A DNA stretch of 64,000 nt from Marinobacter salinisoli. GTDB taxonomy: Bacteria; Pseudomonadota; Gammaproteobacteria; Pseudomonadales; Oleiphilaceae. Of this stretch, positions 1 through 64,000 are shown in pieces. A program made the translations under genes and the position numbers. The number at the start of each line of letters is the position of its first letter. Position 1 is the first letter of the stretch. A model generated the notes under the pieces. It was given only the letters and a program-made list of their open reading frames with translations, was not told where the DNA came from and did not search any database. The stretch lies in NCBI RefSeq assembly GCF_017301335.1, contig NZ_CP071247.1, forward strand, positions 2,542,001-2,606,000, given 5' to 3'.

Positions 1-257
1 AACGTTTTGTGAGCGAAATAGCGATGATAGAACCCGGTAATGGCGAACATTCTGACCAGGAAAAAGCCAACCGCGAAAACCAGGGCAAAGGTGCTTACGC
101 CGGTAAAGAAGGCCAGGAAGCACGCGAGATGCAAAAACAGGAACGGGATCACTCTGATCACATTAAACTGTCGTGACGATGTGTCGATGTGATCTGAACC
201 GGCTTCGGAGTCGAACCACCGCAGAATATTCAAAAGCCAGCCATTTGTTCGGGTCAT
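1..257 (-). CDS. Acyl-CoA (delta-9) fatty acid desaturase, N-terminal part, runs off the left edge
   Basis: Reading leftward from the ATG at 257-255 gives 85 residues with no stop before the window edge. After a polar N-terminus there are two hydrophobic stretches (about residues 36-51 and 55-76), then the first histidine box HRYFAH at residues 78-83. That hydrophobic-then-H(X4)H arrangement is typical of membrane di-iron acyl-CoA desaturases of the stearoyl-CoA type, which put a double bond into saturated acyl chains using O2 and electrons from a reductase or cytochrome. The other two histidine boxes lie outside the window, so identity rests on the first box and the N-terminal layout. The gene is divergent from the flavoprotein at 375 across a 117-bp gap that should hold both promoters. 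Confidence 0.8.
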   Translation of the reverse strand, partial: MTRTNGWLLNILRWFDSEAGSDHIDTSSRQFNVIRVIPFLFLHLACFLAFFTGVSTFALVFAVGFFLVRMFAITGFYHRYFAHKT

Positions 258-374
258 ACCCTGTACACCTTCCGTCGTCGAATTCAAAGTCGCCGGTATT
301 GTTTTGAGACTGATTCCGGCAGCATGTTCAAATGGTTATACGTTCAAACCTGTTATTTTGGATGCACCTGATCA

Positions 375-1394
375 ATGCCTAAACCAAATGAATTGTCACC
401 TTCGGTACGTCGCACTGCCATTGTTGGTTCAGGCGTGGCAGGCCTGACAGCAGGAATTCTCCTGAAGCAGGCCGGGCAGGAGGTAACCGTCTTCGAAAAA
501 AGCCGGGGCCCCGGAGGGCGTCTTGCCGCCAAGCGTGTTCCTGGAGGCTCGGCCGATATTGGCGCCCAGTACTTCACTGCCCGAAATCCGGCATTCCTTC
601 CTTTTCTTCGCCAGTACGCCGGCGAAGGCTGTTTCGATGTCTGGCAAGCTCGCCTTGGATTCAGGGCGGAAAGCGGACAGTGGGGACAATTTCCGGAAGA
701 ATCCCGTTACGTTGGCTGCCCACGGATGACGGCAATAACCCGGGCACTTTCGGGTCATGTAACTGTGGTGTCTGAAACCCGCGTGGAGCGATTCGAACGG
801 CACGGTAACCGATGGCTTCTCTATGACACTCAGAATAGTTCACTCGGCGCTTTCGACCAGATCATCCTGACCGCGCCGCCGGCTCAGAGTCAGGATCTGC
901 TTGCGGCCAGCGGTTTGGCGCAGGAAGCCGAAAGTCTGGACGACCAGGTGAAGGCCATGTTGCCGTGTTGGGCGGTGGTGGCACACTTCGAAAAAGCCCC
1001 GTGGACCGATCACGACGGCATGCGAGTGGAGGACTCGGTGCTGTACTGGGTGGCCAATAATTCGAGTAAGCCCGGTCGCCAAGACGATGGCCAATGGTGG
1101 GTGCTGCACGCTAATCCGCAGTGGAGCCAGGAACAGGTCGATGCGTCGCCGGAAGACGTCGCCAGTCAGGTGCTCTCAGCGTTCCGTGAGTTAATCGGGT
1201 ACGTCGATGAGCCGGATACCGTGCTGGCTCATCGCTGGTTGTATGCCCGATCGGAGGATGCTGAGCGTCCCGGACACCTGTGGTTTCCGGACCATCGCAT
1301 TGGCCTGGCCGGAGACTGGTTGAGCGGTGGGCGAGTGGAGGGTGCCTTCAACAGCGCTTGCAGCCTGATTGACGCCCTCATTGACGAACGCTGA
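375..1394 (+). CDS. NAD(P)/FAD-dependent oxidoreductase, renalase/amine-oxidase-like
   Basis: The 339-residue protein opens with a Rossmann FAD-binding motif, GSGVAG at residues 18-23, followed by the acidic residue and a GPGGR segment (about 41-50) seen in amine-oxidase-fold flavoproteins. The C-terminus contains the second FAD-contact region (GLAGDWLSGGRVEGA), as in renalase-like bacterial proteins. Such proteins are soluble and oxidise small amines or reduced nicotinamide isomers, but the substrate here is not evident. No signal peptide is seen. It is a monocistronic unit, convergent with the HD protein across only 20 bp. Family assignment is firm and substrate assignment is not. Confidence 0.8.
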   Translation: MPKPNELSPSVRRTAIVGSGVAGLTAGILLKQAGQEVTVFEKSRGPGGRLAAKRVPGGSADIGAQYFTARNPAFLPFLRQYAGEGCFDVWQARLGFRAESGQWGQFPEESRYVGCPRMTAITRALSGHVTVVSETRVERFERHGNRWLLYDTQNSSLGAFDQIILTAPPAQSQDLLAASGLAQEAESLDDQVKAMLPCWAVVAHFEKAPWTDHDGMRVEDSVLYWVANNSSKPGRQDDGQWWVLHANPQWSQEQVDASPEDVASQVLSAFRELIGYVDEPDTVLAHRWLYARSEDAERPGHLWFPDHRIGLAGDWLSGGRVEGAFNSACSLIDALIDER

Positions 1395-1414
1395 CGCTAC
1401 CCAGGGCATGATAG

Positions 1415-2878
1415 TCAGTTCTTGATCGGCGACGGGCGTGTGTAGAAGTGCGTGATGGTGCCGTCGCGGAACTTGCTGAAAAACGCACTCACGTCGGTAA
1501 TTTTGTGCAGCGACCTCGACCGGTTGATCGGATCACGGGTGAGTACTTTAATGCCGTTGAAGTTGTCCTGAATGTTCGAGAAACGGGCTCTCATGGAGCA
1601 GGTAACGACGTCCTCAGGTTTCAGACCAAGCGCACTGGCCAACCAGGTGGCATGGTCAACGATGCCGGCCTCGCTCAGGTCTTCCCGGGTATCCAGATGA
1701 TTCAGCTTGACCCGATTGACGATGCAGAAGGAGTAGCTGGCAGGATTCTTTCGGGCTTCTTTACGGAAGGCTTCCCAGAAGAAGTTGTCGGTCAGTTCCG
1801 CGAAGAAATCCATATTGCTCAGGCAGGTATCCACCCAGTCGAAATTCTCCGGGTCTTCGAGTACTTCATTGATGGCTTCCCGCAGAAGCCAGTCGAAGCC
1901 GAGGGCGGTTTTGTGGGCGTAGACTTTGCGGTACATCTGGTGGCGGCTGTAGACAAAATCCTCCAACGCGCCGAGACCTTTTTGGGTTATCGCCAGCCCC
2001 AGCCAGGGCTCTGATACATTCCACCCGAAACGGAGGTTGCTCAACAGATGGTCAAGGTTGAAACCACCGATGGTGACGGAGGAGTGAAATCCGTCCCTGA
2101 GCATATAGTCCGCCCGATCGGCGTCGATTTCGCCGGAAACAATCGATTTCAGGAGGTCCCTCACCATTCGCGGTATGTCCGTACCGCTCATTGCATCGGA
2201 CCGGGCTTCCGGACCGGCAATAAATTCCCAGAAGGTGTGGGCGTGTTTCCGGAAAGCGTCACTGGGGCTGACTTCAGTGGTCTCCATGATACTGATAACG
2301 TCCCGGGCGAACAGGCCCGCGCCGGCGAGGTCTACAGCGGACAAAACCTCATGGGCAACGCGTACGGAATAGTGCTCGTGCTCCAGCTCTTCTGGTTCCC
2401 GGCTGTGATAGATCGAGGCGTCCATGCCTTGCCACAGATCCGCAAAGCGTTCCGGGCGTGACATCAGTTCGCGGATGCGCCGGGCCCTGGTGAACTGATG
2501 CGAAAAACTAGAGTGGCCACTATCGTGCAACAGGCAGCCGAGCCGGATGATCTTGGCAAGGTAATCAATGGCGTCGAGCTGGCTCAGGCTGAGATCTGCG
2601 CACTCACTGAGCTTTCGCTCTCTCAGGTACGCATCGATCATCGACCGAAACATACGGGTTCCCACGTGCATGACGCCAATACTGTGCAAAAAACGGGAGT
2701 GAGTCGCACCGGGGAATACCAGGCTCAGAATGTCGTTCTGACAAATATTACGGAGACGTTGGAACAGAGGGTGATCAATGACCTGGATTTCATGCCGATA
2801 GAGCGGAATCCCACCGTGAACTGGATCCATGATGAGCTTGTCATAGGCGCCAAGCAAGTCGTTCACTGCACGTCTCAT
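1415..2878 (-). CDS. HD-domain metal-dependent phosphohydrolase (dNTPase-like)
   Basis: A 487-residue protein with an N-terminal HD domain: H60 and H65 in THSRFLHS, the HD pair H118-D119 in LLHDSGHSSFSH, and a downstream Asp in GEIDADRADYML, together forming the usual H...HD...D metal site. The layout matches the family related to dGTP triphosphohydrolases and SAMHD1, which hydrolyse nucleotides or other phosphoesters. The second half is family-specific and gives no further hint of substrate. It reads leftward, divergent from the response regulator gene at 2993 over a 114-bp gap, and convergent with the flavoprotein. Soluble and cytosolic. The substrate is unknown. Confidence 0.8.
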   Translation of the reverse strand: MRRAVNDLLGAYDKLIMDPVHGGIPLYRHEIQVIDHPLFQRLRNICQNDILSLVFPGATHSRFLHSIGVMHVGTRMFRSMIDAYLRERKLSECADLSLSQLDAIDYLAKIIRLGCLLHDSGHSSFSHQFTRARRIRELMSRPERFADLWQGMDASIYHSREPEELEHEHYSVRVAHEVLSAVDLAGAGLFARDVISIMETTEVSPSDAFRKHAHTFWEFIAGPEARSDAMSGTDIPRMVRDLLKSIVSGEIDADRADYMLRDGFHSSVTIGGFNLDHLLSNLRFGWNVSEPWLGLAITQKGLGALEDFVYSRHQMYRKVYAHKTALGFDWLLREAINEVLEDPENFDWVDTCLSNMDFFAELTDNFFWEAFRKEARKNPASYSFCIVNRVKLNHLDTREDLSEAGIVDHATWLASALGLKPEDVVTCSMRARFSNIQDNFNGIKVLTRDPINRSRSLHKITDVSAFFSKFRDGTITHFYTRPSPIKN

Positions 2879-2992
2879 GTCGCTGAATCTCCTGATTTGG
2901 CGAAACAGCCCTTGTTATATCACAGAGCCGTGCCAGAATAGGCTTAGTATTGTCATTTTCTTGTTTATCGCTGGTAGCTTAGGGCAACAGCC

Positions 2993-4204
2993 ATGACCTC
3001 GCGCACCGAGCGCATTCTAATAATCGACGCCGATGAAACGGCCCGAACCAACCTTGCCCACTATCTGGAAGCCCGCGGCTTTTATGTGTCCGGATTCGCC
3101 GATGTTGTCTCTGCCGAGGCAGTGTTTGTTGAGGGGATTCCAGACGTAATCTTTGTCGACCTTCCACCGGATACGATCCGGGAGCTGGCGAACCGGCTTG
3201 AAGAGGCGGAGAGCTTCACGCCGATTGTTTGCTGTTCGGCTGGCAGAACGAGTGCAGACGTGGTCGCTGCGCTTCGGGCGGGGGCCTCAGACTTCCTGCT
3301 CAAGCCCTGTAAAGGCGACAAGGCCGCATTGGATGACGTCATCGAAAAGCTGTTTGACCGGGTGCGGGTCAATCGACTGAATCAGCTTTACCGGCAGGAA
3401 CTCGAAGAAGCCAATCGGGATCTGCGCAATGGCATCGCAGAGCTGAGGGCCGATCAGCGCGCCGGTCGCAAGGTTCAGCTCAAAATGTTGCCCGACCGCG
3501 AGCAGGACATTGTGGGTCTGCACGTGGAGCATCTGATCAAACCGTCGCTCTACCTTAGCGGTGATTTCCTGGATTATTTTCAGATTACCGAAGACCAGGT
3601 TCTGGTCTATATTGCTGACGTTTCAGGGCATGGTGCCAGTTCGGCGTTCGTAACCGTTTTGCTCAAGAACCTGACTAACCGCCTGCAGCGCAATCTGCGT
3701 CGTGGATCCAGCGACGATATTCTTTATCCCCAGCGGTTTCTAGAGCGGATCAATTCGGAATTGCTGGATACAGGGCTGGGTAAACACGTAACGGTATTCG
3801 TTGGCCTGATTTCACTCAGCAAGCGTACGTTAACCTACGCCGTTGGGGCGCATTTCCCGATGCCCATTCTGTCGTTTGAGGGGGGCACCACCGCGTTTCT
3901 TGAGGGGAGTGGTCTTCCGGTGGGATTGTTTGAAAGTCCTGAGTGGGAGGTTTACGAGACCCCTCTGGACAAACCATTCCACCTGATTCTGTTCTCTGAC
4001 GGCATTCTCGAGGTGATTCGGGCCCGGGGACTTGACGATAAGGAGAAGACGTTACTTGAACTCGTGTCAGGTGGGCGTCACACTATCGCCTCTTTAAATG
4101 AGGCTCTTAATCTCGACGAGATCACGGAATTACCTGACGATATAGCTATCGTTTCGGTGACTGATACCTTGAATACGTCAGATTCCCCGTCGTCGACCGA
4201 GTGA
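2993..4204 (+). CDS. Response regulator with C-terminal PP2C (SpoIIE-type) phosphatase, RssB/CrsR-like
   Basis: 403 residues. The N-terminal receiver domain (1-120) has acidic residues at the end of beta-1 (LIIDADE), the phospho-acceptor D56 (VIFVD) and the conserved lysine K104 (FLLKPC). A helical linker (about 125-165) leads to a PP2C phosphatase domain with metal-binding segments SGDFLDYF, ADVSGHG and FSDGILE. In related bacteria such phosphatases dephosphorylate an anti-sigma-factor antagonist and so control a sigma factor by partner switching; Shewanella CrsR acting on CrsA and RpoS is the closest precedent I know. The next gene is a STAS antagonist that overlaps this stop codon if translated from its GTG, which fits. 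No serine-kinase domain is present in this protein. Confidence 0.88.
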   Translation: MTSRTERILIIDADETARTNLAHYLEARGFYVSGFADVVSAEAVFVEGIPDVIFVDLPPDTIRELANRLEEAESFTPIVCCSAGRTSADVVAALRAGASDFLLKPCKGDKAALDDVIEKLFDRVRVNRLNQLYRQELEEANRDLRNGIAELRADQRAGRKVQLKMLPDREQDIVGLHVEHLIKPSLYLSGDFLDYFQITEDQVLVYIADVSGHGASSAFVTVLLKNLTNRLQRNLRRGSSDDILYPQRFLERINSELLDTGLGKHVTVFVGLISLSKRTLTYAVGAHFPMPILSFEGGTTAFLEGSGLPVGLFESPEWEVYETPLDKPFHLILFSDGILEVIRARGLDDKEKTLLELVSGGRHTIASLNEALNLDEITELPDDIAIVSVTDTLNTSDSPSSTE

Positions 4205-4218
4205 CAGTGTGGAGCATA

Positions 4219-4710
4219 ATGGCTGGTTATAAGATCCTGCAGGCTGAAAGCCAGGGCATTTATGTCCTGAAGTTTATCGGGGAAATTCGCCTGAATCTGT
4301 GTTCAACGCTGGATAATCTGGTGGAATCCATCACCCGAGACCCCCAGTTCAAGACCGTGGTGATCGACCTTACCGAAACTGAGGTCATCGACAGCACCAC
4401 GCTCGGTCTGCTTGCTAAAATCGCAATGGCAGCCCAGCAGCAAAGCCACTTCCTGCCCACACTCATCTCCACCAACCCCGATGTAACCCGCATCATCACG
4501 TCCATGGGGTTCGACAAAATCTTCATCATTGTCCGCGAACCCGCATCCCGAATCGAAGAGCTTGAGGAAATTCCCGTTCTGAAAGCCAGCGAACAACAGG
4601 TTCGTGACAAGGTGCTGGATGCTCACAAGGTTCTGATGGGGCTAAATAGCCGTAACAGAGAAGAATTCAAGAATCTGGTGCAGGCGCTGGAGTGCGAAGA
4701 GCCAAGTTGA
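4219..4710 (+). CDS. STAS-domain anti-sigma factor antagonist
   Basis: From the ATG at 4219 the protein is 163 residues; an in-frame GTG at 4201 would overlap the preceding stop but adds only six residues. The first ~105 residues form a STAS domain with the diagnostic segment EVIDSTTLGLLAKIA, in which the serine after Asp is the residue phosphorylated in SpoIIAA/RsbV-type antagonists. A helical tail of about 50 residues follows. It is translationally linked to the phosphatase upstream, so it is the probable substrate. It would bind a kinase/anti-sigma factor when dephosphorylated. That kinase is not encoded in this window. Confidence 0.85.
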   Translation: MAGYKILQAESQGIYVLKFIGEIRLNLCSTLDNLVESITRDPQFKTVVIDLTETEVIDSTTLGLLAKIAMAAQQQSHFLPTLISTNPDVTRIITSMGFDKIFIIVREPASRIEELEEIPVLKASEQQVRDKVLDAHKVLMGLNSRNREEFKNLVQALECEEPS

Positions 4711-4775
4711 ATGGCGCAAACCGCTGCCTGAACCTAATCGGGTGTTCACCCAGACCATAACAACACGGATTAGCT

Positions 4776-5843
4776 ATGCCGGAATCAAACTCGCCCCAAA
4801 AAAACGGGGCAAAGGGAGCAGCCCACGACGTTGCGGTGCTTGGTGGTGGCAGCTTCGGTACTGCCATGGCGAAGGTACTTGGAGAAAACGGTCATACCGT
4901 GCATTTCTGGATGCGGGACCAAAAGCAGGCCGCAGAAATCGAGGCTACAGGGGTAAACAGCCGCTACATGCCCGGTGTGGAGCTCAGCGGTGATATCCAG
5001 CCAACCACCGATATGGCGTCGGCCATCGCCAACGCCGAAATTGTGTTTGTCGCCATTCCCAGTAAGGCTTTTCGGGCCGTAATCAGACAGCACAAGTCTG
5101 ATTTTCGCGATGGTCAGATTGTCATCAGTCTGACCAAGGGTATTGAGCGGGACGGATTCAAGCTGATGTCGGAAATCCTTCAGGAGGAGATTCCGCGTTG
5201 TCGTATCGGCGTGCTCAGTGGCCCAAACCTGGCGGCGGAGATTGCCGCCCGCGACCTGACCGCCACGGTCATTGCCGCCAAGGATCCTGAGGTTCGTCGC
5301 ACGGTTCAGGATCTGCTTGGTTGTGAATACTTTCGCGTCTATGCCAACGTCGATGTCTATGGTGTTGAGCTCGCGGGGGCGCTGAAAAACATCTATGCCA
5401 TCGTTGCCGGCCTGGCTGAGGCCCTGGAAATGGGCGAAAACGCGCAAGCGATGCTGATCACCCGCGGCCTGGCGGAGATGAGCCGGTTTGCGGTCAGTCT
5501 TGGAGCCAATCCCATGACCTTTATGGGGCTGGCAGGTGTGGGCGACCTGATCGTGACCTGTACGTCGTCCAAAAGCCGTAATTTCCGGGTTGGGCACGCC
5601 GTCGGCAAAGGAAAATCCCTGGATGAGGCCGTGAAGGAGCTGGGGCAGGTGGCGGAAGGCATCTATACCTTGGAGCTGGTGAAAGAGAAGGCTGAAAGCG
5701 TCGGCATTTATATGCCCCTGGTTCGCGGGTTGTATGAAATTCTCTATGGCTCTGCCTCGATCAGAGCCGTCATTAATAGCCTGATGATGGCAGTTCAGAA
5801 CTCCGACGTGGAGTTCATTCTGCCGCGTACCATCAGTCAGTGA
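4776..5843 (+). CDS. gpsA: Glycerol-3-phosphate dehydrogenase [NAD(P)+]
   Basis: 355 residues. It reduces dihydroxyacetone phosphate to sn-glycerol-3-phosphate, the entry point for phospholipid synthesis, in the cytosol. The NAD-binding motif is VLGGGSFGTAMA (about residues 22-33), the catalytic lysine lies in GALKNIYAIVAG, and the family segments GLAGVGDLIVTC and KSRNFRVG are intact. About 16 extra polar residues precede the Rossmann fold, which suggests the true start could be slightly downstream, although no other ATG lies between. It heads a rightward group with sixA (20-bp gap), the radical SAM gene and a DUF1285 gene. Confidence 0.95.
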   Translation: MPESNSPQKNGAKGAAHDVAVLGGGSFGTAMAKVLGENGHTVHFWMRDQKQAAEIEATGVNSRYMPGVELSGDIQPTTDMASAIANAEIVFVAIPSKAFRAVIRQHKSDFRDGQIVISLTKGIERDGFKLMSEILQEEIPRCRIGVLSGPNLAAEIAARDLTATVIAAKDPEVRRTVQDLLGCEYFRVYANVDVYGVELAGALKNIYAIVAGLAEALEMGENAQAMLITRGLAEMSRFAVSLGANPMTFMGLAGVGDLIVTCTSSKSRNFRVGHAVGKGKSLDEAVKELGQVAEGIYTLELVKEKAESVGIYMPLVRGLYEILYGSASIRAVINSLMMAVQNSDVEFILPRTISQ

Positions 5844-5862
5844 CGGGAGGCGGCAGCGGCAA

Positions 5863-6312
5863 ATGGAACTGTTCATCATGCGCCATGGCGAGGCTGGCTG
5901 GCATACGCTGGATAATCAGCGCGAATTGACCGAGGCCGGTCGATATCAGGTCGCTGAAGTCGCGGCGCAGATCGCTGAGTCCGAGTGGCGCCCCCGTATA
6001 ATCTGGAGCAGCCCTTTCGTGCGCGCGCGGCAAACCGCGGCCATCGTGTCTGAAATCCTCAATTGCCCGGTCGAAGAGCGTGAATTTTTGACGCCGGATG
6101 ATGATCCCGGGCAGTGCCTGGATGCTCTGCTGGAAACGGACGAATATCCGCTCATGCTTGTTTCCCACATGCCCTTCGTGGGTGGCTTTTCGACACTGCT
6201 GGTGGATGGCCATCGGCGCGGCATTCCGTTTATGACGGCCCAGGCGGTGCTGCTCGACCTTCCTGTTGTCGGTCCGGGTTGTGCCGACTTGAAAGACCAG
6301 TTTTTGCCCTGA
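5863..6312 (+). CDS. sixA: Phosphohistidine phosphatase SixA
   Basis: 149 residues, the usual short length of SixA. The histidine-phosphatase motif RHGEA is at residues 8-12 and the second catalytic histidine lies in LVSHMPFVGG. SixA removes phosphate from histidine, in E. coli from the ArcB HPt domain and the nitrogen phosphotransferase protein NPr. A Shine-Dalgarno-like GGGAGG sits just before the ATG, 10-20 bases after the gpsA stop, so the two genes are probably cotranscribed. Substrate in this organism is inferred from the family. Confidence 0.9.
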   Translation: MELFIMRHGEAGWHTLDNQRELTEAGRYQVAEVAAQIAESEWRPRIIWSSPFVRARQTAAIVSEILNCPVEEREFLTPDDDPGQCLDALLETDEYPLMLVSHMPFVGGFSTLLVDGHRRGIPFMTAQAVLLDLPVVGPGCADLKDQFLP

Positions 6313-6353
6313 ATACATCTGCATGACACCCGTATTTGAGACCGTTCAACGCT

Positions 6354-7250
6354 ATGTACAGTTTTCCGATTGATTACATCGAACCGGTTTTTCGCCCGCC
6401 CAGCGAGGCAAAATCCCTGATTTTGCCGGTGACGAATGGCTGTTCATGGAATAAATGCACTTTCTGTGAAATGTATACTCAGCCGCAAAAGAAGTTTCGT
6501 GCCCGAAAGCCTGAGCAGATTCGCGCCGATATCGATAAGGCTGCGCGAGCCCTCGGGGGAGTCAAGCGGGTATTCCTTGCGGATGGCGACGCCATGGTAT
6601 TGCCGACACGCCGTCTACTTGAAATTCTCACTGATCTGAAATCTGCATTCCCGGGCCTTGAGCGCGTTTCAAGCTACTGCCTGCCACGCAACCTCGCGAA
6701 AAAGACGGTGCAAGAATTGAAGCAGCTACGTGAAGCAGGCCTCCAGATGCTCTACGTGGGAATGGAATCCGGTGACGATGAGGTTTTGCGACGAGTCAAT
6801 AAAGGTGAGACCTGGGAGTCGACTCGCTCCGCGCTGCTGAAAATTCGGGAGGCCGGGCTGACAAGCTCGGTGATGGTCCTGAATGGTCTGGGCGGCGAAG
6901 TCCTGTCGCGCCAGCATGCGGTCAATACCGCAACGCTGTGCAATGAAGCCCAACCCGATTATCTGTCCACCCTTGTTGTCAGCTTTCCGCAAGGCGAAGA
7001 ACGCTTCCGGGAAGGATTCGGCAACGATTTCGTGCCGCTGTCCCAGCAGGGGCTGTTCGAGGAGATTCGGGTCTTTCTCGAGCATCTTGAGCTCGAAAAT
7101 ACTGTGTTCAGAAGCGATCACGCGTCTAATTATCTGGTACTGAAGGGCATTCTTGGTCGCGACAAGCGGCAGATGCTCGAACAAATTCGCCTTGCCATCA
7201 CCAGTCCGGGCGCGGTCCCACTTCGGGCTGAATGGATGCGCGGCCTGTAA
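6354..7250 (+). CDS. Radical SAM protein of unknown substrate
   Basis: 298 residues from the ATG at 6354; an in-frame TTG at 6336 would add six residues but neither has a clear Shine-Dalgarno site. The cluster-binding motif is NGCSWNKCTFC, which is CX4CX2C rather than the canonical CX3CX2C. Downstream, GMESGDDEVLRRVNKGE matches the SAM-contact region of BchE/HemN-like radical SAM enzymes, and VMVLNGLGGE follows in the barrel. There is no separate cobalamin or C-terminal domain. It lies between sixA and a DUF1285 gene and is probably in the same transcript. Function is unknown. Confidence 0.8.
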   Translation: MYSFPIDYIEPVFRPPSEAKSLILPVTNGCSWNKCTFCEMYTQPQKKFRARKPEQIRADIDKAARALGGVKRVFLADGDAMVLPTRRLLEILTDLKSAFPGLERVSSYCLPRNLAKKTVQELKQLREAGLQMLYVGMESGDDEVLRRVNKGETWESTRSALLKIREAGLTSSVMVLNGLGGEVLSRQHAVNTATLCNEAQPDYLSTLVVSFPQGEERFREGFGNDFVPLSQQGLFEEIRVFLEHLELENTVFRSDHASNYLVLKGILGRDKRQMLEQIRLAITSPGAVPLRAEWMRGL

Positions 7251-7269
7251 CTCACAACAAGGTGACAGT

Positions 7270-7836
7270 ATGAGCATGGAGCCGGAAGGTCTGGCGACGC
7301 GTGTTGGTGATGCCATCAAGCAGATGGGCAGTCCGCCTCTGGATCAGTGGCATCCTGAATTGTCTGGGGTGATGGATATGCGCATCCATCGGGACGGCCA
7401 GTGGTTTTACCGGAACGAACCTATCAAGCGAGAGGCAATCGTCAGGTTGTTCTCCAGTATTCTGCGCCGGGAGGCCGACGGCGAATTCTATCTGGTCACA
7501 CCGGTTGAGAAGTGGCGGATTCAGGTTGATGACGCTCCGCTGCTGGCGCACTCCCTGGAAGTCAGCGGGGAGGGCAGGAGCCAGGTAATGACCCTGAGAA
7601 CCAACGTTGGCGAGGTTCTTCAGCTTGGCAGCGCGCATCCCCTGGAAGTTGGCAGCTACGAGGGCTCTGGTGAGCCCCGGCCGGTTGTCTGGGTTCGCCA
7701 TGGCGTGGAGGCCCGCCTTGTGACCGCCGCCTATTACGAATTGGCGGAACATGTTGTTGAAGAGTGTTATGAGGGCCGATCCGTGTTCGGAGTCTATAGC
7801 GCAGGTGAATTCTTCGCGATTGCCGAAGGTGGTTGA
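7270..7836 (+). CDS. DUF1285 family protein
   Basis: 188 residues from the ATG at 7270, where GGTGACAG gives a modest ribosome site 19 bp after the radical SAM stop. The segment HPELSGVMDMRIHRDGQWFY near residue 30-50 and PIKREAIVRLFSSILRREADGEFYLVTP are typical of DUF1285, a small cytosolic family of two similar beta-rich domains with no established role. No membrane segment or signal peptide. It closes the gpsA-sixA-radical SAM group; a ~200-bp gap to slyD follows. Confidence 0.8.
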   Translation: MSMEPEGLATRVGDAIKQMGSPPLDQWHPELSGVMDMRIHRDGQWFYRNEPIKREAIVRLFSSILRREADGEFYLVTPVEKWRIQVDDAPLLAHSLEVSGEGRSQVMTLRTNVGEVLQLGSAHPLEVGSYEGSGEPRPVVWVRHGVEARLVTAAYYELAEHVVEECYEGRSVFGVYSAGEFFAIAEGG

Positions 7837-8032
7837 AAACCCCTACGCCGGCCCCATGATAAACGGTAGAAAACGTAAAGTGTCCATTGTTACACTGTGC
7901 TTTCTATCTTGTTATGAGAGTTTATAACGAGGCTTGGTGGTCGTTAGATCCTCTGTTCAGTGAGGCTGTCCAAGATCAGATTCGATTACCCAAACATACT
8001 CAAACAGTCATTACGACCCGCAAGGAGATCCC

Positions 8033-8494
8033 ATGGCCCAACCTCGTGTTGTCACCATCCATTACACGCTCACCAATGATCAGGGAGAGCAGCTCGACTC
8101 CTCCCGTGTTGACGGTCGTGAGCCGCTGTCTTACCTGGAAGGTGCGCAAAACATCATCGGCGGACTCGAAAACGCTCTGCAGGAAAAGCAGGCGGGTGAG
8201 CAGCTGAAAGTATCCGTAGATCCGGCTGAAGGCTACGGCGAGGTGAACGAAGAGCTGATTCAGCCGGTACCCCGTTCCGCTTTCGAAGGTGTTGATACCA
8301 TCGAGCCGGGCATGCAGTTCCAGGCGCAGACTCCGGGCGGCCCCCAGGTTGTTCGCGTTGTTGAAGTAGCTGAGGAAACCGTGACCATCGATGCCAACCA
8401 TCCGCTGGCAGGTCAGACTCTGCACTTCGACGTAGAAATCGTTGAGGCTCGCGAAGCGACGGATGAAGAGCAAGAGCACGGCCACGTGCACTAA
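8033..8494 (+). CDS. slyD: FKBP-type peptidyl-prolyl isomerase, SlyD-like
   Basis: 153 residues with the SlyD layout: a short FKBP core (VTIHYTLTNDQGEQLDSS, GLENALQEKQAGEQL) with the insert-in-flap chaperone domain (about 65-125, VDPAEGYGEVNEE ... AQTPGGPQVVRVVEV) and return to the FKBP strand. It speeds proline isomerisation and chaperones nascent chains in the cytosol. The metal-binding tail of E. coli SlyD is reduced here to HGHVH, so nickel handling is probably weak. AAGGAGAT precedes the ATG. The gene has its own upstream region (7837-8032) and a strong terminator. Confidence 0.9.
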   Translation: MAQPRVVTIHYTLTNDQGEQLDSSRVDGREPLSYLEGAQNIIGGLENALQEKQAGEQLKVSVDPAEGYGEVNEELIQPVPRSAFEGVDTIEPGMQFQAQTPGGPQVVRVVEVAEETVTIDANHPLAGQTLHFDVEIVEAREATDEEQEHGHVH

Positions 8495-8520
8495 GCCTTG
8501 TTCCGAAGCTTCGGCAAAAA

Positions 8521-8545
8521 CGGCTCCTTCGGGAGCCGTTTTTTT
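8521..8545 (+). terminator. Rho-independent terminator of slyD
   Basis: A perfect 7-bp stem CGGCTCC/GGAGCCG with a TTCG tetraloop is followed by seven T residues, 26 bases after the slyD stop codon. Confidence 0.93.
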
Positions 8546-8560
8546 GTCTCTGCATTGGTC

Positions 8561-8591
8561 AAAAAAAACGGCCCTCGCGAGGGCCGTTTTT
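8561..8591 (-). terminator. Terminator of the ETF-QO gene, works in both directions by structure
   Basis: An 18-bp perfect palindrome (CGGCCCTCG/CGAGGGCCG) is flanked by eight A on the left and five T on the right. Read leftward it gives a stem followed by eight U, just after the ETF-QO stop codon at 8608; read rightward it is a second terminator behind slyD. Confidence 0.88.
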
Positions 8592-8607
8592 CGTGCACGT
8601 AAACGAA

Positions 8608-10260
8608 TTACATATTCGGGTAGTTCGGACCGCCACCGCCTTCAGGCGTTACCCAGGTAATGTTCTGCGCAGGGTCCTTGATGTCACAAGTCTTGCAGTG
8701 AACACAGTTCTGGGCATTGATCTGAAAGCGCTGACCGCTCCCGTCGTCGCTTTCCACCACTTCGTATACGCCTGCCGGGCAGTACCGCTGCGCCGGTTCG
8801 TTGAACTTCGGCAGATTTTCTTGAATCGGAATGTCAGGATCCGTCAGCTTCAGGTGGATCGGCTGGTCTTCCTCGTGGTTGGTGTTGGAGATGAACACCG
8901 AGGACAGACGGTCGAAGGTCAGCGTATTGTCTGGCTTCGGGTAGTCGATTTTCTTGGCTTCCGAGGCGGGCTTCAGAGTTGCGTAATCCGGCGTCGTGTC
9001 GTGGAAGGTGAACGGCAGGCTGCCGCGCAGGATGTTCTGTTCAAAGAACGCAATCGCACCACCAACGATGTTGCCGAACTTGTGCATGGCCGGGCCAAAG
9101 TTGCGCTCGGCGTAGAGCTCCTTGTACAGCCAGCTGTCTTCAAAGCGTTGTTGGAAGCCGGTGATCTCTTCCCCGGCTTTGCCTTCCTTGAGGGCTTCGA
9201 ATACCGCTTCTGCACCGAGCAGGCCGGATTTCATGGCGGTGTGGGAGCCCTTGATCTTGGAGCTGTTCAGAGTTCCGGCATCGCAGCCGAGCAGCAGACC
9301 GCCCGGGAAGCTCATTTTGGGCAGGGCGTTGTAGCCACCTTTGGCGATCGCGCGGGCACCATAGGATACGCGCTTGCCACCCTCCAGGTATTTCCGGATT
9401 TCCGGGTGCAGCTTCAGGCGCTGGAATTCTTCAAACGGGCTCAGATGCGGGTTGCTGTAGGACAGATCGGTGATCAGGCCGACATACACCTGGCCGTTTT
9501 CAAGGTGATACAGAAAAGAGCCGCCGGTGGAGCCACTCTCGTTCAGCGGCCAGCCAGTGGTGTGCACAACCAGGCCGGGTTCATGCTTGGCCGGGTCGAT
9601 ATCCCACAACTCCTTGATGCCGATACCGTAGTGCTGGGGGTCTTTGCCTTCATCGAGGCTGTATTCCTTGATCAGGCGCTTGCCCAGGTGGCCGCGACAA
9701 CCTTCGGTGAAAAGAGTGTACTTGGCGCGGAGTTCCATGCCCGGCATGAATCCGTCTTTCTCGGAACCGTCACGGGCTACGCCCATGTCACCCGTGATAA
9801 TGCCTTTAACCTGGCCATCTTCAATGATGGTCTCAGAAGCCGCGAATCCCGGATAGACCTCGACGCCCAACTGTTCGGCCTGTTCGGCGAGCCAGCGGCA
9901 CAGGTTTCCGAGGCTGATAATGTAGTTGCCATGGTTGTGCATGTTCTTGGGCACAAAGCCATTTGGAATCTTGCTGGCGGTTTCCTGGTTCTTCAGCAGG
10001 AAGATGTCATCCCGGGTAACCGGAGTATTCAGCGGAGCGCCTTTCTCTTTCCAGTCCGGGAACAGTTCATTGAGGGCAGTTGGCTCGAAAACGGTACCGG
10101 CGAGGATGTGCGCGCCGATCTCAGACCCTTTTTCTACCACACATACGGTCAGTTCTTCGCCAGCCTCCTGTGCCAACTGCATGACTCGGCAGGCTGCCGA
10201 CAGGCCCGCAGGGCCGCCGCCGACGATAAGAACATCAAATTCCATCGATTCGCGTTCCAC
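8608..10260 (-). CDS. Electron transfer flavoprotein-ubiquinone oxidoreductase (ETF-QO)
   Basis: 550 residues. This inner-membrane-associated enzyme passes electrons from reduced ETF to the quinone pool, linking acyl-CoA and other dehydrogenases to respiration. The FAD motif VGGGPAGLSAA is at about residues 13-23, and the C-terminal 4Fe-4S ferredoxin segment reads CPAGVYEV ... CVHCKTCDIKDP. The start is a GTG at 10260 with GAGGAG six bases upstream, which favours it over the internal ATG at codon 6. The gene is divergent from etfBA, its electron donor, across a 488-bp region with a palindromic operator. Confidence 0.95.
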   Translation of the reverse strand: MERESMEFDVLIVGGGPAGLSAACRVMQLAQEAGEELTVCVVEKGSEIGAHILAGTVFEPTALNELFPDWKEKGAPLNTPVTRDDIFLLKNQETASKIPNGFVPKNMHNHGNYIISLGNLCRWLAEQAEQLGVEVYPGFAASETIIEDGQVKGIITGDMGVARDGSEKDGFMPGMELRAKYTLFTEGCRGHLGKRLIKEYSLDEGKDPQHYGIGIKELWDIDPAKHEPGLVVHTTGWPLNESGSTGGSFLYHLENGQVYVGLITDLSYSNPHLSPFEEFQRLKLHPEIRKYLEGGKRVSYGARAIAKGGYNALPKMSFPGGLLLGCDAGTLNSSKIKGSHTAMKSGLLGAEAVFEALKEGKAGEEITGFQQRFEDSWLYKELYAERNFGPAMHKFGNIVGGAIAFFEQNILRGSLPFTFHDTTPDYATLKPASEAKKIDYPKPDNTLTFDRLSSVFISNTNHEEDQPIHLKLTDPDIPIQENLPKFNEPAQRYCPAGVYEVVESDDGSGQRFQINAQNCVHCKTCDIKDPAQNITWVTPEGGGGPNYPNM

Positions 10261-10748
10261 GTTGGTCTCCTCAACTTCTTTAATGATTAGAGTGCCCGCA
10301 GGCTAATTTGAAGGGCGATATGATACCGGTAAAATTGCGTACAGACGACCACCGATCACAGCCTCCCCACGGTTTACTGCTCCTGAGGATATCGCATTTG
10401 CGGGTTCAAACAAACGTTTGTTTGAAATTCCGGGGCGTCTTTGGCATTGTACGTATTCTCCGAAAGCCTCCCGGGCTCCGGGAATCGCGGCTGGATTGGC
10501 CCTGACTACGCGGATGGTTGGTAAGCCGGGCCTATTGACCCGCCTTTACTTTGATTGCAGTATTAGTCCGCCATGACAGCCGGGCCACCCAGCTAGCTGT
10601 TTGTAACGTTTGGCGAGGGCACCCATAATTTCGGTTCCACGCCAACATGACAGGCATCAGGATCGCCTTGAAGTGCGTCTTTAGCGGCGCCGAGTAACGA
10701 ATTTCCCTGATGACGTCTTTAAACCCATCGTAGAAGAACGAGGAATCT
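10261..10748. promoter_or_regulatory. Divergent regulatory region between ETF-QO and etfBA
   Basis: 488 bases without a supported gene. The outstanding element is a perfect 22-bp palindrome at 10405-10426 with half-site TTCAAACAAAC. Nothing else with strong dyad symmetry stands out. Both promoters must lie here, but I cannot place -35/-10 boxes with confidence. Confidence 0.7.
10405..10426. promoter_or_regulatory. Perfect palindromic operator, PsrA-like
   Basis: Half-site TTCAAACAAAC repeated in inverted orientation with no spacer, so the core contains CAAAC(N)GTTTG. This resembles the operator of the TetR-family fatty-acid sensor PsrA of Pseudomonas (consensus of the form C/GAAAC-N2-4-GTTTG/C), whose known targets include electron-transfer flavoprotein genes. 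It lies about 145 bp upstream of the ETF-QO start and 320 bp upstream of etfB, so it is likelier to control ETF-QO directly. Confidence 0.7.
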
Positions 10749-11498
10749 ATGAAGGTTCTGGTCGCTGTAAAACGAGTAATCGACTACAACGTAAAGGTGC
10801 GCGTCAAGCCGGACAACACCGGTGTTGATCTCGCCAACGTAAAGATGGCAATGAACCCGTTCTGCGAAATCGCAGTCGAAGAAGCGGTTCGCCTGAAAGA
10901 GAAGGGCGTTGCCAGTGAAATCGTTGTGGTTTCCATTGGTCCGAAGGCTGCCCAGGAGCAAATTCGTACCGCGCTGGCGCTGGGTGCTGATCGCGGTATC
11001 CACGTTGAAACTGACGACGAGGTTCAGTCTCTCGAGGCCGCCAAACTGCTGAAAGCGGTTGTTGAGAAGGAAGAGCCGAAGCTGGTTATCCTCGGTAAGC
11101 AGTCTATCGATTCCGACAACAACCAGACTGGCCAGATGCTTGCCGCGCTGACTGGCATGGGGCAGGGCACCTTTGCTTCCGAAGTGGTTGTGGACGGTGA
11201 CAAGGTTAACGTAACCCGCGAAGTTGATGGCGGCCTGATCACTGTTGGCCTGAACCTGCCGGCGGTTGTTACCACTGACCTGCGTTTGAATGAGCCGCGT
11301 TACGCTTCTCTGCCGAATATCATGAAGGCCAAGAAGAAGCCGCTGGACGCCACAAGCCCGGCCGACCTGGGTGTCGATATTTCACCGCGCCTGTCCACCC
11401 TGAAAGTTGAAGCGCCAGCCTCTCGCCAGGCCGGTGTGAAGGTGGCTGACGTAGCTGAGCTGGTCGATAAACTGAAGAACGAAGCGAAGGTGATCTAA
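10749..11498 (+). CDS. etfB: Electron transfer flavoprotein beta subunit
   Basis: 249 residues, standard for EtfB. The start [20 protein letters not shown], the AMP-binding region and the signature [39 protein letters not shown] are intact (the last given here only as landmark around residues 155-195). With EtfA it forms the soluble ETF that collects electrons from acyl-CoA dehydrogenases and delivers them to ETF-QO. AGGAATCT precedes the ATG. The etfA start codon follows the stop directly, so the two are translationally coupled. Confidence 0.96.
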
Positions 11499-12440
11499 AT
11501 GAGCATCCTGGTAATTGCTGAACACGACAACAGCAGCCTGAAGCAGGCTACCCTGAATGTTGTAGCGGCTGCCAAGGCGATCGGCGGTGACGTAGACGTG
11601 CTGGTTGCTGGCGAAAACTGTGGTGCCGTTGCTGAAGCTGCTGCCAAGGCAGAAGGCGTGAATAAGGTACTGGTTGCTGACAACGCCGCTTACGGCCACT
11701 TCCTGGCCGAGAACCTCGGTGAACTGGTCGCAGAAGCTGGCAAAGGCTATAGCCACATTCTGGCTGCCGCCGGCACCACTGGCAAAGATTTCATGCCACG
11801 CGTTGCTGCACTGCTGGACGTTGCTCAGGTGTCTGACATCATCCGCGTGGAATCTGAGGACACTTTCGTTCGTCCGATTTACGCGGGTAACGCGATTGCG
11901 ACGGTTAAGTCCAGCGATAGCACCAAAGTCATCACTGTGCGCCCAACCGCATTTGATCCTGTCGCTGCCGAAGGCGGTTCTGCAGCGGTTGAGCAGCTGG
12001 ATACGGTCAAGGATGCCGGTCTGTCGGTGTTCGTAAGCGAAGAACTGGCAGAATCCGATCGTCCCGATCTGGGTAGCGCCGGCATCGTTGTGTCCGGCGG
12101 CCGCGGCATGCAGAACGGCGACAACTTCAAGATGCTGGAAAGCGTTGCTGATCTGCTGGGCGCTGCCGTTGGTGCATCCCGTGCAGCGGTTGATGCCGGC
12201 TTCGTTCCGAACGACATGCAAGTTGGTCAGACCGGTAAAATCGTTGCCCCGCAGCTTTACATCGCTGTTGGCATCTCCGGTGCTATCCAGCACCTGGCGG
12301 GTATGTCTGACTCCAAGGTGATCGTTGCGATCAACAAGGACGAAGAAGCACCGATCTTCCAGGTTGCTGACTATGGTCTGGTTGCAGATCTGTTCGAAGC
12401 GGTACCGCAGCTGGAAGAAGAACTGAAGAAAGTTCTGTAA
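11499..12440 (+). CDS. etfA: Electron transfer flavoprotein alpha subunit
   Basis: 313 residues. The C-terminal FAD-binding domain carries VVSGGRGM (about residues 197-204), [12 protein letters not shown] and [23 protein letters not shown], all hallmark EtfA segments. It begins directly after the etfB stop codon and ends 21 bases before a strong terminator, so etfBA is a two-gene operon. Partner of EtfB in fatty acid and amino acid oxidation. Confidence 0.97.
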
Positions 12441-12461
12441 CTTTCGATTCAGTCAGAAAAA

Positions 12462-12486
12462 GGCACCCAATCCGGGTGCCTTTTTT
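12462..12486 (+). terminator. Rho-independent terminator of etfBA
   Basis: Stem GGCACCC/GGGTGCC with a five-base loop, followed by six T residues, just after etfA. Confidence 0.93.
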
Positions 12487-12543
12487 CGTTTTTACCACCT
12501 ACACTGCACTGGCGCCTACCGCCGAAACCCGATCTGGATTCTG

Positions 12544-13416
12544 ATGCTCGTGATCCTTGCCCCGTTTGATGCCCTCGCTTGCCCTCTCGATGGCGAACCT
12601 CTCAATCAGTCCGAAAAGACGTGGCAATGTGCCCGAGGTCACAGCTTCGATGTCGCCCGTCAGGGCTATATCCATCTGCTGCCGGTGCAGAAGAAGAAAT
12701 CGCTGGAACCGGGGGACAGTAAAGACATGATAGCGGCCCGGCAGCGGTTTCTGGCGCAAGGTTTTTACGATCCGATATCCAGCGCGGTTAACGAGGCGGT
12801 GATGCGTGCCAGCGAGGGTGGCGAAACCATCTGCTGCCTTGATGCTGGCTGCGGAGAGGGCTACTACCTTCGAAAACTGAGCGCGGCATTGACGGATAAA
12901 ACAAAGTGCGCGCTGATCGGCAATGATATCTCGAAGTGGGCCGTACTCAAGGCGGCGCAGCAACAGCGGACGGGTGTTCGCTGGATTGTGGCAAGCAACG
13001 CGAACCTGCCGATACAAACGGACACGCTAGATGTCGTGCTATCACTCTTTGGCTTTCCCATTTACAACGAATTCAGCCGAGTGCTCAGGCCCGGGGGGAT
13101 TCTGATTCAGGTCGATGCCGGGCCTGACCATCTTCGGGAACTACGCGAGATCATCTACCCGGAACTGAAGCCAGAGGGTAATGTACGGGAGCTTCCTTCA
13201 GGCTATGAGCTTGTGGAGGAAAACCGGATGACTTATGTGCAGGCCTTAGACAAGCAGGAGCAAATCTTCGATCTGCTGGCGATGACACCGCATCTTTACC
13301 GAGCCAGCGCAGAGGGAAAGGCGAAAGCGGAAGCGCTTGATTCCATAATGGTGACGGTAGATGTGATTCTCCGCTCCTTTAGATCGGTTCAGGCGAACCC
13401 TGCACCCAATGAGTGA
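12544..13416 (+). CDS. rlmA: 23S rRNA (guanine-N1)-methyltransferase, RlmA-like
   Basis: 290 residues. The N-terminus has the RlmA signature: CPLDGEPL ... CARGHSFDVARQGYIHLLPVQKKKS followed by PGDSKDM and ARQRFL. A class I methyltransferase domain follows with the SAM motif LDAGCGEGYYL (about residues 98-108). The family methylates N1 of G745 (or the equivalent) in helix 35 of 23S rRNA. The usual N-terminal zinc site has four ligands; here the second cysteine of CPLC is replaced by Asp (CPLD), while the C...H pair further on remains. It is a single gene after the etfBA terminator. Confidence 0.88.
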   Translation: MLVILAPFDALACPLDGEPLNQSEKTWQCARGHSFDVARQGYIHLLPVQKKKSLEPGDSKDMIAARQRFLAQGFYDPISSAVNEAVMRASEGGETICCLDAGCGEGYYLRKLSAALTDKTKCALIGNDISKWAVLKAAQQQRTGVRWIVASNANLPIQTDTLDVVLSLFGFPIYNEFSRVLRPGGILIQVDAGPDHLRELREIIYPELKPEGNVRELPSGYELVEENRMTYVQALDKQEQIFDLLAMTPHLYRASAEGKAKAEALDSIMVTVDVILRSFRSVQANPAPNE

Positions 13417-13604
13417 TGAGAGTGCCGTACTCCTGATTTATGGGGCTTAGCAGCGAGGGTTGCGCCCGCTCTGGGCGGTGCGGTCCATGCACTCAAAATA
13501 ATGCAAATGTTGGCATCCAAGGGACTCTTTTCCCCAGAGCCTTGCCCATTCGTGCTCAGTTTGCGAGCAAAAGCCCCCGGCACGTGAAAACATAAAGCCT
13601 TTGC

Positions 13605-14093
13605 TCAATCCTTTGACCGAATTGGACCGGGGGAGGTTGGCTTCGAGTCTTTTTCCGACGCGATCTTTTTTTCGACTTTATTCACGATGATGACGTCAGC
13701 GAGGCTCCGCAAGGTACGGTTGGTTGTGCGCACGGTCTGGTAGAACGATTGGCTCGTCTCGTCGTGGCTGGTTTTCACCTGGCGGGCGCTGGATTTGAAC
13801 TCTTCGTCCTTTGAAAACAGGTCAATAAGGCCAAAGGTGGTATTTGTTATCGCCTTGTGAACCTTTTCCACTGCCGTTGCCCCACTGGTGACGGCCCCTT
13901 CAAGTAGCCTGGTACGATTTCTCAGTTCCAGCATATCCAGCCGTGTTTTCTGGATCGCGCTTTGAGCCGCGATTTGATGACTCAGCAACAGACGCAGGTG
14001 TTTTCTGGTGCGCCGCAGCAGGAGGGCTGCATAGCTTAGCAAGCCCAGTGCAATCAGTTGGAGCAGGAGTGTGGCGCTGGACAAAGCCGACAT
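13605..14093 (-). CDS. Small membrane-anchored protein of unknown function
   Basis: 162 residues. One N-terminal hydrophobic segment (about 5-25) is followed by an Arg-rich stretch (RRTRKHLRLL), so the bulk is probably cytoplasmic. The remainder is helical and polar (about 30-140) and ends in a Lys/Ser/Pro tail. I recognise no family. It follows the 109-residue membrane protein by 11 bp and the two are probably cotranscribed leftward. Confidence 0.65.
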   Translation of the reverse strand: MSALSSATLLLQLIALGLLSYAALLLRRTRKHLRLLLSHQIAAQSAIQKTRLDMLELRNRTRLLEGAVTSGATAVEKVHKAITNTTFGLIDLFSKDEEFKSSARQVKTSHDETSQSFYQTVRTTNRTLRSLADVIIVNKVEKKIASEKDSKPTSPGPIRSKD

Positions 14094-14104
14094 TCGTCAA
14101 ACTC

Positions 14105-14434
14105 CTAGCGGTATTCTATGTGCATTTTCACAGGAATATTGCGCTCGGACATCTCCTGCTGCAGCTCTTTCATGACTTCCTGGTACACCATTTTGCGAAC
14201 CATGATCGGCAACTTGTCAGCCAGCACTCGTGCTGACTTGGATTCTCTTTTTGCCAGACCGATGGGGTCAATCACACGCAAGGTCAGAACCAGCTCTGGC
14301 TCCTCCATAGACCCGGCAAGGTCGTTTTCTTTCAGCATTCGGGTGATGAGTTGCTGCTGCATGATCAGTTGCCAGCAAAGAAAAGCACTGAAGGCGACCA
14401 ACAGCAGGGTGAGCGCGATAAGAAACGTAGCCAA
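14105..14434 (-). CDS. Small membrane-anchored protein of unknown function
   Basis: 109 residues with one N-terminal transmembrane helix (about residues 3-24) and a soluble C-terminal part rich in charged residues (LADKLPIMVRKMVYQEVMKELQQEM). A Shine-Dalgarno-like AGGAGG lies before the ATG. I recognise no family. It is the first gene of a leftward pair with the 162-residue protein. Confidence 0.65.
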   Translation of the reverse strand: MATFLIALTLLLVAFSAFLCWQLIMQQQLITRMLKENDLAGSMEEPELVLTLRVIDPIGLAKRESKSARVLADKLPIMVRKMVYQEVMKELQQEMSERNIPVKMHIEYR

Positions 14435-14634
14435 TTAAAGCCTCCTTGGCCTAAGGGAGTATTCCGTGGCAGTTTGCCTCTGGAATTATGACAATCGATT
14501 GGCTCTGAAGACAGTGAAATCAGCCAGAAGGTGAAAGAAGTTAACGCCTATCCACTGGTACCATGAATTGCGTTACACCGATTCACCGTGCAGAATCAAT
14601 GAATTAAACCCATCCATTGATCAAGGAATCGATC

Positions 14635-15054
14635 ATGATCTGGTTAAAGGCATTTGTTGCTGGTTTTTTATCGACGCTGATATTCCATCAAGGGTTGTTC
14701 GCGTTGCTGCATTTGGGAGGAATGACACCAGTTCCTGCTTACAACATGACACCGGTTCCGCCGCTCGGTGTGCCTTCGGTGGTTTCCATAAGTTTCTTCG
14801 GTGGATTGTGGGCTATGGCGCTTTGGCTTGTGGTGGGCCGGCTGCCGTCTGCAAGGTACTGGCTTGGGCATATCGTGCTCGGCGCTCTTGCGCCGACTGC
14901 AGTGGCCATGCTGTTGGTATTCCCGCTCAAGGGTCTGGATGTCAGCGCTCAGACTTGGATAGGCGGCTTTCTTCTGAACGGAGCCTGGGGGCTTGGCGTG
15001 GCCGTTATCATGCGGATACTGGGCGGAACAAGGCCAGCTACCGGCTCTTATTAA
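14635..15054 (+). CDS. Integral membrane protein, about four helices
   Basis: 139 residues from the ATG at 14635, chosen because AAGGA lies seven bases upstream; an earlier in-frame ATG at 14617 lacks one. Hydrophobic helices are visible at about 2-22, 45-65, 78-98 and 108-130. A short internal duplication, MTPVPAYN followed by MTPVPP, lies in the first loop. It ends 31 bp before the saccharopine-dehydrogenase-like gene and may be cotranscribed. No function can be given. Confidence 0.7.
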   Translation: MIWLKAFVAGFLSTLIFHQGLFALLHLGGMTPVPAYNMTPVPPLGVPSVVSISFFGGLWAMALWLVVGRLPSARYWLGHIVLGALAPTAVAMLLVFPLKGLDVSAQTWIGGFLLNGAWGLGVAVIMRILGGTRPATGSY

Positions 15055-15085
15055 ATCTCACCTGTCTGGATAAAAGGGATAAAAA

Positions 15086-16327
15086 ATGACCAAATCGGAA
15101 AAGACGGCTTACGATATAGTGGTGTTTGGCGCGACCAGTTTTGTCGGCCAGATCCTTACTAACTACCTACTATCCACTTACGGCGTCGGAAAGACGGTTA
15201 ATTGGGCGCTGGCCGGGCGCTCCGAGAGCAAGCTCAAAACCCTGAAGTCGGATCTGGGCGAAGGCGCCAAAGACATTCCGCTCATTATCGCGGATGCCGC
15301 CGATGAAACCGCACTCCGCGCCATGTGCGAGCAAACCCGGGTGATTATTTCCACCGTTGGCCCTTACGCGCTCTATGGCGAGCCATTGGTCAAGGCCTGC
15401 GTCGAAACCGGCACCGACTACTGCGACCTGACTGGCGAGGTGCAGTGGATTCGCCGGATGATCCAGCAATACGAAGAGCAGGCCAAGGCATCTGGAGCTC
15501 GAATAGTTCACTGCTGCGGTTTCGACTCGATTCCATCGGATATGGGCGTCTGGTTCCTGCAGAACAAAGCCGAGGAAACCTTTGGCGGGCCCTGCGAGGA
15601 CGTGCGTATGCGCGTAAAGGCAGCAAAAGGCGGAATGTCAGGTGGCACCGTTGCCTCCATGATGAATATTGCCCGGGAAGCCGGAGCAGACCCCCAGCTT
15701 CGTAAAGAGCTGGCAAACCCGTTCTCGCTGTGCCCTCCGGAGCACCGCTCTGAAACCCGTCAGCCAAGCCTTAAAAACGCCGAGTTCGACAAGACTTTTG
15801 ACGTCTGGCTGGCCCCGTTTGTGATGGGGGCTATCAATACCCGCATCGTGCATCGCTCCAACGCACTCCAGGGCGCGCGGTATGGCAAGGAGTTTACCTA
15901 CGACGAAGCCATGATGACCGGGAAAGGCAACAAGGGCCGCCTGGGCGCTTACGGTGTAACGGGAGCACTGGCCGGTTTCTTCACCGCCTCTGCGTTCAAA
16001 CCCACTCGCTGGTTGGTTGGCAAATTTGTCCCTCAGCCTGGTGAAGGTCCCACGCCGGACGAGCAGAAGAACGGCTTTTATGACCTGCGTTTCGTTGGGC
16101 GAACGGCAGACGGCAAGACCATGATCACCAAAGTGACCGGCGATCGGGATCCTGGCTACGGATCGACCGGTAAAATGCTTGGTGAAGCTGGCATGTGCCT
16201 GGCGTTCGATGTGCCGAGTGACAAGGAAGGCGGCTTCTGGACACCATCTACTCTGCTGGATGGTGACCTGCTGGAACGACTGACGAGCAAAGCCGGTCTG
16301 ACTTTCGAAGTAGTGGAAACACGCTAA
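15086..16327 (+). CDS. Saccharopine dehydrogenase-like / trans-acting enoyl reductase family protein
   Basis: 413 residues. The N-terminal Rossmann motif reads VVFGATSFVGQIL (about residues 12-24), followed by NWALAGRSESKL and IISTVGPYALYGEPLVKAC, the typical pattern of the saccharopine dehydrogenase NADP-binding domain in its short-chain, lipid-associated branch (mycobacterial trans-enoyl reductase and mammalian SCCPDH relatives). It therefore probably reduces a lipid or polyketide-like substrate with NADPH rather than making lysine. AAAGGGAT precedes the ATG. A SAM methyltransferase gene follows after 28 bp. Confidence 0.82.
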   Translation: MTKSEKTAYDIVVFGATSFVGQILTNYLLSTYGVGKTVNWALAGRSESKLKTLKSDLGEGAKDIPLIIADAADETALRAMCEQTRVIISTVGPYALYGEPLVKACVETGTDYCDLTGEVQWIRRMIQQYEEQAKASGARIVHCCGFDSIPSDMGVWFLQNKAEETFGGPCEDVRMRVKAAKGGMSGGTVASMMNIAREAGADPQLRKELANPFSLCPPEHRSETRQPSLKNAEFDKTFDVWLAPFVMGAINTRIVHRSNALQGARYGKEFTYDEAMMTGKGNKGRLGAYGVTGALAGFFTASAFKPTRWLVGKFVPQPGEGPTPDEQKNGFYDLRFVGRTADGKTMITKVTGDRDPGYGSTGKMLGEAGMCLAFDVPSDKEGGFWTPSTLLDGDLLERLTSKAGLTFEVVETR

Positions 16328-16355
16328 GACTGAACTGGCCACCGGAGGTGCCGCT

Positions 16356-16976
16356 GTGAGCTTCTATGAAGATCGTGTTCTGCCGCACCTCATCGACTGG
16401 GTCTGCTCGGATGGTCAGGTAATGAAGCTTCGTAGCCAGGTTGTACCCCATGCCAAAGGCACCGTCTTGGAGGTCGGCATGGGGTCTGCCATTAACCTGG
16501 AATTTTACTCCCCGGAAGCCGTAAAACTTGTGTATGGGCTGGAGCCTTCCGAGGGCATGCGGCGTAAAGCTCATAGTAACCTTGAGCGGTCTCCAGTGCC
16601 GGTAGAGTGGCTGGATTTGCCAGGCGAGAAGATTCCGCTTGCCGATGATAGCGTCGATACTGTGCTGCTCACCTTCACCCTGTGCACCATTCCGGATTGG
16701 TCGGCGGCTCTGCAGCAGATGAAGCGGGTTCTGAAGCCGGGTGGGGAGCTGCTGTTTCTGGAGCACGGCCAGTCACCGGATGCGAGCGTCTGCAAATGGC
16801 AGCATCGAGTCACACCGGTGTGGAAAAAGTTTGCAGGCGGCTGCCACCTGAACCGGCCGATTGGCGATCTCATTCAGCAGAGCGGGTTCAAAATTCTGGA
16901 GCTCGAAAACCTGTATATCCCCAAGACGCCCAAAATAGCAGGGTATGTGTACAAAGGGCGGGCGGTTAAGGCCTGA
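16356..16976 (+). CDS. Class I SAM-dependent methyltransferase
   Basis: 206 residues from a GTG at 16356 with GGAGG seven bases upstream. Motif I is VLEVGMGSAINLEFY (about residues 36-50), then a post-I acidic position in GLEPSEGM and motif IV-like DTVLLTFTLCTIPDW; the pattern LKPGGELLFLEHG is the common motif VI of UbiE/Methyltransf_11 proteins. It is similar in layout to METTL7/phospholipid or thiol methyltransferases, but the substrate is open. Probably cotranscribed with the preceding reductase. Confidence 0.8.
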   Translation: MSFYEDRVLPHLIDWVCSDGQVMKLRSQVVPHAKGTVLEVGMGSAINLEFYSPEAVKLVYGLEPSEGMRRKAHSNLERSPVPVEWLDLPGEKIPLADDSVDTVLLTFTLCTIPDWSAALQQMKRVLKPGGELLFLEHGQSPDASVCKWQHRVTPVWKKFAGGCHLNRPIGDLIQQSGFKILELENLYIPKTPKIAGYVYKGRAVKA

Positions 16977-17009
16977 CCAATCTCACTTTGGTGGCTCAAA
17001 ATTGTGGAA

Positions 17010-17038
17010 TTGCGTTACCGCACCTGCGCTTATACAAT
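17010..17038 (+). promoter_or_regulatory. Promoter of tRNA-Leu
   Basis: A -35 box TTGCGT (17010-17015) and a -10 box TACAAT (17033-17038) are separated by 17 bases, about 27 bp before the mature tRNA 5' end. Confidence 0.6.
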
Positions 17039-17064
17039 GCGTTCCGCTGTCCCTCCCTTCGAAT

Positions 17065-17151
17065 GCCCGGATGGTGAAATTGGTAGACACAAGAGACTTA
17101 AAATCTCTCGGCCGCAAGGCCGTGCCGGTTCGATTCCGGCTCCGGGCACCA
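17065..17151 (+). tRNA. tRNA-Leu (anticodon UAA)
   Basis: 87 bases including an encoded CCA. The acceptor stem GCCCGG(A)/(T)CCGGGC closes, the D-arm reads TGGTGAAATTGGTAGACA, the anticodon arm AGAGA-CTTAAAA-TCTCT presents TAA at 17099-17101, the long class II variable arm is CGGCCGCAAGGCCG, and the T-arm GCCGGTTCGATTCCGGC is canonical. It is the integration site of the element that follows. Confidence 0.97.
17096..17151 (+). repeat. attL: 3' part of tRNA-Leu, left end of the integrative element
   Basis: These 56 bases recur at 25654-25709 with four mismatches, all in the variable arm. The last 31 bases and the first 15 are identical. Element genes start immediately downstream. Confidence 0.9.
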
Positions 17152-17205
17152 ATAAAAACAGAGTGTTACGAATTTCTAATTTTTCATTCTTAGTTTCGTT
17201 TTTTC

Positions 17206-17227
17206 ATGTAGACGCAATGTAGACAAA
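17206..17227 (+). repeat. Tandem ATGTAGAC pair near attL (candidate integrase arm site)
   Basis: ATGTAGAC occurs twice with a three-base spacer, then AAA. The same arrangement in the same orientation occurs at 25505-25526, differing only in the spacer. It is 55 bp inside the left end. Confidence 0.7.
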
Positions 17228-17372
17228 TATTTTCATAGCTTCATTGAAAAGCAGCACCTCCCTTTTTGATCTTCGTGACCCTTGGTGCCTTCACAATGGC
17301 TAATCACTAGTGACACTCGTCTACTGCCGGTTCGCTTCGACTGGGGCGAGAAAAAAATAATTAGATAGGTAA

Positions 17373-19193
17373 GTGCTGAATAAAATGAAGATTATTGAAA
17401 AGGTTGAAATTAGTTACTTTCGCTCTGTCTACTCGCTCTCATTGGCCAAGTGTCAGGATGTAAACATTCTTATCGGACAGAATGATGCGGGTAAGTCTAA
17501 TATCCTCAAGGCGCTCAACCTTTTCTTTAATAACGAAACAGAACTGACATCGCCGGTAGAATTTTTGGAGGATCTATCGCGATCACGCGCCGAGGAGGCA
17601 CGTGCCGCCAAGGGCAAAACCACGATCTGGATAAAAGTTACATTTAGAAACTACGAAAATTGGAGCTCCCTTCCGGAAACTTTCGTGGTTAAGCGCACGT
17701 GGACACGGTATTCCGACCAGCCTGAAACGGTCGTTGTGGGGAGTAAGAAGAAAATCCCGAACACGACTCTTGGACGATTCCTTTCAAAAATCGCCTTTCA
17801 CTACGTACCAGCCGTCCGAGGGCGCGATATTTTTTCGCATTATTTGACCATGCTCCACGATGCCCTCATAGATGATGAAAAAGCAGGTATCTCAGAAGCT
17901 TCCACTGGGCTCGTGACGCGAATCAATCAAAGCACTGAGGAGATGGCTAAGGACATTGAGGCGAGGCTGGGTTTCGAGAGCTCTATAGGCATGCCGCGAG
18001 ATCTAAAGCATTTGTTTACGGCATTGGATTTCACAACAAAATTCTCTCATCACGAAGTCCCGCTAAAAAAGCGCGGAGATGGAATTCAAGCAAGACACAT
18101 TCCTTTCATACTCAGCTTCGTTGCATCACAGTCCAGAAAAAACCACATTTGGGGTTACGAGGAGCCTGAAAACTCTTTAGAGATGGGCAGAGCGTTTGAT
18201 CTCGCTGATCAGTTCCAAGCGGAATTTGCGAGAAATAACCAAATATTTCTATCAACTCATTCGCCCGCTTTTTATTCGCTGGATCAGGATAACGTCAAAA
18301 AATGGCTGGTAAAAAGTTGCGACGGGCATGATTTTTCAGGTAAAGCCACTGCTGCATTTTCGCTAGACTCTGTCGCCGACTTCGATAAGTCAGTGGGTGT
18401 GGCGGCGCTTATATCTGAGAGGGCGAAGGAGTTACATGATCAAATAGAGCTGTTGCAGGTTTCCTCAGAAGAGCTTAGGGGTCGTTTGCAAGATGCGGAA
18501 ACGCCTCAGGTGATAGTGGAAGGCCCGACCGATGTTACAATTCTGAATCATGTCTATGGGCTCCTATACCCTGATCAAGCCCCAATCTTTGAGTTTATAT
18601 CAGCTGCAAGCGCAAAAAAGGTAGTATCTTTTGTGCTTGGTGTGGCAGATCTCGGAAGGGAATACCCATTTCCTATTACAGGGCTTCTTGACGACGATCA
18701 CGAAGGGAGAAGTCAATTTAATGTGAACAAACAGAATTCTTACCGATCGCTTGCGGGCACTCAATTAAGAACCCTAGATGGTGTTCGAGGAATCTATCTA
18801 GGGTTCTTGCCTAAGCCCGACTGGGTGACGGCGGCTGAGGCAACGCTCAAGGACCAGGGGCGCGAAGCTCAACTTCCGGTAACCATAGAAACGCTGGTCT
18901 CAAAAGAGTTCATGGCGGCATCGATTGCTGCTGGTGAAATCTCGTTCAGCGATGAAATGACTAAAGCAAAAAATGCAAATTTTGAAGTACCAGTCAACAT
19001 ATCTGATGAGCTTGGTCGACATCTTGAAGATGATGATCGTTATCTGGTGCAAAAGGTTGATGAACAGTCCAAAATTCCATTTTCGGAGTACTTTCAAGCC
19101 AACGCGACATTACAAGATTGTGAAGCCTTTCGGCCAATATTCGAATGGCTGGAAACGACCGTTCAGCTATTTCAGCAGGCGCGGGATGAGTGA
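17373..19193 (+). CDS. OLD-family ATP-dependent nuclease (AAA ATPase + TOPRIM)
   Basis: 606 residues from a GTG at 17373; an ATG at 17385 is an equally possible start. The N-terminal SMC-like ATPase has Walker A GQNDAGKS (residues 35-42), an ABC-type signature region KKRGDGIQARHIPF, Walker B with catalytic glutamates in HIWGYEEPENSLE, and an H-loop STHSPAFYSL. The C-terminal TOPRIM domain has the metal glutamate in VIVEGPTDV (about residue 383) and the Asp triad in LLDDDHEG (about 440). OLD proteins cleave DNA and act in phage exclusion; P2 Old is the type member. No GajB-like helicase or AriB-like partner is adjacent, so it looks like a stand-alone class. It is the only plus-strand gene of the element and is AT-richer than its neighbours. 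Confidence 0.88.
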   Translation: MLNKMKIIEKVEISYFRSVYSLSLAKCQDVNILIGQNDAGKSNILKALNLFFNNETELTSPVEFLEDLSRSRAEEARAAKGKTTIWIKVTFRNYENWSSLPETFVVKRTWTRYSDQPETVVVGSKKKIPNTTLGRFLSKIAFHYVPAVRGRDIFSHYLTMLHDALIDDEKAGISEASTGLVTRINQSTEEMAKDIEARLGFESSIGMPRDLKHLFTALDFTTKFSHHEVPLKKRGDGIQARHIPFILSFVASQSRKNHIWGYEEPENSLEMGRAFDLADQFQAEFARNNQIFLSTHSPAFYSLDQDNVKKWLVKSCDGHDFSGKATAAFSLDSVADFDKSVGVAALISERAKELHDQIELLQVSSEELRGRLQDAETPQVIVEGPTDVTILNHVYGLLYPDQAPIFEFISAASAKKVVSFVLGVADLGREYPFPITGLLDDDHEGRSQFNVNKQNSYRSLAGTQLRTLDGVRGIYLGFLPKPDWVTAAEATLKDQGREAQLPVTIETLVSKEFMAASIAAGEISFSDEMTKAKNANFEVPVNISDELGRHLEDDDRYLVQKVDEQSKIPFSEYFQANATLQDCEAFRPIFEWLETTVQLFQQARDE

Positions 19194-19298
19194 TCAGCGC
19201 AGCACATTCATATCGGTCTAGTGGGGTCAGCCTACTCCCCAGGACAAGTGAACCTACTCGGACTTATTAGGCTGTAGAGATTTTTATTGCGCCAGCGG

Positions 19299-21128
19299 TC
19301 AACCTAACGCTATGAACGATGGCGCCCCCATTCCTCTATCCTGTAGGGCTATTGATTGAAACCCACCTGAGACGGGCACCTCCGTACAGTTATTGACAGA
19401 ACTCCAAGGTGGCGAGTGAACCTCACCACTCAGCTTCTCCCAGGCATAAGCGGTGTCGTCGGGCAATGCGGCGATTTCTGCTTCTGTCGGAGTCCGTACC
19501 TGAGTTAGCTGCTTGAGGCGATCCAGCCAAGAGGAGTCGGAATTAAGTGCTGGCGCAGCTTTTTTCGGTCGCTTTACTTCCCAGCGCAAAGCCCGAGTTA
19601 TCCAGTAGCGACCTTGAGCGAGTAGGCCAAACAGTTTGCCCTTGGCAGGCTCTCCATATTGGTTAACAGGGCTATCCAGGTACTCGCCGGTTCCCTGATC
19701 GACCTCCAGCCATTTGGCCGTTTACATCGGTTGGTTTGCCCGTTTCGCAACCGGCCCATTCATGGCTTCGATAAAGCCAGCCCAATCACTTTTATCCGCT
19801 GCTTGTCGAGCCTTCTCAACAATCTCGTCATCAGCATGGTCCAAGCGACGAAGTTCTCTCCAGACGGTTACAGGCGGTCCGCCGATCTGCTGGAATTGTC
19901 GGATTCCGTGGATACTGGCCCAAGCACGAACACGAGCGGCAACGTCCTTAGTTAGGTTTCCGTACCAATCCTCAGCATCCTCACCGTTTTCCTGAAACTC
20001 GCCGTCGATGTTCTTGCAGATGTACTTCACGATGTAGCCGGTTGCTGACCCTCGGTCGTAGTCAATATCGACCGCCTCGAATCTGGCTTCTTGCGCTCCG
20101 GGTTCGTCGCCATCCTCAAGCAATGCGTAGTCCCGAATGATTTCGACCATACGCCTTTTCTGTTCAGGCTCAACAAAGAGCATCAAATGCCAATGCGGGG
20201 TCCCGTCATGGTGGGGTTCGACAATCCGTAGCCCGTAGGTCCGTACTTCTTCCCGATCCAGCTGAGCACGAATGCGGGCCCAGACCGAGTTCAGGTAGCG
20301 TTGGGCTTCGCTGGGAGTCGATCCGTTGTATTTCGGGTTTGGTTGGCCTGTCACTTTGACCGGGTGGTATTTGCTGGGAGTCGTGATCGTGAGAAATACC
20401 CCAACATGACTCAGGTCCTGCGCGATCTTTTCGAATCCTGAGGCGCGGACGATTAACTCAGAACGGCGTACGAAGGGATTGCTGACTGACAGGGCGGCCA
20501 GCTCCGCAAGAGTGTATTCCTGGCACTGATCGTTAACAGCGATCATTTCTTCGAGGAGGGAGCGATTACGGGAGATCTGCTCTTGGTGGAGCTTTAATCC
20601 CCAATCCGATACGTAGACGGCTTTTTGCTTGGAAACAAGGCCGTAGTCTCGAGCTACATTGTCCAATACCCGCTTTTGTTTCTTTCGAATAAGTCGTCGC
20701 CACCAGACTTCGTCCTTGGCTCTCTCGATACAGCCTTTGTGTGTCTGACTCTTCGGGAGCTCGAACCCGTATCGAGCTAGTAGCTTTTGGATGGCTTTGA
20801 GCGTTTGGGCTGTGTCTTTGAAGCGGGCGTCTGTTTCGCTGCAGACTTTTGCTCTGGATCTAGCGAAATCTTTTAGCTGAGCATCATCCAGCGTGAACTT
20901 CAGGTCGCGTCGTTGCAGCTTTGATTCCAGTGCTTCCAACTCCATTTCCAGCGCAATGCACCCCCGATCCTGACCTATTAGGTACAGGCGGGGTTCAAGC
21001 CTGGGAAACACCAAGGGGAACCGTTCGCGAAAACGGGTGACTGCCTGCCGGGTTTGGCGGGTACCGATGGTGTAAAGCCGGCCTTGGGTCCGGTAGTACC
21101 TGAATTGCTGTTGGGCTGAGGGGTTCAA
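19299..21128 (-). pseudogene. Phage replication initiator gpA (HUH endonuclease), interrupted by an in-frame TAA
   Basis: The open part is 19722-21128 (468 residues). It contains motif I FLTITTP (about 245), the HUH motif HWH at 312-314 (in TPHWHLMLF) and the two catalytic tyrosines Y365 and Y369 (GYIVKY), as in the P2 gpA rolling-circle initiators. At 19724-19722 the frame meets TAA, yet reading on gives a further 140 codons of typical gpA C-terminus (AKWLEVDQGTGEYLD, YGEPAKGKLFGLL, YWITRALRWEVKRP) ending at 19299. The break is thus a single nonsense codon (CAA to TAA would explain it). The catalytic half is intact, so partial activity is possible. It follows the short ORF at 21125 with overlapping codons. 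Confidence 0.85.
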
Positions 21129-21349
21129 CGTAAACGCTCCTCAGTTCTTCCGGGGAGCGACCCGACTAGGTCCACGTTGGATACAGGTACACCCCTTAAC
21201 GGACTGGGTGTGCCCCTATAAGGTCCGGGTCCCTTCGTTAACGGTTTGCGGAAGCTGCCTAGATCGTTAACGGAACCTGTTATGGATATCCTGCGCAGGG
21301 AACCGTTAACGGGCTTTTGGGCCGTCAACTGATCGGGTCGAGTAACCAT
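21125..21349 (-). CDS. Short basic ORF between alpA-like gene and gpA, doubtful
   Basis: 74 residues from the ATG at 21349, overlapping the stop of the AlpA-like gene, and its end overlaps the gpA start by four bases. Such tight coupling argues for translation, but the sequence is low in family signal, rich in Gly/Pro/Arg/Ser, and coincides with several TTAACGG repeats. It may simply be a readable origin or operator region. No domain recognised. Confidence 0.4.
   Translation of the reverse strand: MVTRPDQLTAQKPVNGSLRRISITGSVNDLGSFRKPLTKGPGPYRGTPSPLRGVPVSNVDLVGSLPGRTEERLR
21193..21314. repeat. Cluster of TTAACGG repeats upstream of gpA, possible origin iterons
   Basis: TTAACGG occurs four times in 120 bp: at about 21196, 21239, 21268 and 21306. 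Three of these are within the self-complementary CGTTAACG. They lie directly upstream of the replication gene. Confidence 0.5.
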
Positions 21350-21546
21350 CAAGCGACCTCAGAAGTTGAATGTCTGATTTGGCGCTCGACGTACTCTTCA
21401 AGGTCGGATAGGCGGTATCGAACAGCACGGCTGCCGACTTTAATAAACGGGACGCGAGCTCCAGCCCAGCGGTCGCGCTCAAGGAATGCTTTGCTGACGC
21501 CCAAGAACTGAGCGGCTTCTTTGGTTGTAAAGAGTGAATGGTTCAT
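21349..21546 (-). CDS. AlpA-like helix-turn-helix regulator / excisionase
   Basis: 65 residues from the ATG at 21546. LFTTKEAAQFLGVSKAFLERDRW is a MerR/AlpA-type helix-turn-helix and VPFIKVGSRAVRYRLSDLEEYVERQ is the wing plus the C-terminal helix that define the family. In P4-like elements AlpA activates integrase or acts as the directionality factor. Here it precedes the short ORF and gpA and lies downstream of a palindromic operator at 21613-21629. An earlier ATG at 21570 would add eight residues. Confidence 0.85.
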   Translation of the reverse strand: MNHSLFTTKEAAQFLGVSKAFLERDRWAGARVPFIKVGSRAVRYRLSDLEEYVERQIRHSTSEVA

Positions 21547-21612
21547 GTGTACCCCTGCACGTAAATTCAAATGACAGGGGTACAGTGCCTCCCGGTGGGG
21601 GAGAGAAAAATA

Positions 21613-21629
21613 TGGTCTAAGTTAGACCA
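21613..21629. promoter_or_regulatory. Palindromic operator upstream of the alpA-like gene
   Basis: TGGTCTAA-G-TTAGACCA is a perfect 17-bp inverted repeat about 70 bp upstream of the alpA-like start. A further half-site TAGACCA lies at 21644-21650. Confidence 0.6.
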
Positions 21630-21748
21630 GTATTTTTTATGTGTAGACCATAAATTCTATTTGAATTTGCTGATCTGAAAGCATGGAAACGTCTAATCCG
21701 AAACTAGAAAGGTTCTTCATCTTCTGTGAATTTAGCGCGTTTCCCAGT

Positions 21749-22177
21749 TCACTCGAACTGCGCAGTATCGAAGTCGAGACGCTCGGTCACTCGCTCAAAT
21801 GCGTGCTTGGATGCTTTTTTCTGGCTCATGAACAGGACGCCCAGAATAAGAAAAAGGGGAGGGAAGAAAACGCTGATTACGAACAAAAAGAGGAACCATC
21901 GATTCGCTCTCGTCTCCCCGTCGATCATCACTTTGGCGCGGGCATCCTTGACCATCAAAGAGATGGGGCCAGCGACTGACACAGTTGGGGAAAGCATTTT
22001 AGTTTTTACGCGGCAATATAGGTCGCGTGTATCAGTTTTCTTTTTCTTAGGTTTCATCTTGACCAGCTGAAATTCAGTGCCAAGTGCTTTTTCCAAAATC
22101 TGAAAGACCTCGTCTTCAGTTTTGGGAGACGTGAACTCTAAGTCGAGCTTATTGTTTTGATCTTTGAATAGTTCCAT
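21749..22177 (-). CDS. Membrane protein of unknown function in the element
   Basis: 142 residues from the ATG at 22177, which has AAGGTG eight bases upstream; the frame stays open to 22279. The N-terminal ~90 residues are polar with a Lys-rich block (MKPKKKKTD). One strong hydrophobic hairpin lies at about residues 93-118 (WFLFLFVISVFFPPLFLIL), and a charged tail follows. I recognise no family. It has no counterpart elsewhere in the window and is AT-rich like other cargo. Confidence 0.6.
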   Translation of the reverse strand: MELFKDQNNKLDLEFTSPKTEDEVFQILEKALGTEFQLVKMKPKKKKTDTRDLYCRVKTKMLSPTVSVAGPISLMVKDARAKVMIDGETRANRWFLFLFVISVFFPPLFLILGVLFMSQKKASKHAFERVTERLDFDTAQFE

Positions 22178-22401
22178 GGATATTGCACCTTGCCGTGTTC
22201 TCCGCCAGCGCGACGGATTAGTTATTTTATTTTCAAAGGTTGCGCACCCAGTTAAACGATTTCCGCTTTGGAAATCCATTCAAAAAACCTATAAAAAAAC
22301 AAAAAGAAACAATTAGCTCCGAAGCAACGTCTGTTTGTTCGGGAAATGCACAGATCAGGGTTGGTTGACCTGCGCAAGATAACCTTGAGCTGGAGGAACC
22401 G

Positions 22402-23226
22402 TTAGCCTTTCGGCCTGCCTCGTCGTTTATCTTCGGGGCGGGGGTCGAGGTCTTTTATCCAGTTACGAACGGTATTGGGGTCCGTGTAATATTTTGCGCC
22501 GCAATACTCTCGAATCACCGGGTGATCCATGATGGCGCCCTGGGTTAGGGTTTTATCTGCTTTCCAGAGGTTACCTGCCACTTCTCTGCAAAGCATCCGG
22601 TGCCGCTGGGCGTCCGTTAGTCGGCTCCAAAAACGGTCCGCCTCTGCTTGCTTGATCTTTCCGACCGTTGTGAGCGGTTCCTCGTCGTCGCTGGGCGATG
22701 TTTCTTTAGCAACGGTATCCTCGACGTCCTCTCCCTCGGCAAACCGTTCCTTTTCTTCTTTGGTGAACCAAAAGTCGGGCAGGTCGACACCCTTTTTGCG
22801 GCAAAACTCTTCAATGATTCCGCGGTCTAAGTGGATGCTATCGAGCTTTTCTTTATCGTAAACGCGGTACTTGTAGCACTGCTCTAATCCCTCTGCGGCC
22901 TCATCATGGCGTTTGCACCATCGCTCCTTCCGCTCAAAATAGGTTTCGCGCATTTCAGCGTACCAAACATCCTCGTTCTTGAGGTCATGAGGTTTCTCTA
23001 TGCCTGCGAGGTGTTCGCTGAACGATGGAAAATTACGTTCGCTTTTCAGCTCGACTCCGGCTTTCGTAAGAATTGGCAAGTGGTGACGCACCTGCATATT
23101 AGTAATGCTGCGCAGCAGGTCTTGCACAGGGAGAGGTGGTGCATCCGGGTCTGATGTATTTGGATCGGTGTTGTGCCAACGGTGAGCAATCTCCCATATG
23201 CTCAGGTGATCAAAGTCCGTCAACAT
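22402..23226 (-). CDS. Unknown protein adjacent to the integrase
   Basis: 274 residues, soluble, rich in Asp, Glu, Lys and Arg. The C-terminus reads WIKDLDPRPEDKRRGRPKG and ends in an AT-hook-like RGRP motif, so DNA binding is possible. A WIKDL-type segment preceded by PNTVRNW suggests a small helix-turn-helix near residues 235-260. It begins 2 bases after the integrase stop and is very probably in the integrase transcript. No recognised family. Confidence 0.65.
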   Translation of the reverse strand: MLTDFDHLSIWEIAHRWHNTDPNTSDPDAPPLPVQDLLRSITNMQVRHHLPILTKAGVELKSERNFPSFSEHLAGIEKPHDLKNEDVWYAEMRETYFERKERWCKRHDEAAEGLEQCYKYRVYDKEKLDSIHLDRGIIEEFCRKKGVDLPDFWFTKEEKERFAEGEDVEDTVAKETSPSDDEEPLTTVGKIKQAEADRFWSRLTDAQRHRMLCREVAGNLWKADKTLTQGAIMDHPVIREYCGAKYYTDPNTVRNWIKDLDPRPEDKRRGRPKG

Positions 23227-23228
23227 CG

Positions 23229-24449
23229 TTACGCTCCAGGTTCTTCAGTTGATGAGTGGGGAATAATCTCTGCTTTGGTCAGAAAGAAATTCGTGATTTT
23301 CTGCATGGGCACTCGCAAACGCTCAACATCAAAAATAATGTACCCCTCAGTCACATCATTGGGATCTTTTTGGTTCATCAATCGCTTGAGAGCATAGGCC
23401 GGGATATCGAGTCGTTCGGCTGCGGTGATAAAGGTTCGTCGCAAATCGTGGAGTGTGAACTCGACGCCGGAGAGCTTCGCGACTCTGTTAATCGCTGTTC
23501 TCGGCTCAGACAGGTGACCGCGCTCGGCATCGCTCGGAAACACGTAGGGACTGCTGCGCTCCTTGAAGCGTCGGCTTAATAACGCTTCGATGGCGTTACT
23601 GAATGGCAAACAATGGATGCGGCTGTTCTTCGTCGCCGTGATCGTAATGGTTTTGTCGTGGAAGTCGATTTGATCCCAGGTGAGGGTGGCAGCTTCCGTC
23701 CGTCGAAGGCCCGTCAATAACACCAGGTGCAGATAATCGCGGGTTGTCTGGTTGTTCAGCTGCAGCGTGGCGTCGTACCACGGTTTGAGCTGGTGATCCT
23801 TGATCAGGGACTGGCGCTTTTCCACCTTGTACCAGGCGCGCTGATGGCTGAGCACGTTAACCGGATTCGCGACCAGGAACGGCTTTCCGGACGCATCCTG
23901 ATAGCGCTGCAGCGCATGATTGAACACGGCGCGCAGAATTCGCATTCCGTTATCGGCGCGGGCATGGCTGCGTTGGCCATACTCGGCGTGACGGCTGAGG
24001 ACCATATCGCGGGAAATGTCCTTGAGCGGCTTGCTCTGCCAGTCCTTGAACATCTCCCGCATGGAGCGGTGGTAGTCGTTCAGCGTGTTCGGCTTCAGGT
24101 TCTTCCGGGTGGCCAGATAATCCTCGAAGGCGTCCTTGAGCGTAACGCGTTGAGCTCGTTTTTCCTGAACCTCCCGAATCGGGTCAACGCCCGAGGCAAC
24201 TTTGCCCAAAAACTTCATCGCCTCTTTGCGCGCCTGTTCGACCGTCAGGTTGCCGTAACGGCCGAGCGTCTTTCGTTTAACCCGTCCATCGACGCGCTTT
24301 TCAACGATGAAAGACTTGGCGCCGCCACTGGTGACGCGCAGGCCAAACCCGGCGATGGCCGAATCCCGGTAAAACGCCTGGGCGGCCGATCCGTCCGGCT
24401 TGGGGGCGGGAATCTCGACCTTATCGACAAAGCTCTTGGTGATTCGCAT
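23229..24449 (-). CDS. Tyrosine-type integrase, P4-like
   Basis: 406 residues. The N-terminal DUF4102-type domain (AIAGFGLRVTSGGAKSFIVEKRV) and KTLGRYGNLTVEQARKEA mark the P4 integrase family. The core-binding domain spans about 100-200 and the catalytic domain has the first Arg in LTGLRRTEAATLTW, the HxxR box in TLHDLRRTF, and the nucleophilic tyrosine in VTEGYIIF. It recombines the attachment site in tRNA-Leu. It sits between the unknown gene and the HNH-HIT gene, at the end of the element away from the intact tRNA, which is the less usual location. Confidence 0.93.
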   Translation of the reverse strand: MRITKSFVDKVEIPAPKPDGSAAQAFYRDSAIAGFGLRVTSGGAKSFIVEKRVDGRVKRKTLGRYGNLTVEQARKEAMKFLGKVASGVDPIREVQEKRAQRVTLKDAFEDYLATRKNLKPNTLNDYHRSMREMFKDWQSKPLKDISRDMVLSRHAEYGQRSHARADNGMRILRAVFNHALQRYQDASGKPFLVANPVNVLSHQRAWYKVEKRQSLIKDHQLKPWYDATLQLNNQTTRDYLHLVLLTGLRRTEAATLTWDQIDFHDKTITITATKNSRIHCLPFSNAIEALLSRRFKERSSPYVFPSDAERGHLSEPRTAINRVAKLSGVEFTLHDLRRTFITAAERLDIPAYALKRLMNQKDPNDVTEGYIIFDVERLRVPMQKITNFFLTKAEIIPHSSTEEPGA

Positions 24450-24459
24450 GGCTGGCCCC

Positions 24460-25506
24460 TCAATAATCCGCTTTGTCCGGGAACACCTTGCGGACGCCGC
24501 CGCGCGGGTTCTCCTGATCGCCGTCTCGGCGGGGAATCAGATGGATGTGCGCGTGAAAGACCGACTGTCCGGCACTGGCACCGGCATTGGTGCCCATGTT
24601 GAAGCCGGTAATCGAGGGATCTTCTTCCATTAGAACAGCGCGGCGCTCGTGGAGCAGGGCGTTGATCGCGTTGAGTTCCGCCGGGTTCAGATCGAAATAG
24701 GTTTGGACGTGTCGTCGGGGGATGGCCAGACAGTGCCCTGGCGAGACCGGGAAATTGTCTTTCAGCAGCAGGGCGAGCTCGTTTTCCGCGAGCACGGTAA
24801 TCTGGTTCTGTTCGGGGTGGCAGAACAGGCAATCGGGCGCCCGGTGTTCGTATTGCTTGGGCCAGTCCCGGAAATCGGTATCGTCTCGGTCCCGCTTCAT
24901 GGCGTTGCAGGAATAACAGAGGGCCTGCAGATTGTTTAGATCGTTGGTGCCGCCGTGATTGACCGGGATGATGTGGTCCACTTCCAGGGCTTTCTCGGAC
25001 GCTAGCACGCCACATAGCTGGCACCGGAATTCGGCGCGCTTCAGCGCCTCATAGCGCAGCGATCCCGGAATCTCGTCGCGGCTGTGGTCGCGGTGGGCGA
25101 AGATCGCCTCCTTGCCGCGCTTTTCGATGTACTCGGCGAGGCGAATCTCACAGAGCAGCTGGAGCCGTTTGCGCTCGGACGGAGAGAGTTCGTCATACCC
25201 GGCTAAGAAATAACGACTGGACCCGCGAGGACCCTTTTCCACGATCCCATGTTTCGCCAACACCTGGCCGGGCATCTTTTTGACGATTTCGCGGTAGTAA
25301 CGGAGCTGAGAATCGTCGTGCAGGAGGATGGATTCGGCAATGTCTTCCGCCGAGGCCTCGCCGTGATGTTCGAGCAGGTACGCAAGCATGACCGGATGGT
25401 AAATGTGCGACATCGACATGCGCTGTTCGATGAAGTTCTGAAGGCGGGTGTACGTCGTTTCGGACCGATCCACGGAAGTCTCCCTGTGAGTCTCTTGTGT
25501 CCCCAT
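24460..25506 (-). CDS. Fusion of winged-helix-like region, HNH nuclease domain and HIT domain
   Basis: 348 residues. About 1-115 is helical and looks like a winged-helix region. The HNH domain spans about 155-205 with zinc pairs C162/C165 and C197/C200, the catalytic DH at D177-H178 and N191/N192. The HIT domain spans about 225-345: an N-terminal CLFC pair (C226/C229) and the catalytic triad HAHIH (H318, H320, H322), as in nucleotide hydrolases/transferases of the HIT superfamily. The gene precedes the integrase by 10 bp and is probably first in that transcript. The tandem ATGTAGAC site overlaps its start codon. A nuclease joined to a nucleotide-processing enzyme in a mobile element suggests defence or element control, but no function is established. 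Confidence 0.85.
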   Translation of the reverse strand: MGTQETHRETSVDRSETTYTRLQNFIEQRMSMSHIYHPVMLAYLLEHHGEASAEDIAESILLHDDSQLRYYREIVKKMPGQVLAKHGIVEKGPRGSSRYFLAGYDELSPSERKRLQLLCEIRLAEYIEKRGKEAIFAHRDHSRDEIPGSLRYEALKRAEFRCQLCGVLASEKALEVDHIIPVNHGGTNDLNNLQALCYSCNAMKRDRDDTDFRDWPKQYEHRAPDCLFCHPEQNQITVLAENELALLLKDNFPVSPGHCLAIPRRHVQTYFDLNPAELNAINALLHERRAVLMEEDPSITGFNMGTNAGASAGQSVFHAHIHLIPRRDGDQENPRGGVRKVFPDKADY

Positions 25507-25526
25507 GTAGACACTATGTAGACAAA
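25505..25526 (+). repeat. Tandem ATGTAGAC pair near attR (candidate integrase arm site)
   Basis: Same arrangement as at 17206-17227, with spacer ACT in place of GCA. It is 128 bp inside the right end and covers the start codon of the HNH-HIT gene. Confidence 0.7.
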
Positions 25527-25653
25527 ATCGGTCAAATTCTATCGGATTTCTTCAAACAACGGCAAACGACGGTTTCGAGAAAATGTCTGTAATAGGCTGT
25601 TTTATATTGGTTATTAAAATATCTTCAAAATCCGTCAAACAAGCACACAAATA

Positions 25654-25709
25654 ACTTAAAATCTCTCGACCTCACGGTCGTGCCGGTTCGATTCCGGCTC
25701 CGGGCACCA
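25654..25709 (+). repeat. attR: copy of tRNA-Leu 3' part
   Basis: 56 bases from the anticodon loop to CCA, matching 17096-17151 except at four positions in the variable arm (GCCGCAAGGC to ACCTCACGGT). Two of the changes pair with each other. It is a fragment without acceptor 5' strand or D-arm and is not a functional tRNA. Confidence 0.9.
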
Positions 25710-25994
25710 TTAGAAAAACAGTTAGGTTTCCTTCTCATCAGCGATCTCTCCAGACTGCTATTCGGGCAATTTTCTACGGCAGAAGATTTGGCACCGGCCG
25801 ATATAAAACGGATTTGATCATCTCCTCATTCGGTGTGTGCGCAGCCGGATTGATTCCGCCTACAATTAGGCAGACGGAGAACACAAAATTACGTCATGAA
25901 GAGTGCGAGTCTGTAAACGCAGACAAATCATCGTCATCTGCAGCGATTCGGTAACCTGGCCAGACCACTCGGACTCGCGGAGGATGGCTGGAAT

Positions 25995-28664
25995 GTGTTC
26001 CCGGTCCGATCAAACCCCAGCGTGGCAGGTTACACTTTGCTAACAAATCAGCACACCGGGTATGCCCACCTCTCAATGAGCACCTTTTTCGACAGCGTTG
26101 TGACCCTCACACATACCCCCTTGCAGCGAGCATCGTTAGCGAGATTCGGTTTGCCATGCCCGCGCTCAACGGTGTTTGATCCAGCTGCCGTGCGACTGAT
26201 GAAGGATGGTGCGCCGCTGGAATGCCGGATCAAAGCCCTGTCGCACTGGCCTGACGGTTCTTTGCGTTGGATGCTATGTGAAGCGATTGTTAATCAGGCA
26301 GGGTCGATTGATCTGTGCGTGGACGAGAGGCCGCGGCGCCAGCCTGCGGCGAGTGAAACATTACCGATCGAGCGGCTTAACAACAGGGGCTCGCAGGCGA
26401 CGCAGGACGAATCTGCTGCCTGGCAGTTGTTCAACAGCCTGGCCATGCATTTTGAAATTGACGTGGACGGGAATGATTCAGCCCGTGAATGGTTATTGGC
26501 AAAAGCTGAGCCTGATAAAAATACCGATACATTGTGGCAAACCATCCGTTTTGACTGCGTAACGTCGGAATTACCTGGCGAAGAGGGCTCGCCCTTGCCC
26601 CTCAATCTCACCCTCATCTTTTGCTTTTGCCACGACACCGGTGAGTTCGAGTTGAAGGTTCGCATACACAACCCGTCAGCAGCGTCCCACCCGGACGGCT
26701 GTTGGGATTTGGGGGATTCGGGCAGTCGCTATATAAACCTTTTCAGGCTCTGCCTTGCCCCAACAGAGCCAGAGGAAACAGAGATCCAGCTCCTGTGCGA
26801 GGATACCGGATCGGCACGAGGTGATGGCGTTGATGCGGTGCCAGTTTACTCCGTGGCCGATGGTGATTTTGAACTGCATCAGACGGGAAGTGGTGGCGAG
26901 AACTGGCAAAGCCCAGTCCACTGGGACGAGAGCAAGCGCTCAACCGTCAAAGCCAATGGATTTGTCGTTACTCGTGGTGAAGGGGAGCAGCTCGCCAGTG
27001 GCCTCCGAGCAGAACCAGTTTTGCAGCTGAAATTCGACGATCAGTGTATGGTGTTGCAGCCGCAGGATTTCTGGCAGAACTTTCCGGCCAGAATTAACGC
27101 CTCCAAGAACAAGTTAAGCTTGGATCTGTTTCCCGAAAAGACGGAGTTATGTGGGGGCGAAAGCAAAACCTGGTCAATAAAAGGCAGGGTGTACCCAAAA
27201 GCAGGTACGCCGACGTTCAAGCGCAATGCCTTCCGCGTCCCTCTTGTTGCGTACAACCAAAATTACCTCAATGAATGTGAGGTCTTACCGCACCTTCATT
27301 TTACGGATGAAAAAAGTGATCTGACCGACTTGATCCAGGCAGGCCTGAGTGGATCTTGCAGTTTTTATGAAAAGCGTGAACGCGTTGATGAATTCGGTTG
27401 GCGTAACTTCGGTGACTTATGGGCGGACCACGAATGTCACGGTTTGGAACCGAAACCTTATTTTATTTCCCATTACAACAATCAGTACGATCCGTTAATG
27501 GGCATGACTCTTCAATACTTGCAACACGGGCAAACCCAGTGGCTGGAGTTGGTGCAACCACTGAATCTGCATATCCAGGATATCGACATCTACGACACCG
27601 ATCAGGACAAGGCGGAATATAACGGTGGCCTGTTCTGGCACACCAATCATTATTTGCCGGCGGAAACCTCTGGTCATCGTTCCTATTCAAAGCACCATAC
27701 GGCTGTGTATCAGGATTTTCAGGGCGGGGGTGGCCCGGGCGGGCAACACTGTTACACCACCGGACTGGCGCTTCAGTACTTTTTATTCGGTGATACCAGG
27801 GCCAAACAGAAAGTCATTCAGTTGACCGATTGGATCCGGCAATTTTACAACGGCAATGGCACAGTGCTGGATCGCACTTTCCGTTTGCTGACGATCGACT
27901 TCAAGAAAAACGTGTTCACCAACATTGGCATCAAAGCGCCTGGCTACCGGTATCCGCTGGATCGGGGTATCGGAAATTACCTCAATGCCCTGATCGATTG
28001 CTACGACGTGACTGGCAACCGGCACCTGTTGCGGGAAATGGGGTACGTGATTCGCCAAACTTGCCATCCCGATGAAAATATCACGCTGAGAAATCTGGAT
28101 GATATAGAAAACAGTTGGTTTTATACGGTATTTCTTCAGGCCGTCGGCCGCTTTTTGTTCCTCAAGGAATCCTTAAACTCAATTGATCCAGATTACTGGT
28201 ACGCCAGACAATGTTTGTTGCACTTTGGCCACTGGATGCTCAATAACGAACGGTATTATCTGGATACGCCTGAAAAGCTGGAATTTCCCAATGACACCTG
28301 GTGCGCTCAGGACATTCGTAAAGCCAATCTGTTTTGTTTTATGTACTACTTTGCGGAATCCGAAGCGCCAGACTTTCTGGCGCGCGCCGATGAATTTTAC
28401 CGGTACGCGAGTGAGCGGTTAGCGGATTCAGAAGAAGCTCAGTACACACGTTTGCTCGCGCTGATGATGCAGAACGACGGGGTACAGCAAAAATTCAAAT
28501 CCAGGCCACGCTCGCCCGTTAAACCCGAGCAGCACGATTTCGGCGCACCACCTGTATACAGCCCTGCAACGATTTTGATCACCTATGTTAGAGATATGCT
28601 GAAGGCGTTGGTAAATTTTTCGATTTACCGGGAGGTTCGCTGGCTGAAGCTCAGACTCAGGTGA
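25995..28664 (+). CDS. RIFT-barrel protein, exo-rhamnogalacturonan-lyase (YetA/PL26)-like
   Basis: 889 residues from a GTG at 25995 with GGAGG eleven bases upstream; the ATG at 26076 has no ribosome site but would start closer to the domain. The N-terminal RIFT-barrel region has the signature LSHWPDGSLRWML (about residues 82-94). The central and C-terminal parts, from ~430, form an (alpha/alpha) barrel with SHYNNQYDPLMGM, HTNHYLPAETSGHRSYSKHH and GGPGGQHCYTTGLALQYF. These match the family of PcRGLX/YetA proteins, where characterised members degrade rhamnogalacturonan. No signal peptide is evident, so a cytosolic role in surface-polysaccharide handling is possible. The gene is unlike housekeeping neighbours and immediately follows the tRNA-Leu element. 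Confidence 0.7.
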   Translation: MFPVRSNPSVAGYTLLTNQHTGYAHLSMSTFFDSVVTLTHTPLQRASLARFGLPCPRSTVFDPAAVRLMKDGAPLECRIKALSHWPDGSLRWMLCEAIVNQAGSIDLCVDERPRRQPAASETLPIERLNNRGSQATQDESAAWQLFNSLAMHFEIDVDGNDSAREWLLAKAEPDKNTDTLWQTIRFDCVTSELPGEEGSPLPLNLTLIFCFCHDTGEFELKVRIHNPSAASHPDGCWDLGDSGSRYINLFRLCLAPTEPEETEIQLLCEDTGSARGDGVDAVPVYSVADGDFELHQTGSGGENWQSPVHWDESKRSTVKANGFVVTRGEGEQLASGLRAEPVLQLKFDDQCMVLQPQDFWQNFPARINASKNKLSLDLFPEKTELCGGESKTWSIKGRVYPKAGTPTFKRNAFRVPLVAYNQNYLNECEVLPHLHFTDEKSDLTDLIQAGLSGSCSFYEKRERVDEFGWRNFGDLWADHECHGLEPKPYFISHYNNQYDPLMGMTLQYLQHGQTQWLELVQPLNLHIQDIDIYDTDQDKAEYNGGLFWHTNHYLPAETSGHRSYSKHHTAVYQDFQGGGGPGGQHCYTTGLALQYFLFGDTRAKQKVIQLTDWIRQFYNGNGTVLDRTFRLLTIDFKKNVFTNIGIKAPGYRYPLDRGIGNYLNALIDCYDVTGNRHLLREMGYVIRQTCHPDENITLRNLDDIENSWFYTVFLQAVGRFLFLKESLNSIDPDYWYARQCLLHFGHWMLNNERYYLDTPEKLEFPNDTWCAQDIRKANLFCFMYYFAESEAPDFLARADEFYRYASERLADSEEAQYTRLLALMMQNDGVQQKFKSRPRSPVKPEQHDFGAPPVYSPATILITYVRDMLKALVNFSIYREVRWLKLRLR

Positions 28665-28919
28665 GAGCCTAAAAAGGGAACTGCCGCACGTTACTGGCTT
28701 TGCCAGTCTTGGCCAGTTAAGCCACTATATAAAACAGTGTGTTGGTAACTTCCATCTCGCGGAAAGACTCAGCACCCTTCGCCTGGGTGGTTTCCCTACC
28801 CAAAGGAACGAACGGCGTGTAGCGAAGCCAATTAACCGGGGGGATATCAAGACCAGACGGAAATGGTTCAGAAAGTGTTGCAGGGTGAGTAACACAGGGG
28901 TAGCACATTGGAGGTAGTA
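28665..28919 (+). promoter_or_regulatory. 255-bp leader of the acyl operon
   Basis: Contains a perfect six-bp hairpin ACTGGC-TTT-GCCAGT (28693-28707) without a T-run, and GGCGTGTAGCG at about 28814-28824, which differs from the ops element GGCGGTAGCGT by one inserted base. No convincing ORF. Confidence 0.4.
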
Positions 28920-29219
28920 ATGCCCGGCGAAAACATACAGCGAATTATTTTTGACGCACTGGAGTTGATCAATCACGCAAGGGCAGATGATCGTCAGATC
29001 CTGATTTCTGAAGATACGCTGCTGTTTGGTAATGATGGTGAGCTTGATTCCATGGAGCTGGTGGGGCTCTTGATCAGCATCGAAGAAGCACTGCTGGACG
29101 AGGGTATTGAGGTAACATTGAGCGATGACCGTGCCATGTCTCAGTCGAGAAGCCCGTTTCGGTCGGTTAAAACTCTACAGAACTATATCCAGGATACGAT
29201 TAACGAGTCGGTATCCTGA
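28920..29219 (+). CDS. Acyl carrier protein
   Basis: 99 residues from the ATG at 28920, fixed by GGAGGT four bases upstream. The phosphopantetheine site is the serine of GELDSMELVGLLI (about residue 42), in a DS(M/L) motif, and the fold matches a four-helix carrier protein. It is longer at both ends than the fatty-acid AcpP, which points to a specialised carrier. The next gene, an SDR reductase, starts on the last base of its stop codon. It probably holds the acyl intermediate for the SDR, ligase and acyltransferases that follow. Confidence 0.85.
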   Translation: MPGENIQRIIFDALELINHARADDRQILISEDTLLFGNDGELDSMELVGLLISIEEALLDEGIEVTLSDDRAMSQSRSPFRSVKTLQNYIQDTINESVS

Positions 29220-29920
29220 TGGAGCCCCGTAGAATACTGATAACTGGCGCAAGCCGGGGCTTGGGGCGCGCGATCGCAGAGCACCTCCTGGCAGAGGGGG
29301 ATATTGTCTATGGATGCTCCCGCGGCGCGTCTGATCTGAGCCACGAGAACTATCACCATTTTTCCGTCGATATTGGCTCTGATGAGTCAGTAAAGGCCTT
29401 CTTTTTTGATTTGCGCCGAGAAACCAAGTCTCTGGACGCACTGATCAATAACGCCGGCATCGCCAGCATGAATGCCTTCGCGTTAACGCCGGCCAATACC
29501 TTCCAGCAGATTTTTAACATTAATGTTCAGGGTACCTATCTGTGTTGCCAGAAGGCTCTCGGCATGCTTAGAAGATCTGACCATGGCCGGATCGTCAACT
29601 TCACCACCGTAGCGGTCCCGCTGCAACTGGAAGGTGAGTCGATTTATGCCGCCAGCAAAAGCGCTGTGGAAACACTCACCAAAATCATTGCCAAGGAGTA
29701 CGGCAATTTTGGCATCACCTGCAATGCTATTGGGCCTTCCCCGATTGATACCGCGCTGATCAAAGGGGTGCCTCCAGAAAAAATACAAGAGCTTTTGCAG
29801 CGTCAGTCCATCAACAAAATGGCGACACCTCGTGATGTAATTAACGTGGTGGACTTTTACTTGCGACCTGAGAGTGAATTTATCACTGGCCAGGTTCTGT
29901 ATCTGGGGGGTGTATCGTGA
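29219..29920 (+). CDS. Short-chain dehydrogenase/reductase, FabG-like
   Basis: 233 residues. The NAD(P) motif is ITGASRGLGRAIAE (about residues 8-21), NNAG is present (LINNAGIASM), the catalytic Ser lies in VNFTTVA region and the YxxxK pair in IYAASKSAVETLTK. The chain is typical of 3-oxoacyl-ACP reductases. It overlaps the ACP stop by one base and is overlapped by the ligase start (ATGA), so tight coupling is visible. It probably reduces a 3-keto acyl group on the local ACP. Confidence 0.87.
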   Translation: MEPRRILITGASRGLGRAIAEHLLAEGDIVYGCSRGASDLSHENYHHFSVDIGSDESVKAFFFDLRRETKSLDALINNAGIASMNAFALTPANTFQQIFNINVQGTYLCCQKALGMLRRSDHGRIVNFTTVAVPLQLEGESIYAASKSAVETLTKIIAKEYGNFGITCNAIGPSPIDTALIKGVPPEKIQELLQRQSINKMATPRDVINVVDFYLRPESEFITGQVLYLGGVS

Positions 29921-31263
29921 TGATTGATTTTTTCCTGGAATCCCTACGCACATCCCCGGAACATGAAGCGGTCGTGTCCTCTGATTTTTCGGTGACTTTC
30001 GGCCAATTAACCCGATTGATAGGCGCCTATGAGAAATGGCTGGATGCCCATCAAATTCCTGAGGGCGCTGTCGTATCCTTTAGTGGCGACTACTCGCCCG
30101 GCTCCATAGCGCTATTCATGACGCTGGCCAGAAAAGGGAACATTGTGATTCCGCTGTCTCAGGATTCGAGCAAGCAGTTTGCCGAGTTTCGAGAGATTGG
30201 TGAGACGGAGTACGACATAACCGTTGATGGCGACACCCTTGAGTTAGTGGTCACGGGTCGCAAGGCTTATCATCCGCTCTATACGCAACTTCGTGAGGCG
30301 AGACAACCCGGATTGGTGCTCTTCTCTTCGGGCTCCACCGGGAAAAGCAAAGCGATTGTGCAGAACCTCGAAAAGCTGATGGGTAAATTCCGGCAGCCTC
30401 GAAAAGCGATGCGCATGCTGATTTTCCTGCAGCTGGACCATATCGGTGGCGTAAATTCCTTGCTGTATTCGCTGGCCAACAAAGGAACGACCATTGTCTC
30501 TGATGCGCGCACGCCAGATAAGGTGTGCGAGGCCGTAGAGCGTTTTGGCGCTGAAGTTTTGCCGACCTCACCAACTTTTCTGAATCTGCTATTGCTATCC
30601 AAAGCCTACGAGCGCTTTGACCTTTCTTCGCTAAAGCTGATCACCTACGGTACCGAGCCCATGCAGGAGAGCACTCTGTCCAAGCTAGGCGAGATCCTGC
30701 CGGAGGCAACCTTGCAGCAAACCTACGGCTTATCAGAAGTCGGGATTCTCCGTTCGAAATCCCGATCATCGGATTCCACCTGGATGAAGGTGGGTGGCGA
30801 CGAGTTCAAAACTAAAATCGTCGGCGGGACGCTGCGGGTTAAAGCGGATTCTGGAATGCTGGGCTATCTAAACGCTCCCAGCCCGTTTGACGAGGACGGT
30901 TATCTCGATACCGGTGATCTTGTCGAGCAGGACGGTGAGTGGATCCGCATTTTGGGGCGCGCCAGTGAAATCATCAACGTGGGTGGTTTGAAGGTATTTC
31001 CGGCGGAAGTAGAGAGTGTTTTACTCAGTATGCCCGAGGTCAATGATGTCGTGGTTTACGGGGTCGGCCACAGCATTACCGGAAATGTGGTTTGCGCGAA
31101 ATTCAGTCTTGCCGAGGAGCTTCCGCTGAGGGAACTCAAAAAGCGGGTTTTTCAATACTGTAAAGACAGACTGCCGTCCTACAAGGTGCCAGGAAAAATC
31201 ATCATCACCGACGAGCCAACCTTCAATCAACGTTTCAAGCGCATGAGAAGAGAGAAGGTTTGA
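29920..31263 (+). CDS. AMP-forming acyl-CoA/acyl-ACP ligase, short form
   Basis: 447 residues from the ATG that overlaps the SDR stop (ATGA). The adenylation P-loop is LFSSGSTGKSK, the A5-like motif is TYGLSEVG, the hinge region is YLDTGDLVEQDG and the A8-A10 region reads RILGRASEIINVGGLKVFPAEVE, with the C-terminal lysine in FNQRFKRMRREKV. The N-terminal domain is short (about 360 residues). In this context it probably activates a carboxylic acid and loads it on the ACP encoded just upstream. Substrate unknown. Confidence 0.85.
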   Translation: MIDFFLESLRTSPEHEAVVSSDFSVTFGQLTRLIGAYEKWLDAHQIPEGAVVSFSGDYSPGSIALFMTLARKGNIVIPLSQDSSKQFAEFREIGETEYDITVDGDTLELVVTGRKAYHPLYTQLREARQPGLVLFSSGSTGKSKAIVQNLEKLMGKFRQPRKAMRMLIFLQLDHIGGVNSLLYSLANKGTTIVSDARTPDKVCEAVERFGAEVLPTSPTFLNLLLLSKAYERFDLSSLKLITYGTEPMQESTLSKLGEILPEATLQQTYGLSEVGILRSKSRSSDSTWMKVGGDEFKTKIVGGTLRVKADSGMLGYLNAPSPFDEDGYLDTGDLVEQDGEWIRILGRASEIINVGGLKVFPAEVESVLLSMPEVNDVVVYGVGHSITGNVVCAKFSLAEELPLRELKKRVFQYCKDRLPSYKVPGKIIITDEPTFNQRFKRMRREKV

Positions 31264-31264
31264 T

Positions 31265-31864
31265 ATGGTGAAACACCTCAAAACCATACTGAACCTGATC
31301 AGCAAGTTACTGGTGTTGCCGTTGGCTGTCCCCACAAAACTCGAGCAGTGGCTAATCTCTCCCCATACCGAGCTTGTTTACAATATCTGCTCCCAGGCCG
31401 TTGCGATCCTTCCAGGCATGCCCGGTGCTTTTCTGAGGCGTGCCTTTTATTCGCTGACACTGGAGGAGTGCTCCGATCACTGCCATATCGGCTTTGGCAC
31501 GATCATCTCTCACCGCTCAGCCATCATAAAAGATCACGTTTATATTGGAAGCTACGCACTGATCGGAGCGGTTGAAATTCAAGAGCACAGCCTCATCGGC
31601 TCCCGCGTCAGCATTCTGAGTGGCCGAGCGCTGCATATTCTGGAGGAAGACGGAACCTGGAGTGCGTACTCGCCCGATCGCTTAACTCAGATAACTATCT
31701 CGAAAAATGTCTGGGTAGGCGAGGGTGCCATCATCGTTGCTAACATCGGAGAAGGGTGCATGATCGGAGCGGGATCGGTCATAACGACCGATACCAAACC
31801 CCAGGTGGTGATGTCAGGCAACCCTGCGCGTTTTATAAAAAACCTGACTCCAGAAGAAGGCTGA
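31265..31864 (+). CDS. Hexapeptide-repeat (left-handed beta-helix) acyltransferase
   Basis: 199 residues. The repeats run from about 70 to 190: IGFGTIISHRSAIIKDHVYIG, IGAVEIQEHSLIG, ITISKNVWVGEGAIIVANIGEGCMIGAGSVIT, ending PAR as in sugar O-acetyltransferases of the LpxA/WbbJ type. The N-terminus (about 1-55) has a hydrophobic segment and is not part of the helix. It would transfer an acyl group from ACP or CoA to a sugar hydroxyl. It follows the ligase by one base. Confidence 0.8.
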   Translation: MVKHLKTILNLISKLLVLPLAVPTKLEQWLISPHTELVYNICSQAVAILPGMPGAFLRRAFYSLTLEECSDHCHIGFGTIISHRSAIIKDHVYIGSYALIGAVEIQEHSLIGSRVSILSGRALHILEEDGTWSAYSPDRLTQITISKNVWVGEGAIIVANIGEGCMIGAGSVITTDTKPQVVMSGNPARFIKNLTPEEG

Positions 31865-31871
31865 TTCCCAG

Positions 31872-32927
31872 ATGGTCACCACGGAAAGGCAGGCATTTAT
31901 CGACTGGATGAAGGCAATTGGCATGTTCCTGATTGTGACCGGCCATGTAGTGGGAAGCCCGCATGCCATGTTCAATGAAGTCGCCCAGCCGATCTATACG
32001 AAGCAATTGGGTGTCGCTTTCTTTATATTCATTATGGGCTGGGGCTTGGCGCGGGAGCGTGGCGACTGGATGCCTGTCTTATTCAAACGCTTATTTCCAA
32101 TCTATTTTTACGGAATTATCTGTGCACTTATTCTGAGCGGCATTTTTTGGTTTACCAAAGGCGATATTAACGAAAGCAATTATCTGCCTTTTTTTGCCGG
32201 GATAAACGTGTTTTTCAATTATTTTCCTGCGAACCCAACGACTTGGTATATCGGCACCTATTTACATGTTTTGCTGGTTTGGGCGCTGTTCCTTCGTGGC
32301 AAGTCCATCACGCCGGCTCTGTTCGGTTGCGCTTTTGTGTTTGAGATCGTTTTTCGAGCCGCATTAACCTATATCAATAAAGACTTTATGGCGTATATGA
32401 TGCTGCCTAACTGGCTTTCCGTCTTTTTGATGGGCATGTGGCTTTCCGATAAGCAAGATAAAGAGTTCGGCGCTGGCACACTGGCCATTGCCTTGCTCTG
32501 GCTGATGGGCCTTCTCACTTGGGCGTGGGTCGGTGGGGGCTTGTCAGTAGGTAATGAATTCCCGTTTCGGTCATTGCCTGGCATGGAATCGGGCGTGAGT
32601 GTAATGGTGCAGTCGATTGTTATATCCCTGGTATACATTGCGAACACGTTTTTAGGTTTTCAGCTTGCGAGAAGGCTGTTTTCTAGTCGCTTAATCAATT
32701 TCTTTTCCAGGAATACGATTCTGGTCTTCATTTTACATATGCCAATAATATATGCCTTTTCCTCTTACTTTTATGATGTCATTGGGGATCATGCATACAA
32801 ACGGATTATGTGGGTTGTGTTCCTGTTTGTTGCGCTTTCGCTATTCTCGGAACTTTGTGAGCGGATAGTTAACGTAAAGAAGGTTCAACTCAAAGTTTAC
32901 AGCGCCGTCTTTGGGGCTCGTGCCTGA
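31872..32927 (+). CDS. Membrane acyltransferase, Acyl_transf_3 family
   Basis: 351 residues and about ten transmembrane helices. The N-terminus DWMKAIGMFLIVTGHVVGSPH has the histidine after a first helix typical of the family (OafA, NodX, WecH), which O-acylate sugars using cytosolic acyl donors. It starts 7 bp after the hexapeptide acyltransferase and ends the operon, convergent with the EamA gene across 8 bp. The AT-rich composition is similar to the other genes of this block. Confidence 0.85.
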   Translation: MVTTERQAFIDWMKAIGMFLIVTGHVVGSPHAMFNEVAQPIYTKQLGVAFFIFIMGWGLARERGDWMPVLFKRLFPIYFYGIICALILSGIFWFTKGDINESNYLPFFAGINVFFNYFPANPTTWYIGTYLHVLLVWALFLRGKSITPALFGCAFVFEIVFRAALTYINKDFMAYMMLPNWLSVFLMGMWLSDKQDKEFGAGTLAIALLWLMGLLTWAWVGGGLSVGNEFPFRSLPGMESGVSVMVQSIVISLVYIANTFLGFQLARRLFSSRLINFFSRNTILVFILHMPIIYAFSSYFYDVIGDHAYKRIMWVVFLFVALSLFSELCERIVNVKKVQLKVYSAVFGARA

Positions 32928-32935
32928 GGTTTGGA

Positions 32936-33811
32936 TTATGATGTCGCTTTCAGATTCTGATAACGCCGCACCTCAATCCAGCCATGAATGAGCAGTGCGC
33001 TCAAAATAATTGCGCCGCCAAAGAGGCTTAGTCTGGGCGGAACTTCTCCCAGAAACAGCCAGACCAGAAACGATCCAACAACGGTTTCCAACAACAGCAT
33101 CAAACTGACTTCCGCAGCAGGGATGTAGCGCGGGCCAATCTGGATAAGCACGCTGGCAATGGGCAAAAAAACCAGGCTCAGAAGGCCAATGAAGAATGCA
33201 TCACGGGCAGATGGTAGCTGGGCACCACCAAAAAGAGCTGCGGCACCGGCCACCAGCGCGGCGCCAAACATAAGCATGACACTCATGTCGGCCTCTGGCC
33301 GGGAGCGTGCAACATTGAGGTTGGAAGCGAGGGCAGTCGCTGCCAGCGCTGCCATTAACAGCCCCAATGGCTCACCGTGACCCATTTCGCCGATGGCCAT
33401 CAGGCTGGCACCACTGACACAGATTAAAATGATGCCCCAGGTTCGCAGCGGAAGCGTTTCTTTCCAGAAGATCCAGGCGATCAGCGCGGCGATCATCGGC
33501 GCAGTATTGAGGATCACCAGAACGTTCCCCGCTGCCGTGTTTTTCATGCCAAATACAAAGCCCAGGGTGCTTAGCGAAAAAGCGAATGCACAGAACATCC
33601 CCTTAGAGCCGCACAGCCTGATTTGTTGACCGAGCGTTGTACGGTATCGACCCCAACTGATGATCAAAAAACTGAATGCCAACAGTAGGCCTCGCCAAAA
33701 CAGGAAAACGACGGCTTCTACAGAAGTGATCTTGACCAGTAAGGCGTCCGGGGTAAGGAAAAGCACTCCAAGGGCGGCAATCGTCAAACCTTTAATGCGG
33801 GTAGAGTCCAA
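32936..33811 (-). CDS. EamA/DMT-family transporter
   Basis: 291 residues with ten predicted helices in two EamA repeats (about 8-135 and 145-280). The second-repeat signature AEVSLMLLLETVVGSFLVWLFLGEVPP is typical. These transporters move amino acids, nucleobases or other small metabolites; substrate unknown. It is the last gene of a leftward run and starts 40 bp after the deoxyribosyltransferase stop. Confidence 0.88.
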   Translation of the reverse strand: MDSTRIKGLTIAALGVLFLTPDALLVKITSVEAVVFLFWRGLLLAFSFLIISWGRYRTTLGQQIRLCGSKGMFCAFAFSLSTLGFVFGMKNTAAGNVLVILNTAPMIAALIAWIFWKETLPLRTWGIILICVSGASLMAIGEMGHGEPLGLLMAALAATALASNLNVARSRPEADMSVMLMFGAALVAGAAALFGGAQLPSARDAFFIGLLSLVFLPIASVLIQIGPRYIPAAEVSLMLLLETVVGSFLVWLFLGEVPPRLSLFGGAIILSALLIHGWIEVRRYQNLKATS

Positions 33812-33851
33812 GGAAGCATCTCTTGAGGGTTGGGAACAGGGGAAATTGCAA

Positions 33852-34412
33852 TTAGCTTAAGTGTTCTGCAAGCGTCTGCACGCAGCGCATGAAAGCTTTG
33901 GCGCAGAAAAAGGCATGCTCTGGCGCTTCTGTGTCTCCGGTTGCCACCACGCCCCCGCTTTCGACAATGCTGCATGAAATCATGAGGTTGTCTTCAAGGT
34001 CAAAGTTTTCGATGGTGAGGCCGTCATCGTCGAACTCTGTGGCTCCGGCGCGGCGGTAATAGGTGCGGGAGTCGACGGTAAATCCACAGGCGGGCTTTCC
34101 GTGTCCGATCATGTAGCCGACCTCGAAGACGGTGCCGGGATCGGCGCTGATTCCCCGGAACGGAGTCAGGTTGGCGATGACGCCGTGGCAGTTGTCCATC
34201 AGGTCCCGGTTGGCTCGATATATCCGGAAGCCCCGCTCTTTTAGCGATTCGTCGGGCGGGAAATTGATGGTGGTGTCCAGCGGGTCCACACCCTCCAAGC
34301 CGGCATCCCGAAGCAGGCTTAGCTTATGGGCCAGTATGGTTTTATGCGCGTCGGCCGGAAAGAAGACTTCGGGGCCGGCCAGGTAGATGCGTTTCGGGTG
34401 GTGAGCTGTCAC
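33852..34412 (-). CDS. Nucleoside 2-deoxyribosyltransferase family protein
   Basis: 186 residues. The start IYLAGPEVFFPADA matches the conserved YLAGP motif; the catalytic region is IANLTPFRGISADPGTVFEVGYMIGHGKPACGF, with Glu in TVFEVGYM. Characterised members swap bases between deoxynucleosides or hydrolyse nucleotide N-glycosidic bonds. It is cytosolic and lies between a DUF192 lipoprotein gene and the EamA gene; the adjacent exporter could carry a nucleoside-like product, but that is only a guess. Confidence 0.85.
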   Translation of the reverse strand: MTAHHPKRIYLAGPEVFFPADAHKTILAHKLSLLRDAGLEGVDPLDTTINFPPDESLKERGFRIYRANRDLMDNCHGVIANLTPFRGISADPGTVFEVGYMIGHGKPACGFTVDSRTYYRRAGATEFDDDGLTIENFDLEDNLMISCSIVESGGVVATGDTEAPEHAFFCAKAFMRCVQTLAEHLS

Positions 34413-34434
34413 TGGATTCCCTTATCGTAGTGGC

Positions 34435-34938
34435 TTATTCCGGGTTGCACTGGTTTTTTTGGACCATCAGCTTGTCGCCCACCTCCACGCCGTGCTTCTC
34501 GAAAAAACCAGCGTTCATCTCTACGGCATAGGTAAAGGGCACCCCGGCCGGATAGGTCGGGCAGTCAAAACCCTGCGCAGGAGGGCAGGGCGTCATACGC
34601 CGGATCGCGCTAATTGTTCCTGTCTCGTTCAGGTAGGCAATGTCCAGCTCCAGCAGCGTGTTGTACATCCAGAATCCACGGTCTGGTTGCTGGGTTGACG
34701 GATACACGAACATCATGCCCTGGTCTGCAGGGAGCGATGTCCTGGCCATCAGCCCGGTCTGGCGCTGTTCGGGCTTGCGAGCCACTTCCAGTAGCACCGG
34801 TACTCGAACTTCATCGGTAACGAAACAGGCCCGCTCTATCGGCAATTCGGCTTGCGGGGTTGACGAATTGGCGGCACACCCCGATACCGAAACGGACAGG
34901 AGTACACAAGCAGCTGATGCCCGAAGACGCTTTTTCAT
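34435..34938 (-). CDS. DUF192 lipoprotein
   Basis: 167 residues with a lipoprotein signal: hydrophobic segment then lipobox SVSGC (Cys about 21). The DUF192 domain follows: [39 protein letters not shown], and [20 protein letters not shown]. It is a small beta-rich periplasmic domain of unknown role. The ATG overlaps the ABC permease stop by three bases (ATGA), so it is made with the exporter. Confidence 0.88.
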
Positions 34939-35696
34939 GACCGCAGGCGGTACCCGGTGCGAAAGATGTACCAGATGGTCAGCAGGCAGGCGAACAGGAA
35001 GACCAGCGTCATGCCGATGCTGATAGCGATATGCACGTCCGAGACACCGTAGAAGGCCCAGCGAAACCCGCTGATCAGGTATACCACAGGATTGAAGAAG
35101 CTGATGGTCTGCCAGATCGGGGGCAACATATCGATTGAGTAAAAGGTTCCCCCCAGGAATACCAGGGGAGTGACAATCATCATGGGCACGATCTGCAGTT
35201 TCTCGAAACCGTCGGCCCAGATACCAATGATAAAACCGAACAGGCTGAATGTAACCGAGGTCAGCACCAGGAACGACAGCATCCAGAACGGATGCAGCAC
35301 GGTGTAGTCCACAAACAGCCGCGCTGTTGCCAGAATAATCAAGCCGAGGATAACCGATTTGCTGGCGGCCGCCCCAACGTAACCGAGCACGACCTCAAAG
35401 TACGATACCGGGGCCGAGAGCACTTCATAGATGGTGCCTGAGAATTTCGGCATATAAATCCCGAAGGCGGCGTTGGAGATGCTCTGCATCAGCAGCGAGA
35501 GCATCACCAGGCCCGGAATGATGTACGCGCCATAGCTGATGCCGTCGATGTCACCCATGCGCGAACCAATCGCGGAGCCGAACACCACGAAATAGAGACA
35601 GGTCGAGATGACCGGCGATAAAACGCTTTGCATGAGAGTCCGCTTCATGCGAGCCATCTCGAAGTTGTATATCGCGCGAACGCCGTAGAAATTCAT
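34935..35696 (-). CDS. ABC-2 type export permease
   Basis: 253 residues, six hydrophobic helices, with the ABC-2 signature [29 protein letters not shown] and [11 protein letters not shown] near the end. It resembles YadH of E. coli. It pairs with the ATPase 26 bp upstream to form an inner-membrane exporter of unknown substrate. Its stop overlaps the start of the DUF192 lipoprotein. Confidence 0.9.
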
Positions 35697-35722
35697 GATG
35701 AACTCTCGTTATCGAATGCGTG

Positions 35723-36658
35723 TTATTCGTGAACCAAACCGACGAAAATGTCTTCCAGGGAACTTTCGCGGGTCTGAATGTCGCGGTATTCGATACCCAG
35801 GTCACCCAGGGTGCGAAGAAGTCGGGCCACTCCCGCCTGCTCTTGCTGGGAGTCAAACGTGTAGATCAGCTCATAACCATCTTCAGACAGCTCAATCGGT
35901 TCAAGAGTGAGCTCACCTGGCAGCTGATCCAGTTTGTTCTGAAGCTGAAGCCGCAGTTCTTTCTTGCCCAGTTTGCTCATCAACTGATGCTTATCTTCCA
36001 CCAGCATGATTTCGCCCTGGCGAATCACCCCGATGCGATCTGCCATTTCCTCGGCTTCTTCAATGTAGTGGGTGGTCAGAATGATGGTCACGCCGTTCTC
36101 GCGCAATTGGCGAACCATCTCCCACATATCCCTTCGCAGCTCTACATCTACGCCGGCCGTGGGCTCGTCCAGAAAGAGGATCTGCGGTTCGTGTGACAGG
36201 GCTTTGGCAATCATCACTCGGCGCTTCATGCCGCCAGAGAGTGACATGATCCGATTGTTGCGCTTGTCCCAAAGGGACAGGTCTTTCAGCACCTTCTCTA
36301 TGTGATCGGGATTGGGTGCTTTCCCGAACAGACCGCGACTGAAGGATACGGCGTTCCAAACGGTTTCGAAGGAATCGGTGTTCAGCTCCTGCGGAACGAG
36401 GCCGATAGCCTGGCGGGCCTGCCGGTACTGCTTTTTGATGTCGAAGCCCGCGGCTTTAACCTCGCCGTCGGACAGGTTTACGATGCCACAGATGATGCTG
36501 ATCAGAGTGGTTTTGCCGGCACCGTTTGGGCCGAGCAGCGCAAAAATTTCGCCGCGATAAATCTCCAGGTTGATGTCCTTCAGGGCCTGAAATCCATCGC
36601 CGTATTGTTTGCTGAGCTGTTTAACGGAAATGTCCGGTTCCACAGTCTTGCCCGCCAT
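35723..36658 (-). CDS. ABC exporter ATP-binding protein (YadG-like)
   Basis: 311 residues. Walker A is GPNGAGKTT (about residues 44-52), the signature is [15 protein letters not shown], Walker B with Glu is [12 protein letters not shown] and the H-loop is [18 protein letters not shown]. About 75 residues after the NBD are the regulatory tail typical of YadG-type ATPases. First gene of the leftward run exporter-lipoprotein-deoxyribosyltransferase-EamA. Confidence 0.93.
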
Positions 36659-36773
36659 AAAAATGAATCCCTTGGAATGCCGCGTATTCTGTCATGACTC
36701 GCCCTGGATGAGAACGCTTTGCCAGCATGCAGATAAGCGGCATAATGCCGCCGACTTTGACAAAGGAAAGGAC

Positions 36774-37229
36774 ATGGTACGGGTATTCTTGGTTGCGGGT
36801 TTAATCCTCAGTGCATTAATTGTCGCGGTGTTTGGTCCTCGCTGGCTGAAGACCGGCGAATCAGAACGGGAGGAGCGTCAGGTAACCTGTGAGCTGGCCG
36901 AGAGATCCTGCCAGTGGATCGACGCAAAGGGCCGCTGGACCGTTCAGATACGCCCGATGAACGATGACGACGGCTCGAAGTACCTGTTGCTTGTGGAATC
37001 TCCGCAGGAATCTGGAAACCTGATGGCGGTACTGCGCGGGGTGGACATGTATATGGGTGAATACCCGATACCGTTGAGCCAGACGGGGGAGGGACGCTAC
37101 GAAGCAATGTTTGCGGCTCCGTTCTGCAGCACCGGCGAAAAGATGCGCTGGCAGGTGGATTTACAAGGTAAGGCCGATTCGCCGCCGATCAATTCTGTGA
37201 AGTTGTTGTTTCAGCCGTTGAACGCGTGA
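36774..37229 (+). CDS. Secreted or membrane-anchored protein of unknown function
   Basis: 151 residues from the ATG at 36774, fixed by GGAAAGGA. An N-terminal hydrophobic helix (about 4-20) anchors it and the rest (two Cys, CELAERSC, and a beta-rich C-terminus) would lie in the periplasm. Common in Pseudomonas-like genomes as a hypothetical. No domain recognised. Divergent from the ABC exporter gene across 115 bp. Confidence 0.65.
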   Translation: MVRVFLVAGLILSALIVAVFGPRWLKTGESEREERQVTCELAERSCQWIDAKGRWTVQIRPMNDDDGSKYLLLVESPQESGNLMAVLRGVDMYMGEYPIPLSQTGEGRYEAMFAAPFCSTGEKMRWQVDLQGKADSPPINSVKLLFQPLNA

Positions 37230-37320
37230 TCAGCCCGGATTGTGAGGCATCCCGCTGATAATATGCCGTCAATATGTACAATGCAGAGAGCCGTTCACAC
37301 CATTAGCCAGGGAAGACACT

Positions 37321-37629
37321 ATGGATTATGGCAAAAGCGTACAGCAGGTTCTGCTGAGAAAGATCTACAAGGCGGAACAGGATTTACTTCAGCTAAAGCT
37401 CGATTACTGTCGGTTCGTATTTGGCCTGACGCATCGAGCGCGCGTTGTTCATGATGGTAAGACCTACATCGTTCGCTCTGTTGATGTGGATACCATGAGA
37501 CACCTGGAGGATGGTGGTTTTTCAAAGCCGGTAATCATGGGAACGCCTGCAATTCAACCTGAGCGGCCTGACACCGTCTCTTTGGGCTCAGACTGGACGC
37601 TGGAAACCAAAACCAATCAGACCGCCTAG
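37321..37629 (+). CDS. Small protein of unknown function
   Basis: 102 residues. The N-terminal half is helical and charged (KSVQQVLLRKIYKAEQDLLQLKLDYCRF), then beta-rich (VVHDGKTYIVRSVDVDTMRHL). GGGAAGAC precedes the ATG. No family recognised. It overlaps the end of the convergent gene at 37626 by four bases. Confidence 0.6.
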   Translation: MDYGKSVQQVLLRKIYKAEQDLLQLKLDYCRFVFGLTHRARVVHDGKTYIVRSVDVDTMRHLEDGGFSKPVIMGTPAIQPERPDTVSLGSDWTLETKTNQTA

Positions 37630-38195
37630 ACAAAGGCGTTGGATGTTACCGCTCCATGCAGACTGTGTTCTGGCGACACGTGTTGGTGCTGCTGCCAGAA
37701 CTTCGCTCCTTCCAGACCCTCACGGTAGCAGGCAAGAGTGGCACTGCTTTCCGTCAGCGTTGCAATGACTTCGCAGGTTTCCTCCTCCTCAATTCCCAGT
37801 TTTAGCTTCGCAATGTGGGCCACCAACTCCGTCAGCTGTTCGGAACATCGCGCTCGCGGCTCACAGAGAGCAACTGCCGCCCCATACAGCCATGCGGCTG
37901 CGTAAGCCCGGACCACGGGTGGCGCATCATGGATGCAGACCCCGTTCGTTTTGCTGTCGCGATTTTGCAGCGCTGCAAGAATATGCAGCCTCGAAGTAAG
38001 CTCCGCCCGGTCACTGGCCAACAGATGTTGATTATGGAATGGCTGTGGCCGGTTCAAGCTAAGACTTGCGACGTCGTGCGATGCGGCGGCGTCCATCGCA
38101 GGCGCAGACCGCACCAGAGCAAGCACTCGAAAGGCCATGAGTAGCAACAAGGCAACCAAGGTAATTTCTGTCACAACAATCAGGCCACTTGTCAT
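37626..38195 (-). CDS. Membrane-anchored protein of unknown function
   Basis: 189 residues from the ATG at 38195; the frame is open to 38288 but the extra residues lack a ribosome site. One N-terminal transmembrane helix (about 3-25) is followed by a soluble alpha-helical domain. A cluster of Cys and His occurs (CIHDAPPVVRA, CEPRARCSE, CEVIATL). No family recognised. It is convergent with and overlaps the 102-residue protein gene. Confidence 0.55.
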   Translation of the reverse strand: MTSGLIVVTEITLVALLLLMAFRVLALVRSAPAMDAAASHDVASLSLNRPQPFHNQHLLASDRAELTSRLHILAALQNRDSKTNGVCIHDAPPVVRAYAAAWLYGAAVALCEPRARCSEQLTELVAHIAKLKLGIEEEETCEVIATLTESSATLACYREGLEGAKFWQQHQHVSPEHSLHGAVTSNAFV

Positions 38196-38640
38196 CTGCG
38201 TCACATTCCCTGTCAATTTCAGCGCACACGCGTACTGTAACTCAATGTAACCACTAAGGCCTCGGTTTTGCTTGGCAGTTCGAGCCAAATGACTGAGCGA
38301 ATTGATGTTTCTGTGAACCCGATCAAACGTCTCACGAAAACCTGACCCGGATGCAAACGCAAACCATCATCCTGAAGCTTTCAGTTACCGCCTGTCTTGT
38401 TTCTAATTACTTACTAGGTCTGTCGGAATTTTTTACACCGTCATTGGCGACGCATTGCGCAGCCTCTCTCCCACGGGGCTTCGGCTTGATTGGCATGGTT
38501 CTCGCATTAGTCCAAGCGGATGGGTAAGGAAACCATCGCTGTAGCCAAACCATTCGAGAGAGTGGGACGGAAAGCCACGGGTCCATGTGAGACAGCCGGG
38601 TTGCACCTAAAAGCATTACCGCCTTCATGGAGAAAGATGG
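38196..38640. promoter_or_regulatory. 445-bp intergenic region upstream of the PEP-CTERM gene
   Basis: No supported gene. It holds a sigma-54-like promoter (38491-38507), a dyad-like TGTCGGAATTTTTTACA at 38421-38437, and the promoter of the leftward gene at its left end, which I cannot place. Confidence 0.6.
38491..38507 (+). promoter_or_regulatory. Candidate sigma-54 promoter of the PEP-CTERM gene
   Basis: TGGCATGGTTCTCGCAT has the invariant GG and GC separated by ten bases, matching the -24/-12 layout; transcription would begin near 38519, giving a ~120-base leader. Confidence 0.55.
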
Positions 38641-39294
38641 ATGAACTTGAAAAGGACCGCACTTGGGTTTGTGTTTGCAGCATCAGCAAGTGCTGCATTC
38701 GCGACTCCCCAGTACACAGGGATAACGACCTCAAGCACAGGTTTGAATCTGGATAATGCGGGTTACTACATCTGGAACGATGAGAATAACACGCGTAACT
38801 GGTCTGTTCGCTGGACCGCGCCTGGCGTTGTTGACTCCGATAACATCGTTGAATGGTTTGGTGATCTGGAGTTCGAAAACCAGGATCTGGATTCCTACGA
38901 AACGTTCAAATTTGAAAGCTTGGGTACGCACGCCGATTCCATGGGATCGTTTAGCACCAGCACTTCAGACTTCCTGACGTGGACTGCGGCTACCAATGCA
39001 ACCGGTGGAGTGGATGGATTTAATTTCACTCTCGAGGACGGCATTGAATTGCTGCAATTCTCGCTAGGGTCGAGTCTGTTTGCTGATCTCAGCACAACGA
39101 TGTCGGATCCCGGCGTGGGGTCAACTGGCATCTACATTGGCAGCGGCTACTCATCGACCAATGTGCTGGTTCTGAGGAACGACGATGGTGGTGTCTACCA
39201 GCAGTTCGAAGTGTCCGTTCCGGAGCCCTCCACGCTGGCACTTCTGGGCGTCGGCCTGGTTGGCTTTGGCGCGTCGCGTCGCCGTCGCAAGTAA
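38641..39294 (+). CDS. PEP-CTERM sorting-domain protein
   Basis: 217 residues. Signal peptide at 1-22 (ending SAAFA). The mature part is Ser/Thr/Asn/Asp/Gly-rich, beta-type. The C-terminus has the complete PEP-CTERM signal: VPEPST, the hydrophobic LALLGVGLVGFGA and the basic RRRRK tail. Exosortase (EpsH-type) would cleave it and attach or release it with exopolysaccharide. No exosortase gene is in this window. It is monocistronic between a sigma-54-like promoter and a strong terminator. The ATG at 38641 has AGAAAGATGG upstream, a weak ribosome site. Confidence 0.92.
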   Translation: MNLKRTALGFVFAASASAAFATPQYTGITTSSTGLNLDNAGYYIWNDENNTRNWSVRWTAPGVVDSDNIVEWFGDLEFENQDLDSYETFKFESLGTHADSMGSFSTSTSDFLTWTAATNATGGVDGFNFTLEDGIELLQFSLGSSLFADLSTTMSDPGVGSTGIYIGSGYSSTNVLVLRNDDGGVYQQFEVSVPEPSTLALLGVGLVGFGASRRRRK

Positions 39295-39315
39295 TTCCTG
39301 CGGGATTACTCAGAA

Positions 39316-39340
39316 GCCGGGCTTATGCCCGGCTTTTTTT
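39316..39340 (+). terminator. Rho-independent terminator of the PEP-CTERM gene
   Basis: Stem GCCGGGC/GCCCGGC with loop TTAT followed by seven T. Confidence 0.93.
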
Positions 39341-39372
39341 GTTTCCTGGCGATCAACTGTGGGTACCGGATT

Positions 39373-40839
39373 TCAGCAGGTGGGCATGGTTTGCAGCGCC
39401 AATTTTCGACGTATAAACCGGCCAAGGGCATCCACCCCTATATTGAGCATCGCTGTGATCAGAATGAGAACCATCGCCCGATCGAACTGGATGTTCTGAA
39501 TAGCGCTATCGACATAAAAGCCGAGGGTGTAGATCCCGAGAATCCCGAGAATGGCCGTTTCCCGCATGATGATCTCCCACCGGTAAAACAAAAACGCCAG
39601 AAACGATCGGTAGATTCTCGGAACGAGCTCCCAGGTATAGCGGTTGAATCCCTCGATGGCATCCGACCTGAGCATTATGGTGTTGGTCTGCCGGCCGATG
39701 AGGTGTCCAATGATCGCCCCATTGTGCAGTGCCAGGGCCACTACTGCCGGGAGCATGGACGGCCCCCAGAGCTGCAACAGGATATACGCCAATATGTATT
39801 CGGGTGTTGATCGGGCGATGACCAGAAAAACATGTCCGGCAGTTCGCCGTACCGGGCCGCCAAAGTGATTTGAGATCAGAGGAAACGTCAGCAACGCGAG
39901 AATTCCGGTCGCCACGAGTGCGATCTGGGTGAGTACAACTGTGTTCCAGATGCCGGGCAGCGCCTCGGTCGCGAAGAGGTCTCCAAGCCAGGGCATTAAA
40001 CCGCCGAGACCTTCACCATCACGAATAGGGCTTGGCACGATATCTTCGGTGAAAAAACGCTTCACATTGCCCCAGACAATAGGCAAGCCGTCGCCTAGGA
40101 AAAAGGGCGCAGCGAGCACGTACAAGGGCAACAGTCTGGGGCGAACCCAGAGTGGAATGGTCGCAATTAACACGTAGAACAGGATCAACATCGCCCCGGC
40201 ATCGGAATATAGGCCTTGTGAGAATGACGATTCCAGATAAAAGCCGAGGGTTGGCAATCCAACAAAGCCCAGGATCGCGCTCGAGCGCATACCACATTCC
40301 AGCCGGTACGCGGTATAGGTTCGGATCTGGGCCCAGCAATCCGGTATCCGTGCGTATAAAAACGCGGAGATGACGCCGGTGCCCGGTGGCAGGAGTCGCC
40401 TTGGCTCTGGGTCGGCCTCGTCCAAAATCTCGGAATACACCTTGGCAAAGATTCCAGAGTAGGGAATAGCAATGGCCAGCACCCCGGTTAATGGGTGGAA
40501 GCCGAAAAACTGAAGAAAGATCAGTGCCCAGAATAACTCGTGAATGGCTCGAATAAAGGCGCAGAAAATGCGAACGGGCAGGAAGCGGTAGATGAGTGCG
40601 AGACCAAATCCAGCGAGACTGCCCAGCGCAACCCCCACGAAGGCGAAAGCAACGGTTCTCAGTAGCGCAGTTAGCAAGCCTTCTGTACTGAAAAAATTAG
40701 GGGTAACCACGCCCAGAAAGAAATTGCCAAGATCGCGCCAGGGCGAAGATGCGGTGATGGCAATGTCAGCTGCCAGCAGCCCCAGCAGTGCAATGCCGAG
40801 GAAAATAAAGCTGACTTTCACCGTCGGGTAGGAGAACAT
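39373..40839 (-). CDS. ABC transporter permease, two PhnE-like domains fused
   Basis: 488 residues, about twice the length of a single PhnE permease. Two copies of the BPD_transp_1 fold are visible: the first with FALALIYRFLPVRIF and the EAA-like RMRSSAILGFVGLPTLGFYLESSF (about 180-205), the second with IIMRETAILGILGIYTLGFYVDSAI (about 425-450). Both copies carry the ILGxxGxxTLGFY signature of phosphonate/phosphite-type permeases. It is the third gene of a leftward operon behind the substrate-binding protein and the ATPase. In view of the neighbouring selD and senB, a selenium oxyanion is the probable substrate, though phosphonate/phosphite cannot be excluded from this protein alone. Confidence 0.85.
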   Translation of the reverse strand: MFSYPTVKVSFIFLGIALLGLLAADIAITASSPWRDLGNFFLGVVTPNFFSTEGLLTALLRTVAFAFVGVALGSLAGFGLALIYRFLPVRIFCAFIRAIHELFWALIFLQFFGFHPLTGVLAIAIPYSGIFAKVYSEILDEADPEPRRLLPPGTGVISAFLYARIPDCWAQIRTYTAYRLECGMRSSAILGFVGLPTLGFYLESSFSQGLYSDAGAMLILFYVLIATIPLWVRPRLLPLYVLAAPFFLGDGLPIVWGNVKRFFTEDIVPSPIRDGEGLGGLMPWLGDLFATEALPGIWNTVVLTQIALVATGILALLTFPLISNHFGGPVRRTAGHVFLVIARSTPEYILAYILLQLWGPSMLPAVVALALHNGAIIGHLIGRQTNTIMLRSDAIEGFNRYTWELVPRIYRSFLAFLFYRWEIIMRETAILGILGIYTLGFYVDSAIQNIQFDRAMVLILITAMLNIGVDALGRFIRRKLALQTMPTC

Positions 40840-40853
40840 GGCGCGGCCGTATG

Positions 40854-41504
40854 CTAGTAAAGTGACACAATGTCCGAGGCGGTCAGCTTGTCGCTGCTCT
40901 CATCCAGAGCGACCTGTCCATCCTGAATACCTACAATCCTTGTACAGTAAGCCAATGCCAGCTCCACGTCATGTAAGGCAATAAGACTGGTGGGAAAATG
41001 CTGCTTGAGCCTCCGCATCACCAAGTGTGCCATCGGGCCATCGAGAGCGGACACGGGCTCATCCGCCAGCAGCAGTTCTGCCTTGCGGTACATGGCTCTG
41101 GCGATAGCGACCCGCTGCCGTTGACCGCCGGAAAGCGCCGCCGCTGGCGTCCAGAGTTTCTCTGGCATGTCGAGTTCGGTCAGCAGCGCGCGAATCGCTT
41201 TCTTATCTTCCGCAAAGGGCTTGATCAGCGTTACCGTGTTGTACCAGACCGAGTGCCGATCCAGTTGCCCCATAAACACATTGTGAAAAACGGGCAGGGC
41301 GTTCACCAACCCCAGTTCCTGGGGAACCAGGGAGGTATGGCGATTAACCTCTTCGTGAACAAGGCGGATCAGCGTGGACTTGCCTGCGCCGCTCTTGCCC
41401 ACGAGAGCTACCTGTTCTCCTGGCCTGATCGCCAGGGACAGCGGGCCAACGACCCGGGTGCCCCCGAAAGATGCTGACAGGCCAGAGAGTTCGAATCCCG
41501 CCAT
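40854..41504 (-). CDS. ABC transporter ATP-binding protein, PhnC-like
   Basis: 216 residues from the ATG that shares a base with the stop of the binding-protein gene (TGATG). Walker A GKSGAGKST (about residues 36-44), signature LSGGQRQRVAIARA, Walker B LLLADEPVSALD, H-loop in LIALHDVELAL. It energises the importer formed with the fused permease. An in-frame TTG one codon earlier is a second possible start. Confidence 0.88.
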   Translation of the reverse strand: MAGFELSGLSASFGGTRVVGPLSLAIRPGEQVALVGKSGAGKSTLIRLVHEEVNRHTSLVPQELGLVNALPVFHNVFMGQLDRHSVWYNTVTLIKPFAEDKKAIRALLTELDMPEKLWTPAAALSGGQRQRVAIARAMYRKAELLLADEPVSALDGPMAHLVMRRLKQHFPTSLIALHDVELALAYCTRIVGIQDGQVALDESSDKLTASDIVSLY

Positions 41505-42379
41505 CAATCGATGAGCCCAAGGTCTTCCGCCGTATTCAGGATGGGCTCAAAGTCCTCATTCGAGGCAGGGATAAAGCCTGAGCGCGGGAAACTCTGCAGC
41601 AGCGCTTCGTCGTCCATGCTGATGAGGGCTTCTTTCACCTTCTCTTTAAAGCCTTCACCAAAACGTTCATCAACATCACCGCGGATGGTCCACTGGTAGT
41701 CCGGATAGCCAGGGGTCTCCCAGATCAGCTGAACAGCGTCGGTGTCGACATTGCCCTGCTCAACTTCTTTCTCCCACACCTGGTAATTCAGTGCTCCCAC
41801 CTCGTAGGTGCCTGCTTCGACCAGGCGCAGGGTCCGGGTGTGATTGCCACTGAACCCGACCCGGGAGAAAAGTTCATCAGGGGCTTGGTCAAAGGTTTCA
41901 CGCAAGTGGTATTCAGGCATCAGGCGCCCTGAGGTAGAACCTTTCGAGCCGAACGTGAACGTCTTTCCTTTGAGATCTTCAGACAGGGAGGCAAGGTCGT
42001 CAGCAGGCTCAATGCCGGTGCTGGTGTTGGCGATGAAATACGTTTTGAAATCGGGGTCTTCAACGCCCTGCGCGATGGCTTCGGAGCCAGGTACCAGTCT
42101 GCGCGCCTGCACACCCGAAAGACCGCCGAACCAGGCCAGCTGAACCTGATTGTTTCGGAACGCTGACACGGCGGCCGCGTAAGACTTGACCGGTATGTAG
42201 CGAACCTCGGTGTCGAGCTCCTCCGAGAGGTAATCTGCAATGCCCTGGAAACGCTCTACCAGCTTGGTCTCGTCTTCATCAGGGATGGCGGTAAAAACGA
42301 AGGTTTCCGCTGAAGCGGTTGAACAGGCAATGCTCAGGGCTACGGATGAAAGCAACGTCCTTATAGGCTTTAGAGTCAT
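41504..42379 (-). CDS. PhnD-like substrate-binding protein, putative selenium-oxyanion ABC importer
   Basis: 291 residues from the ATG at 42379, fixed by AAGGAA. A Sec signal peptide is seen (about 1-24, ending STASA). The mature domain has the PhnD/PstS-like hallmarks: FVFTAIPDEDE at the N-terminus, QLAWFGGLSGVQARR, FGSKGSTSGRLMP and GALNYQVWEKEVEQG. Relatives of this length that lie beside selD are annotated as putative selenate binding proteins, and here the neighbours are SenB- and SelD-like genes. It is first in the operon with the ATPase and permease. Ligand not proven. Confidence 0.82.
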   Translation of the reverse strand: MTLKPIRTLLSSVALSIACSTASAETFVFTAIPDEDETKLVERFQGIADYLSEELDTEVRYIPVKSYAAAVSAFRNNQVQLAWFGGLSGVQARRLVPGSEAIAQGVEDPDFKTYFIANTSTGIEPADDLASLSEDLKGKTFTFGSKGSTSGRLMPEYHLRETFDQAPDELFSRVGFSGNHTRTLRLVEAGTYEVGALNYQVWEKEVEQGNVDTDAVQLIWETPGYPDYQWTIRGDVDERFGEGFKEKVKEALISMDDEALLQSFPRSGFIPASNEDFEPILNTAEDLGLID

Positions 42380-42554
42380 TTGATTTCCTTGAACTTTAGG
42401 TGGATGGGTCAAGAAGAACAGTAGCGCAAGACAGCCATTTACGCATAGGATACCGCGAATAAAGGCAACTCTGAACAGCTATACGGGGGCCATATCTAAA
42501 TGGCTCAACGCAAATAAATCATAGGCTTGAAAATGGCTTTTCGATGAGGGTTTG

Positions 42555-43535
42555 ATGGATATCATCATAATCACGCCAGCACCACCCGGCTCGCGCTCTG
42601 GTAACAGGGCGACGGCCGAGCGCTGGGCACGCTTGTTGGGAGACGCGGGGCACAGCGTGACCACGGTAACCGAATACTCAGGCGGTCCCTGTGATGTTTT
42701 CATCGCCTTGCACGCCTGGCGCAGCCATGATGCCATCCAGTCGTTTCGGCGGGCTTGGCCCGAGACACCCCTGATCGTGGTGCTCACGGGAACCGATATC
42801 TACCATCACCAGCACGCATATCCACTGCCAACCCGGGCATCGATGGCTTCGGCTGATGTGCTCATTGGGCTGCACCACCTCGTGTACGAGGATATACCAG
42901 AAGAGTTCAGGTCGAAATTGGTAACAGTCTATCAGTCGGCGGATACTCTCGAGCGCACTGGCCCGGAGTCCGATTCGGGCGAATTCCGAGTCTGTGTTAT
43001 TGGCCACCTCCGGGATGAGAAAGATTCTCTGCGCGCAGCCAGGGCAGCCCGACTTCTTCCGCCTGAATCTCGGGTTCGGATTCTTGGCGCCGGCAAACCC
43101 CACAACAAAGAGTGGCAAACACGAACCGAGCATGAGACGGCAGAGAATGAGCGGTTTCAATGGCTCGGTGAACTGGATCGGGAACGCACGGCGCAACTAC
43201 TTCAGAGCTCCCATGCAATGGTGATCAGTTCGATCATGGAAGGCGGCGCGAACGTTGTGTCAGAAGCCTGCCGGGCCGGGCTTCCCATTCTGGCTTCGGA
43301 TATTCCCGGTAACCGGGGGCTGCTGGGCGATGGCTACCAGGGCTATTTCCCGCCCGGTGATGAAGTTGTGTTGGCCGAACTCTTGGTTCGCGTCGAAAGT
43401 GACCCTGCGTTTCTCGCGACATTGACCCATCAGGTAGCGAATCTAGCGCCGCGTTTCACCCCCGAGAGAGAGCAGGCCGGGCTGGCGCAAGCTCTGGAGC
43501 TTGCGATCCAGCGCCGGACCGAACATGAGGGCTAG
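42555..43535 (+). CDS. senB: SenB-like selenosugar synthase (GT4-type glycosyltransferase)
   Basis: 326 residues from the ATG at 42555, with GAGGG eight bases upstream. It begins IIIITPAPPGSRSGNRATAERWARLLGDAG, the start of the SenB family (a GT-B fold), and continues with HAWRSHDAIQSFRRAWPETPLIVVLTGTDIYHH and the C-terminal donor region SSIMEGGANVVSEACRAGLPILASDIPGNRGLLG, where E-rich EGG...E is typical of GT4. SenB joins selenophosphate to a UDP-sugar to make a selenosugar for selenoneine. The gene is divergent from the ABC importer across 175 bp and convergent with selD, 5 bp away. Confidence 0.8.
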   Translation: MDIIIITPAPPGSRSGNRATAERWARLLGDAGHSVTTVTEYSGGPCDVFIALHAWRSHDAIQSFRRAWPETPLIVVLTGTDIYHHQHAYPLPTRASMASADVLIGLHHLVYEDIPEEFRSKLVTVYQSADTLERTGPESDSGEFRVCVIGHLRDEKDSLRAARAARLLPPESRVRILGAGKPHNKEWQTRTEHETAENERFQWLGELDRERTAQLLQSSHAMVISSIMEGGANVVSEACRAGLPILASDIPGNRGLLGDGYQGYFPPGDEVVLAELLVRVESDPAFLATLTHQVANLAPRFTPEREQAGLAQALELAIQRRTEHEG

Positions 43536-43540
43536 CAAAT

Positions 43541-45817
43541 TTACTCCCGGAGCCTGATGGGCTCTATGGGGCCCTCGGGATCCTGCGGGAGCACACGGCC
43601 GATGATGGCTGTATGCGGATAACCCAGGGAACGGAGTTCCCGCACGCATGCTTCTGCCTGATCTGCGGCTACGCTGGCCAAGAGACCGCCGGCGGTCTGT
43701 GGATCGAAAACCAGTGGATACCGGGGGTGATTGACCCATTTTTCCTGATCCCGAATGCCCCGACGCAACCGAATGTTGGCCGGCTGCAGCGAGCTGAGAA
43801 TGCCCGCTGCTGCAGTTTCCTCTGCACCGGGCAAGACGGGAATGGACGACAGATCGAGTTCCGCATCCACTCCGGACGGGCGCGTCATTTCGATCAGATG
43901 GCCAAGCAGCCCGAATCCGGTGACATCCGTGCACGCGCGTGAGCCGTAGCGCTGAAGGCATTCTGCGGCGACTTTGTTGGAGTGCATCATCGATGTAAGG
44001 GCGCTGTCGATCCATCGGCCGCGGGCCGCCAGGCGCATATGGGCTGCGAACAGGGTTCCTGTGCCGATCGGCTTGGTCAGGATCAGCGCATCACCGGCTT
44101 GCAGGCCGCCCTTGCTCATGACTTTGTCCGGATCAATCAGCCCGTTTACCGCGAAACCGAGCGCCAACTCCTTGCCTTCGCCGGTATGCCCGCCAACAAG
44201 GGCGCAGCCAGCTTCGTTCAGAACTTCAACTGCTCCGGACATCATCTGGAACACAACGTCCCGCACTTTGGATTCGATGCCGTAGGGAACGGTTGCCACT
44301 GCGGTGGCACTCTGCGCCTCGGCACCCATGGCAAACACATCGCCGAGGCTGTGGTTGGCGGCGACTCGACCGAAAACATAGGGATCGTCGATAAAGGCGC
44401 GGAAGAAATCGACGGTATGAACGACGGCCTTACCGGGGGGCACCCGAAGCACGGCCGCGTCATCCGGCGCGTGCAGACCGATAATTATATCCTCCCGCTC
44501 GATAGGGCGGAGTTCCCCGAGTGCCTGTGACAGCACGGTGCTGCCAACCTTGGCCCCGCACCCGCCGCATCTCATCGCGACGGCAGAGATCGCCTGGGTC
44601 GCTTCCTCAGGCGTTTGCGCCGCCGAGGTGTCCGGTAAACTGGCGTCTTCTTTCATTTTTGGCAGATCATTGAATTTCTTCATGAACCTGCGGTCGATCC
44701 AGTCTTTCCAGCGCCAAACCAGGCGACCATGAAATTCCGTCTCACCCCGTGACGCGACGGCGAACTTGTCGCCGGTGCTGATCAAAGCCAGCCACTTTTT
44801 CTGCGGCTTGAAAGGCTTGGGCGATTTTCCAAGCGCCATCCGTCTGAGATTATCTGCCAGAGGCGGGCCTTGCCGCACGGCGAACACGCCGGCTTTTTCC
44901 CTCGGATGGTTGATCGCATTGGCAATATCGCCAACCGCAAAGATATTGTCGTCGTTCTCCGTCTGCAGGGTGTCCCGTACGCGGATAAAGAGGCCGTCAT
45001 CCAGGTTGATGCCGGTCTTATCGAGCCATTCGGGGCCTGACGCGCGAGTCACCCACAATACCTCGTCGGCCTGAAGGGTATCGCCCGCGTCTGTTATTAC
45101 GATGCCGTCGGAAAGCCGCTGGACGGGTGAGCCGAGGTGCGTTTTGATGCCGCGCTCCGAAAGCTTGCGCTCGAAAACAGCGCGCACTTTGGGATTATGG
45201 GTCGGCAAAATTTCGTCAGACGCGTCGAACAGGTGGAAGTGTAATTCGTCGGGATCTTTGCCTCGCTGTCGCAATTCCTTTTGCAAGCGGAACTGCATGG
45301 CCAGGGTCAGTTCGGCGCCTCCGGCTCCCGCACCGACGACAGCAACGGTCAGTGGCCCGTCATGGCTTTCCACCCGCGACAGGAGAGACAGCCACCGGTT
45401 GTTGAACCCAGTGATGGGTTTAACAGGAACCGCATAGTCCGCTGCGCCCTCGACATCGTGAACCCGGGGCGAGGAGCCAATGTTGATTGATAACAGGTCG
45501 TAGGGGACGCTCGGCCGGCTCCGGCACAGCACCTGCTGCTGATCCCTATCGATACCGATGGCTTCATCACGATAGAAGCGGGCACCGGCGAACTCGGCGA
45601 GCCGGCTTAGATCGATGTGCACGTCATCGTAACTGTAGTGCCCGGCCACATAGCCAGGCAGCATTCCGGAGTAGGGGGTATGCGTGTCACGGCAGATGAG
45701 AGTCAGCCGAACGCCGGGTACCGGGTTCATCGCGAACCGCTTCAGAACACCGACGTGGCTGTGCCCTCCGCCTACCAGGACTATGTCCCGTAAGACAGGC
45801 TGGTCTGGCGTTCGCAT
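43541..45817 (-). CDS. selD: NADH dehydrogenase-like flavoprotein fused to selenophosphate synthetase SelD
   Basis: 758 residues in two parts. Residues 1 to about 395 are a pyridine nucleotide-disulfide oxidoreductase with FAD motif VLVGGGHSHVGVL (about 13-25), a second GAGAGGAEL motif and FAVGDIANA near 315, like type II NADH dehydrogenases and sulfide:quinone reductases. About 405-758 is SelD, with the catalytic segment CGGCGAKVG (C420 and K423 corresponding to Cys17 and Lys20 of E. coli), HAPDDAAVL, and GHTGEGKELALG. SelD makes selenophosphate from selenide and ATP. The fusion suggests reduction of a selenium species delivered to the SelD site. The start overlaps the preceding stop (TGATG). 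Confidence 0.93.
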   Translation of the reverse strand: MRTPDQPVLRDIVLVGGGHSHVGVLKRFAMNPVPGVRLTLICRDTHTPYSGMLPGYVAGHYSYDDVHIDLSRLAEFAGARFYRDEAIGIDRDQQQVLCRSRPSVPYDLLSINIGSSPRVHDVEGAADYAVPVKPITGFNNRWLSLLSRVESHDGPLTVAVVGAGAGGAELTLAMQFRLQKELRQRGKDPDELHFHLFDASDEILPTHNPKVRAVFERKLSERGIKTHLGSPVQRLSDGIVITDAGDTLQADEVLWVTRASGPEWLDKTGINLDDGLFIRVRDTLQTENDDNIFAVGDIANAINHPREKAGVFAVRQGPPLADNLRRMALGKSPKPFKPQKKWLALISTGDKFAVASRGETEFHGRLVWRWKDWIDRRFMKKFNDLPKMKEDASLPDTSAAQTPEEATQAISAVAMRCGGCGAKVGSTVLSQALGELRPIEREDIIIGLHAPDDAAVLRVPPGKAVVHTVDFFRAFIDDPYVFGRVAANHSLGDVFAMGAEAQSATAVATVPYGIESKVRDVVFQMMSGAVEVLNEAGCALVGGHTGEGKELALGFAVNGLIDPDKVMSKGGLQAGDALILTKPIGTGTLFAAHMRLAARGRWIDSALTSMMHSNKVAAECLQRYGSRACTDVTGFGLLGHLIEMTRPSGVDAELDLSSIPVLPGAEETAAAGILSSLQPANIRLRRGIRDQEKWVNHPRYPLVFDPQTAGGLLASVAADQAEACVRELRSLGYPHTAIIGRVLPQDPEGPIEPIRLRE

Positions 45818-46452
45818 CAGAGCAGTTTCTTGGCTTCAGTGCTGAACTGGTCAAACCCTTTTGCGCTGGAGAATGCCTCCAGCTTTTCCTGATCCGCCGC
45901 GCTGGGATTGGCGATCTGATCAATCGAGGTGATGCCGGCATCTTTCATCTTTTTGGCTGTGGCTGGGCCGATGCCTTTAATCGCTGTCAGGTCGCTCTTG
46001 TCGGTTGCTTTTGCCGGTTTAGCGGAAGCTCGCGGGCTCGGTGTCGCCTTTTTCTTGGCGGGCGTCGCCTTTTTGGGCGAGGCGGGTGACTTGGCTTTTG
46101 CCTGCTTGGTGGCCTTTTTAGCGCTCGACTCAAGCTCTTTTTTTGCTTGCTTGGCTTTTTTCTCCGTGGACTTGGCGGCAACGCCCAAACGGTCCAGTAT
46201 GGATTCCTGCAATTCGCGGAACTCACCCATGCGGCGCTCAAACTCATCGTTGAAACGCTTCATTTCTCGTTCCCGCAGATCGTCCACCTCCTTCAGAAGT
46301 TTTCGAACCGGTTCCTGAACCTGTTGCTGCAGATGATCGAACTGCTTCAGCGCATCGTTAAACAGGCCTTCAATCTGGGATGAGGCTTTCTCGAATTCCT
46401 TGTTAACCTTGGTGACGACCTTGTCGACACTCGGTTTGGCTTTCTTGCCCAT
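45817..46452 (-). CDS. Phasin-like coiled-coil protein with Lys/Ala-rich linker and C-terminal HhH
   Basis: 211 residues. Residues 1-95 are helical and amphipathic, resembling a phasin or PHA-granule protein. About 96-155 is a Lys/Ala/Pro-rich low-complexity linker like AlgP or histone H1. About 155-205 is a helix-hairpin-helix (LTAIKGIGPATAKKMKDAGI), as in DUF4332 proteins. AAGGAGA precedes the ATG. Its stop codon overlaps the SelD start, so the two genes are translationally coupled, which is hard to explain by function. DNA binding is likely. Confidence 0.7.
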   Translation of the reverse strand: MGKKAKPSVDKVVTKVNKEFEKASSQIEGLFNDALKQFDHLQQQVQEPVRKLLKEVDDLREREMKRFNDEFERRMGEFRELQESILDRLGVAAKSTEKKAKQAKKELESSAKKATKQAKAKSPASPKKATPAKKKATPSPRASAKPAKATDKSDLTAIKGIGPATAKKMKDAGITSIDQIANPSAADQEKLEAFSSAKGFDQFSTEAKKLL

Positions 46453-46494
46453 GCAGAGTCTCCTTGCAACTGAGAATGTGACGATAACGAAGAG

Positions 46495-46893
46495 TTAGGC
46501 GGATTGGCGGGCGCCCGGGACCGATCCGGGCGAGCGCCTGGATTTTAGAGATTGCTTTTTCAACACCACTTCGCGAATGCGGCGGAGTTTATCGGATGTC
46601 GGTGAGCTGTTATCCGATCCAATTCCTGGGAAATCAATGGAATAAAAGAAATTGCTGCAGTGCTTTGTTTTCTCTGTGATAAGCCCGGTAATGCCTTCGG
46701 CCCGTATTTCATTGAGCGGCATGTCCATCACCAGATCCAGAACAATGGTATCCCCGGGCTGGAAAATCTTGTCGGTCTTCATCACACAGCCATAGGCGTC
46801 CAGGTCATAGACGCCCGCTTCAACCAGTTCCTTTCGGAAGAAGCTCTGCTTGATATGAAATCGTGCGATGAGATCTGGTAACGGTTCACGCAT
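46495..46893 (-). CDS. PilZ-domain protein (probable)
   Basis: 132 residues. The segment VEAGVYDLDAYGCVMKTDKIFQPGDTIVLDLVMD has the PilZ beta layout, with D(x)xxxG in DLDAYG in place of D/NxSxxG, so the c-di-GMP motif is degenerate, and no clear RxxxR is present. It probably belongs to the PilZ fold but may not bind c-di-GMP. The Arg/Ser-rich tail is disordered. Monocistronic, leftward. Confidence 0.6.
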   Translation of the reverse strand: MREPLPDLIARFHIKQSFFRKELVEAGVYDLDAYGCVMKTDKIFQPGDTIVLDLVMDMPLNEIRAEGITGLITEKTKHCSNFFYSIDFPGIGSDNSSPTSDKLRRIREVVLKKQSLKSRRSPGSVPGARQSA

Positions 46894-47064
46894 GGAAACA
46901 TTTCTCTAATGACATCCCTATCGACTGCAGCCCAATGCCTGGGCACCCGGGTCAGCTTGATTAAACCATAGACACTGAATCTGAGTTTGACAATATCTTC
47001 AGTAGCCTAGCGAGCCGCCCTCAGGCAATTTATCACCTGAAGGCGGATTGGCAATGCGGATTTT

Positions 47065-48585
47065 TTATCGTTTCAGCAGTTCGTACAAGTCCGTCCGGCG
47101 ATCTTTCAGGTTTGTTACTGAACCTTCCGCGCGTACCAGAGTCAGTTTTTCCAGATCCATATCGGAGAACATGATCATTTCCGTATTCGGGGTGGTTTCC
47201 GCCATCACCGCGTCGTGGGGGAAGGCAAAATCGGACGGTGAGAATACGGACGACTGCGCGTATTGGACGTCCAGGTTTTCCACTTTCGGCAGGTTGCCCA
47301 CGCTGCCGGTGATCACCACATAGCACTCGTTCTCGATCGCCCGTGCCTGAGCGCACTGGCGCACGCGAAGGTACCCGTTCTTGGTGTCAGTCCAGAAGGG
47401 TACCATGATGATGTCGACTTCCTGAGCTGCCGCAATCCGCCCCAGTTCGGGAAATTCAATGTCGTAGCAGATCATGATCGCCACGCGTCCGGCGTCGGTT
47501 TCAAACACCTGAAAATCATTGCCGCCTTCAATGACCCAGTCCCGGCGTTCATGGGGCGTGATATGAATTTTGCGCTGCTCATCCACCCGGCCATCACGGT
47601 GGCAAAGGTAGGTCACGTTATAGAGCCGGTCGTTTTCCAGCAGTGGCATGGAGCCGGTGATGATGTTGATGTTGTAGCTCACCGCCATTTCCGACATCTG
47701 CTCCCGGAACTGGTCGGTAAAGCCGGCCAGGAAGCGAATCGCCCGGGTCTGGTCCATCTGATCGGTCAGTCCCATCAACGGTGCGTTAAAAAACTCCGGG
47801 AAGATTGCGAAATCACTCTTGTAGTCCGAAAGTGCATCGACGAAGTACTCCACCTGCTTGAGCACCTCCTCGACCGAATTGAACTCCCGCATCTGCCATT
47901 GAACCGCGCCGAGACGAACCTGGGTTTTCTTCGCATTCAATACCGCCGAAGGGGGCGTATAGAGAATGTTTCGCCATTCCAGGAGGGTGGCATAACCCAG
48001 GGACTTTTGGTCTTCCGGCAGGTATTTGTGCATCAGGCGGGTAACCTGGAAATCATTCGACAGCTGGAAGGTCAGGATGGGGTCGTAGATCTCCTTCCGG
48101 TCGACACGCTGGATGTACTCCGCCGGGGTGTACTGATCGGAATACTTGTAATAGTTCGGAATCCGGCCACCGGCGAGAATCGCTCGCAGGTTCATGGAGC
48201 GGCACAGTTCCTTGCGGGCTTCGTACAGCCGGCGGCCAAGCCGGTATCCCCGGTACTCGGGGTGAATGAATACATCCAGTCCATAGAGCGAGTCGCCGCC
48301 CGCGTTATGGAGGATTTTTTCGTTCTTCAGGATCAGGTCATCGTAGGTGTGCGGGTTGCTGAACTGGTCGTACTTCACGCACACCGTCAGAGCTACAGCG
48401 ATGAGCTGGCCGCTGTCCTCGATGCAGATCTGGCCGTCCGGAAATTGTTCCACCAGTGCCTTGATGGTGTCTTTTGGCCAGGCACCGCCGATGTCGTCAT
48501 AGATGCTGTCCATCAGTTCCTGGAGCTGGTCGTAGTCGTCCAGCTCCAGGTTGCGAAGATTGAGATGGAGTTCTTCGTGCGCCAT
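47065..48585 (-). CDS. Fused GNAT acetyltransferase / nitrilase-family amidohydrolase
   Basis: 506 residues. Residues ~1-215 are a GNAT domain with the acetyl-CoA P-loop region in GYRLGRRLYEAR (about 113-124). The second part from ~225 is a carbon-nitrogen hydrolase with the triad Glu in IFPEFFN (about 262), Lys in the RKIHITPHER region and Cys in IMICYDIEFPE (about 394-404). Such bifunctional proteins are known as a family; the coupled reaction is not established. Leftward, 157 bp before the PilZ gene, divergent from the chemoreceptor. Confidence 0.88.
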   Translation of the reverse strand: MAHEELHLNLRNLELDDYDQLQELMDSIYDDIGGAWPKDTIKALVEQFPDGQICIEDSGQLIAVALTVCVKYDQFSNPHTYDDLILKNEKILHNAGGDSLYGLDVFIHPEYRGYRLGRRLYEARKELCRSMNLRAILAGGRIPNYYKYSDQYTPAEYIQRVDRKEIYDPILTFQLSNDFQVTRLMHKYLPEDQKSLGYATLLEWRNILYTPPSAVLNAKKTQVRLGAVQWQMREFNSVEEVLKQVEYFVDALSDYKSDFAIFPEFFNAPLMGLTDQMDQTRAIRFLAGFTDQFREQMSEMAVSYNINIITGSMPLLENDRLYNVTYLCHRDGRVDEQRKIHITPHERRDWVIEGGNDFQVFETDAGRVAIMICYDIEFPELGRIAAAQEVDIIMVPFWTDTKNGYLRVRQCAQARAIENECYVVITGSVGNLPKVENLDVQYAQSSVFSPSDFAFPHDAVMAETTPNTEMIMFSDMDLEKLTLVRAEGSVTNLKDRRTDLYELLKR

Positions 48586-48796
48586 ACGGTACAGCTCCCA
48601 TGTCCGGTGAAGTGATGAAAAAAGCGGGCATCTAGCTACAGATAAAAAATACTAACAGACAAGGCTAAAGACTTCCCCTAACAGACCGATACACAGCGCA
48701 TCGCAATCACAACCGACCGCGGGGGCTGGCGTAGGTACTATCACTGACAGCACGCCCTTTATCATTATTACTGCTTGAGCTCAGAGAGGACCCGCT

Positions 48797-50683
48797 GTGA
48801 ATCTAACCTTTGGCCAGAAGCTGCTCGTCGCATTTGGTGTTCTTATCGTCCTTATTATGGCGGCATTTACTTTTTCTGCGGACTGGCGCCTGCAAAAGAC
48901 CACGGGAACCTACGTTGAAACCCTGATCGAAGACTCTGTCGCCGAGAGTACGGCCAGTGTGGCGGATTGGCTCAATACCCGGCTGGCGTTGACCGAAGCG
49001 GCCGCAAAGGCGCTGGAATCATCGCGCAGCGACAGTGAGGCGCGGGTCATACTGAGCTCGTTTACGGCAGGCGGGGGCTTTAAGGATGTATACGTTGGGC
49101 GTGGCAACGGTGCCATGCTCATGAAGACTGCCGAGGATAACGCAGCCTTGCCTGATGGCTATGATCCCCGCACCCGGCCCTGGTACAAGAAAGCCGAGCG
49201 TGAGGGCAGAGCGTCTTTCACCGAACCCTACGTGGATGCCAGCACCCGGGAGACCATTATCTCGACCCTGGCACCGGTTAAGCGGGGCGAATACACCGGT
49301 GTGGCCGGTGCTGACATCAGCCTGAAGGCGCTGGATAAAAAGCTGGAAGCCGTATCACTTGCGGGTGCCGGTTACGCGGGGCTTGTCAGTGCCGATGGGA
49401 TGATCATCTACCACCCGAAAAGAGAGCTTGTCGGCAAGCAAATCCGGAGCCTGGTTGGCGAAACCGTCAAGCTGGATGGCACCCCCGTGCATTACGAGCG
49501 CGATGGCGATGCCTGGTATGCCCGTTTTTTCCCGATCTCCGACGCGCGGGGCGTGGAGTGGTACATGGGGATCTTTGTGAACGACGATCGCATCCATGCT
49601 CCGGTACGTGAAGCCCGGGTTACCGGCATCACGCTGGCACTCATTGGTTTGATCGTGTCTCTGCTGGTGCTTCATGTGGGTATCCGGGCATTACTGGTAC
49701 CGGTTCGCCGGCTGAACGAAGCCATGGCGGACATCGCGTCCGGAGAAGCAGACCTGACCCGGAGATTGGATGTTGCCGGGCGGGATGAGTTCGCGCAGCT
49801 GGCGGACAGTTTCAACCGGTTCGTGGAGAACATCCAGACCGTGGTTCGGGACGTCCAGCAGGGTAGTGAGGACCTCAAGCAGCACGTCGCCTCTCTGCGG
49901 GAGACCGCCAGTAACAGCCGGTCCAGTGTGGAAATGCAGCAGGCCGAGGTGGATATGGTGGCGACTGCAATCAACGAAATGTCCGCGGCAGCGAGTGAAA
50001 TTGCCGAAAATGCGCTGCGTACGGCGGATGCGGCCAACAACGCCGATATCGATAGCCGGGCCTCGCTGGAAACCGTGGCGGCATCCCGCGACGCAGTGCA
50101 GAAACTGGCGCGGGAAGTCACCTCGGCTGCCGAGGTGATCAACACGCTGGGGCAGGACGTTTCTTCCATCACCACCGTCCTGGAAGTGATCGAAAGCATC
50201 GCCGAGCAAACCAACCTGTTGGCTCTGAACGCCGCCATCGAAGCTGCACGGGCAGGCGAGGCCGGGCGCGGCTTTGCTGTCGTCGCGGACGAGGTTCGAA
50301 ATCTGGCTCAGCGGACTCAGACCAGTACCGAAGAAATCAACAATATGATCGGCAAGCTCCAGCAGGGCGCGGATAACGCGGTCAGCGTGATGAAAGAGTC
50401 AACGGCGGTCTCGAATGTCAGTATGGAGAAGGCTCAGGATGCCATGGAGGCGCTGAATCGAATTGCCGAGTCAATTACCTCCATCAATGAAATGACCTCA
50501 CAGATAGCCACCGCCTCGGAAGAGCAGACCTCAGTGACCGAGGAGCTGAATGCGTCGATCACCCGCATTGCCGATCAGGGTCAGGAAGCCTCGAAGTCTG
50601 CCAGTGAGAATGACGTCCACAGCGGCCAGATTCAGAGCATTGGGGACGCGCTTTCCGATAATGTATCCCGTTTCCGGGTGTGA
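48797..50683 (+). CDS. Methyl-accepting chemotaxis protein with dCache sensor
   Basis: 628 residues. Transmembrane helices at about 8-28 and 276-298 flank a periplasmic dCache domain (about 35-270), with [11 protein letters not shown] and [17 protein letters not shown] typical of the amino-acid-binding dCache_1 subgroup. A HAMP domain (about 298-352) and a signalling domain follow, with the conserved tip [21 protein letters not shown] (about residues 468-488). No C-terminal CheR/CheB-binding pentapeptide. Ligand unknown. Confidence 0.94.
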
Positions 50684-50815
50684 GACGCCCAGAACCGTCG
50701 TCAGCGCCAGCGCTCCGGCGTTGGCAGCTGGCTGATTCAGTTGCCGGACTGGCGCAATGGCCTTATTCTGCTTCGATACGGCTGACGATGGCCGCCAGAA
50801 CACAGGAGTAGCGCG

Positions 50816-51370
50816 ATGGCGTTAATCGACTCGTTTATCGAAACCACCGGGAAATGGATCACGCAGACGGATTCCAGTGCCACGCTGGCAAACCCCCTTG
50901 CGTGGGCCCGAAAAACCAGCAGTTACGCGGCGGTCAACAGACTGATTGGCACCCTGATTCCCTTCGCGCCGCGCAACCGGTTCAGCGTGGTGGAGTTGGG
51001 GCCGGGTTATGTGCGGGCAAAAATTCGACTCAAGGGCAACAAGAACCACTTCGGCAGCCTGTATGCCGGCGCTTATTTTCTTGTTGCGGAAATTCCCGGC
51101 GGCGTTCTGACGCTGTTCGACCTTGGCCCTGCCTACACGCCTATTCTGAAGGAAATGACGCTGCAGTTTCACAAACCGAGCAATTCGGACGTGACAGTGG
51201 AATTTTCAATGCCCCCTGAAACTCTGGTTTCAATCCTGTCGGACGCCGACGCAACGGGACGAGCCAAGTTTACCCTCGAGGGGCATATGCATGACGAGGA
51301 GGGCAACCATGTCGCTACGTCGATTGCCCATTATCGGGTGAAGAAAAAAGGCTTCAGCCTGGCCGACTAA
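50816..51370 (+). CDS. DUF4442 / hotdog-fold thioesterase-like protein
   Basis: 184 residues. The hotdog fold segment is GPGYVRAKIRLKGNKNHFGSLYAGAYFLVAEIPGG, and LQFHKPSNSDVTVEFSM follows. DUF4442 is a hotdog-fold family related to acyl-CoA thioesterases; the catalytic acid usual in PaaI (as in the hotdog helix) is not clearly present. AGGAG before the ATG. Convergent with recQ. Confidence 0.8.
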   Translation: MALIDSFIETTGKWITQTDSSATLANPLAWARKTSSYAAVNRLIGTLIPFAPRNRFSVVELGPGYVRAKIRLKGNKNHFGSLYAGAYFLVAEIPGGVLTLFDLGPAYTPILKEMTLQFHKPSNSDVTVEFSMPPETLVSILSDADATGRAKFTLEGHMHDEEGNHVATSIAHYRVKKKGFSLAD

Positions 51371-51377
51371 CGAGGCC

Positions 51378-51396
51378 CCTGACCCTCGGGGTCAGG
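51378..51396. terminator. Hairpin between convergent genes, possible terminator
   Basis: CCTGACCC-TCG-GGGTCAGG is a perfect 8-bp stem with a three-base loop between DUF4442 and recQ. It has no T-run on either side, so termination would be Rho-dependent or weak. Confidence 0.4.
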
Positions 51397-51408
51397 AGCG
51401 TCGAGGCC

Positions 51409-53265
51409 TTAGAGCTGCTGTAGTGTTTCGAGGAACTGCGCGCCGTACTTTTGCAGTTTCGCGGCGCCCACCCCCTGAACCTCCGCCATAGCCTCCAGCG
51501 AGTCCGGTTTACGCTCCAGCATTTCCAGCAAGGTGGCGTCGTGGAAAATCACGTAGGGTGGCACACCCTGCTGATCGGCGAGGGCCTTCCTGCAGGCGCG
51601 CAACGCCTCCCAGCCCGCCTGATCCGCCACCGAGTCCAGCGCGGCAGAGCGGCGGGAGCCCGAACTCCGGGAGCGAGACTTCCTGGCTGCCGGATCTTTG
51701 CGAAGCTGGATGGTTTGCTCACCTTTTAACAAGGCGCGGCAGGGCTCCGTCAGCTGCAACGAGCCAAAACCCTCCGGGTCGGCACGAAGAAAACCATTCG
51801 CTACAAGCTGCCGGAAAACGGATTTCCACTCGTTTGCGGACAGTTCCGTACCGATGCCAAAGGTGGAAATCGCGTGATGCCCGGCCTGGCGCAGGCGTTC
51901 GTTGTCACTGCCGCGCAGAACGTCGATCAGATAACTAACGCCGTAGCGTTGCCCGGTGCGGTAGACGCAGGACAGCGCCTTTTGCACGGCCACGGTGCCG
52001 TCCCAGGTCTCCGGAGGATTCAGGCAGGTGTCGCAATTTCCGCAGGGGGTTTCCAGCTGATCGCCGAAGTAGGTCAGCAAAACCTGGCGGCGGCAGCGGG
52101 TGACCTCGCATAGACCCAGCATGGCGTCCAGCTTCTGGCGCTCGATCCGTTTGAACTGGTCATTGCCCTGGGACGCTTCCAGCATCTGTCGTAGCTTGAT
52201 CACATCCTGAAGCCCGTACACCATCCATGCGGTTGAGGGTTTGCCGTCTCGTCCGGCCCTTCCGGTTTCCTGGTAATAGGCTTCAAGGCTTTTGGGCAGA
52301 TCGAGGTGGGCCACGAAGCGCACGTCGGGCTTGTCGATGCCCATGCCAAAGGCGATGGTTGCCACAATAATCACGCCATCCTCACGCAGAAAGCGCTCCT
52401 GGTGATGGGCCCGCTCTTCGGCGGATAACCCGGCGTGATAGGGCAGCGCGGTGTGGCCATTGCCCACCAGCAGCCTGGCGGTGGACTCCACTTTGTTGCG
52501 GGACAGGCAGTAAACAATCCCGCAATCACCTTGATGTTCCGCCTTTATAAAATCCAGTAACTGCTTGTTCGCATTTGTTTTTGGTGCAATTCTGTATTGA
52601 ATGTTCGGACGATCAAAACCACTGACGAAGTGCCGTGCCTCGGTCAGGGACAGTCGTTCTGCGATTTCACGGCGCGTGCGTTCGTCGGCCGTTGCAGTCA
52701 GCGCAATGCGCGGTACGGCCGGAAACTCGGCGGCGAGCAAACCGAGCTGCAGATAATCGGAGCGGAAGTCGTGGCCCCACTGAGACACGCAATGGGCCTC
52801 ATCGATGGCGAACAGCGCGATCGAAATTCGGTGCAACAGGTTCAGCGTGCGCGGCTGGGTCAATCTTTCTGGCGCGCAATAAAGCAGGTCTATTTCGCCT
52901 GCCAGCAATGCCTGTTCGGTCGCGCGGGCCTGATCCAGATCCATGGTGGAATTGAGAAACGCCGCGTTAACACCCAGTTCCTCCAGAGCGGCAACCTGAT
53001 CCTGCATCAGGGCGATCAACGGCGAAATCACGATGGCAGTGCCAGGGCGAACCAGCGCGGGCACCTGGTAGCACAGTGATTTACCACCACCGGTGGGCAT
53101 CAGCACCAAAGCATCATTGCCGGCAACCACTTCGCTGATGATGTCGCCTTGCAGGGGGCGGAAGGCCTGGTAGCCAAACACCTCTCGAAGCACATCTTCC
53201 GGTTTCCGGGCTGTTGTTGATGGGCGCTCGGTGGAGAGGTCTTCAAAGGCGGAATGAGCTTGCAT
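51409..53265 (-). CDS. recQ: ATP-dependent DNA helicase RecQ
   Basis: 618 residues. Motif I is [16 protein letters not shown], the DEAH box is [15 protein letters not shown], motif VI is [12 protein letters not shown], a zinc-binding cluster reads [19 protein letters not shown], and the C-terminus has an HRDC domain (about 545-610). It unwinds DNA in RecF-pathway recombination and replication restart. Leftward, convergent with the DUF4442 gene, divergent from the acyltransferase gene. Confidence 0.97.
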
Positions 53266-53494
53266 AAGGTAACCGTTGATGTGGCAAATTGCCGGAAATA
53301 AATAGTCGTCGCTTTGGACCGCCGGGGGTGCCGGCGGCGGTGAATCATACCAGATTTCCGCCTGATCGACTTGAGGAGCACCTTCACAGAGAGACAGAAT
53401 TGCCTGAGAAAGGCTACAATACGGCGCCTTTTAAGCGGTCCTCAGGGCCGCGCGAGTAGCTCGTTCGCCAGTGACTAACAAGAACAGGATTTGC

Positions 53495-54688
53495 ATGCAG
53501 GAATTCGACGCCATCCGTCCGTATTCTGACGAAGAAACCGGACCCGCCATCCAGCGCCTGATCAACGATTCGGGGTTCCTGGATATGATTGGCCGGTTCA
53601 AAGCTCCGACGTTCGCGCGCTGGGCACCCGCCGTTTTGAGGGTATTTACCCGTCGTTGGCTGGCCGGGCATTTTGGCCACTTCCGCCGGGTTGATGATCT
53701 GCAAGCCGCGCTGGCCAAGTATGTGGATGAGCTGGTTCACAGCACCACCAGCCGGGTGACCGTGAGTGGGCTTGATAATCTGAGCAAAACCACTGCCCAC
53801 CTGTTTATTTCCAATCATCGGGACATTGTCTTTGACCCAATGGTTGTGAACTACCTGCTGTACAAAAATGGCTTTCACACCACTCGCATCGCCATCGGCG
53901 ACAACCTGCTATCCAACCGAGTGTTTGCCGAGATGATGCGGCTCAACAAGAGTTTTGTGGTGCGGCGCAGCATCAGCAGCCCCCGGGAAATGAGAGACGC
54001 CTACCTGACCTTGTCGGGCTTCATCAATCACAGCATAGACACCAACCACAGCATCTGGATTGCCCAGCGCGAGGGGCGTGCCAAAGATGGCCTGGACCTG
54101 ACTGACCCGGCAATCATCAAGATGTTTTATATGAGCCGGAAAAAAAGCGGTCTGGGTTTTGCCGAAGCGATGAACCGACTTCATATGGTTCCGGTGTCGA
54201 TCGCCTACGAATACGATCCATGCGATGCTGACAAGGCACGCACCCTCGAAATTCAGGCCAGAACCGGCAGCTATACCAAGGCGGAAGGTGAGGATACCGA
54301 TCAGATCATGAAGGGGTTGACTGGCTACAAGGGGCATGTGCATGTCCATTTTGGCAGCCCGATTCACGACGCCCCGGACACTCCGAAAGAGCTCGCGGCC
54401 CGTATCGATCGGGAGATGCATGCCAATTATCACCTGCACCCGTCCAACCTGGTGGCCTACCAGAAGCGGGGCATTCACCCGCAGACGCACGATACGCCGG
54501 GCACGGTCAGCGAAGAGGTGGTCACCGCGGAGGCGTGGTCGCCGGCGGACCTGGAGGCCGCTGAAGCCGAGATGGAGCGCCGGATTGAGGCGGCAGCACC
54601 GGCCATACAGCCCTATCTTCTGGACATGTACGCGAACCCGGTGTCCAAGGCGCTGGTGGCAGCATCCGAACCGGCAGAATCGGTCTAA
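53495..54688 (+). CDS. 1-acyl-sn-glycerol-3-phosphate acyltransferase-like (PlsC family) protein
   Basis: 397 residues from the ATG at 53495, with AGGA seven bases upstream; an in-frame GTG at 53471 would add eight residues. The acyltransferase motif I is FISNHRDIVFDP (about 116-127), with the His-Asp pair five residues apart, and motif III/IV region is WIAQREGRAKDGLD. This longer type is common in Marinobacter and Pseudomonas and is probably a membrane-associated lysophospholipid acyltransferase; substrate uncertain. Followed by the carboxylesterase after 35 bp. Confidence 0.8.
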   Translation: MQEFDAIRPYSDEETGPAIQRLINDSGFLDMIGRFKAPTFARWAPAVLRVFTRRWLAGHFGHFRRVDDLQAALAKYVDELVHSTTSRVTVSGLDNLSKTTAHLFISNHRDIVFDPMVVNYLLYKNGFHTTRIAIGDNLLSNRVFAEMMRLNKSFVVRRSISSPREMRDAYLTLSGFINHSIDTNHSIWIAQREGRAKDGLDLTDPAIIKMFYMSRKKSGLGFAEAMNRLHMVPVSIAYEYDPCDADKARTLEIQARTGSYTKAEGEDTDQIMKGLTGYKGHVHVHFGSPIHDAPDTPKELAARIDREMHANYHLHPSNLVAYQKRGIHPQTHDTPGTVSEEVVTAEAWSPADLEAAEAEMERRIEAAAPAIQPYLLDMYANPVSKALVAASEPAESV

Positions 54689-54723
54689 CCAGGCGGAACA
54701 ACCAAGCTGACAGGAGATGTTAC

Positions 54724-55389
54724 ATGGCCAGTCTTGAGTATCTTGAAATCGAAACGGCTCCGGAGCCCACTGCCGCAGTCATCTGGCTGCACGGTCTTGG
54801 AGCCAGCGGGCATGACTTCGAGCCCGTCATTCCGGAGCTGGGGCTGCCAGAACATGCGGCGGTTCGGTTTATCTTTCCGCATGCGCCGGAAATTCCGGTC
54901 ACCATTAATGGTGGCATGGTGATGCCGGCCTGGTATGACATCAAGGCGATGGATATTGACCGCGTGATCGACACCGAACAACTGGTTGCCTCCGCGGAGG
55001 CCATTGCCGAGTTCGTGACACGTGAAATCGAGCGGGGCATACCACCCGAAAAAATTATTATTGCGGGGTTTTCCCAGGGTGGGGCGGTGGCCTACCAGCT
55101 GGCACTGACCTATCCCGAGCGGCTTGCTGGGGTCATCGGCCTCTCGACCTATTTCGCCACGGTGGACACCATCGAAGTGCCTGCGGCCAACACCGGCATG
55201 CCTATCAGCGTCTATCACGGAACCTTTGATCCGGTGGTCCCGGAATCGCTGGGCGTGCGTACCGTCGAAAGTCTGAAGTCCATGGGCTTCGACCCGGAAT
55301 ATAAAACCTTTCCGATGGAACACAGTGTCTGCCTGGAAGAAGTGCTGGATATCGGGCGCTTCATTCGGCGGCATGCGCTGATGTCCTAA
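54724..55389 (+). CDS. Carboxylesterase / phospholipase-type alpha/beta hydrolase
   Basis: 221 residues. The nucleophile elbow is IIAGFSQGGAVAYQL (Ser about 118), the oxyanion loop is VIWLHGLGASGHDF and the catalytic Asp and His lie in GTFDPVVPESLG and MEHSVCLEE. It matches the short-chain carboxylesterase/acyl-protein thioesterase family (EstB type). Cytosolic. Probably cotranscribed with the acyltransferase. Confidence 0.93.
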   Translation: MASLEYLEIETAPEPTAAVIWLHGLGASGHDFEPVIPELGLPEHAAVRFIFPHAPEIPVTINGGMVMPAWYDIKAMDIDRVIDTEQLVASAEAIAEFVTREIERGIPPEKIIIAGFSQGGAVAYQLALTYPERLAGVIGLSTYFATVDTIEVPAANTGMPISVYHGTFDPVVPESLGVRTVESLKSMGFDPEYKTFPMEHSVCLEEVLDIGRFIRRHALMS

Positions 55390-55585
55390 TTGCTGCTGGC
55401 CGCCTCGTTGATCCCCCTTGCAAGCGAGGCGACTATCAAAATGCTTGGCAGCCACTTTAACGAAGATTAAGATGACTGATGTGTGTTTTTTGACCAGTAT
55501 TGGGCTGTGCGAATAAGTGGCCGGAAGACCGTGCCTACAAAAATAGCGATCCAAGCGCTATTTGCTCAAAACACAGGGGGAACAC

Positions 55586-55948
55586 ATGGAGCACCGGATC
55601 AGTAAGCGTGTACCGGGCAAGCTCGGGTCTTTGTTGTACAAGCGGGGTATGCCCGTAGCAACCGGACAGATTCGAGACGCCTCTAAGAGTGGCCTTTTTC
55701 TGGCGACGGATTACGCTGGTGCCCAAATTGACGAAACACTGGAACTGGAGTTCCGGTTTCCCAAGCGAAACGAGCGGCATTTCCGCAAGCTGGTGGCCCG
55801 GGTGGTCCGCCGAACCGATAACGGGTTGGGCGTAAAATTCGAGGGTAGTGGCAACGACGCCTTCACCATTTCCTATCTGTTGAACTGGCTACAACAGCAC
55901 TATATGCCCAGCGCCTATTTCTCCGTACTTCGCCAGAAGCTGCGCTAA
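55586..55948 (+). CDS. PilZ-domain protein
   Basis: 120 residues from the ATG at 55586 (AGGGGG upstream; the frame opens at 55562). The c-di-GMP motif is complete: RISKR (R-x3-R, residues ~4-8) and RDASKSGLFL (D-x-S-x2-G). A helical tail LLNWLQQHYMPSAYFSVLR follows. Single-domain c-di-GMP receptor whose target is unknown. Monocistronic and convergent with trkH. Confidence 0.88.
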   Translation: MEHRISKRVPGKLGSLLYKRGMPVATGQIRDASKSGLFLATDYAGAQIDETLELEFRFPKRNERHFRKLVARVVRRTDNGLGVKFEGSGNDAFTISYLLNWLQQHYMPSAYFSVLRQKLR

Positions 55949-55996
55949 GCCTGTCGCCCGCGCCCCGGCTGGGATGGCGGCTTGATAGCGCCAGCG

Positions 55997-57448
55997 TCAG
56001 CTGCGCCAGAAGGTTGGTGACAGCACGATAATCACGCTCAGGATTTCCAGGCGCCCCATCAGCATCCCCACGGCCAACACCCACTTGGCCGCGTCCGGCA
56101 GGGGGCCGAAGTTTCCGGCCGGCCCGATGATGTCGCCAAGACCCGGACCCACATTCGTGAGCGAAGAGAGCGCGCCAGACAAGGCGGTAACGAAGTCCAG
56201 CTGCATGGCCGCCAGTGCGACGGTAATCAGCAGAAGGCATAACAGGAAAATAAACGTATACGCGATCATGGACGAGATAATTTCGTCACTCACCGTTCGC
56301 CCGTTGTAGTTTCGGGTGAGCACCGCGCGAGGGTGTAGCAGGCGCATGAACTGCTCCCGCAGCACGATCAGAGACAGCTGGAAGCGGAAGATTTTCATGC
56401 CGCCGGCGGTGGAGCCGGAACACCCGCCAACGAACATCAGGAAGAAGAAAAGAACAAACGCCAGCGGCCCCCAGGCGGAGTAATCTTCCGACGCATAGCC
56501 GGTGGTGGTGACGATAGACGTCACGTTAAACAGGGTGGCAGCGTAGTTATGAATCGGGTCGAACGGAACCGGGGATACGGCCCAGCGATACAGGGTCATG
56601 CCAAGGGGAACCACCAGCAAGATGGTCAGGAACAGGCGAACTTGCTGATCCCGGAACAGCACCCCTCGCTGCCCGTGCAGTTCTCGCACGAACAGGAAGA
56701 AGGGCAGGCTGCCGATAATCATAAACAGTGTTGCCTCCATCAGGATAAGGTCATTGAACTTACCCATAGACTGATCCGAGGTTGAAAAACCACCGGTGGC
56801 AATACTGGTGACACCATGATTGAAGGCATCGAACAATGTCATGCCCGACGCCCAGTAGGCGAGGACGGCAATGACTGAAAAAAGCACATAGACAAACAGC
56901 AGGCCCCGGCTCAGCGTCTTCATTCGCGGCAACGCTTTGTCCGTCCACTCGGAAGACTCGGTGGCAAACAAGCGCATACCACCAACCCGCAACAGTGGAA
57001 GAACGGCAACGAACATGCCGATGATGCCGATCCCGCCAATCCACTGCAGGATCGAACGCCACAGGAGCAGATCCCGGTCCATGGTATCCAGGCCGCTGAA
57101 TACCGTGGCACCGGTGGTGGTGATACCGGAAGTACCTTCGAAAAAGGAATCGGCCGCCGAAATGTCGTTATCACTCAGGTAGAAGGGCAGCGACGAGAAC
57201 AGCGCGATGATAAACCAGCTGGAGACCGTCAGGACGAACATGTACCTGGGCTTCAAGTCCCTGGGTTGTCGATAGGTGGCGAGTATCCCCAGAATCCCAA
57301 GGCCACAGACGATGGCCGCGGACTCGACAAATGCGTACGCATTCGGCGCGTTGGACCCGAACAGCAGCAATACCGGAAAGGTCATGAAAATGCTGAGCAG
57401 CACGAACATGACGCTGAGAATAAAGATAACGGGATTAAGGTTTTTCAA
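55997..57448 (-). CDS. trkH: Trk-type K+ uptake membrane protein TrkH
   Basis: 483 residues from a TTG at 57448; no ATG lies nearby in frame and the first helix follows at once. Selectivity-filter regions of the four repeats are visible: GTSGITTTGATVF, HGVTSIATGGFST, TSIVTTTGYASEDY and SSLTNVGPGLGD. It forms the K+ channel subunit working with TrkA, not encoded here. Confidence 0.95.
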   Translation of the reverse strand: MKNLNPVIFILSVMFVLLSIFMTFPVLLLFGSNAPNAYAFVESAAIVCGLGILGILATYRQPRDLKPRYMFVLTVSSWFIIALFSSLPFYLSDNDISAADSFFEGTSGITTTGATVFSGLDTMDRDLLLWRSILQWIGGIGIIGMFVAVLPLLRVGGMRLFATESSEWTDKALPRMKTLSRGLLFVYVLFSVIAVLAYWASGMTLFDAFNHGVTSIATGGFSTSDQSMGKFNDLILMEATLFMIIGSLPFFLFVRELHGQRGVLFRDQQVRLFLTILLVVPLGMTLYRWAVSPVPFDPIHNYAATLFNVTSIVTTTGYASEDYSAWGPLAFVLFFFLMFVGGCSGSTAGGMKIFRFQLSLIVLREQFMRLLHPRAVLTRNYNGRTVSDEIISSMIAYTFIFLLCLLLITVALAAMQLDFVTALSGALSSLTNVGPGLGDIIGPAGNFGPLPDAAKWVLAVGMLMGRLEILSVIIVLSPTFWRS

Positions 57449-57659
57449 GGAATGCTCAAGCCAGCTGCAACGAGAGACGGCGTCAGAATACCTGCGGGTG
57501 CCGCTATCCGCAAGGAAGTGGCGCCGGGTTCGGGTGATAAACCTCTCATTAAATGACGTTTAGTTCAGGATTTATGACGTTGTCAGTGCTGGAATTCCTG
57601 CCGGGCTTGGTGCAATTTACGGTATCGGCAGTACATACCCCGCGTAAGGAGACTACGCC

Positions 57660-58199
57660 ATGAAGAATTTTCGCTACTTGGCTGCAGCATTGGCTGCTGG
57701 CCTGCTCACCACCCAGGCGCAAGCCCAGGACATTTATAAATCCGGTGGCGGTGGTGCCTTCGCCGGGCTCAACTACACCTTCGTGAATCTTGATGTCGGC
57801 CCCGGGGAGGCGGATGTAGCTACGCTATCGGCCAAGGGGGGCGTCATGGTTACGCCGTTCATTGGCTTTGAGGCCAGGGCGGGATTTGGTGTGGATGACG
57901 ACCGGATTGGCCTGGCGGACTATTCCCTCGACAACTTCTATGGCGCCTATGCGACCTTTCAGATGGCCAATGAGTCGCCGCTCACGCCCTACGCTGCGCT
58001 GGGCTTTACCCGGGTGGAAGTGGAGGCGGATTCGGTGCTGGGAACCTTTACCGAGGATGAGAGCGATATTTCCTACGGTATTGGCCTGAATGTTGACTTC
58101 GCCTCTTACGTATCCGGAAACCTGGAATACATGCGTTATTATGACGATAACGATCTGACGGTAGACGGTCTGGGGCTTGGGGTTCAGTTCAGCTTCTAA
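57660..58199 (+). CDS. Small outer-membrane beta-barrel protein
   Basis: 179 residues. A Sec signal peptide is at 1-22 (ending AQAQA), followed by a barrel domain of alternating hydrophobic strands and ending with the typical C-terminal aromatic strand GLGVQFSF. It fits the OmpW/OmpA-like opacity or porin family 5. GGAG precedes the ATG. Start of a rightward run with acpH and the retropepsin-like gene. Confidence 0.85.
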   Translation: MKNFRYLAAALAAGLLTTQAQAQDIYKSGGGGAFAGLNYTFVNLDVGPGEADVATLSAKGGVMVTPFIGFEARAGFGVDDDRIGLADYSLDNFYGAYATFQMANESPLTPYAALGFTRVEVEADSVLGTFTEDESDISYGIGLNVDFASYVSGNLEYMRYYDDNDLTVDGLGLGVQFSF

Positions 58200-58226
58200 C
58201 GCCCGAACCGCAAGCATGGAGAACGC

Positions 58227-58802
58227 GTGAATCACCTGGCCCATTTGTTTCTGGCTCCGGATTCGCCCAAGGCGAGAGTGGGAAGCGTGCTCGGTGATTT
58301 CACGCAGGGAGTGGCGATTGATCGCCTACCGGATGACGTGCTCCTGGGAGTTCGTCATCACCGGAGGGTGGACGCCTACACCGACGGGCACGCCGATGTA
58401 CTGGCAAGCAAGCGGTGTTTTTCGTCGGCCCGGCGGCGATTCGCCGGGATCGCTCTGGATGTACTGTACGATCACTTTCTGTTAAGACACTGGCAATCTT
58501 TCAGTGAGGAAGACCCTGATAGCTTTATTGCCAGGATGTACCGTGAACTGGAAGAACACGAAGATCTGATGCCGGAACCGATGGTCAGGGTTACTCGGCG
58601 CATGGTGGGTCAAGACTGGTTTGGCGCCTACCAGGATCTGGATCAGATAGGTTTTGCACTGGATCGGATTTCGCAACGTATACGTTTCCCGAACCGGTTC
58701 AGTGGCATAATTGAAGAAATCAAGGCAAACGAGATGGAACTGGAGTCGAGATTTCTTAAATTTTTCCCTGAACTACAATGTGTTGCAGGAGATTTTGAAT
58801 GA
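58227..58802 (+). CDS. acpH: Acyl carrier protein phosphodiesterase AcpH
   Basis: 191 residues from a GTG at 58227, with GGAGA five bases upstream. The DUF479 signature is MNHLAHLFLAPDSP, GSVLGDFTQG, and VRHHRRVDAYTDGHA, ALDVLYDHFLLRHW. It removes 4'-phosphopantetheine from holo-ACP. The start codon of the next gene overlaps its stop (ATGA). The presence of the local ACP at 28920 shows that an extra carrier exists, but a link is speculative. Confidence 0.92.
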   Translation: MNHLAHLFLAPDSPKARVGSVLGDFTQGVAIDRLPDDVLLGVRHHRRVDAYTDGHADVLASKRCFSSARRRFAGIALDVLYDHFLLRHWQSFSEEDPDSFIARMYRELEEHEDLMPEPMVRVTRRMVGQDWFGAYQDLDQIGFALDRISQRIRFPNRFSGIIEEIKANEMELESRFLKFFPELQCVAGDFE

Positions 58803-59395
58803 AGATTCTGGCTTTACTGTCATCTTTGCTTCTGGGGCTGGCCCCAGTGGCGTATGTACACGCCGAGGAAAGCAAGCAGCCGTCAGATCGCGTTCCGGAA
58901 ACTCTTGGGTTTGTTGAGTGGGTAGTCATGAACGACACCATGTTGAGGCTGAAAGCGCGCCTAGACACCGGTGCCAAGACTTCATCCCTTCACGCCACAA
59001 ACGTTGAAGAATTCACCCGCGGCGGCGAAGAGTGGGTTCGGTTTCAGCTCCCGCTGGGGGACCACGAGGATCAGCCAACCGAAGGCGAGGTTGATCATGA
59101 TGAAGTGGTGCTCGAGTTTGAGCGCCCGATTCACCGAACCATCCGCATCAAGCGGAAAGGGGCTGATTCCCAGCGCCGTCACGTGGTCAAGATGGAGTTT
59201 TGCATTGCCGGCACCGTACACGAGACTCAGTTCTCTCTGACCGATCGCAGTAACTTCTCTTACCCCGTTCTGCTGGGGCGCCGGTTCATGCGCGACGACA
59301 ACATACTGACCGATTCGGCCAACAGTTTTATCGCCCAGAAGGAGTGCGATTACAGCACCCTGGAAGAGATCGCAAAGCTGGACGTCGCAGAGTAA
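58799..59395 (+). CDS. Retropepsin-like ('ATP-dependent zinc protease' family) aspartic protease
   Basis: 198 residues. An N-terminal signal or anchor peptide (about 1-22, ending YVHA) precedes the domain. The active site is RLDTGAKTSSLHA (residues ~58-70), the DTG-type motif of retropepsin-like proteases, with FTYPVLLGRRFMRDD-type C-terminal region (SYPVLLGRRFMRDD). Databases often call the family ATP-dependent zinc protease, but the motif is that of an aspartic protease. It starts within the acpH stop. Confidence 0.85.
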   Translation: MKILALLSSLLLGLAPVAYVHAEESKQPSDRVPETLGFVEWVVMNDTMLRLKARLDTGAKTSSLHATNVEEFTRGGEEWVRFQLPLGDHEDQPTEGEVDHDEVVLEFERPIHRTIRIKRKGADSQRRHVVKMEFCIAGTVHETQFSLTDRSNFSYPVLLGRRFMRDDNILTDSANSFIAQKECDYSTLEEIAKLDVAE

Positions 59396-59413
59396 TCTGA
59401 ACAGGGTCCAAGA

Positions 59414-60928
59414 TCAGAAAGAGACGGAAGGAAGCGTCAGATGTCGGCGCGACCTTCCGTTTTGCTTGCCACCAAATTCCCGCTCATCCAGCATCTCCAG
59501 TATATCGTCCAGCTCACGGCCAATCAGGGCTGCATTGCGAATCATGGCCAGCTTGGGCCAGGTGTTCCGCTTACCCGCCAGAACCAGGTTCTCGATTTCC
59601 TTATCGCGGTGGTAGCTGAACAACACGTTTCGCCACAGAAAATCCCGCTTGTTCAGAATAATGTTCACGTCGCCGGTGTAATTCTGTGTCAGCACCCCGT
59701 GGGCGAGCAAAATTGCCGGGCTGATAAAAGACGCGCCAAAGCGAGTCAGGTACTTCTCAAGTTGCGCCAGCACATCGGCGGCGCTGTCTATCATCAGCCC
59801 GCCGGCAATGGTGCGAATACCGGCGGCGGACCGGATCTTCGGATCCTGAACGAACGGTACAGCAATCGGGTTGATCATGCTGACGATGTAATGATTCACC
59901 CCGAACAGGCGGGATAAACGTTTCGCCGGCAGGTCCTCGGCAAACGAGCCGTCCACCCATTTACGGGTTGGCAGGTAGGGCTTGGGGCGGCCGTTTGCGC
60001 CTTTGGCGTAAAGCGTTACCGGAGGCACGACACCGGGAATGCTGCCGGACGCATCAATGGCGGAGCGGATGTACACGTTGGGCGAGGTGATTGCGTTCAT
60101 CAGCCGGGAATTCTGGTGCTTTTCCGCCGGTGCAATGGAAATGTTGATGTATCGGCCGGTGTGTTCGTAGGCCTCCTGGAAGGTCATGTCGATATCAATG
60201 CCGTCCATCGCACTCTGCTTCACGGTCAATGGCGTTACGCCAGGCTCCATGCCCGCCAATACCCTGAGTGGATTGAGCAGCACCGGCATCTCGTAGCGGT
60301 ATCGCTCGAAAAAACCGTCCCTCAGCTCGTCATCGGTGTGCTTGGCTAGCAGGGCAGACACCCACGCGCCCGCACTGGCTCCTGAAATGACGTGGGGCAG
60401 AAGCCCGTGTTCAATTAATGTCTGCACAACGCCATGGTGAAAATAGATCAGCCCGGCACCGCCGCTCATCATCAGTGCCGACCGTCCATAACAGTGGCTG
60501 GCCCTGCGGAAAAAATCGACTTTCTGCTGGATTGGAATCTGTGTCGCGGGCGCGTTCGCAACCACCCTCAATGCCCTGGTGATAGCGCTGACGTAATCGT
60601 CAATGACCTGTTTGGTTCCGGTGAGCGCATAGTTATAGAGAATGGGCCGCCCCATGCCACTCATGTTGCCGTGGATACCTTCGTTGAGCACATACAGCAA
60701 CTCCTCATGGTTGTTTTCATCCAGGAGTTCGCGGAGCTGTTCGTAGCGGGAGCGGATATCGCAGTAGTCGTAGAACTGAGATTCATCCTGATGGCGCCAT
60801 TTTTCCGCGCCGGACAGCTTGTCGAGGGCCTGCGCTGCCTCGTGCCACTGCTGGTAAGAGGTGGCCGTGTGAATGCTGCGCTGCAGTTCCTGCCGATAAA
60901 AACCACTCGGCATTTTAAGGGAAATCAT
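59414..60928 (-). CDS. Patatin-like phospholipase with DUF3336 domain
   Basis: 504 residues from the ATG at 60928; the frame opens at 61009 but the extra 27 residues show no ribosome site. The DUF3336 N-terminal region covers about 1-150, then the patatin domain with the oxyanion glycine loop MSGGAGLIYFHHGV, the nucleophile GASAGAW and the catalytic Asp in WVDGSFAEDLPAKRL. Related to Tgl lipases; hydrolyses acyl lipids, probably at membranes or lipid bodies. Leftward, convergent with the retropepsin-like gene. Confidence 0.9.
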   Translation of the reverse strand: MISLKMPSGFYRQELQRSIHTATSYQQWHEAAQALDKLSGAEKWRHQDESQFYDYCDIRSRYEQLRELLDENNHEELLYVLNEGIHGNMSGMGRPILYNYALTGTKQVIDDYVSAITRALRVVANAPATQIPIQQKVDFFRRASHCYGRSALMMSGGAGLIYFHHGVVQTLIEHGLLPHVISGASAGAWVSALLAKHTDDELRDGFFERYRYEMPVLLNPLRVLAGMEPGVTPLTVKQSAMDGIDIDMTFQEAYEHTGRYINISIAPAEKHQNSRLMNAITSPNVYIRSAIDASGSIPGVVPPVTLYAKGANGRPKPYLPTRKWVDGSFAEDLPAKRLSRLFGVNHYIVSMINPIAVPFVQDPKIRSAAGIRTIAGGLMIDSAADVLAQLEKYLTRFGASFISPAILLAHGVLTQNYTGDVNIILNKRDFLWRNVLFSYHRDKEIENLVLAGKRNTWPKLAMIRNAALIGRELDDILEMLDEREFGGKQNGRSRRHLTLPSVSF

Positions 60929-61106
60929 TGGCGAGTACCGGCTAGCACCTCGGCGACGGGACTTCAAAAACCGCTGCGAGGCCGTGCAGTTAGGTGGTCC
61001 ACACTTCACGCCACAGGTTTGGTTCGCAACCTGAGTATGTCAGCGGATTGCCAATCCCGCCAGTTCGCCCGGGCAAGGCGCTGATGTCACGATGGCCAGT
61101 ATTGCT

Positions 61107-63869
61107 TTATTTCGACACCGGCGGCTTCACCAGTTCGGAGCGGATATGAATGTCCCGTTGCGGGAAGGGGATTTCGATGCCGTTGTCGTGCAGCGCTTTG
61201 GTAACCGCCGCGTGAAGTTCATGGGAAAGCGGCATCAGATCCGGCACCTCACGCACGAACACGCGGATTTCGAAATCAATACTGCTTTCACCCAGCTGCA
61301 CGCAGAATACCGCAGGTGCCGGATCGTCAACGACTCGTTCATTCTGGGTGGCCGCTTCCATGAGGATATCCTGCACCTTGTCGACATCTGACCCGTAGGC
61401 GACGCCAACGCGAACAATCTGGCGAGTGATCGGGTCCGACAGGGTCCAGTTGGTAAGATCCTGAGTAACAAAGGTTTTGTTAGGAATGATCTGCTCCTTG
61501 CGGTCCCAGTCCACAAGCGTGGTGGCCCGAATCCGTATACGGGAAACCGTTCCGGTGATGCCGCCAATACTGACGGTATCGCCAACCCGAATCGGACGCT
61601 CGAACAGCAGAATAATGCCCGAAACGAAATTCGCGACGATTTCCTGAAGCCCGAAACCCAGCCCCACACCCAGCGCCGCGACCAGCCACTGAATCTTGGA
61701 CCACTGGAAACCCAACCCCGCGAGGAAGGCTGCAATACCAATGAACACAATGAGGTAGGTGGCAAGGGTCGTGATAGCGTAACCGACACCTGGCTCCAGA
61801 TTCATCCGGCTTAACAGGGTTACCTCAAGCGTGCCGGGAAGGTTGCGTGCCGCAAGGAAGGTTCCCACACCAATGGCCAGCGCCATCATCAGGTCCCAGA
61901 GATTGATCGGGATCGGATCCTCGCCCTCGGAACCGGTGGAGATGGTCCAGAGCGTTATCTCATCGAAAATCTTGAGTGCCGGAAAGATGTTCTCCCAGAG
62001 CATCCACAGCCCGACAACTGCGAATATCAGCGACACAATTTTGAGCAGCGCCTCACTTTGCTGGCTGATGTCGTGAATGTTTCGCTGTGGCTGATCAAGT
62101 GTTGGAGGAAGGCCGTGCCCGGACAATTCAGCCGCCTCGCGATTTTCTGCGTGTTTGCGCTCGGCCTCCCGCTGTTCGAGCTCCTGTTTCAGCGCCATAC
62201 GCCGTTCCCGAACAGCCAGCCCGCGCAAGCCCAGATAGTGCAGCAGAATGATCAGCGCCACCCAGCAGATGCTGATGAACAGCAGCCCCTCAAACCGCAC
62301 GGCGGTGTAGTGGTAACCCCAGAGCGATACGGCGGTCAGGACCAGAGGCGCGCCGACTGCCGCAATGTGCAGCAAAAGAAGTGTGCGGCTGCCGGATTGA
62401 TCCGTTCGCACCGCAGACATGAATTTGTGCGCGAAAAAGGCCAGCGCAATGGAGGCAATGGCGAATAAAAACCGCCCGAAACTGTCGCTGTACGGCGATC
62501 CCTTCGAGGTATTCATGGTCGGCATGACAATCAGAATCGGAACCAGAACCGCCAGCAACATCGGGATGTGCTTTCTGAGTGCCTGCAAGGTGTTAGGGTT
62601 CCACTGGAAGTGCCGCTCACCCAGCCCCCGGGGGTAGGCAACGGTATAAACGCCCCTCAGGAGGAAGGTGGAGAAGGCAGCATTGAAGAACCCTCGAGAC
62701 ATGGCACTGAGGAAACTGTTGCCACTTTCCAGAAGCAGGTGGGCCAACCCCAGAATCACCACGCCCGGCAGCGCGAGCAACAAACTGAAAAACAGTGCCC
62801 AGAAGGTGAATTGCCAGCGATCTTTTCGGACGTTGCCGACGTTCTCTCCAGTGGCGGTGAGCGCTTTTCGGATCCGGCGGCGGCGAAACCAAAGCCAGCC
62901 GAGGACGATCAGGAACAGAGCAATCAGAGGCCAGCGGTCCTCAAGCGAGCGCTCGGCCGCACGCTTGATGGATTTAAACTTGATCTCGGAGACAAACCAG
63001 CTCGCACCCCGGAAAAGGTCTTGCAGATGAGCGAGTTCGACCGGTTCTGTGCTGGGCAGCCAGAACAGGCGCTGTTGAAGCAGCTCCTGATAGGCGTCGA
63101 GTCGTGTCAGCAGCTTCCTGACGATGCTGTAGTACTCATTCAGTACTTCGATGTGCTTGGTCACGGTGGCGTGCAGCTGGCGCAGGAGCTTGGAGCGTGC
63201 CACCTCCATCCGGCCGACCGCATCGTCTTCAGGTTCAATCACCGCTTCGAACTCTTCCAGCCTCAGCTGTTCCTCCCTGGCCGCGGACAGCTGTGCACTG
63301 ATCCCCTGCGTGAGACCGGAGGCAATGGTCTGGCTCTTCAGGCGATCGAGCCGCTGGCGCAACAGATTGGCGTAATCATCGGTGAGGTTTAGGCCGGCCT
63401 TTTCCAGCCGAAGCTCGAAACTTTCGTACTCGTTTTCAAGCCGCGCAAGCAACGACTCCGCGAAGGCCAGGCGCTGCTCGCTCAGCTCCAGAACGTGCTG
63501 GCGGTTATCAAGCGCTTCGCGCAGCTTCTGGATTTGCTGCTGAATATCGGCGGTTTCAGGGGCTGGCAGTGAGCTCACCAGCGGTTCGTCGGGCGCTTCG
63601 ATTTCCGGTTTTACCGGCTCGGGATCGGGTTCCGGCTCTTCTTCCTCTTCGTCCTTCTCTGGTTCCTCCTCTGATTCCTTTTTGCCGGATTCGCTGCCGC
63701 CTTCGGCAGCCTCTTCGGTTTCCTCTTCTTCGGCAGGCAGGAATTGTTCGGTGTCTGTTTGCACAGGTGGCAACAGGTCGTCCAGCGCAGCGACGACATT
63801 ACTGGCCTGGCTGGCGCCGGCCCAGATTGCCAGGGCAAAAAACGTCAGAATAAGGTGATGCCATTTCAT
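61107..63869 (-). CDS. Large mechanosensitive channel, MscS/MscK-like
   Basis: 920 residues from the ATG at 63869; a TTG three codons earlier is an alternative. A signal peptide (about 1-24) is followed by a long acidic low-complexity region (about 45-100, many Glu/Pro), a coiled-coil (about 100-200), several transmembrane helices (about 300-700) and a C-terminal MscS domain with the pore-lining helix and cytoplasmic beta domain (EIVANFVSGIILLFERPIRVGDTVSIGGITG, then VRVGVAYGSDVDKVQ). It releases solutes on osmotic downshock. It lies leftward with 130 bases of upstream sequence before the window end. Confidence 0.93.
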   Translation of the reverse strand: MKWHHLILTFFALAIWAGASQASNVVAALDDLLPPVQTDTEQFLPAEEEETEEAAEGGSESGKKESEEEPEKDEEEEEPEPDPEPVKPEIEAPDEPLVSSLPAPETADIQQQIQKLREALDNRQHVLELSEQRLAFAESLLARLENEYESFELRLEKAGLNLTDDYANLLRQRLDRLKSQTIASGLTQGISAQLSAAREEQLRLEEFEAVIEPEDDAVGRMEVARSKLLRQLHATVTKHIEVLNEYYSIVRKLLTRLDAYQELLQQRLFWLPSTEPVELAHLQDLFRGASWFVSEIKFKSIKRAAERSLEDRWPLIALFLIVLGWLWFRRRRIRKALTATGENVGNVRKDRWQFTFWALFFSLLLALPGVVILGLAHLLLESGNSFLSAMSRGFFNAAFSTFLLRGVYTVAYPRGLGERHFQWNPNTLQALRKHIPMLLAVLVPILIVMPTMNTSKGSPYSDSFGRFLFAIASIALAFFAHKFMSAVRTDQSGSRTLLLLHIAAVGAPLVLTAVSLWGYHYTAVRFEGLLFISICWVALIILLHYLGLRGLAVRERRMALKQELEQREAERKHAENREAAELSGHGLPPTLDQPQRNIHDISQQSEALLKIVSLIFAVVGLWMLWENIFPALKIFDEITLWTISTGSEGEDPIPINLWDLMMALAIGVGTFLAARNLPGTLEVTLLSRMNLEPGVGYAITTLATYLIVFIGIAAFLAGLGFQWSKIQWLVAALGVGLGFGLQEIVANFVSGIILLFERPIRVGDTVSIGGITGTVSRIRIRATTLVDWDRKEQIIPNKTFVTQDLTNWTLSDPITRQIVRVGVAYGSDVDKVQDILMEAATQNERVVDDPAPAVFCVQLGESSIDFEIRVFVREVPDLMPLSHELHAAVTKALHDNGIEIPFPQRDIHIRSELVKPPVSK

Positions 63870-64000
63870 TGCACGCAAAAGGCCTCGAATTGGCTTTCGG
63901 TAAGTTTAGTCAGCGCGCAGAGCCAGGGCACGGTATCTGACCGCATTGTAATAGGCCGTTTACCTTGATGTACCGAGGCACGGATGCTAGGTGATAAAAG

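Follow-up and report, generated by a model that had tools for sequence, protein, structure and literature searches.

An HNH nuclease joined to a HIT domain, carried as cargo beside the integrase of a small tRNA-Leu element in Marinobacter

The window analysed here, a stretch of 64,000 nucleotides from Marinobacter salinisoli, encodes a protein in which an HNH nuclease domain is joined to a HIT domain. An 8.6-kb element inserted at tRNA-Leu carries this gene as cargo, since the slot between integrase and att in which the gene lies is filled in some elements with the same integrase and empty in most of them. On balance, we consider it probable that the product is a Type IV-like restriction nuclease extended by a HIT hydrolase, carried by the element and used in defence; we infer DNA cutting, reading of a modification and the defence role itself. 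The N-terminal winged helix, which resembles a sulfur-binding domain (SBD), would bind DNA, probably with a modified backbone or base, and the HNH domain would cut the bound DNA. The HIT hydrolase, whose active site is complete, would split a nucleotidyl bond in the same response. Its target is a guess on our part and may be a free nucleotide, for instance a dinucleotide, through which the nuclease is tuned; alternatively, HIT may act on an adenylated end where the DNA has been cut. Coordinates are given in Table 1.

Table 1. Features of the element and of the HNH-HIT gene in the window
Feature	Position	Strand	Remarks
attL, 3' part of tRNA-Leu(TAA)	17087..17164	.	tRNA-Leu at 17065-17151
ATPase of the OLD/GajA/AriA kind, cargo of the other end	17373..19193	+	Pfam AAA_15; PADLOC AriA, E 9.9e-25
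Phage-type replication initiator (GPA)	19722..21128	-	Pfam PF05840, E 5.8e-86; phrog_91
Tyrosine integrase of the element	23229..24449	-	Pfam PF00589, PF13356; 10 bp after the HNH-HIT stop
Open reading frame	24460-25506	-	348 aa, counted from the upstream ATG
HNH-HIT gene, probable true extent	24460..25473	-	GTG start, 337 aa
HIT domain, residues 234-328	24523..24807	-	Pfam, E 1.5e-19; triad H318/H320/H322
HNH nuclease domain, residues 162-207	24886..25023	-	Pfam PF01844, E 6.5e-14; PF14279, E 2.2e-12
N-terminal winged helix, residues 18-140	25087..25455	-	structure model
Double TGTAGAC repeat	25504..25526	.	second site at 17205-17227
attR, second copy of the tRNA-Leu 3' part	25645..25722	.	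30-bp core identical

The gene, its product and the N-terminal domain

The GTG at residue 12 (position 25473) is probably the true start codon, since the database entry for the window protein (P0001) has 337 aa and the first ~18 bp of the 348-aa frame also occur in related elements without the HNH-HIT gene. For the latter reason these ~18 bp are attributed to the element backbone. The sequence-only reading had described a winged helix, an HNH domain with C162/C165, DH and C197/C200, and a HIT domain with a full HxHxH triad. Residues and Pfam domains confirmed the joined HNH and HIT parts, and a structure model of residues 1-155 supported the winged helix. Both the HNH (PF01844) and the HIT matches exceeded the curated Pfam cut-offs. 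Residues C162, C165, D177-H178, N192, C197 and C200 make up the zinc-finger HNH pattern CxxC...DH...N...CxxC, and the HxHxH triad is placed within a HIT fold, as in the HIT superfamily. The HIT domain is preceded by a CxxC (226/229), which also occurs before this domain in several bacterial HIT proteins, and is followed by a conserved PRGGVR tail.

The best fold matches of the N-terminal model were the SBD of McrA-type enzymes, tied with ORC2 (1w5s). The helix-2 motif of the SBD cavity (Tyr/His, Gln/Arg/Lys, Pro) was present as Y36-(Q)37-P38, matched to the SBD by motif and helix number. Among the 218 aligned family members described below, Y36 was kept in 214, Q37 in 213 and P38 in 215; the window copy has His37. 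The helix-4 cavity residues (Tyr, Pro, Ala) were absent from the protein, and S66, Q67 and Y70 begin helix 4 instead. The window protein has the same order of parts, an SBD-like winged helix and then a zinc-type HNH nuclease, as SprMcrA and ScoMcrA, Type IV restriction enzymes reading phosphorothioated DNA, and the Tyr-Gln-Pro of the family compares with Y31-Q32 of SprMcrA and H116-R117-P118 of ScoMcrA. Unlike these enzymes, the window protein has an additional C-terminal HIT domain, a shorter N-terminal domain in which the Tyr-Pro..Ala half of the cavity is not recognisable, and no SRA domain by Pfam; sequence searches with its N-terminal region gave nothing convincing and no match to an SBD profile. 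The N-terminal domain may read a DNA mark that is not yet known.

The element and its cargo slots

The att repeat is 78 bp long with 86% identity between copies, which are 8558 bp apart. Between them lie the ATPase, the GPA gene, two genes without a Pfam match, the integrase and the HNH-HIT gene; no methyltransferase was found in the element by Pfam, and no Gabija or PARIS partner of the ATPase was recognised among its genes. The placement of the HNH-HIT gene upstream of the integrase in a mobile element, as first read from the sequence, held: the two genes are on the same strand, and tRNA-Leu and the att copy flank the element. Judging from the 10-bp gap, the HNH-HIT gene and the integrase are probably cotranscribed. 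One of the element proteins (22402-23226, downstream of the integrase), which has no Pfam match, carries LSIWEIAHRW near its N-terminus; counting the window element, nine of 15 Marinobacter elements encode a relative.

In a census of 163 genomes of the family, 18 had an integrase match at E 1e-60; of these, 15 belong to the same genus (own genome included) and show an integrase identity of 84% or more. Three of these 15 elements carried HNH-HIT, one carried HIT alone, and in 11 the slot was empty. The distance from the integrase start to att was 199-221 bp in these 11, 1229-1231 bp in the three HNH-HIT elements and 615 bp in the element with HIT alone (L183); in a sixteenth element, from another genus, it was 224 bp. 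The 132-aa HIT gene of L183 opens with the first codons of HNH-HIT and continues in frame into the HIT domain, so that it looks as if an in-frame internal deletion had removed the N-terminal and HNH parts. Two copies of the TGTAGAC repeat were found between att and integrase in 15 of 15 elements (14 from Marinobacter and one from another genus); they are likely arm sites of the integrase.

It is hardly credible, in our view, that the protein is a control device of the element which governs integrase expression or excision, as the sequence-only reading had allowed. Its position 10 bp upstream of the integrase, probably on one transcript, would suit such a role, as would the finding that HNH-HIT or its HIT part occupies the integrase-side slot in all four of the 15 elements having either. 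However, the slot is an empty stretch of about 200-220 bp in 11 of the 15 elements that share this integrase, and a recombinase of a recurrent cluster lay within 6 kb of only about a quarter of 97 homologous loci, many of which end at contig ends. Control of the integrase by this protein was rejected on the strength of the empty slots.

At the tRNA side, the cargo differed in most of the 15 Marinobacter genomes; by eye, it included SIR2-like, reverse-transcriptase-like and DUF262-like genes. The elements concerned (L166, L170-L181, L183) are small, inserted at tRNA-Leu, share one conserved integrase and mostly have the GPA replication gene. New defence genes are likely to be found in their variable tRNA-side slot. 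On the integrase side, another kind of cargo slot was seen by eye on five viral contigs (L086, L087, L090, L092 and L093), where HNH-HIT follows a large serine recombinase at ~450 bp; a GIY-YIG-like gene ends four of these five slots.

The family and the relatives of its HIT domain

A search of 5.8 billion proteins (E 1e-3) gave 2485 matches. The best 120 all contained both HNH and HIT domains at 52-100% identity, which argues that their pairing is not a matter of chance. Among 214 encoding stretches from a genome scan, the best 80 matched nearly the whole protein. They came from Pseudomonadota, Bacteroidota, Cyanobacteria and Melainabacteria, Planctomycetota, Acidobacteria, Actinomycetota, Verrucomicrobia, Nitrospirae, Armatimonadetes, Marinimicrobia and others, together with two Thaumarchaeota bins; many are metagenome bins, and stray contigs are possible among these assignments. 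On viral contigs, 17 of 41 loci extended well beyond the HIT domain (L083-L099; L094 begins at residue 47). In phage and plasmid records no match covered 80% of the query, so that none was a full-length copy. The family links a restriction-type nuclease to the enzyme class of dinucleotide and cap metabolism.

An alignment of the window protein with the 120 proteins and with 97 loci comprised 218 rows, some of them near-copies. All ten residues C162, C165, D177, H178, N192, C197, C200, H318, H320 and H322 were kept in 215 rows, a count to be read with caution: the 120 proteins are those of highest similarity, and the loci, having been located by patterns around D177-H178, C197 and H318, are partly selected for these residues. 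Joint conservation of HNH and HIT residues, which the earlier reading had presupposed, was thus borne out. The exceptions were P0111 (C200H), L033 (H320Y) and L077 (H320Q). The last two have a replaced middle HIT histidine and an intact HNH domain; one is near a C5 methyltransferase-like gene and the other near McrB/McrC-like genes. Together with the L183 deletion, such natural variants of the HIT site offer ready-made comparisons.

Two simpler readings, a HIT nucleotide hydrolase of the ordinary kind whose HNH domain has no function and an HNH homing endonuclease, we regard as very unlikely. Both domains are common on their own, and free-standing HIT proteins are numerous. Against a functionless HNH domain, its residue set was complete in 217 of 218 relatives (each residue kept in 217 or 218), purifying selection was found in each domain, and distances across three regions were correlated (Mantel r 0.63, 0.65 and 0.57; 0 of 200 permutations as high), although shared descent alone would give such a correlation if the regions travel together. 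Against homing, the gene lies between integrase and att and not within another gene.

The best match of the HIT domain by fold and sequence was 3imi, an uncharacterised HIT protein, with Hint-type proteins scoring about equally. Fold and triad are shared with 3imi and 1y23 (Bacillus), the Ap4A phosphorylase Rv2613c, Fhit and Hint; unlike these, the domain is fused to a nuclease, has a conserved PRGGVR...Y tail and stands among restriction-type neighbours. A HIT gene in a defence setting is also known from Thoeris, and the PADLOC model of ThsC matched at E 2.6e-9. The window protein differs from ThsC in that its HIT domain is fused to HNH, and no ThsA or ThsB was recognised in the element: its proteins 3-6 had no PADLOC match, and the ATPase matched other families (among the 25 of 85 matches listed).

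HIT domains are associated with DNA nucleases in other ways as well. Seven further genomes of the family contained a free-standing HIT protein at 45-52% identity, and in six (L128-L133) the adjacent gene looked alike by eye. In L133, the representative analysed, the HIT gene overlaps this gene by 4 bp; the product has a C-terminal NOV_C domain (PADLOC PDC-S36, 5.2e-95) and an N-terminal domain matching SBDHga1, a solved SBD, at 1.6e-49. On plasmids of Polaromonas and Aromatoleum, an HNH_4 gene comes next after the HIT gene, with a 43-bp gap in one case and a 4-bp overlap in the other, and the Polaromonas HNH_4 protein had no SBD match in the PDB. In genome G667 a HIT domain heads a 1192-aa PLDc-ResIII-Helicase_C-DUF3427 protein, whose layout after the HIT domain is that of the Type IV enzyme SauUSI (PMC3874153). 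SauUSI-like enzymes adjoin several HNH-HIT genes, and differ from HNH-HIT in having a PLD nuclease and a helicase in place of HNH. A general pairing of HIT with SauUSI was rejected, as HIT occurred at only 1 of 18 DUF3427 loci. Other free-standing HIT proteins of phages and plasmids were without nuclease company.

A tree of 61 HIT domains was weakly resolved: of its 58 inner branches, 12 had good support. On this tree the HNH-HIT label requires seven changes, at least three of them forced, from which we conclude that the fusions were made or lost repeatedly. The HIT-only protein of L183 grouped with an HNH-HIT protein (90/65), the HIT domains associated with NOV_C, HNH_4 and PLD-helicase formed one set (97/88), and four chromosomal free-standing HIT proteins fell inside the HNH-HIT rows with weak support.

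These ties of a broad HIT clade to DNA nucleases suit a rather unlikely alternative in which the domain acts as aprataxin, itself of HIT fold, would: it would strip AMP from 5'-adenylated ends after phage or host ligase attempts on HNH breaks, and AMP removal would leave the cuts open or let them be repaired correctly. Aprataxin was not among the matches listed (HIT, Hint, Fhit and Ap4A phosphorylase), which speaks, though not decisively, against end processing. Similarly speculative is the thought of a new class of modification-dependent restriction, in which a remodelled reader of the sulfur-binding type would recognise a DNA mark not known so far and HIT would act on the cut products, e.g., by removing AMP from 5'-adenylated ends and so preventing phage ligase from resealing the break. 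If so, HIT would recur in Type IV systems as an "anti-repair" or signal-clearing module.

As far as seen, the HNH-HIT fusion has been annotated in databases and not studied. Some entries (P0059, P0088) bear the double name Ap4A hydrolase/5-methylcytosine-specific restriction endonuclease. In line with the initial view that the fusion was undescribed, literature searches combining HNH and HIT domain with defence, restriction or nuclease found no paper on it, and none of those listed by a broader search concerned it, judging by title and opening of the abstract; "histidine triad" with "anti-phage defense" returned only the PADLOC paper on ThsC, and the passages searched in published defence studies contained no HIT domain.

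Genomic neighbours, function and phosphorothioation genes

For 78 loci (L005-L082), the closest gene of at least 120 aa within 1.5 kb on each side was taken (137 genes) and set against one gene more than 6.5 kb away per side where the locus allowed (79 genes). Restriction-type genes such as HNH_2, helicases and McrBC were more frequent among the near genes than among the distant ones, which runs counter to the mostly ordinary chromosomal setting that the sequence-only reading had named as its refutation. Among the 25 of 148 near families listed were HNH_2 (11), ResIII (7), SLFN-g3 helicase (6), DEAD (5), Helicase_C (4), GIY_YIG_2, HNH and AAA_22 (3 each), and McrBC, DUF3427, PLDc_2, RE_NgoFVII and Phage_integrase (2 each), with others. 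Two-member families among the 25 of 122 far families listed were TerB, ABC_tran, Response_reg, HATPase_c, two UvrD types and AAA_12. PADLOC (E 1e-8) recognised HNH (11), REase_II (10) and a further HNH entry (10; probably the same proteins), PDC-S41 (5) and mREase_IV (3) in the near set, and other defence families with no more than two members each in the far set, so that the control itself holds defence genes. With the far set assigned 1 for any family not listed with two members, Fisher tests gave p 0.03 for HNH_2, 0.14 for ResIII and 0.20 for SLFN-g3; a rough sum, which we set at 26 near against 5 far, gave 0.007. DUF3427, present in 18 of 299 genomes, occurred twice among the 137 near genes, compared to 0.002 expected under 4000 genes per genome and the Pseudomonadota rate.

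No neighbour cluster recurred in more than 16 of the 97 loci, and an obligate multi-gene system was rejected. By eye, a serine-recombinase cluster lay within 6 kb of 16 of 97 loci, many of which end before 6 kb, and a tyrosine-integrase cluster within 6 kb of nine, two of these being Marinobacter elements. C5-methyltransferase-like genes were within 6 kb of five of 97 loci and within 4 kb of three; another methyltransferase-like gene (cluster 7, by eye) was at five loci, one of these shared.

Because the HNH and HIT residues are kept together and the neighbours are richer in restriction-type genes, the defence half of the initially proposed "nucleotide-dependent defence or control device" stands as the best reading, the control half having fallen with the empty slots; nucleotide dependence is possible. 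A nucleotide-gated abortive-infection nuclease, the idea of the sequence-only reading, in which HIT would bind or destroy a signal nucleotide (Ap4A, Ap3A or similar) whose level shifts during infection and thereby switch HNH on or off, appears doubtful, though worth keeping in mind. Against it, the leading matches of the HIT domain do not fix its subfamily, the recurrent neighbours listed included none recognised as producing a signal, and the middle histidine is lost in two of 218 relatives, although binding could persist there. If HNH-HIT does defend against phages, it would provide a clean test of nucleotide hydrolases helping restriction.

With respect to phosphorothioation, the Marinobacter genome had no dndC, and dndC was above the cut-off in 0 of 50 HNH-HIT genomes versus 8 of 200 in a Pseudomonadota sample; one of the 50 had a weak match, among phage-like genes by eye. 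Mutual exclusion does not follow from these counts, because one of the eight dndC genomes (G535) carries HNH-HIT (15044-16096) ~10 kb from dndC on a 17.8-kb contig, with dndC and dndD at 3523-7016 (dndD 1.1e-151) and adjoining DGQHR proteins. This co-occurrence, one in about a hundred, may be due to chance within a defence island, and it argues against simple cutting of phosphorothioated self DNA. At the 97 other loci, no DGQHR or SGG[KR]DST protein was found within the DNA examined around them. The same dndC/dndD contig (L239:2357-17713) also holds, besides HNH-HIT, GIY-YIG-like, DUF262-like and further DGQHR genes.

Two SauUSI-like genes were observed in passing. The Marinobacter genome itself encodes a 1282-aa SauUSI-like DUF3427 protein (G000:C1:3129309-3129668; L233:3262-7110). 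At L222:3444-6715, a SauUSI-like gene has a 4-bp overlap with an open reading frame judged Nudix-like by eye, placing another nucleotide hydrolase beside a Type IV-like enzyme.
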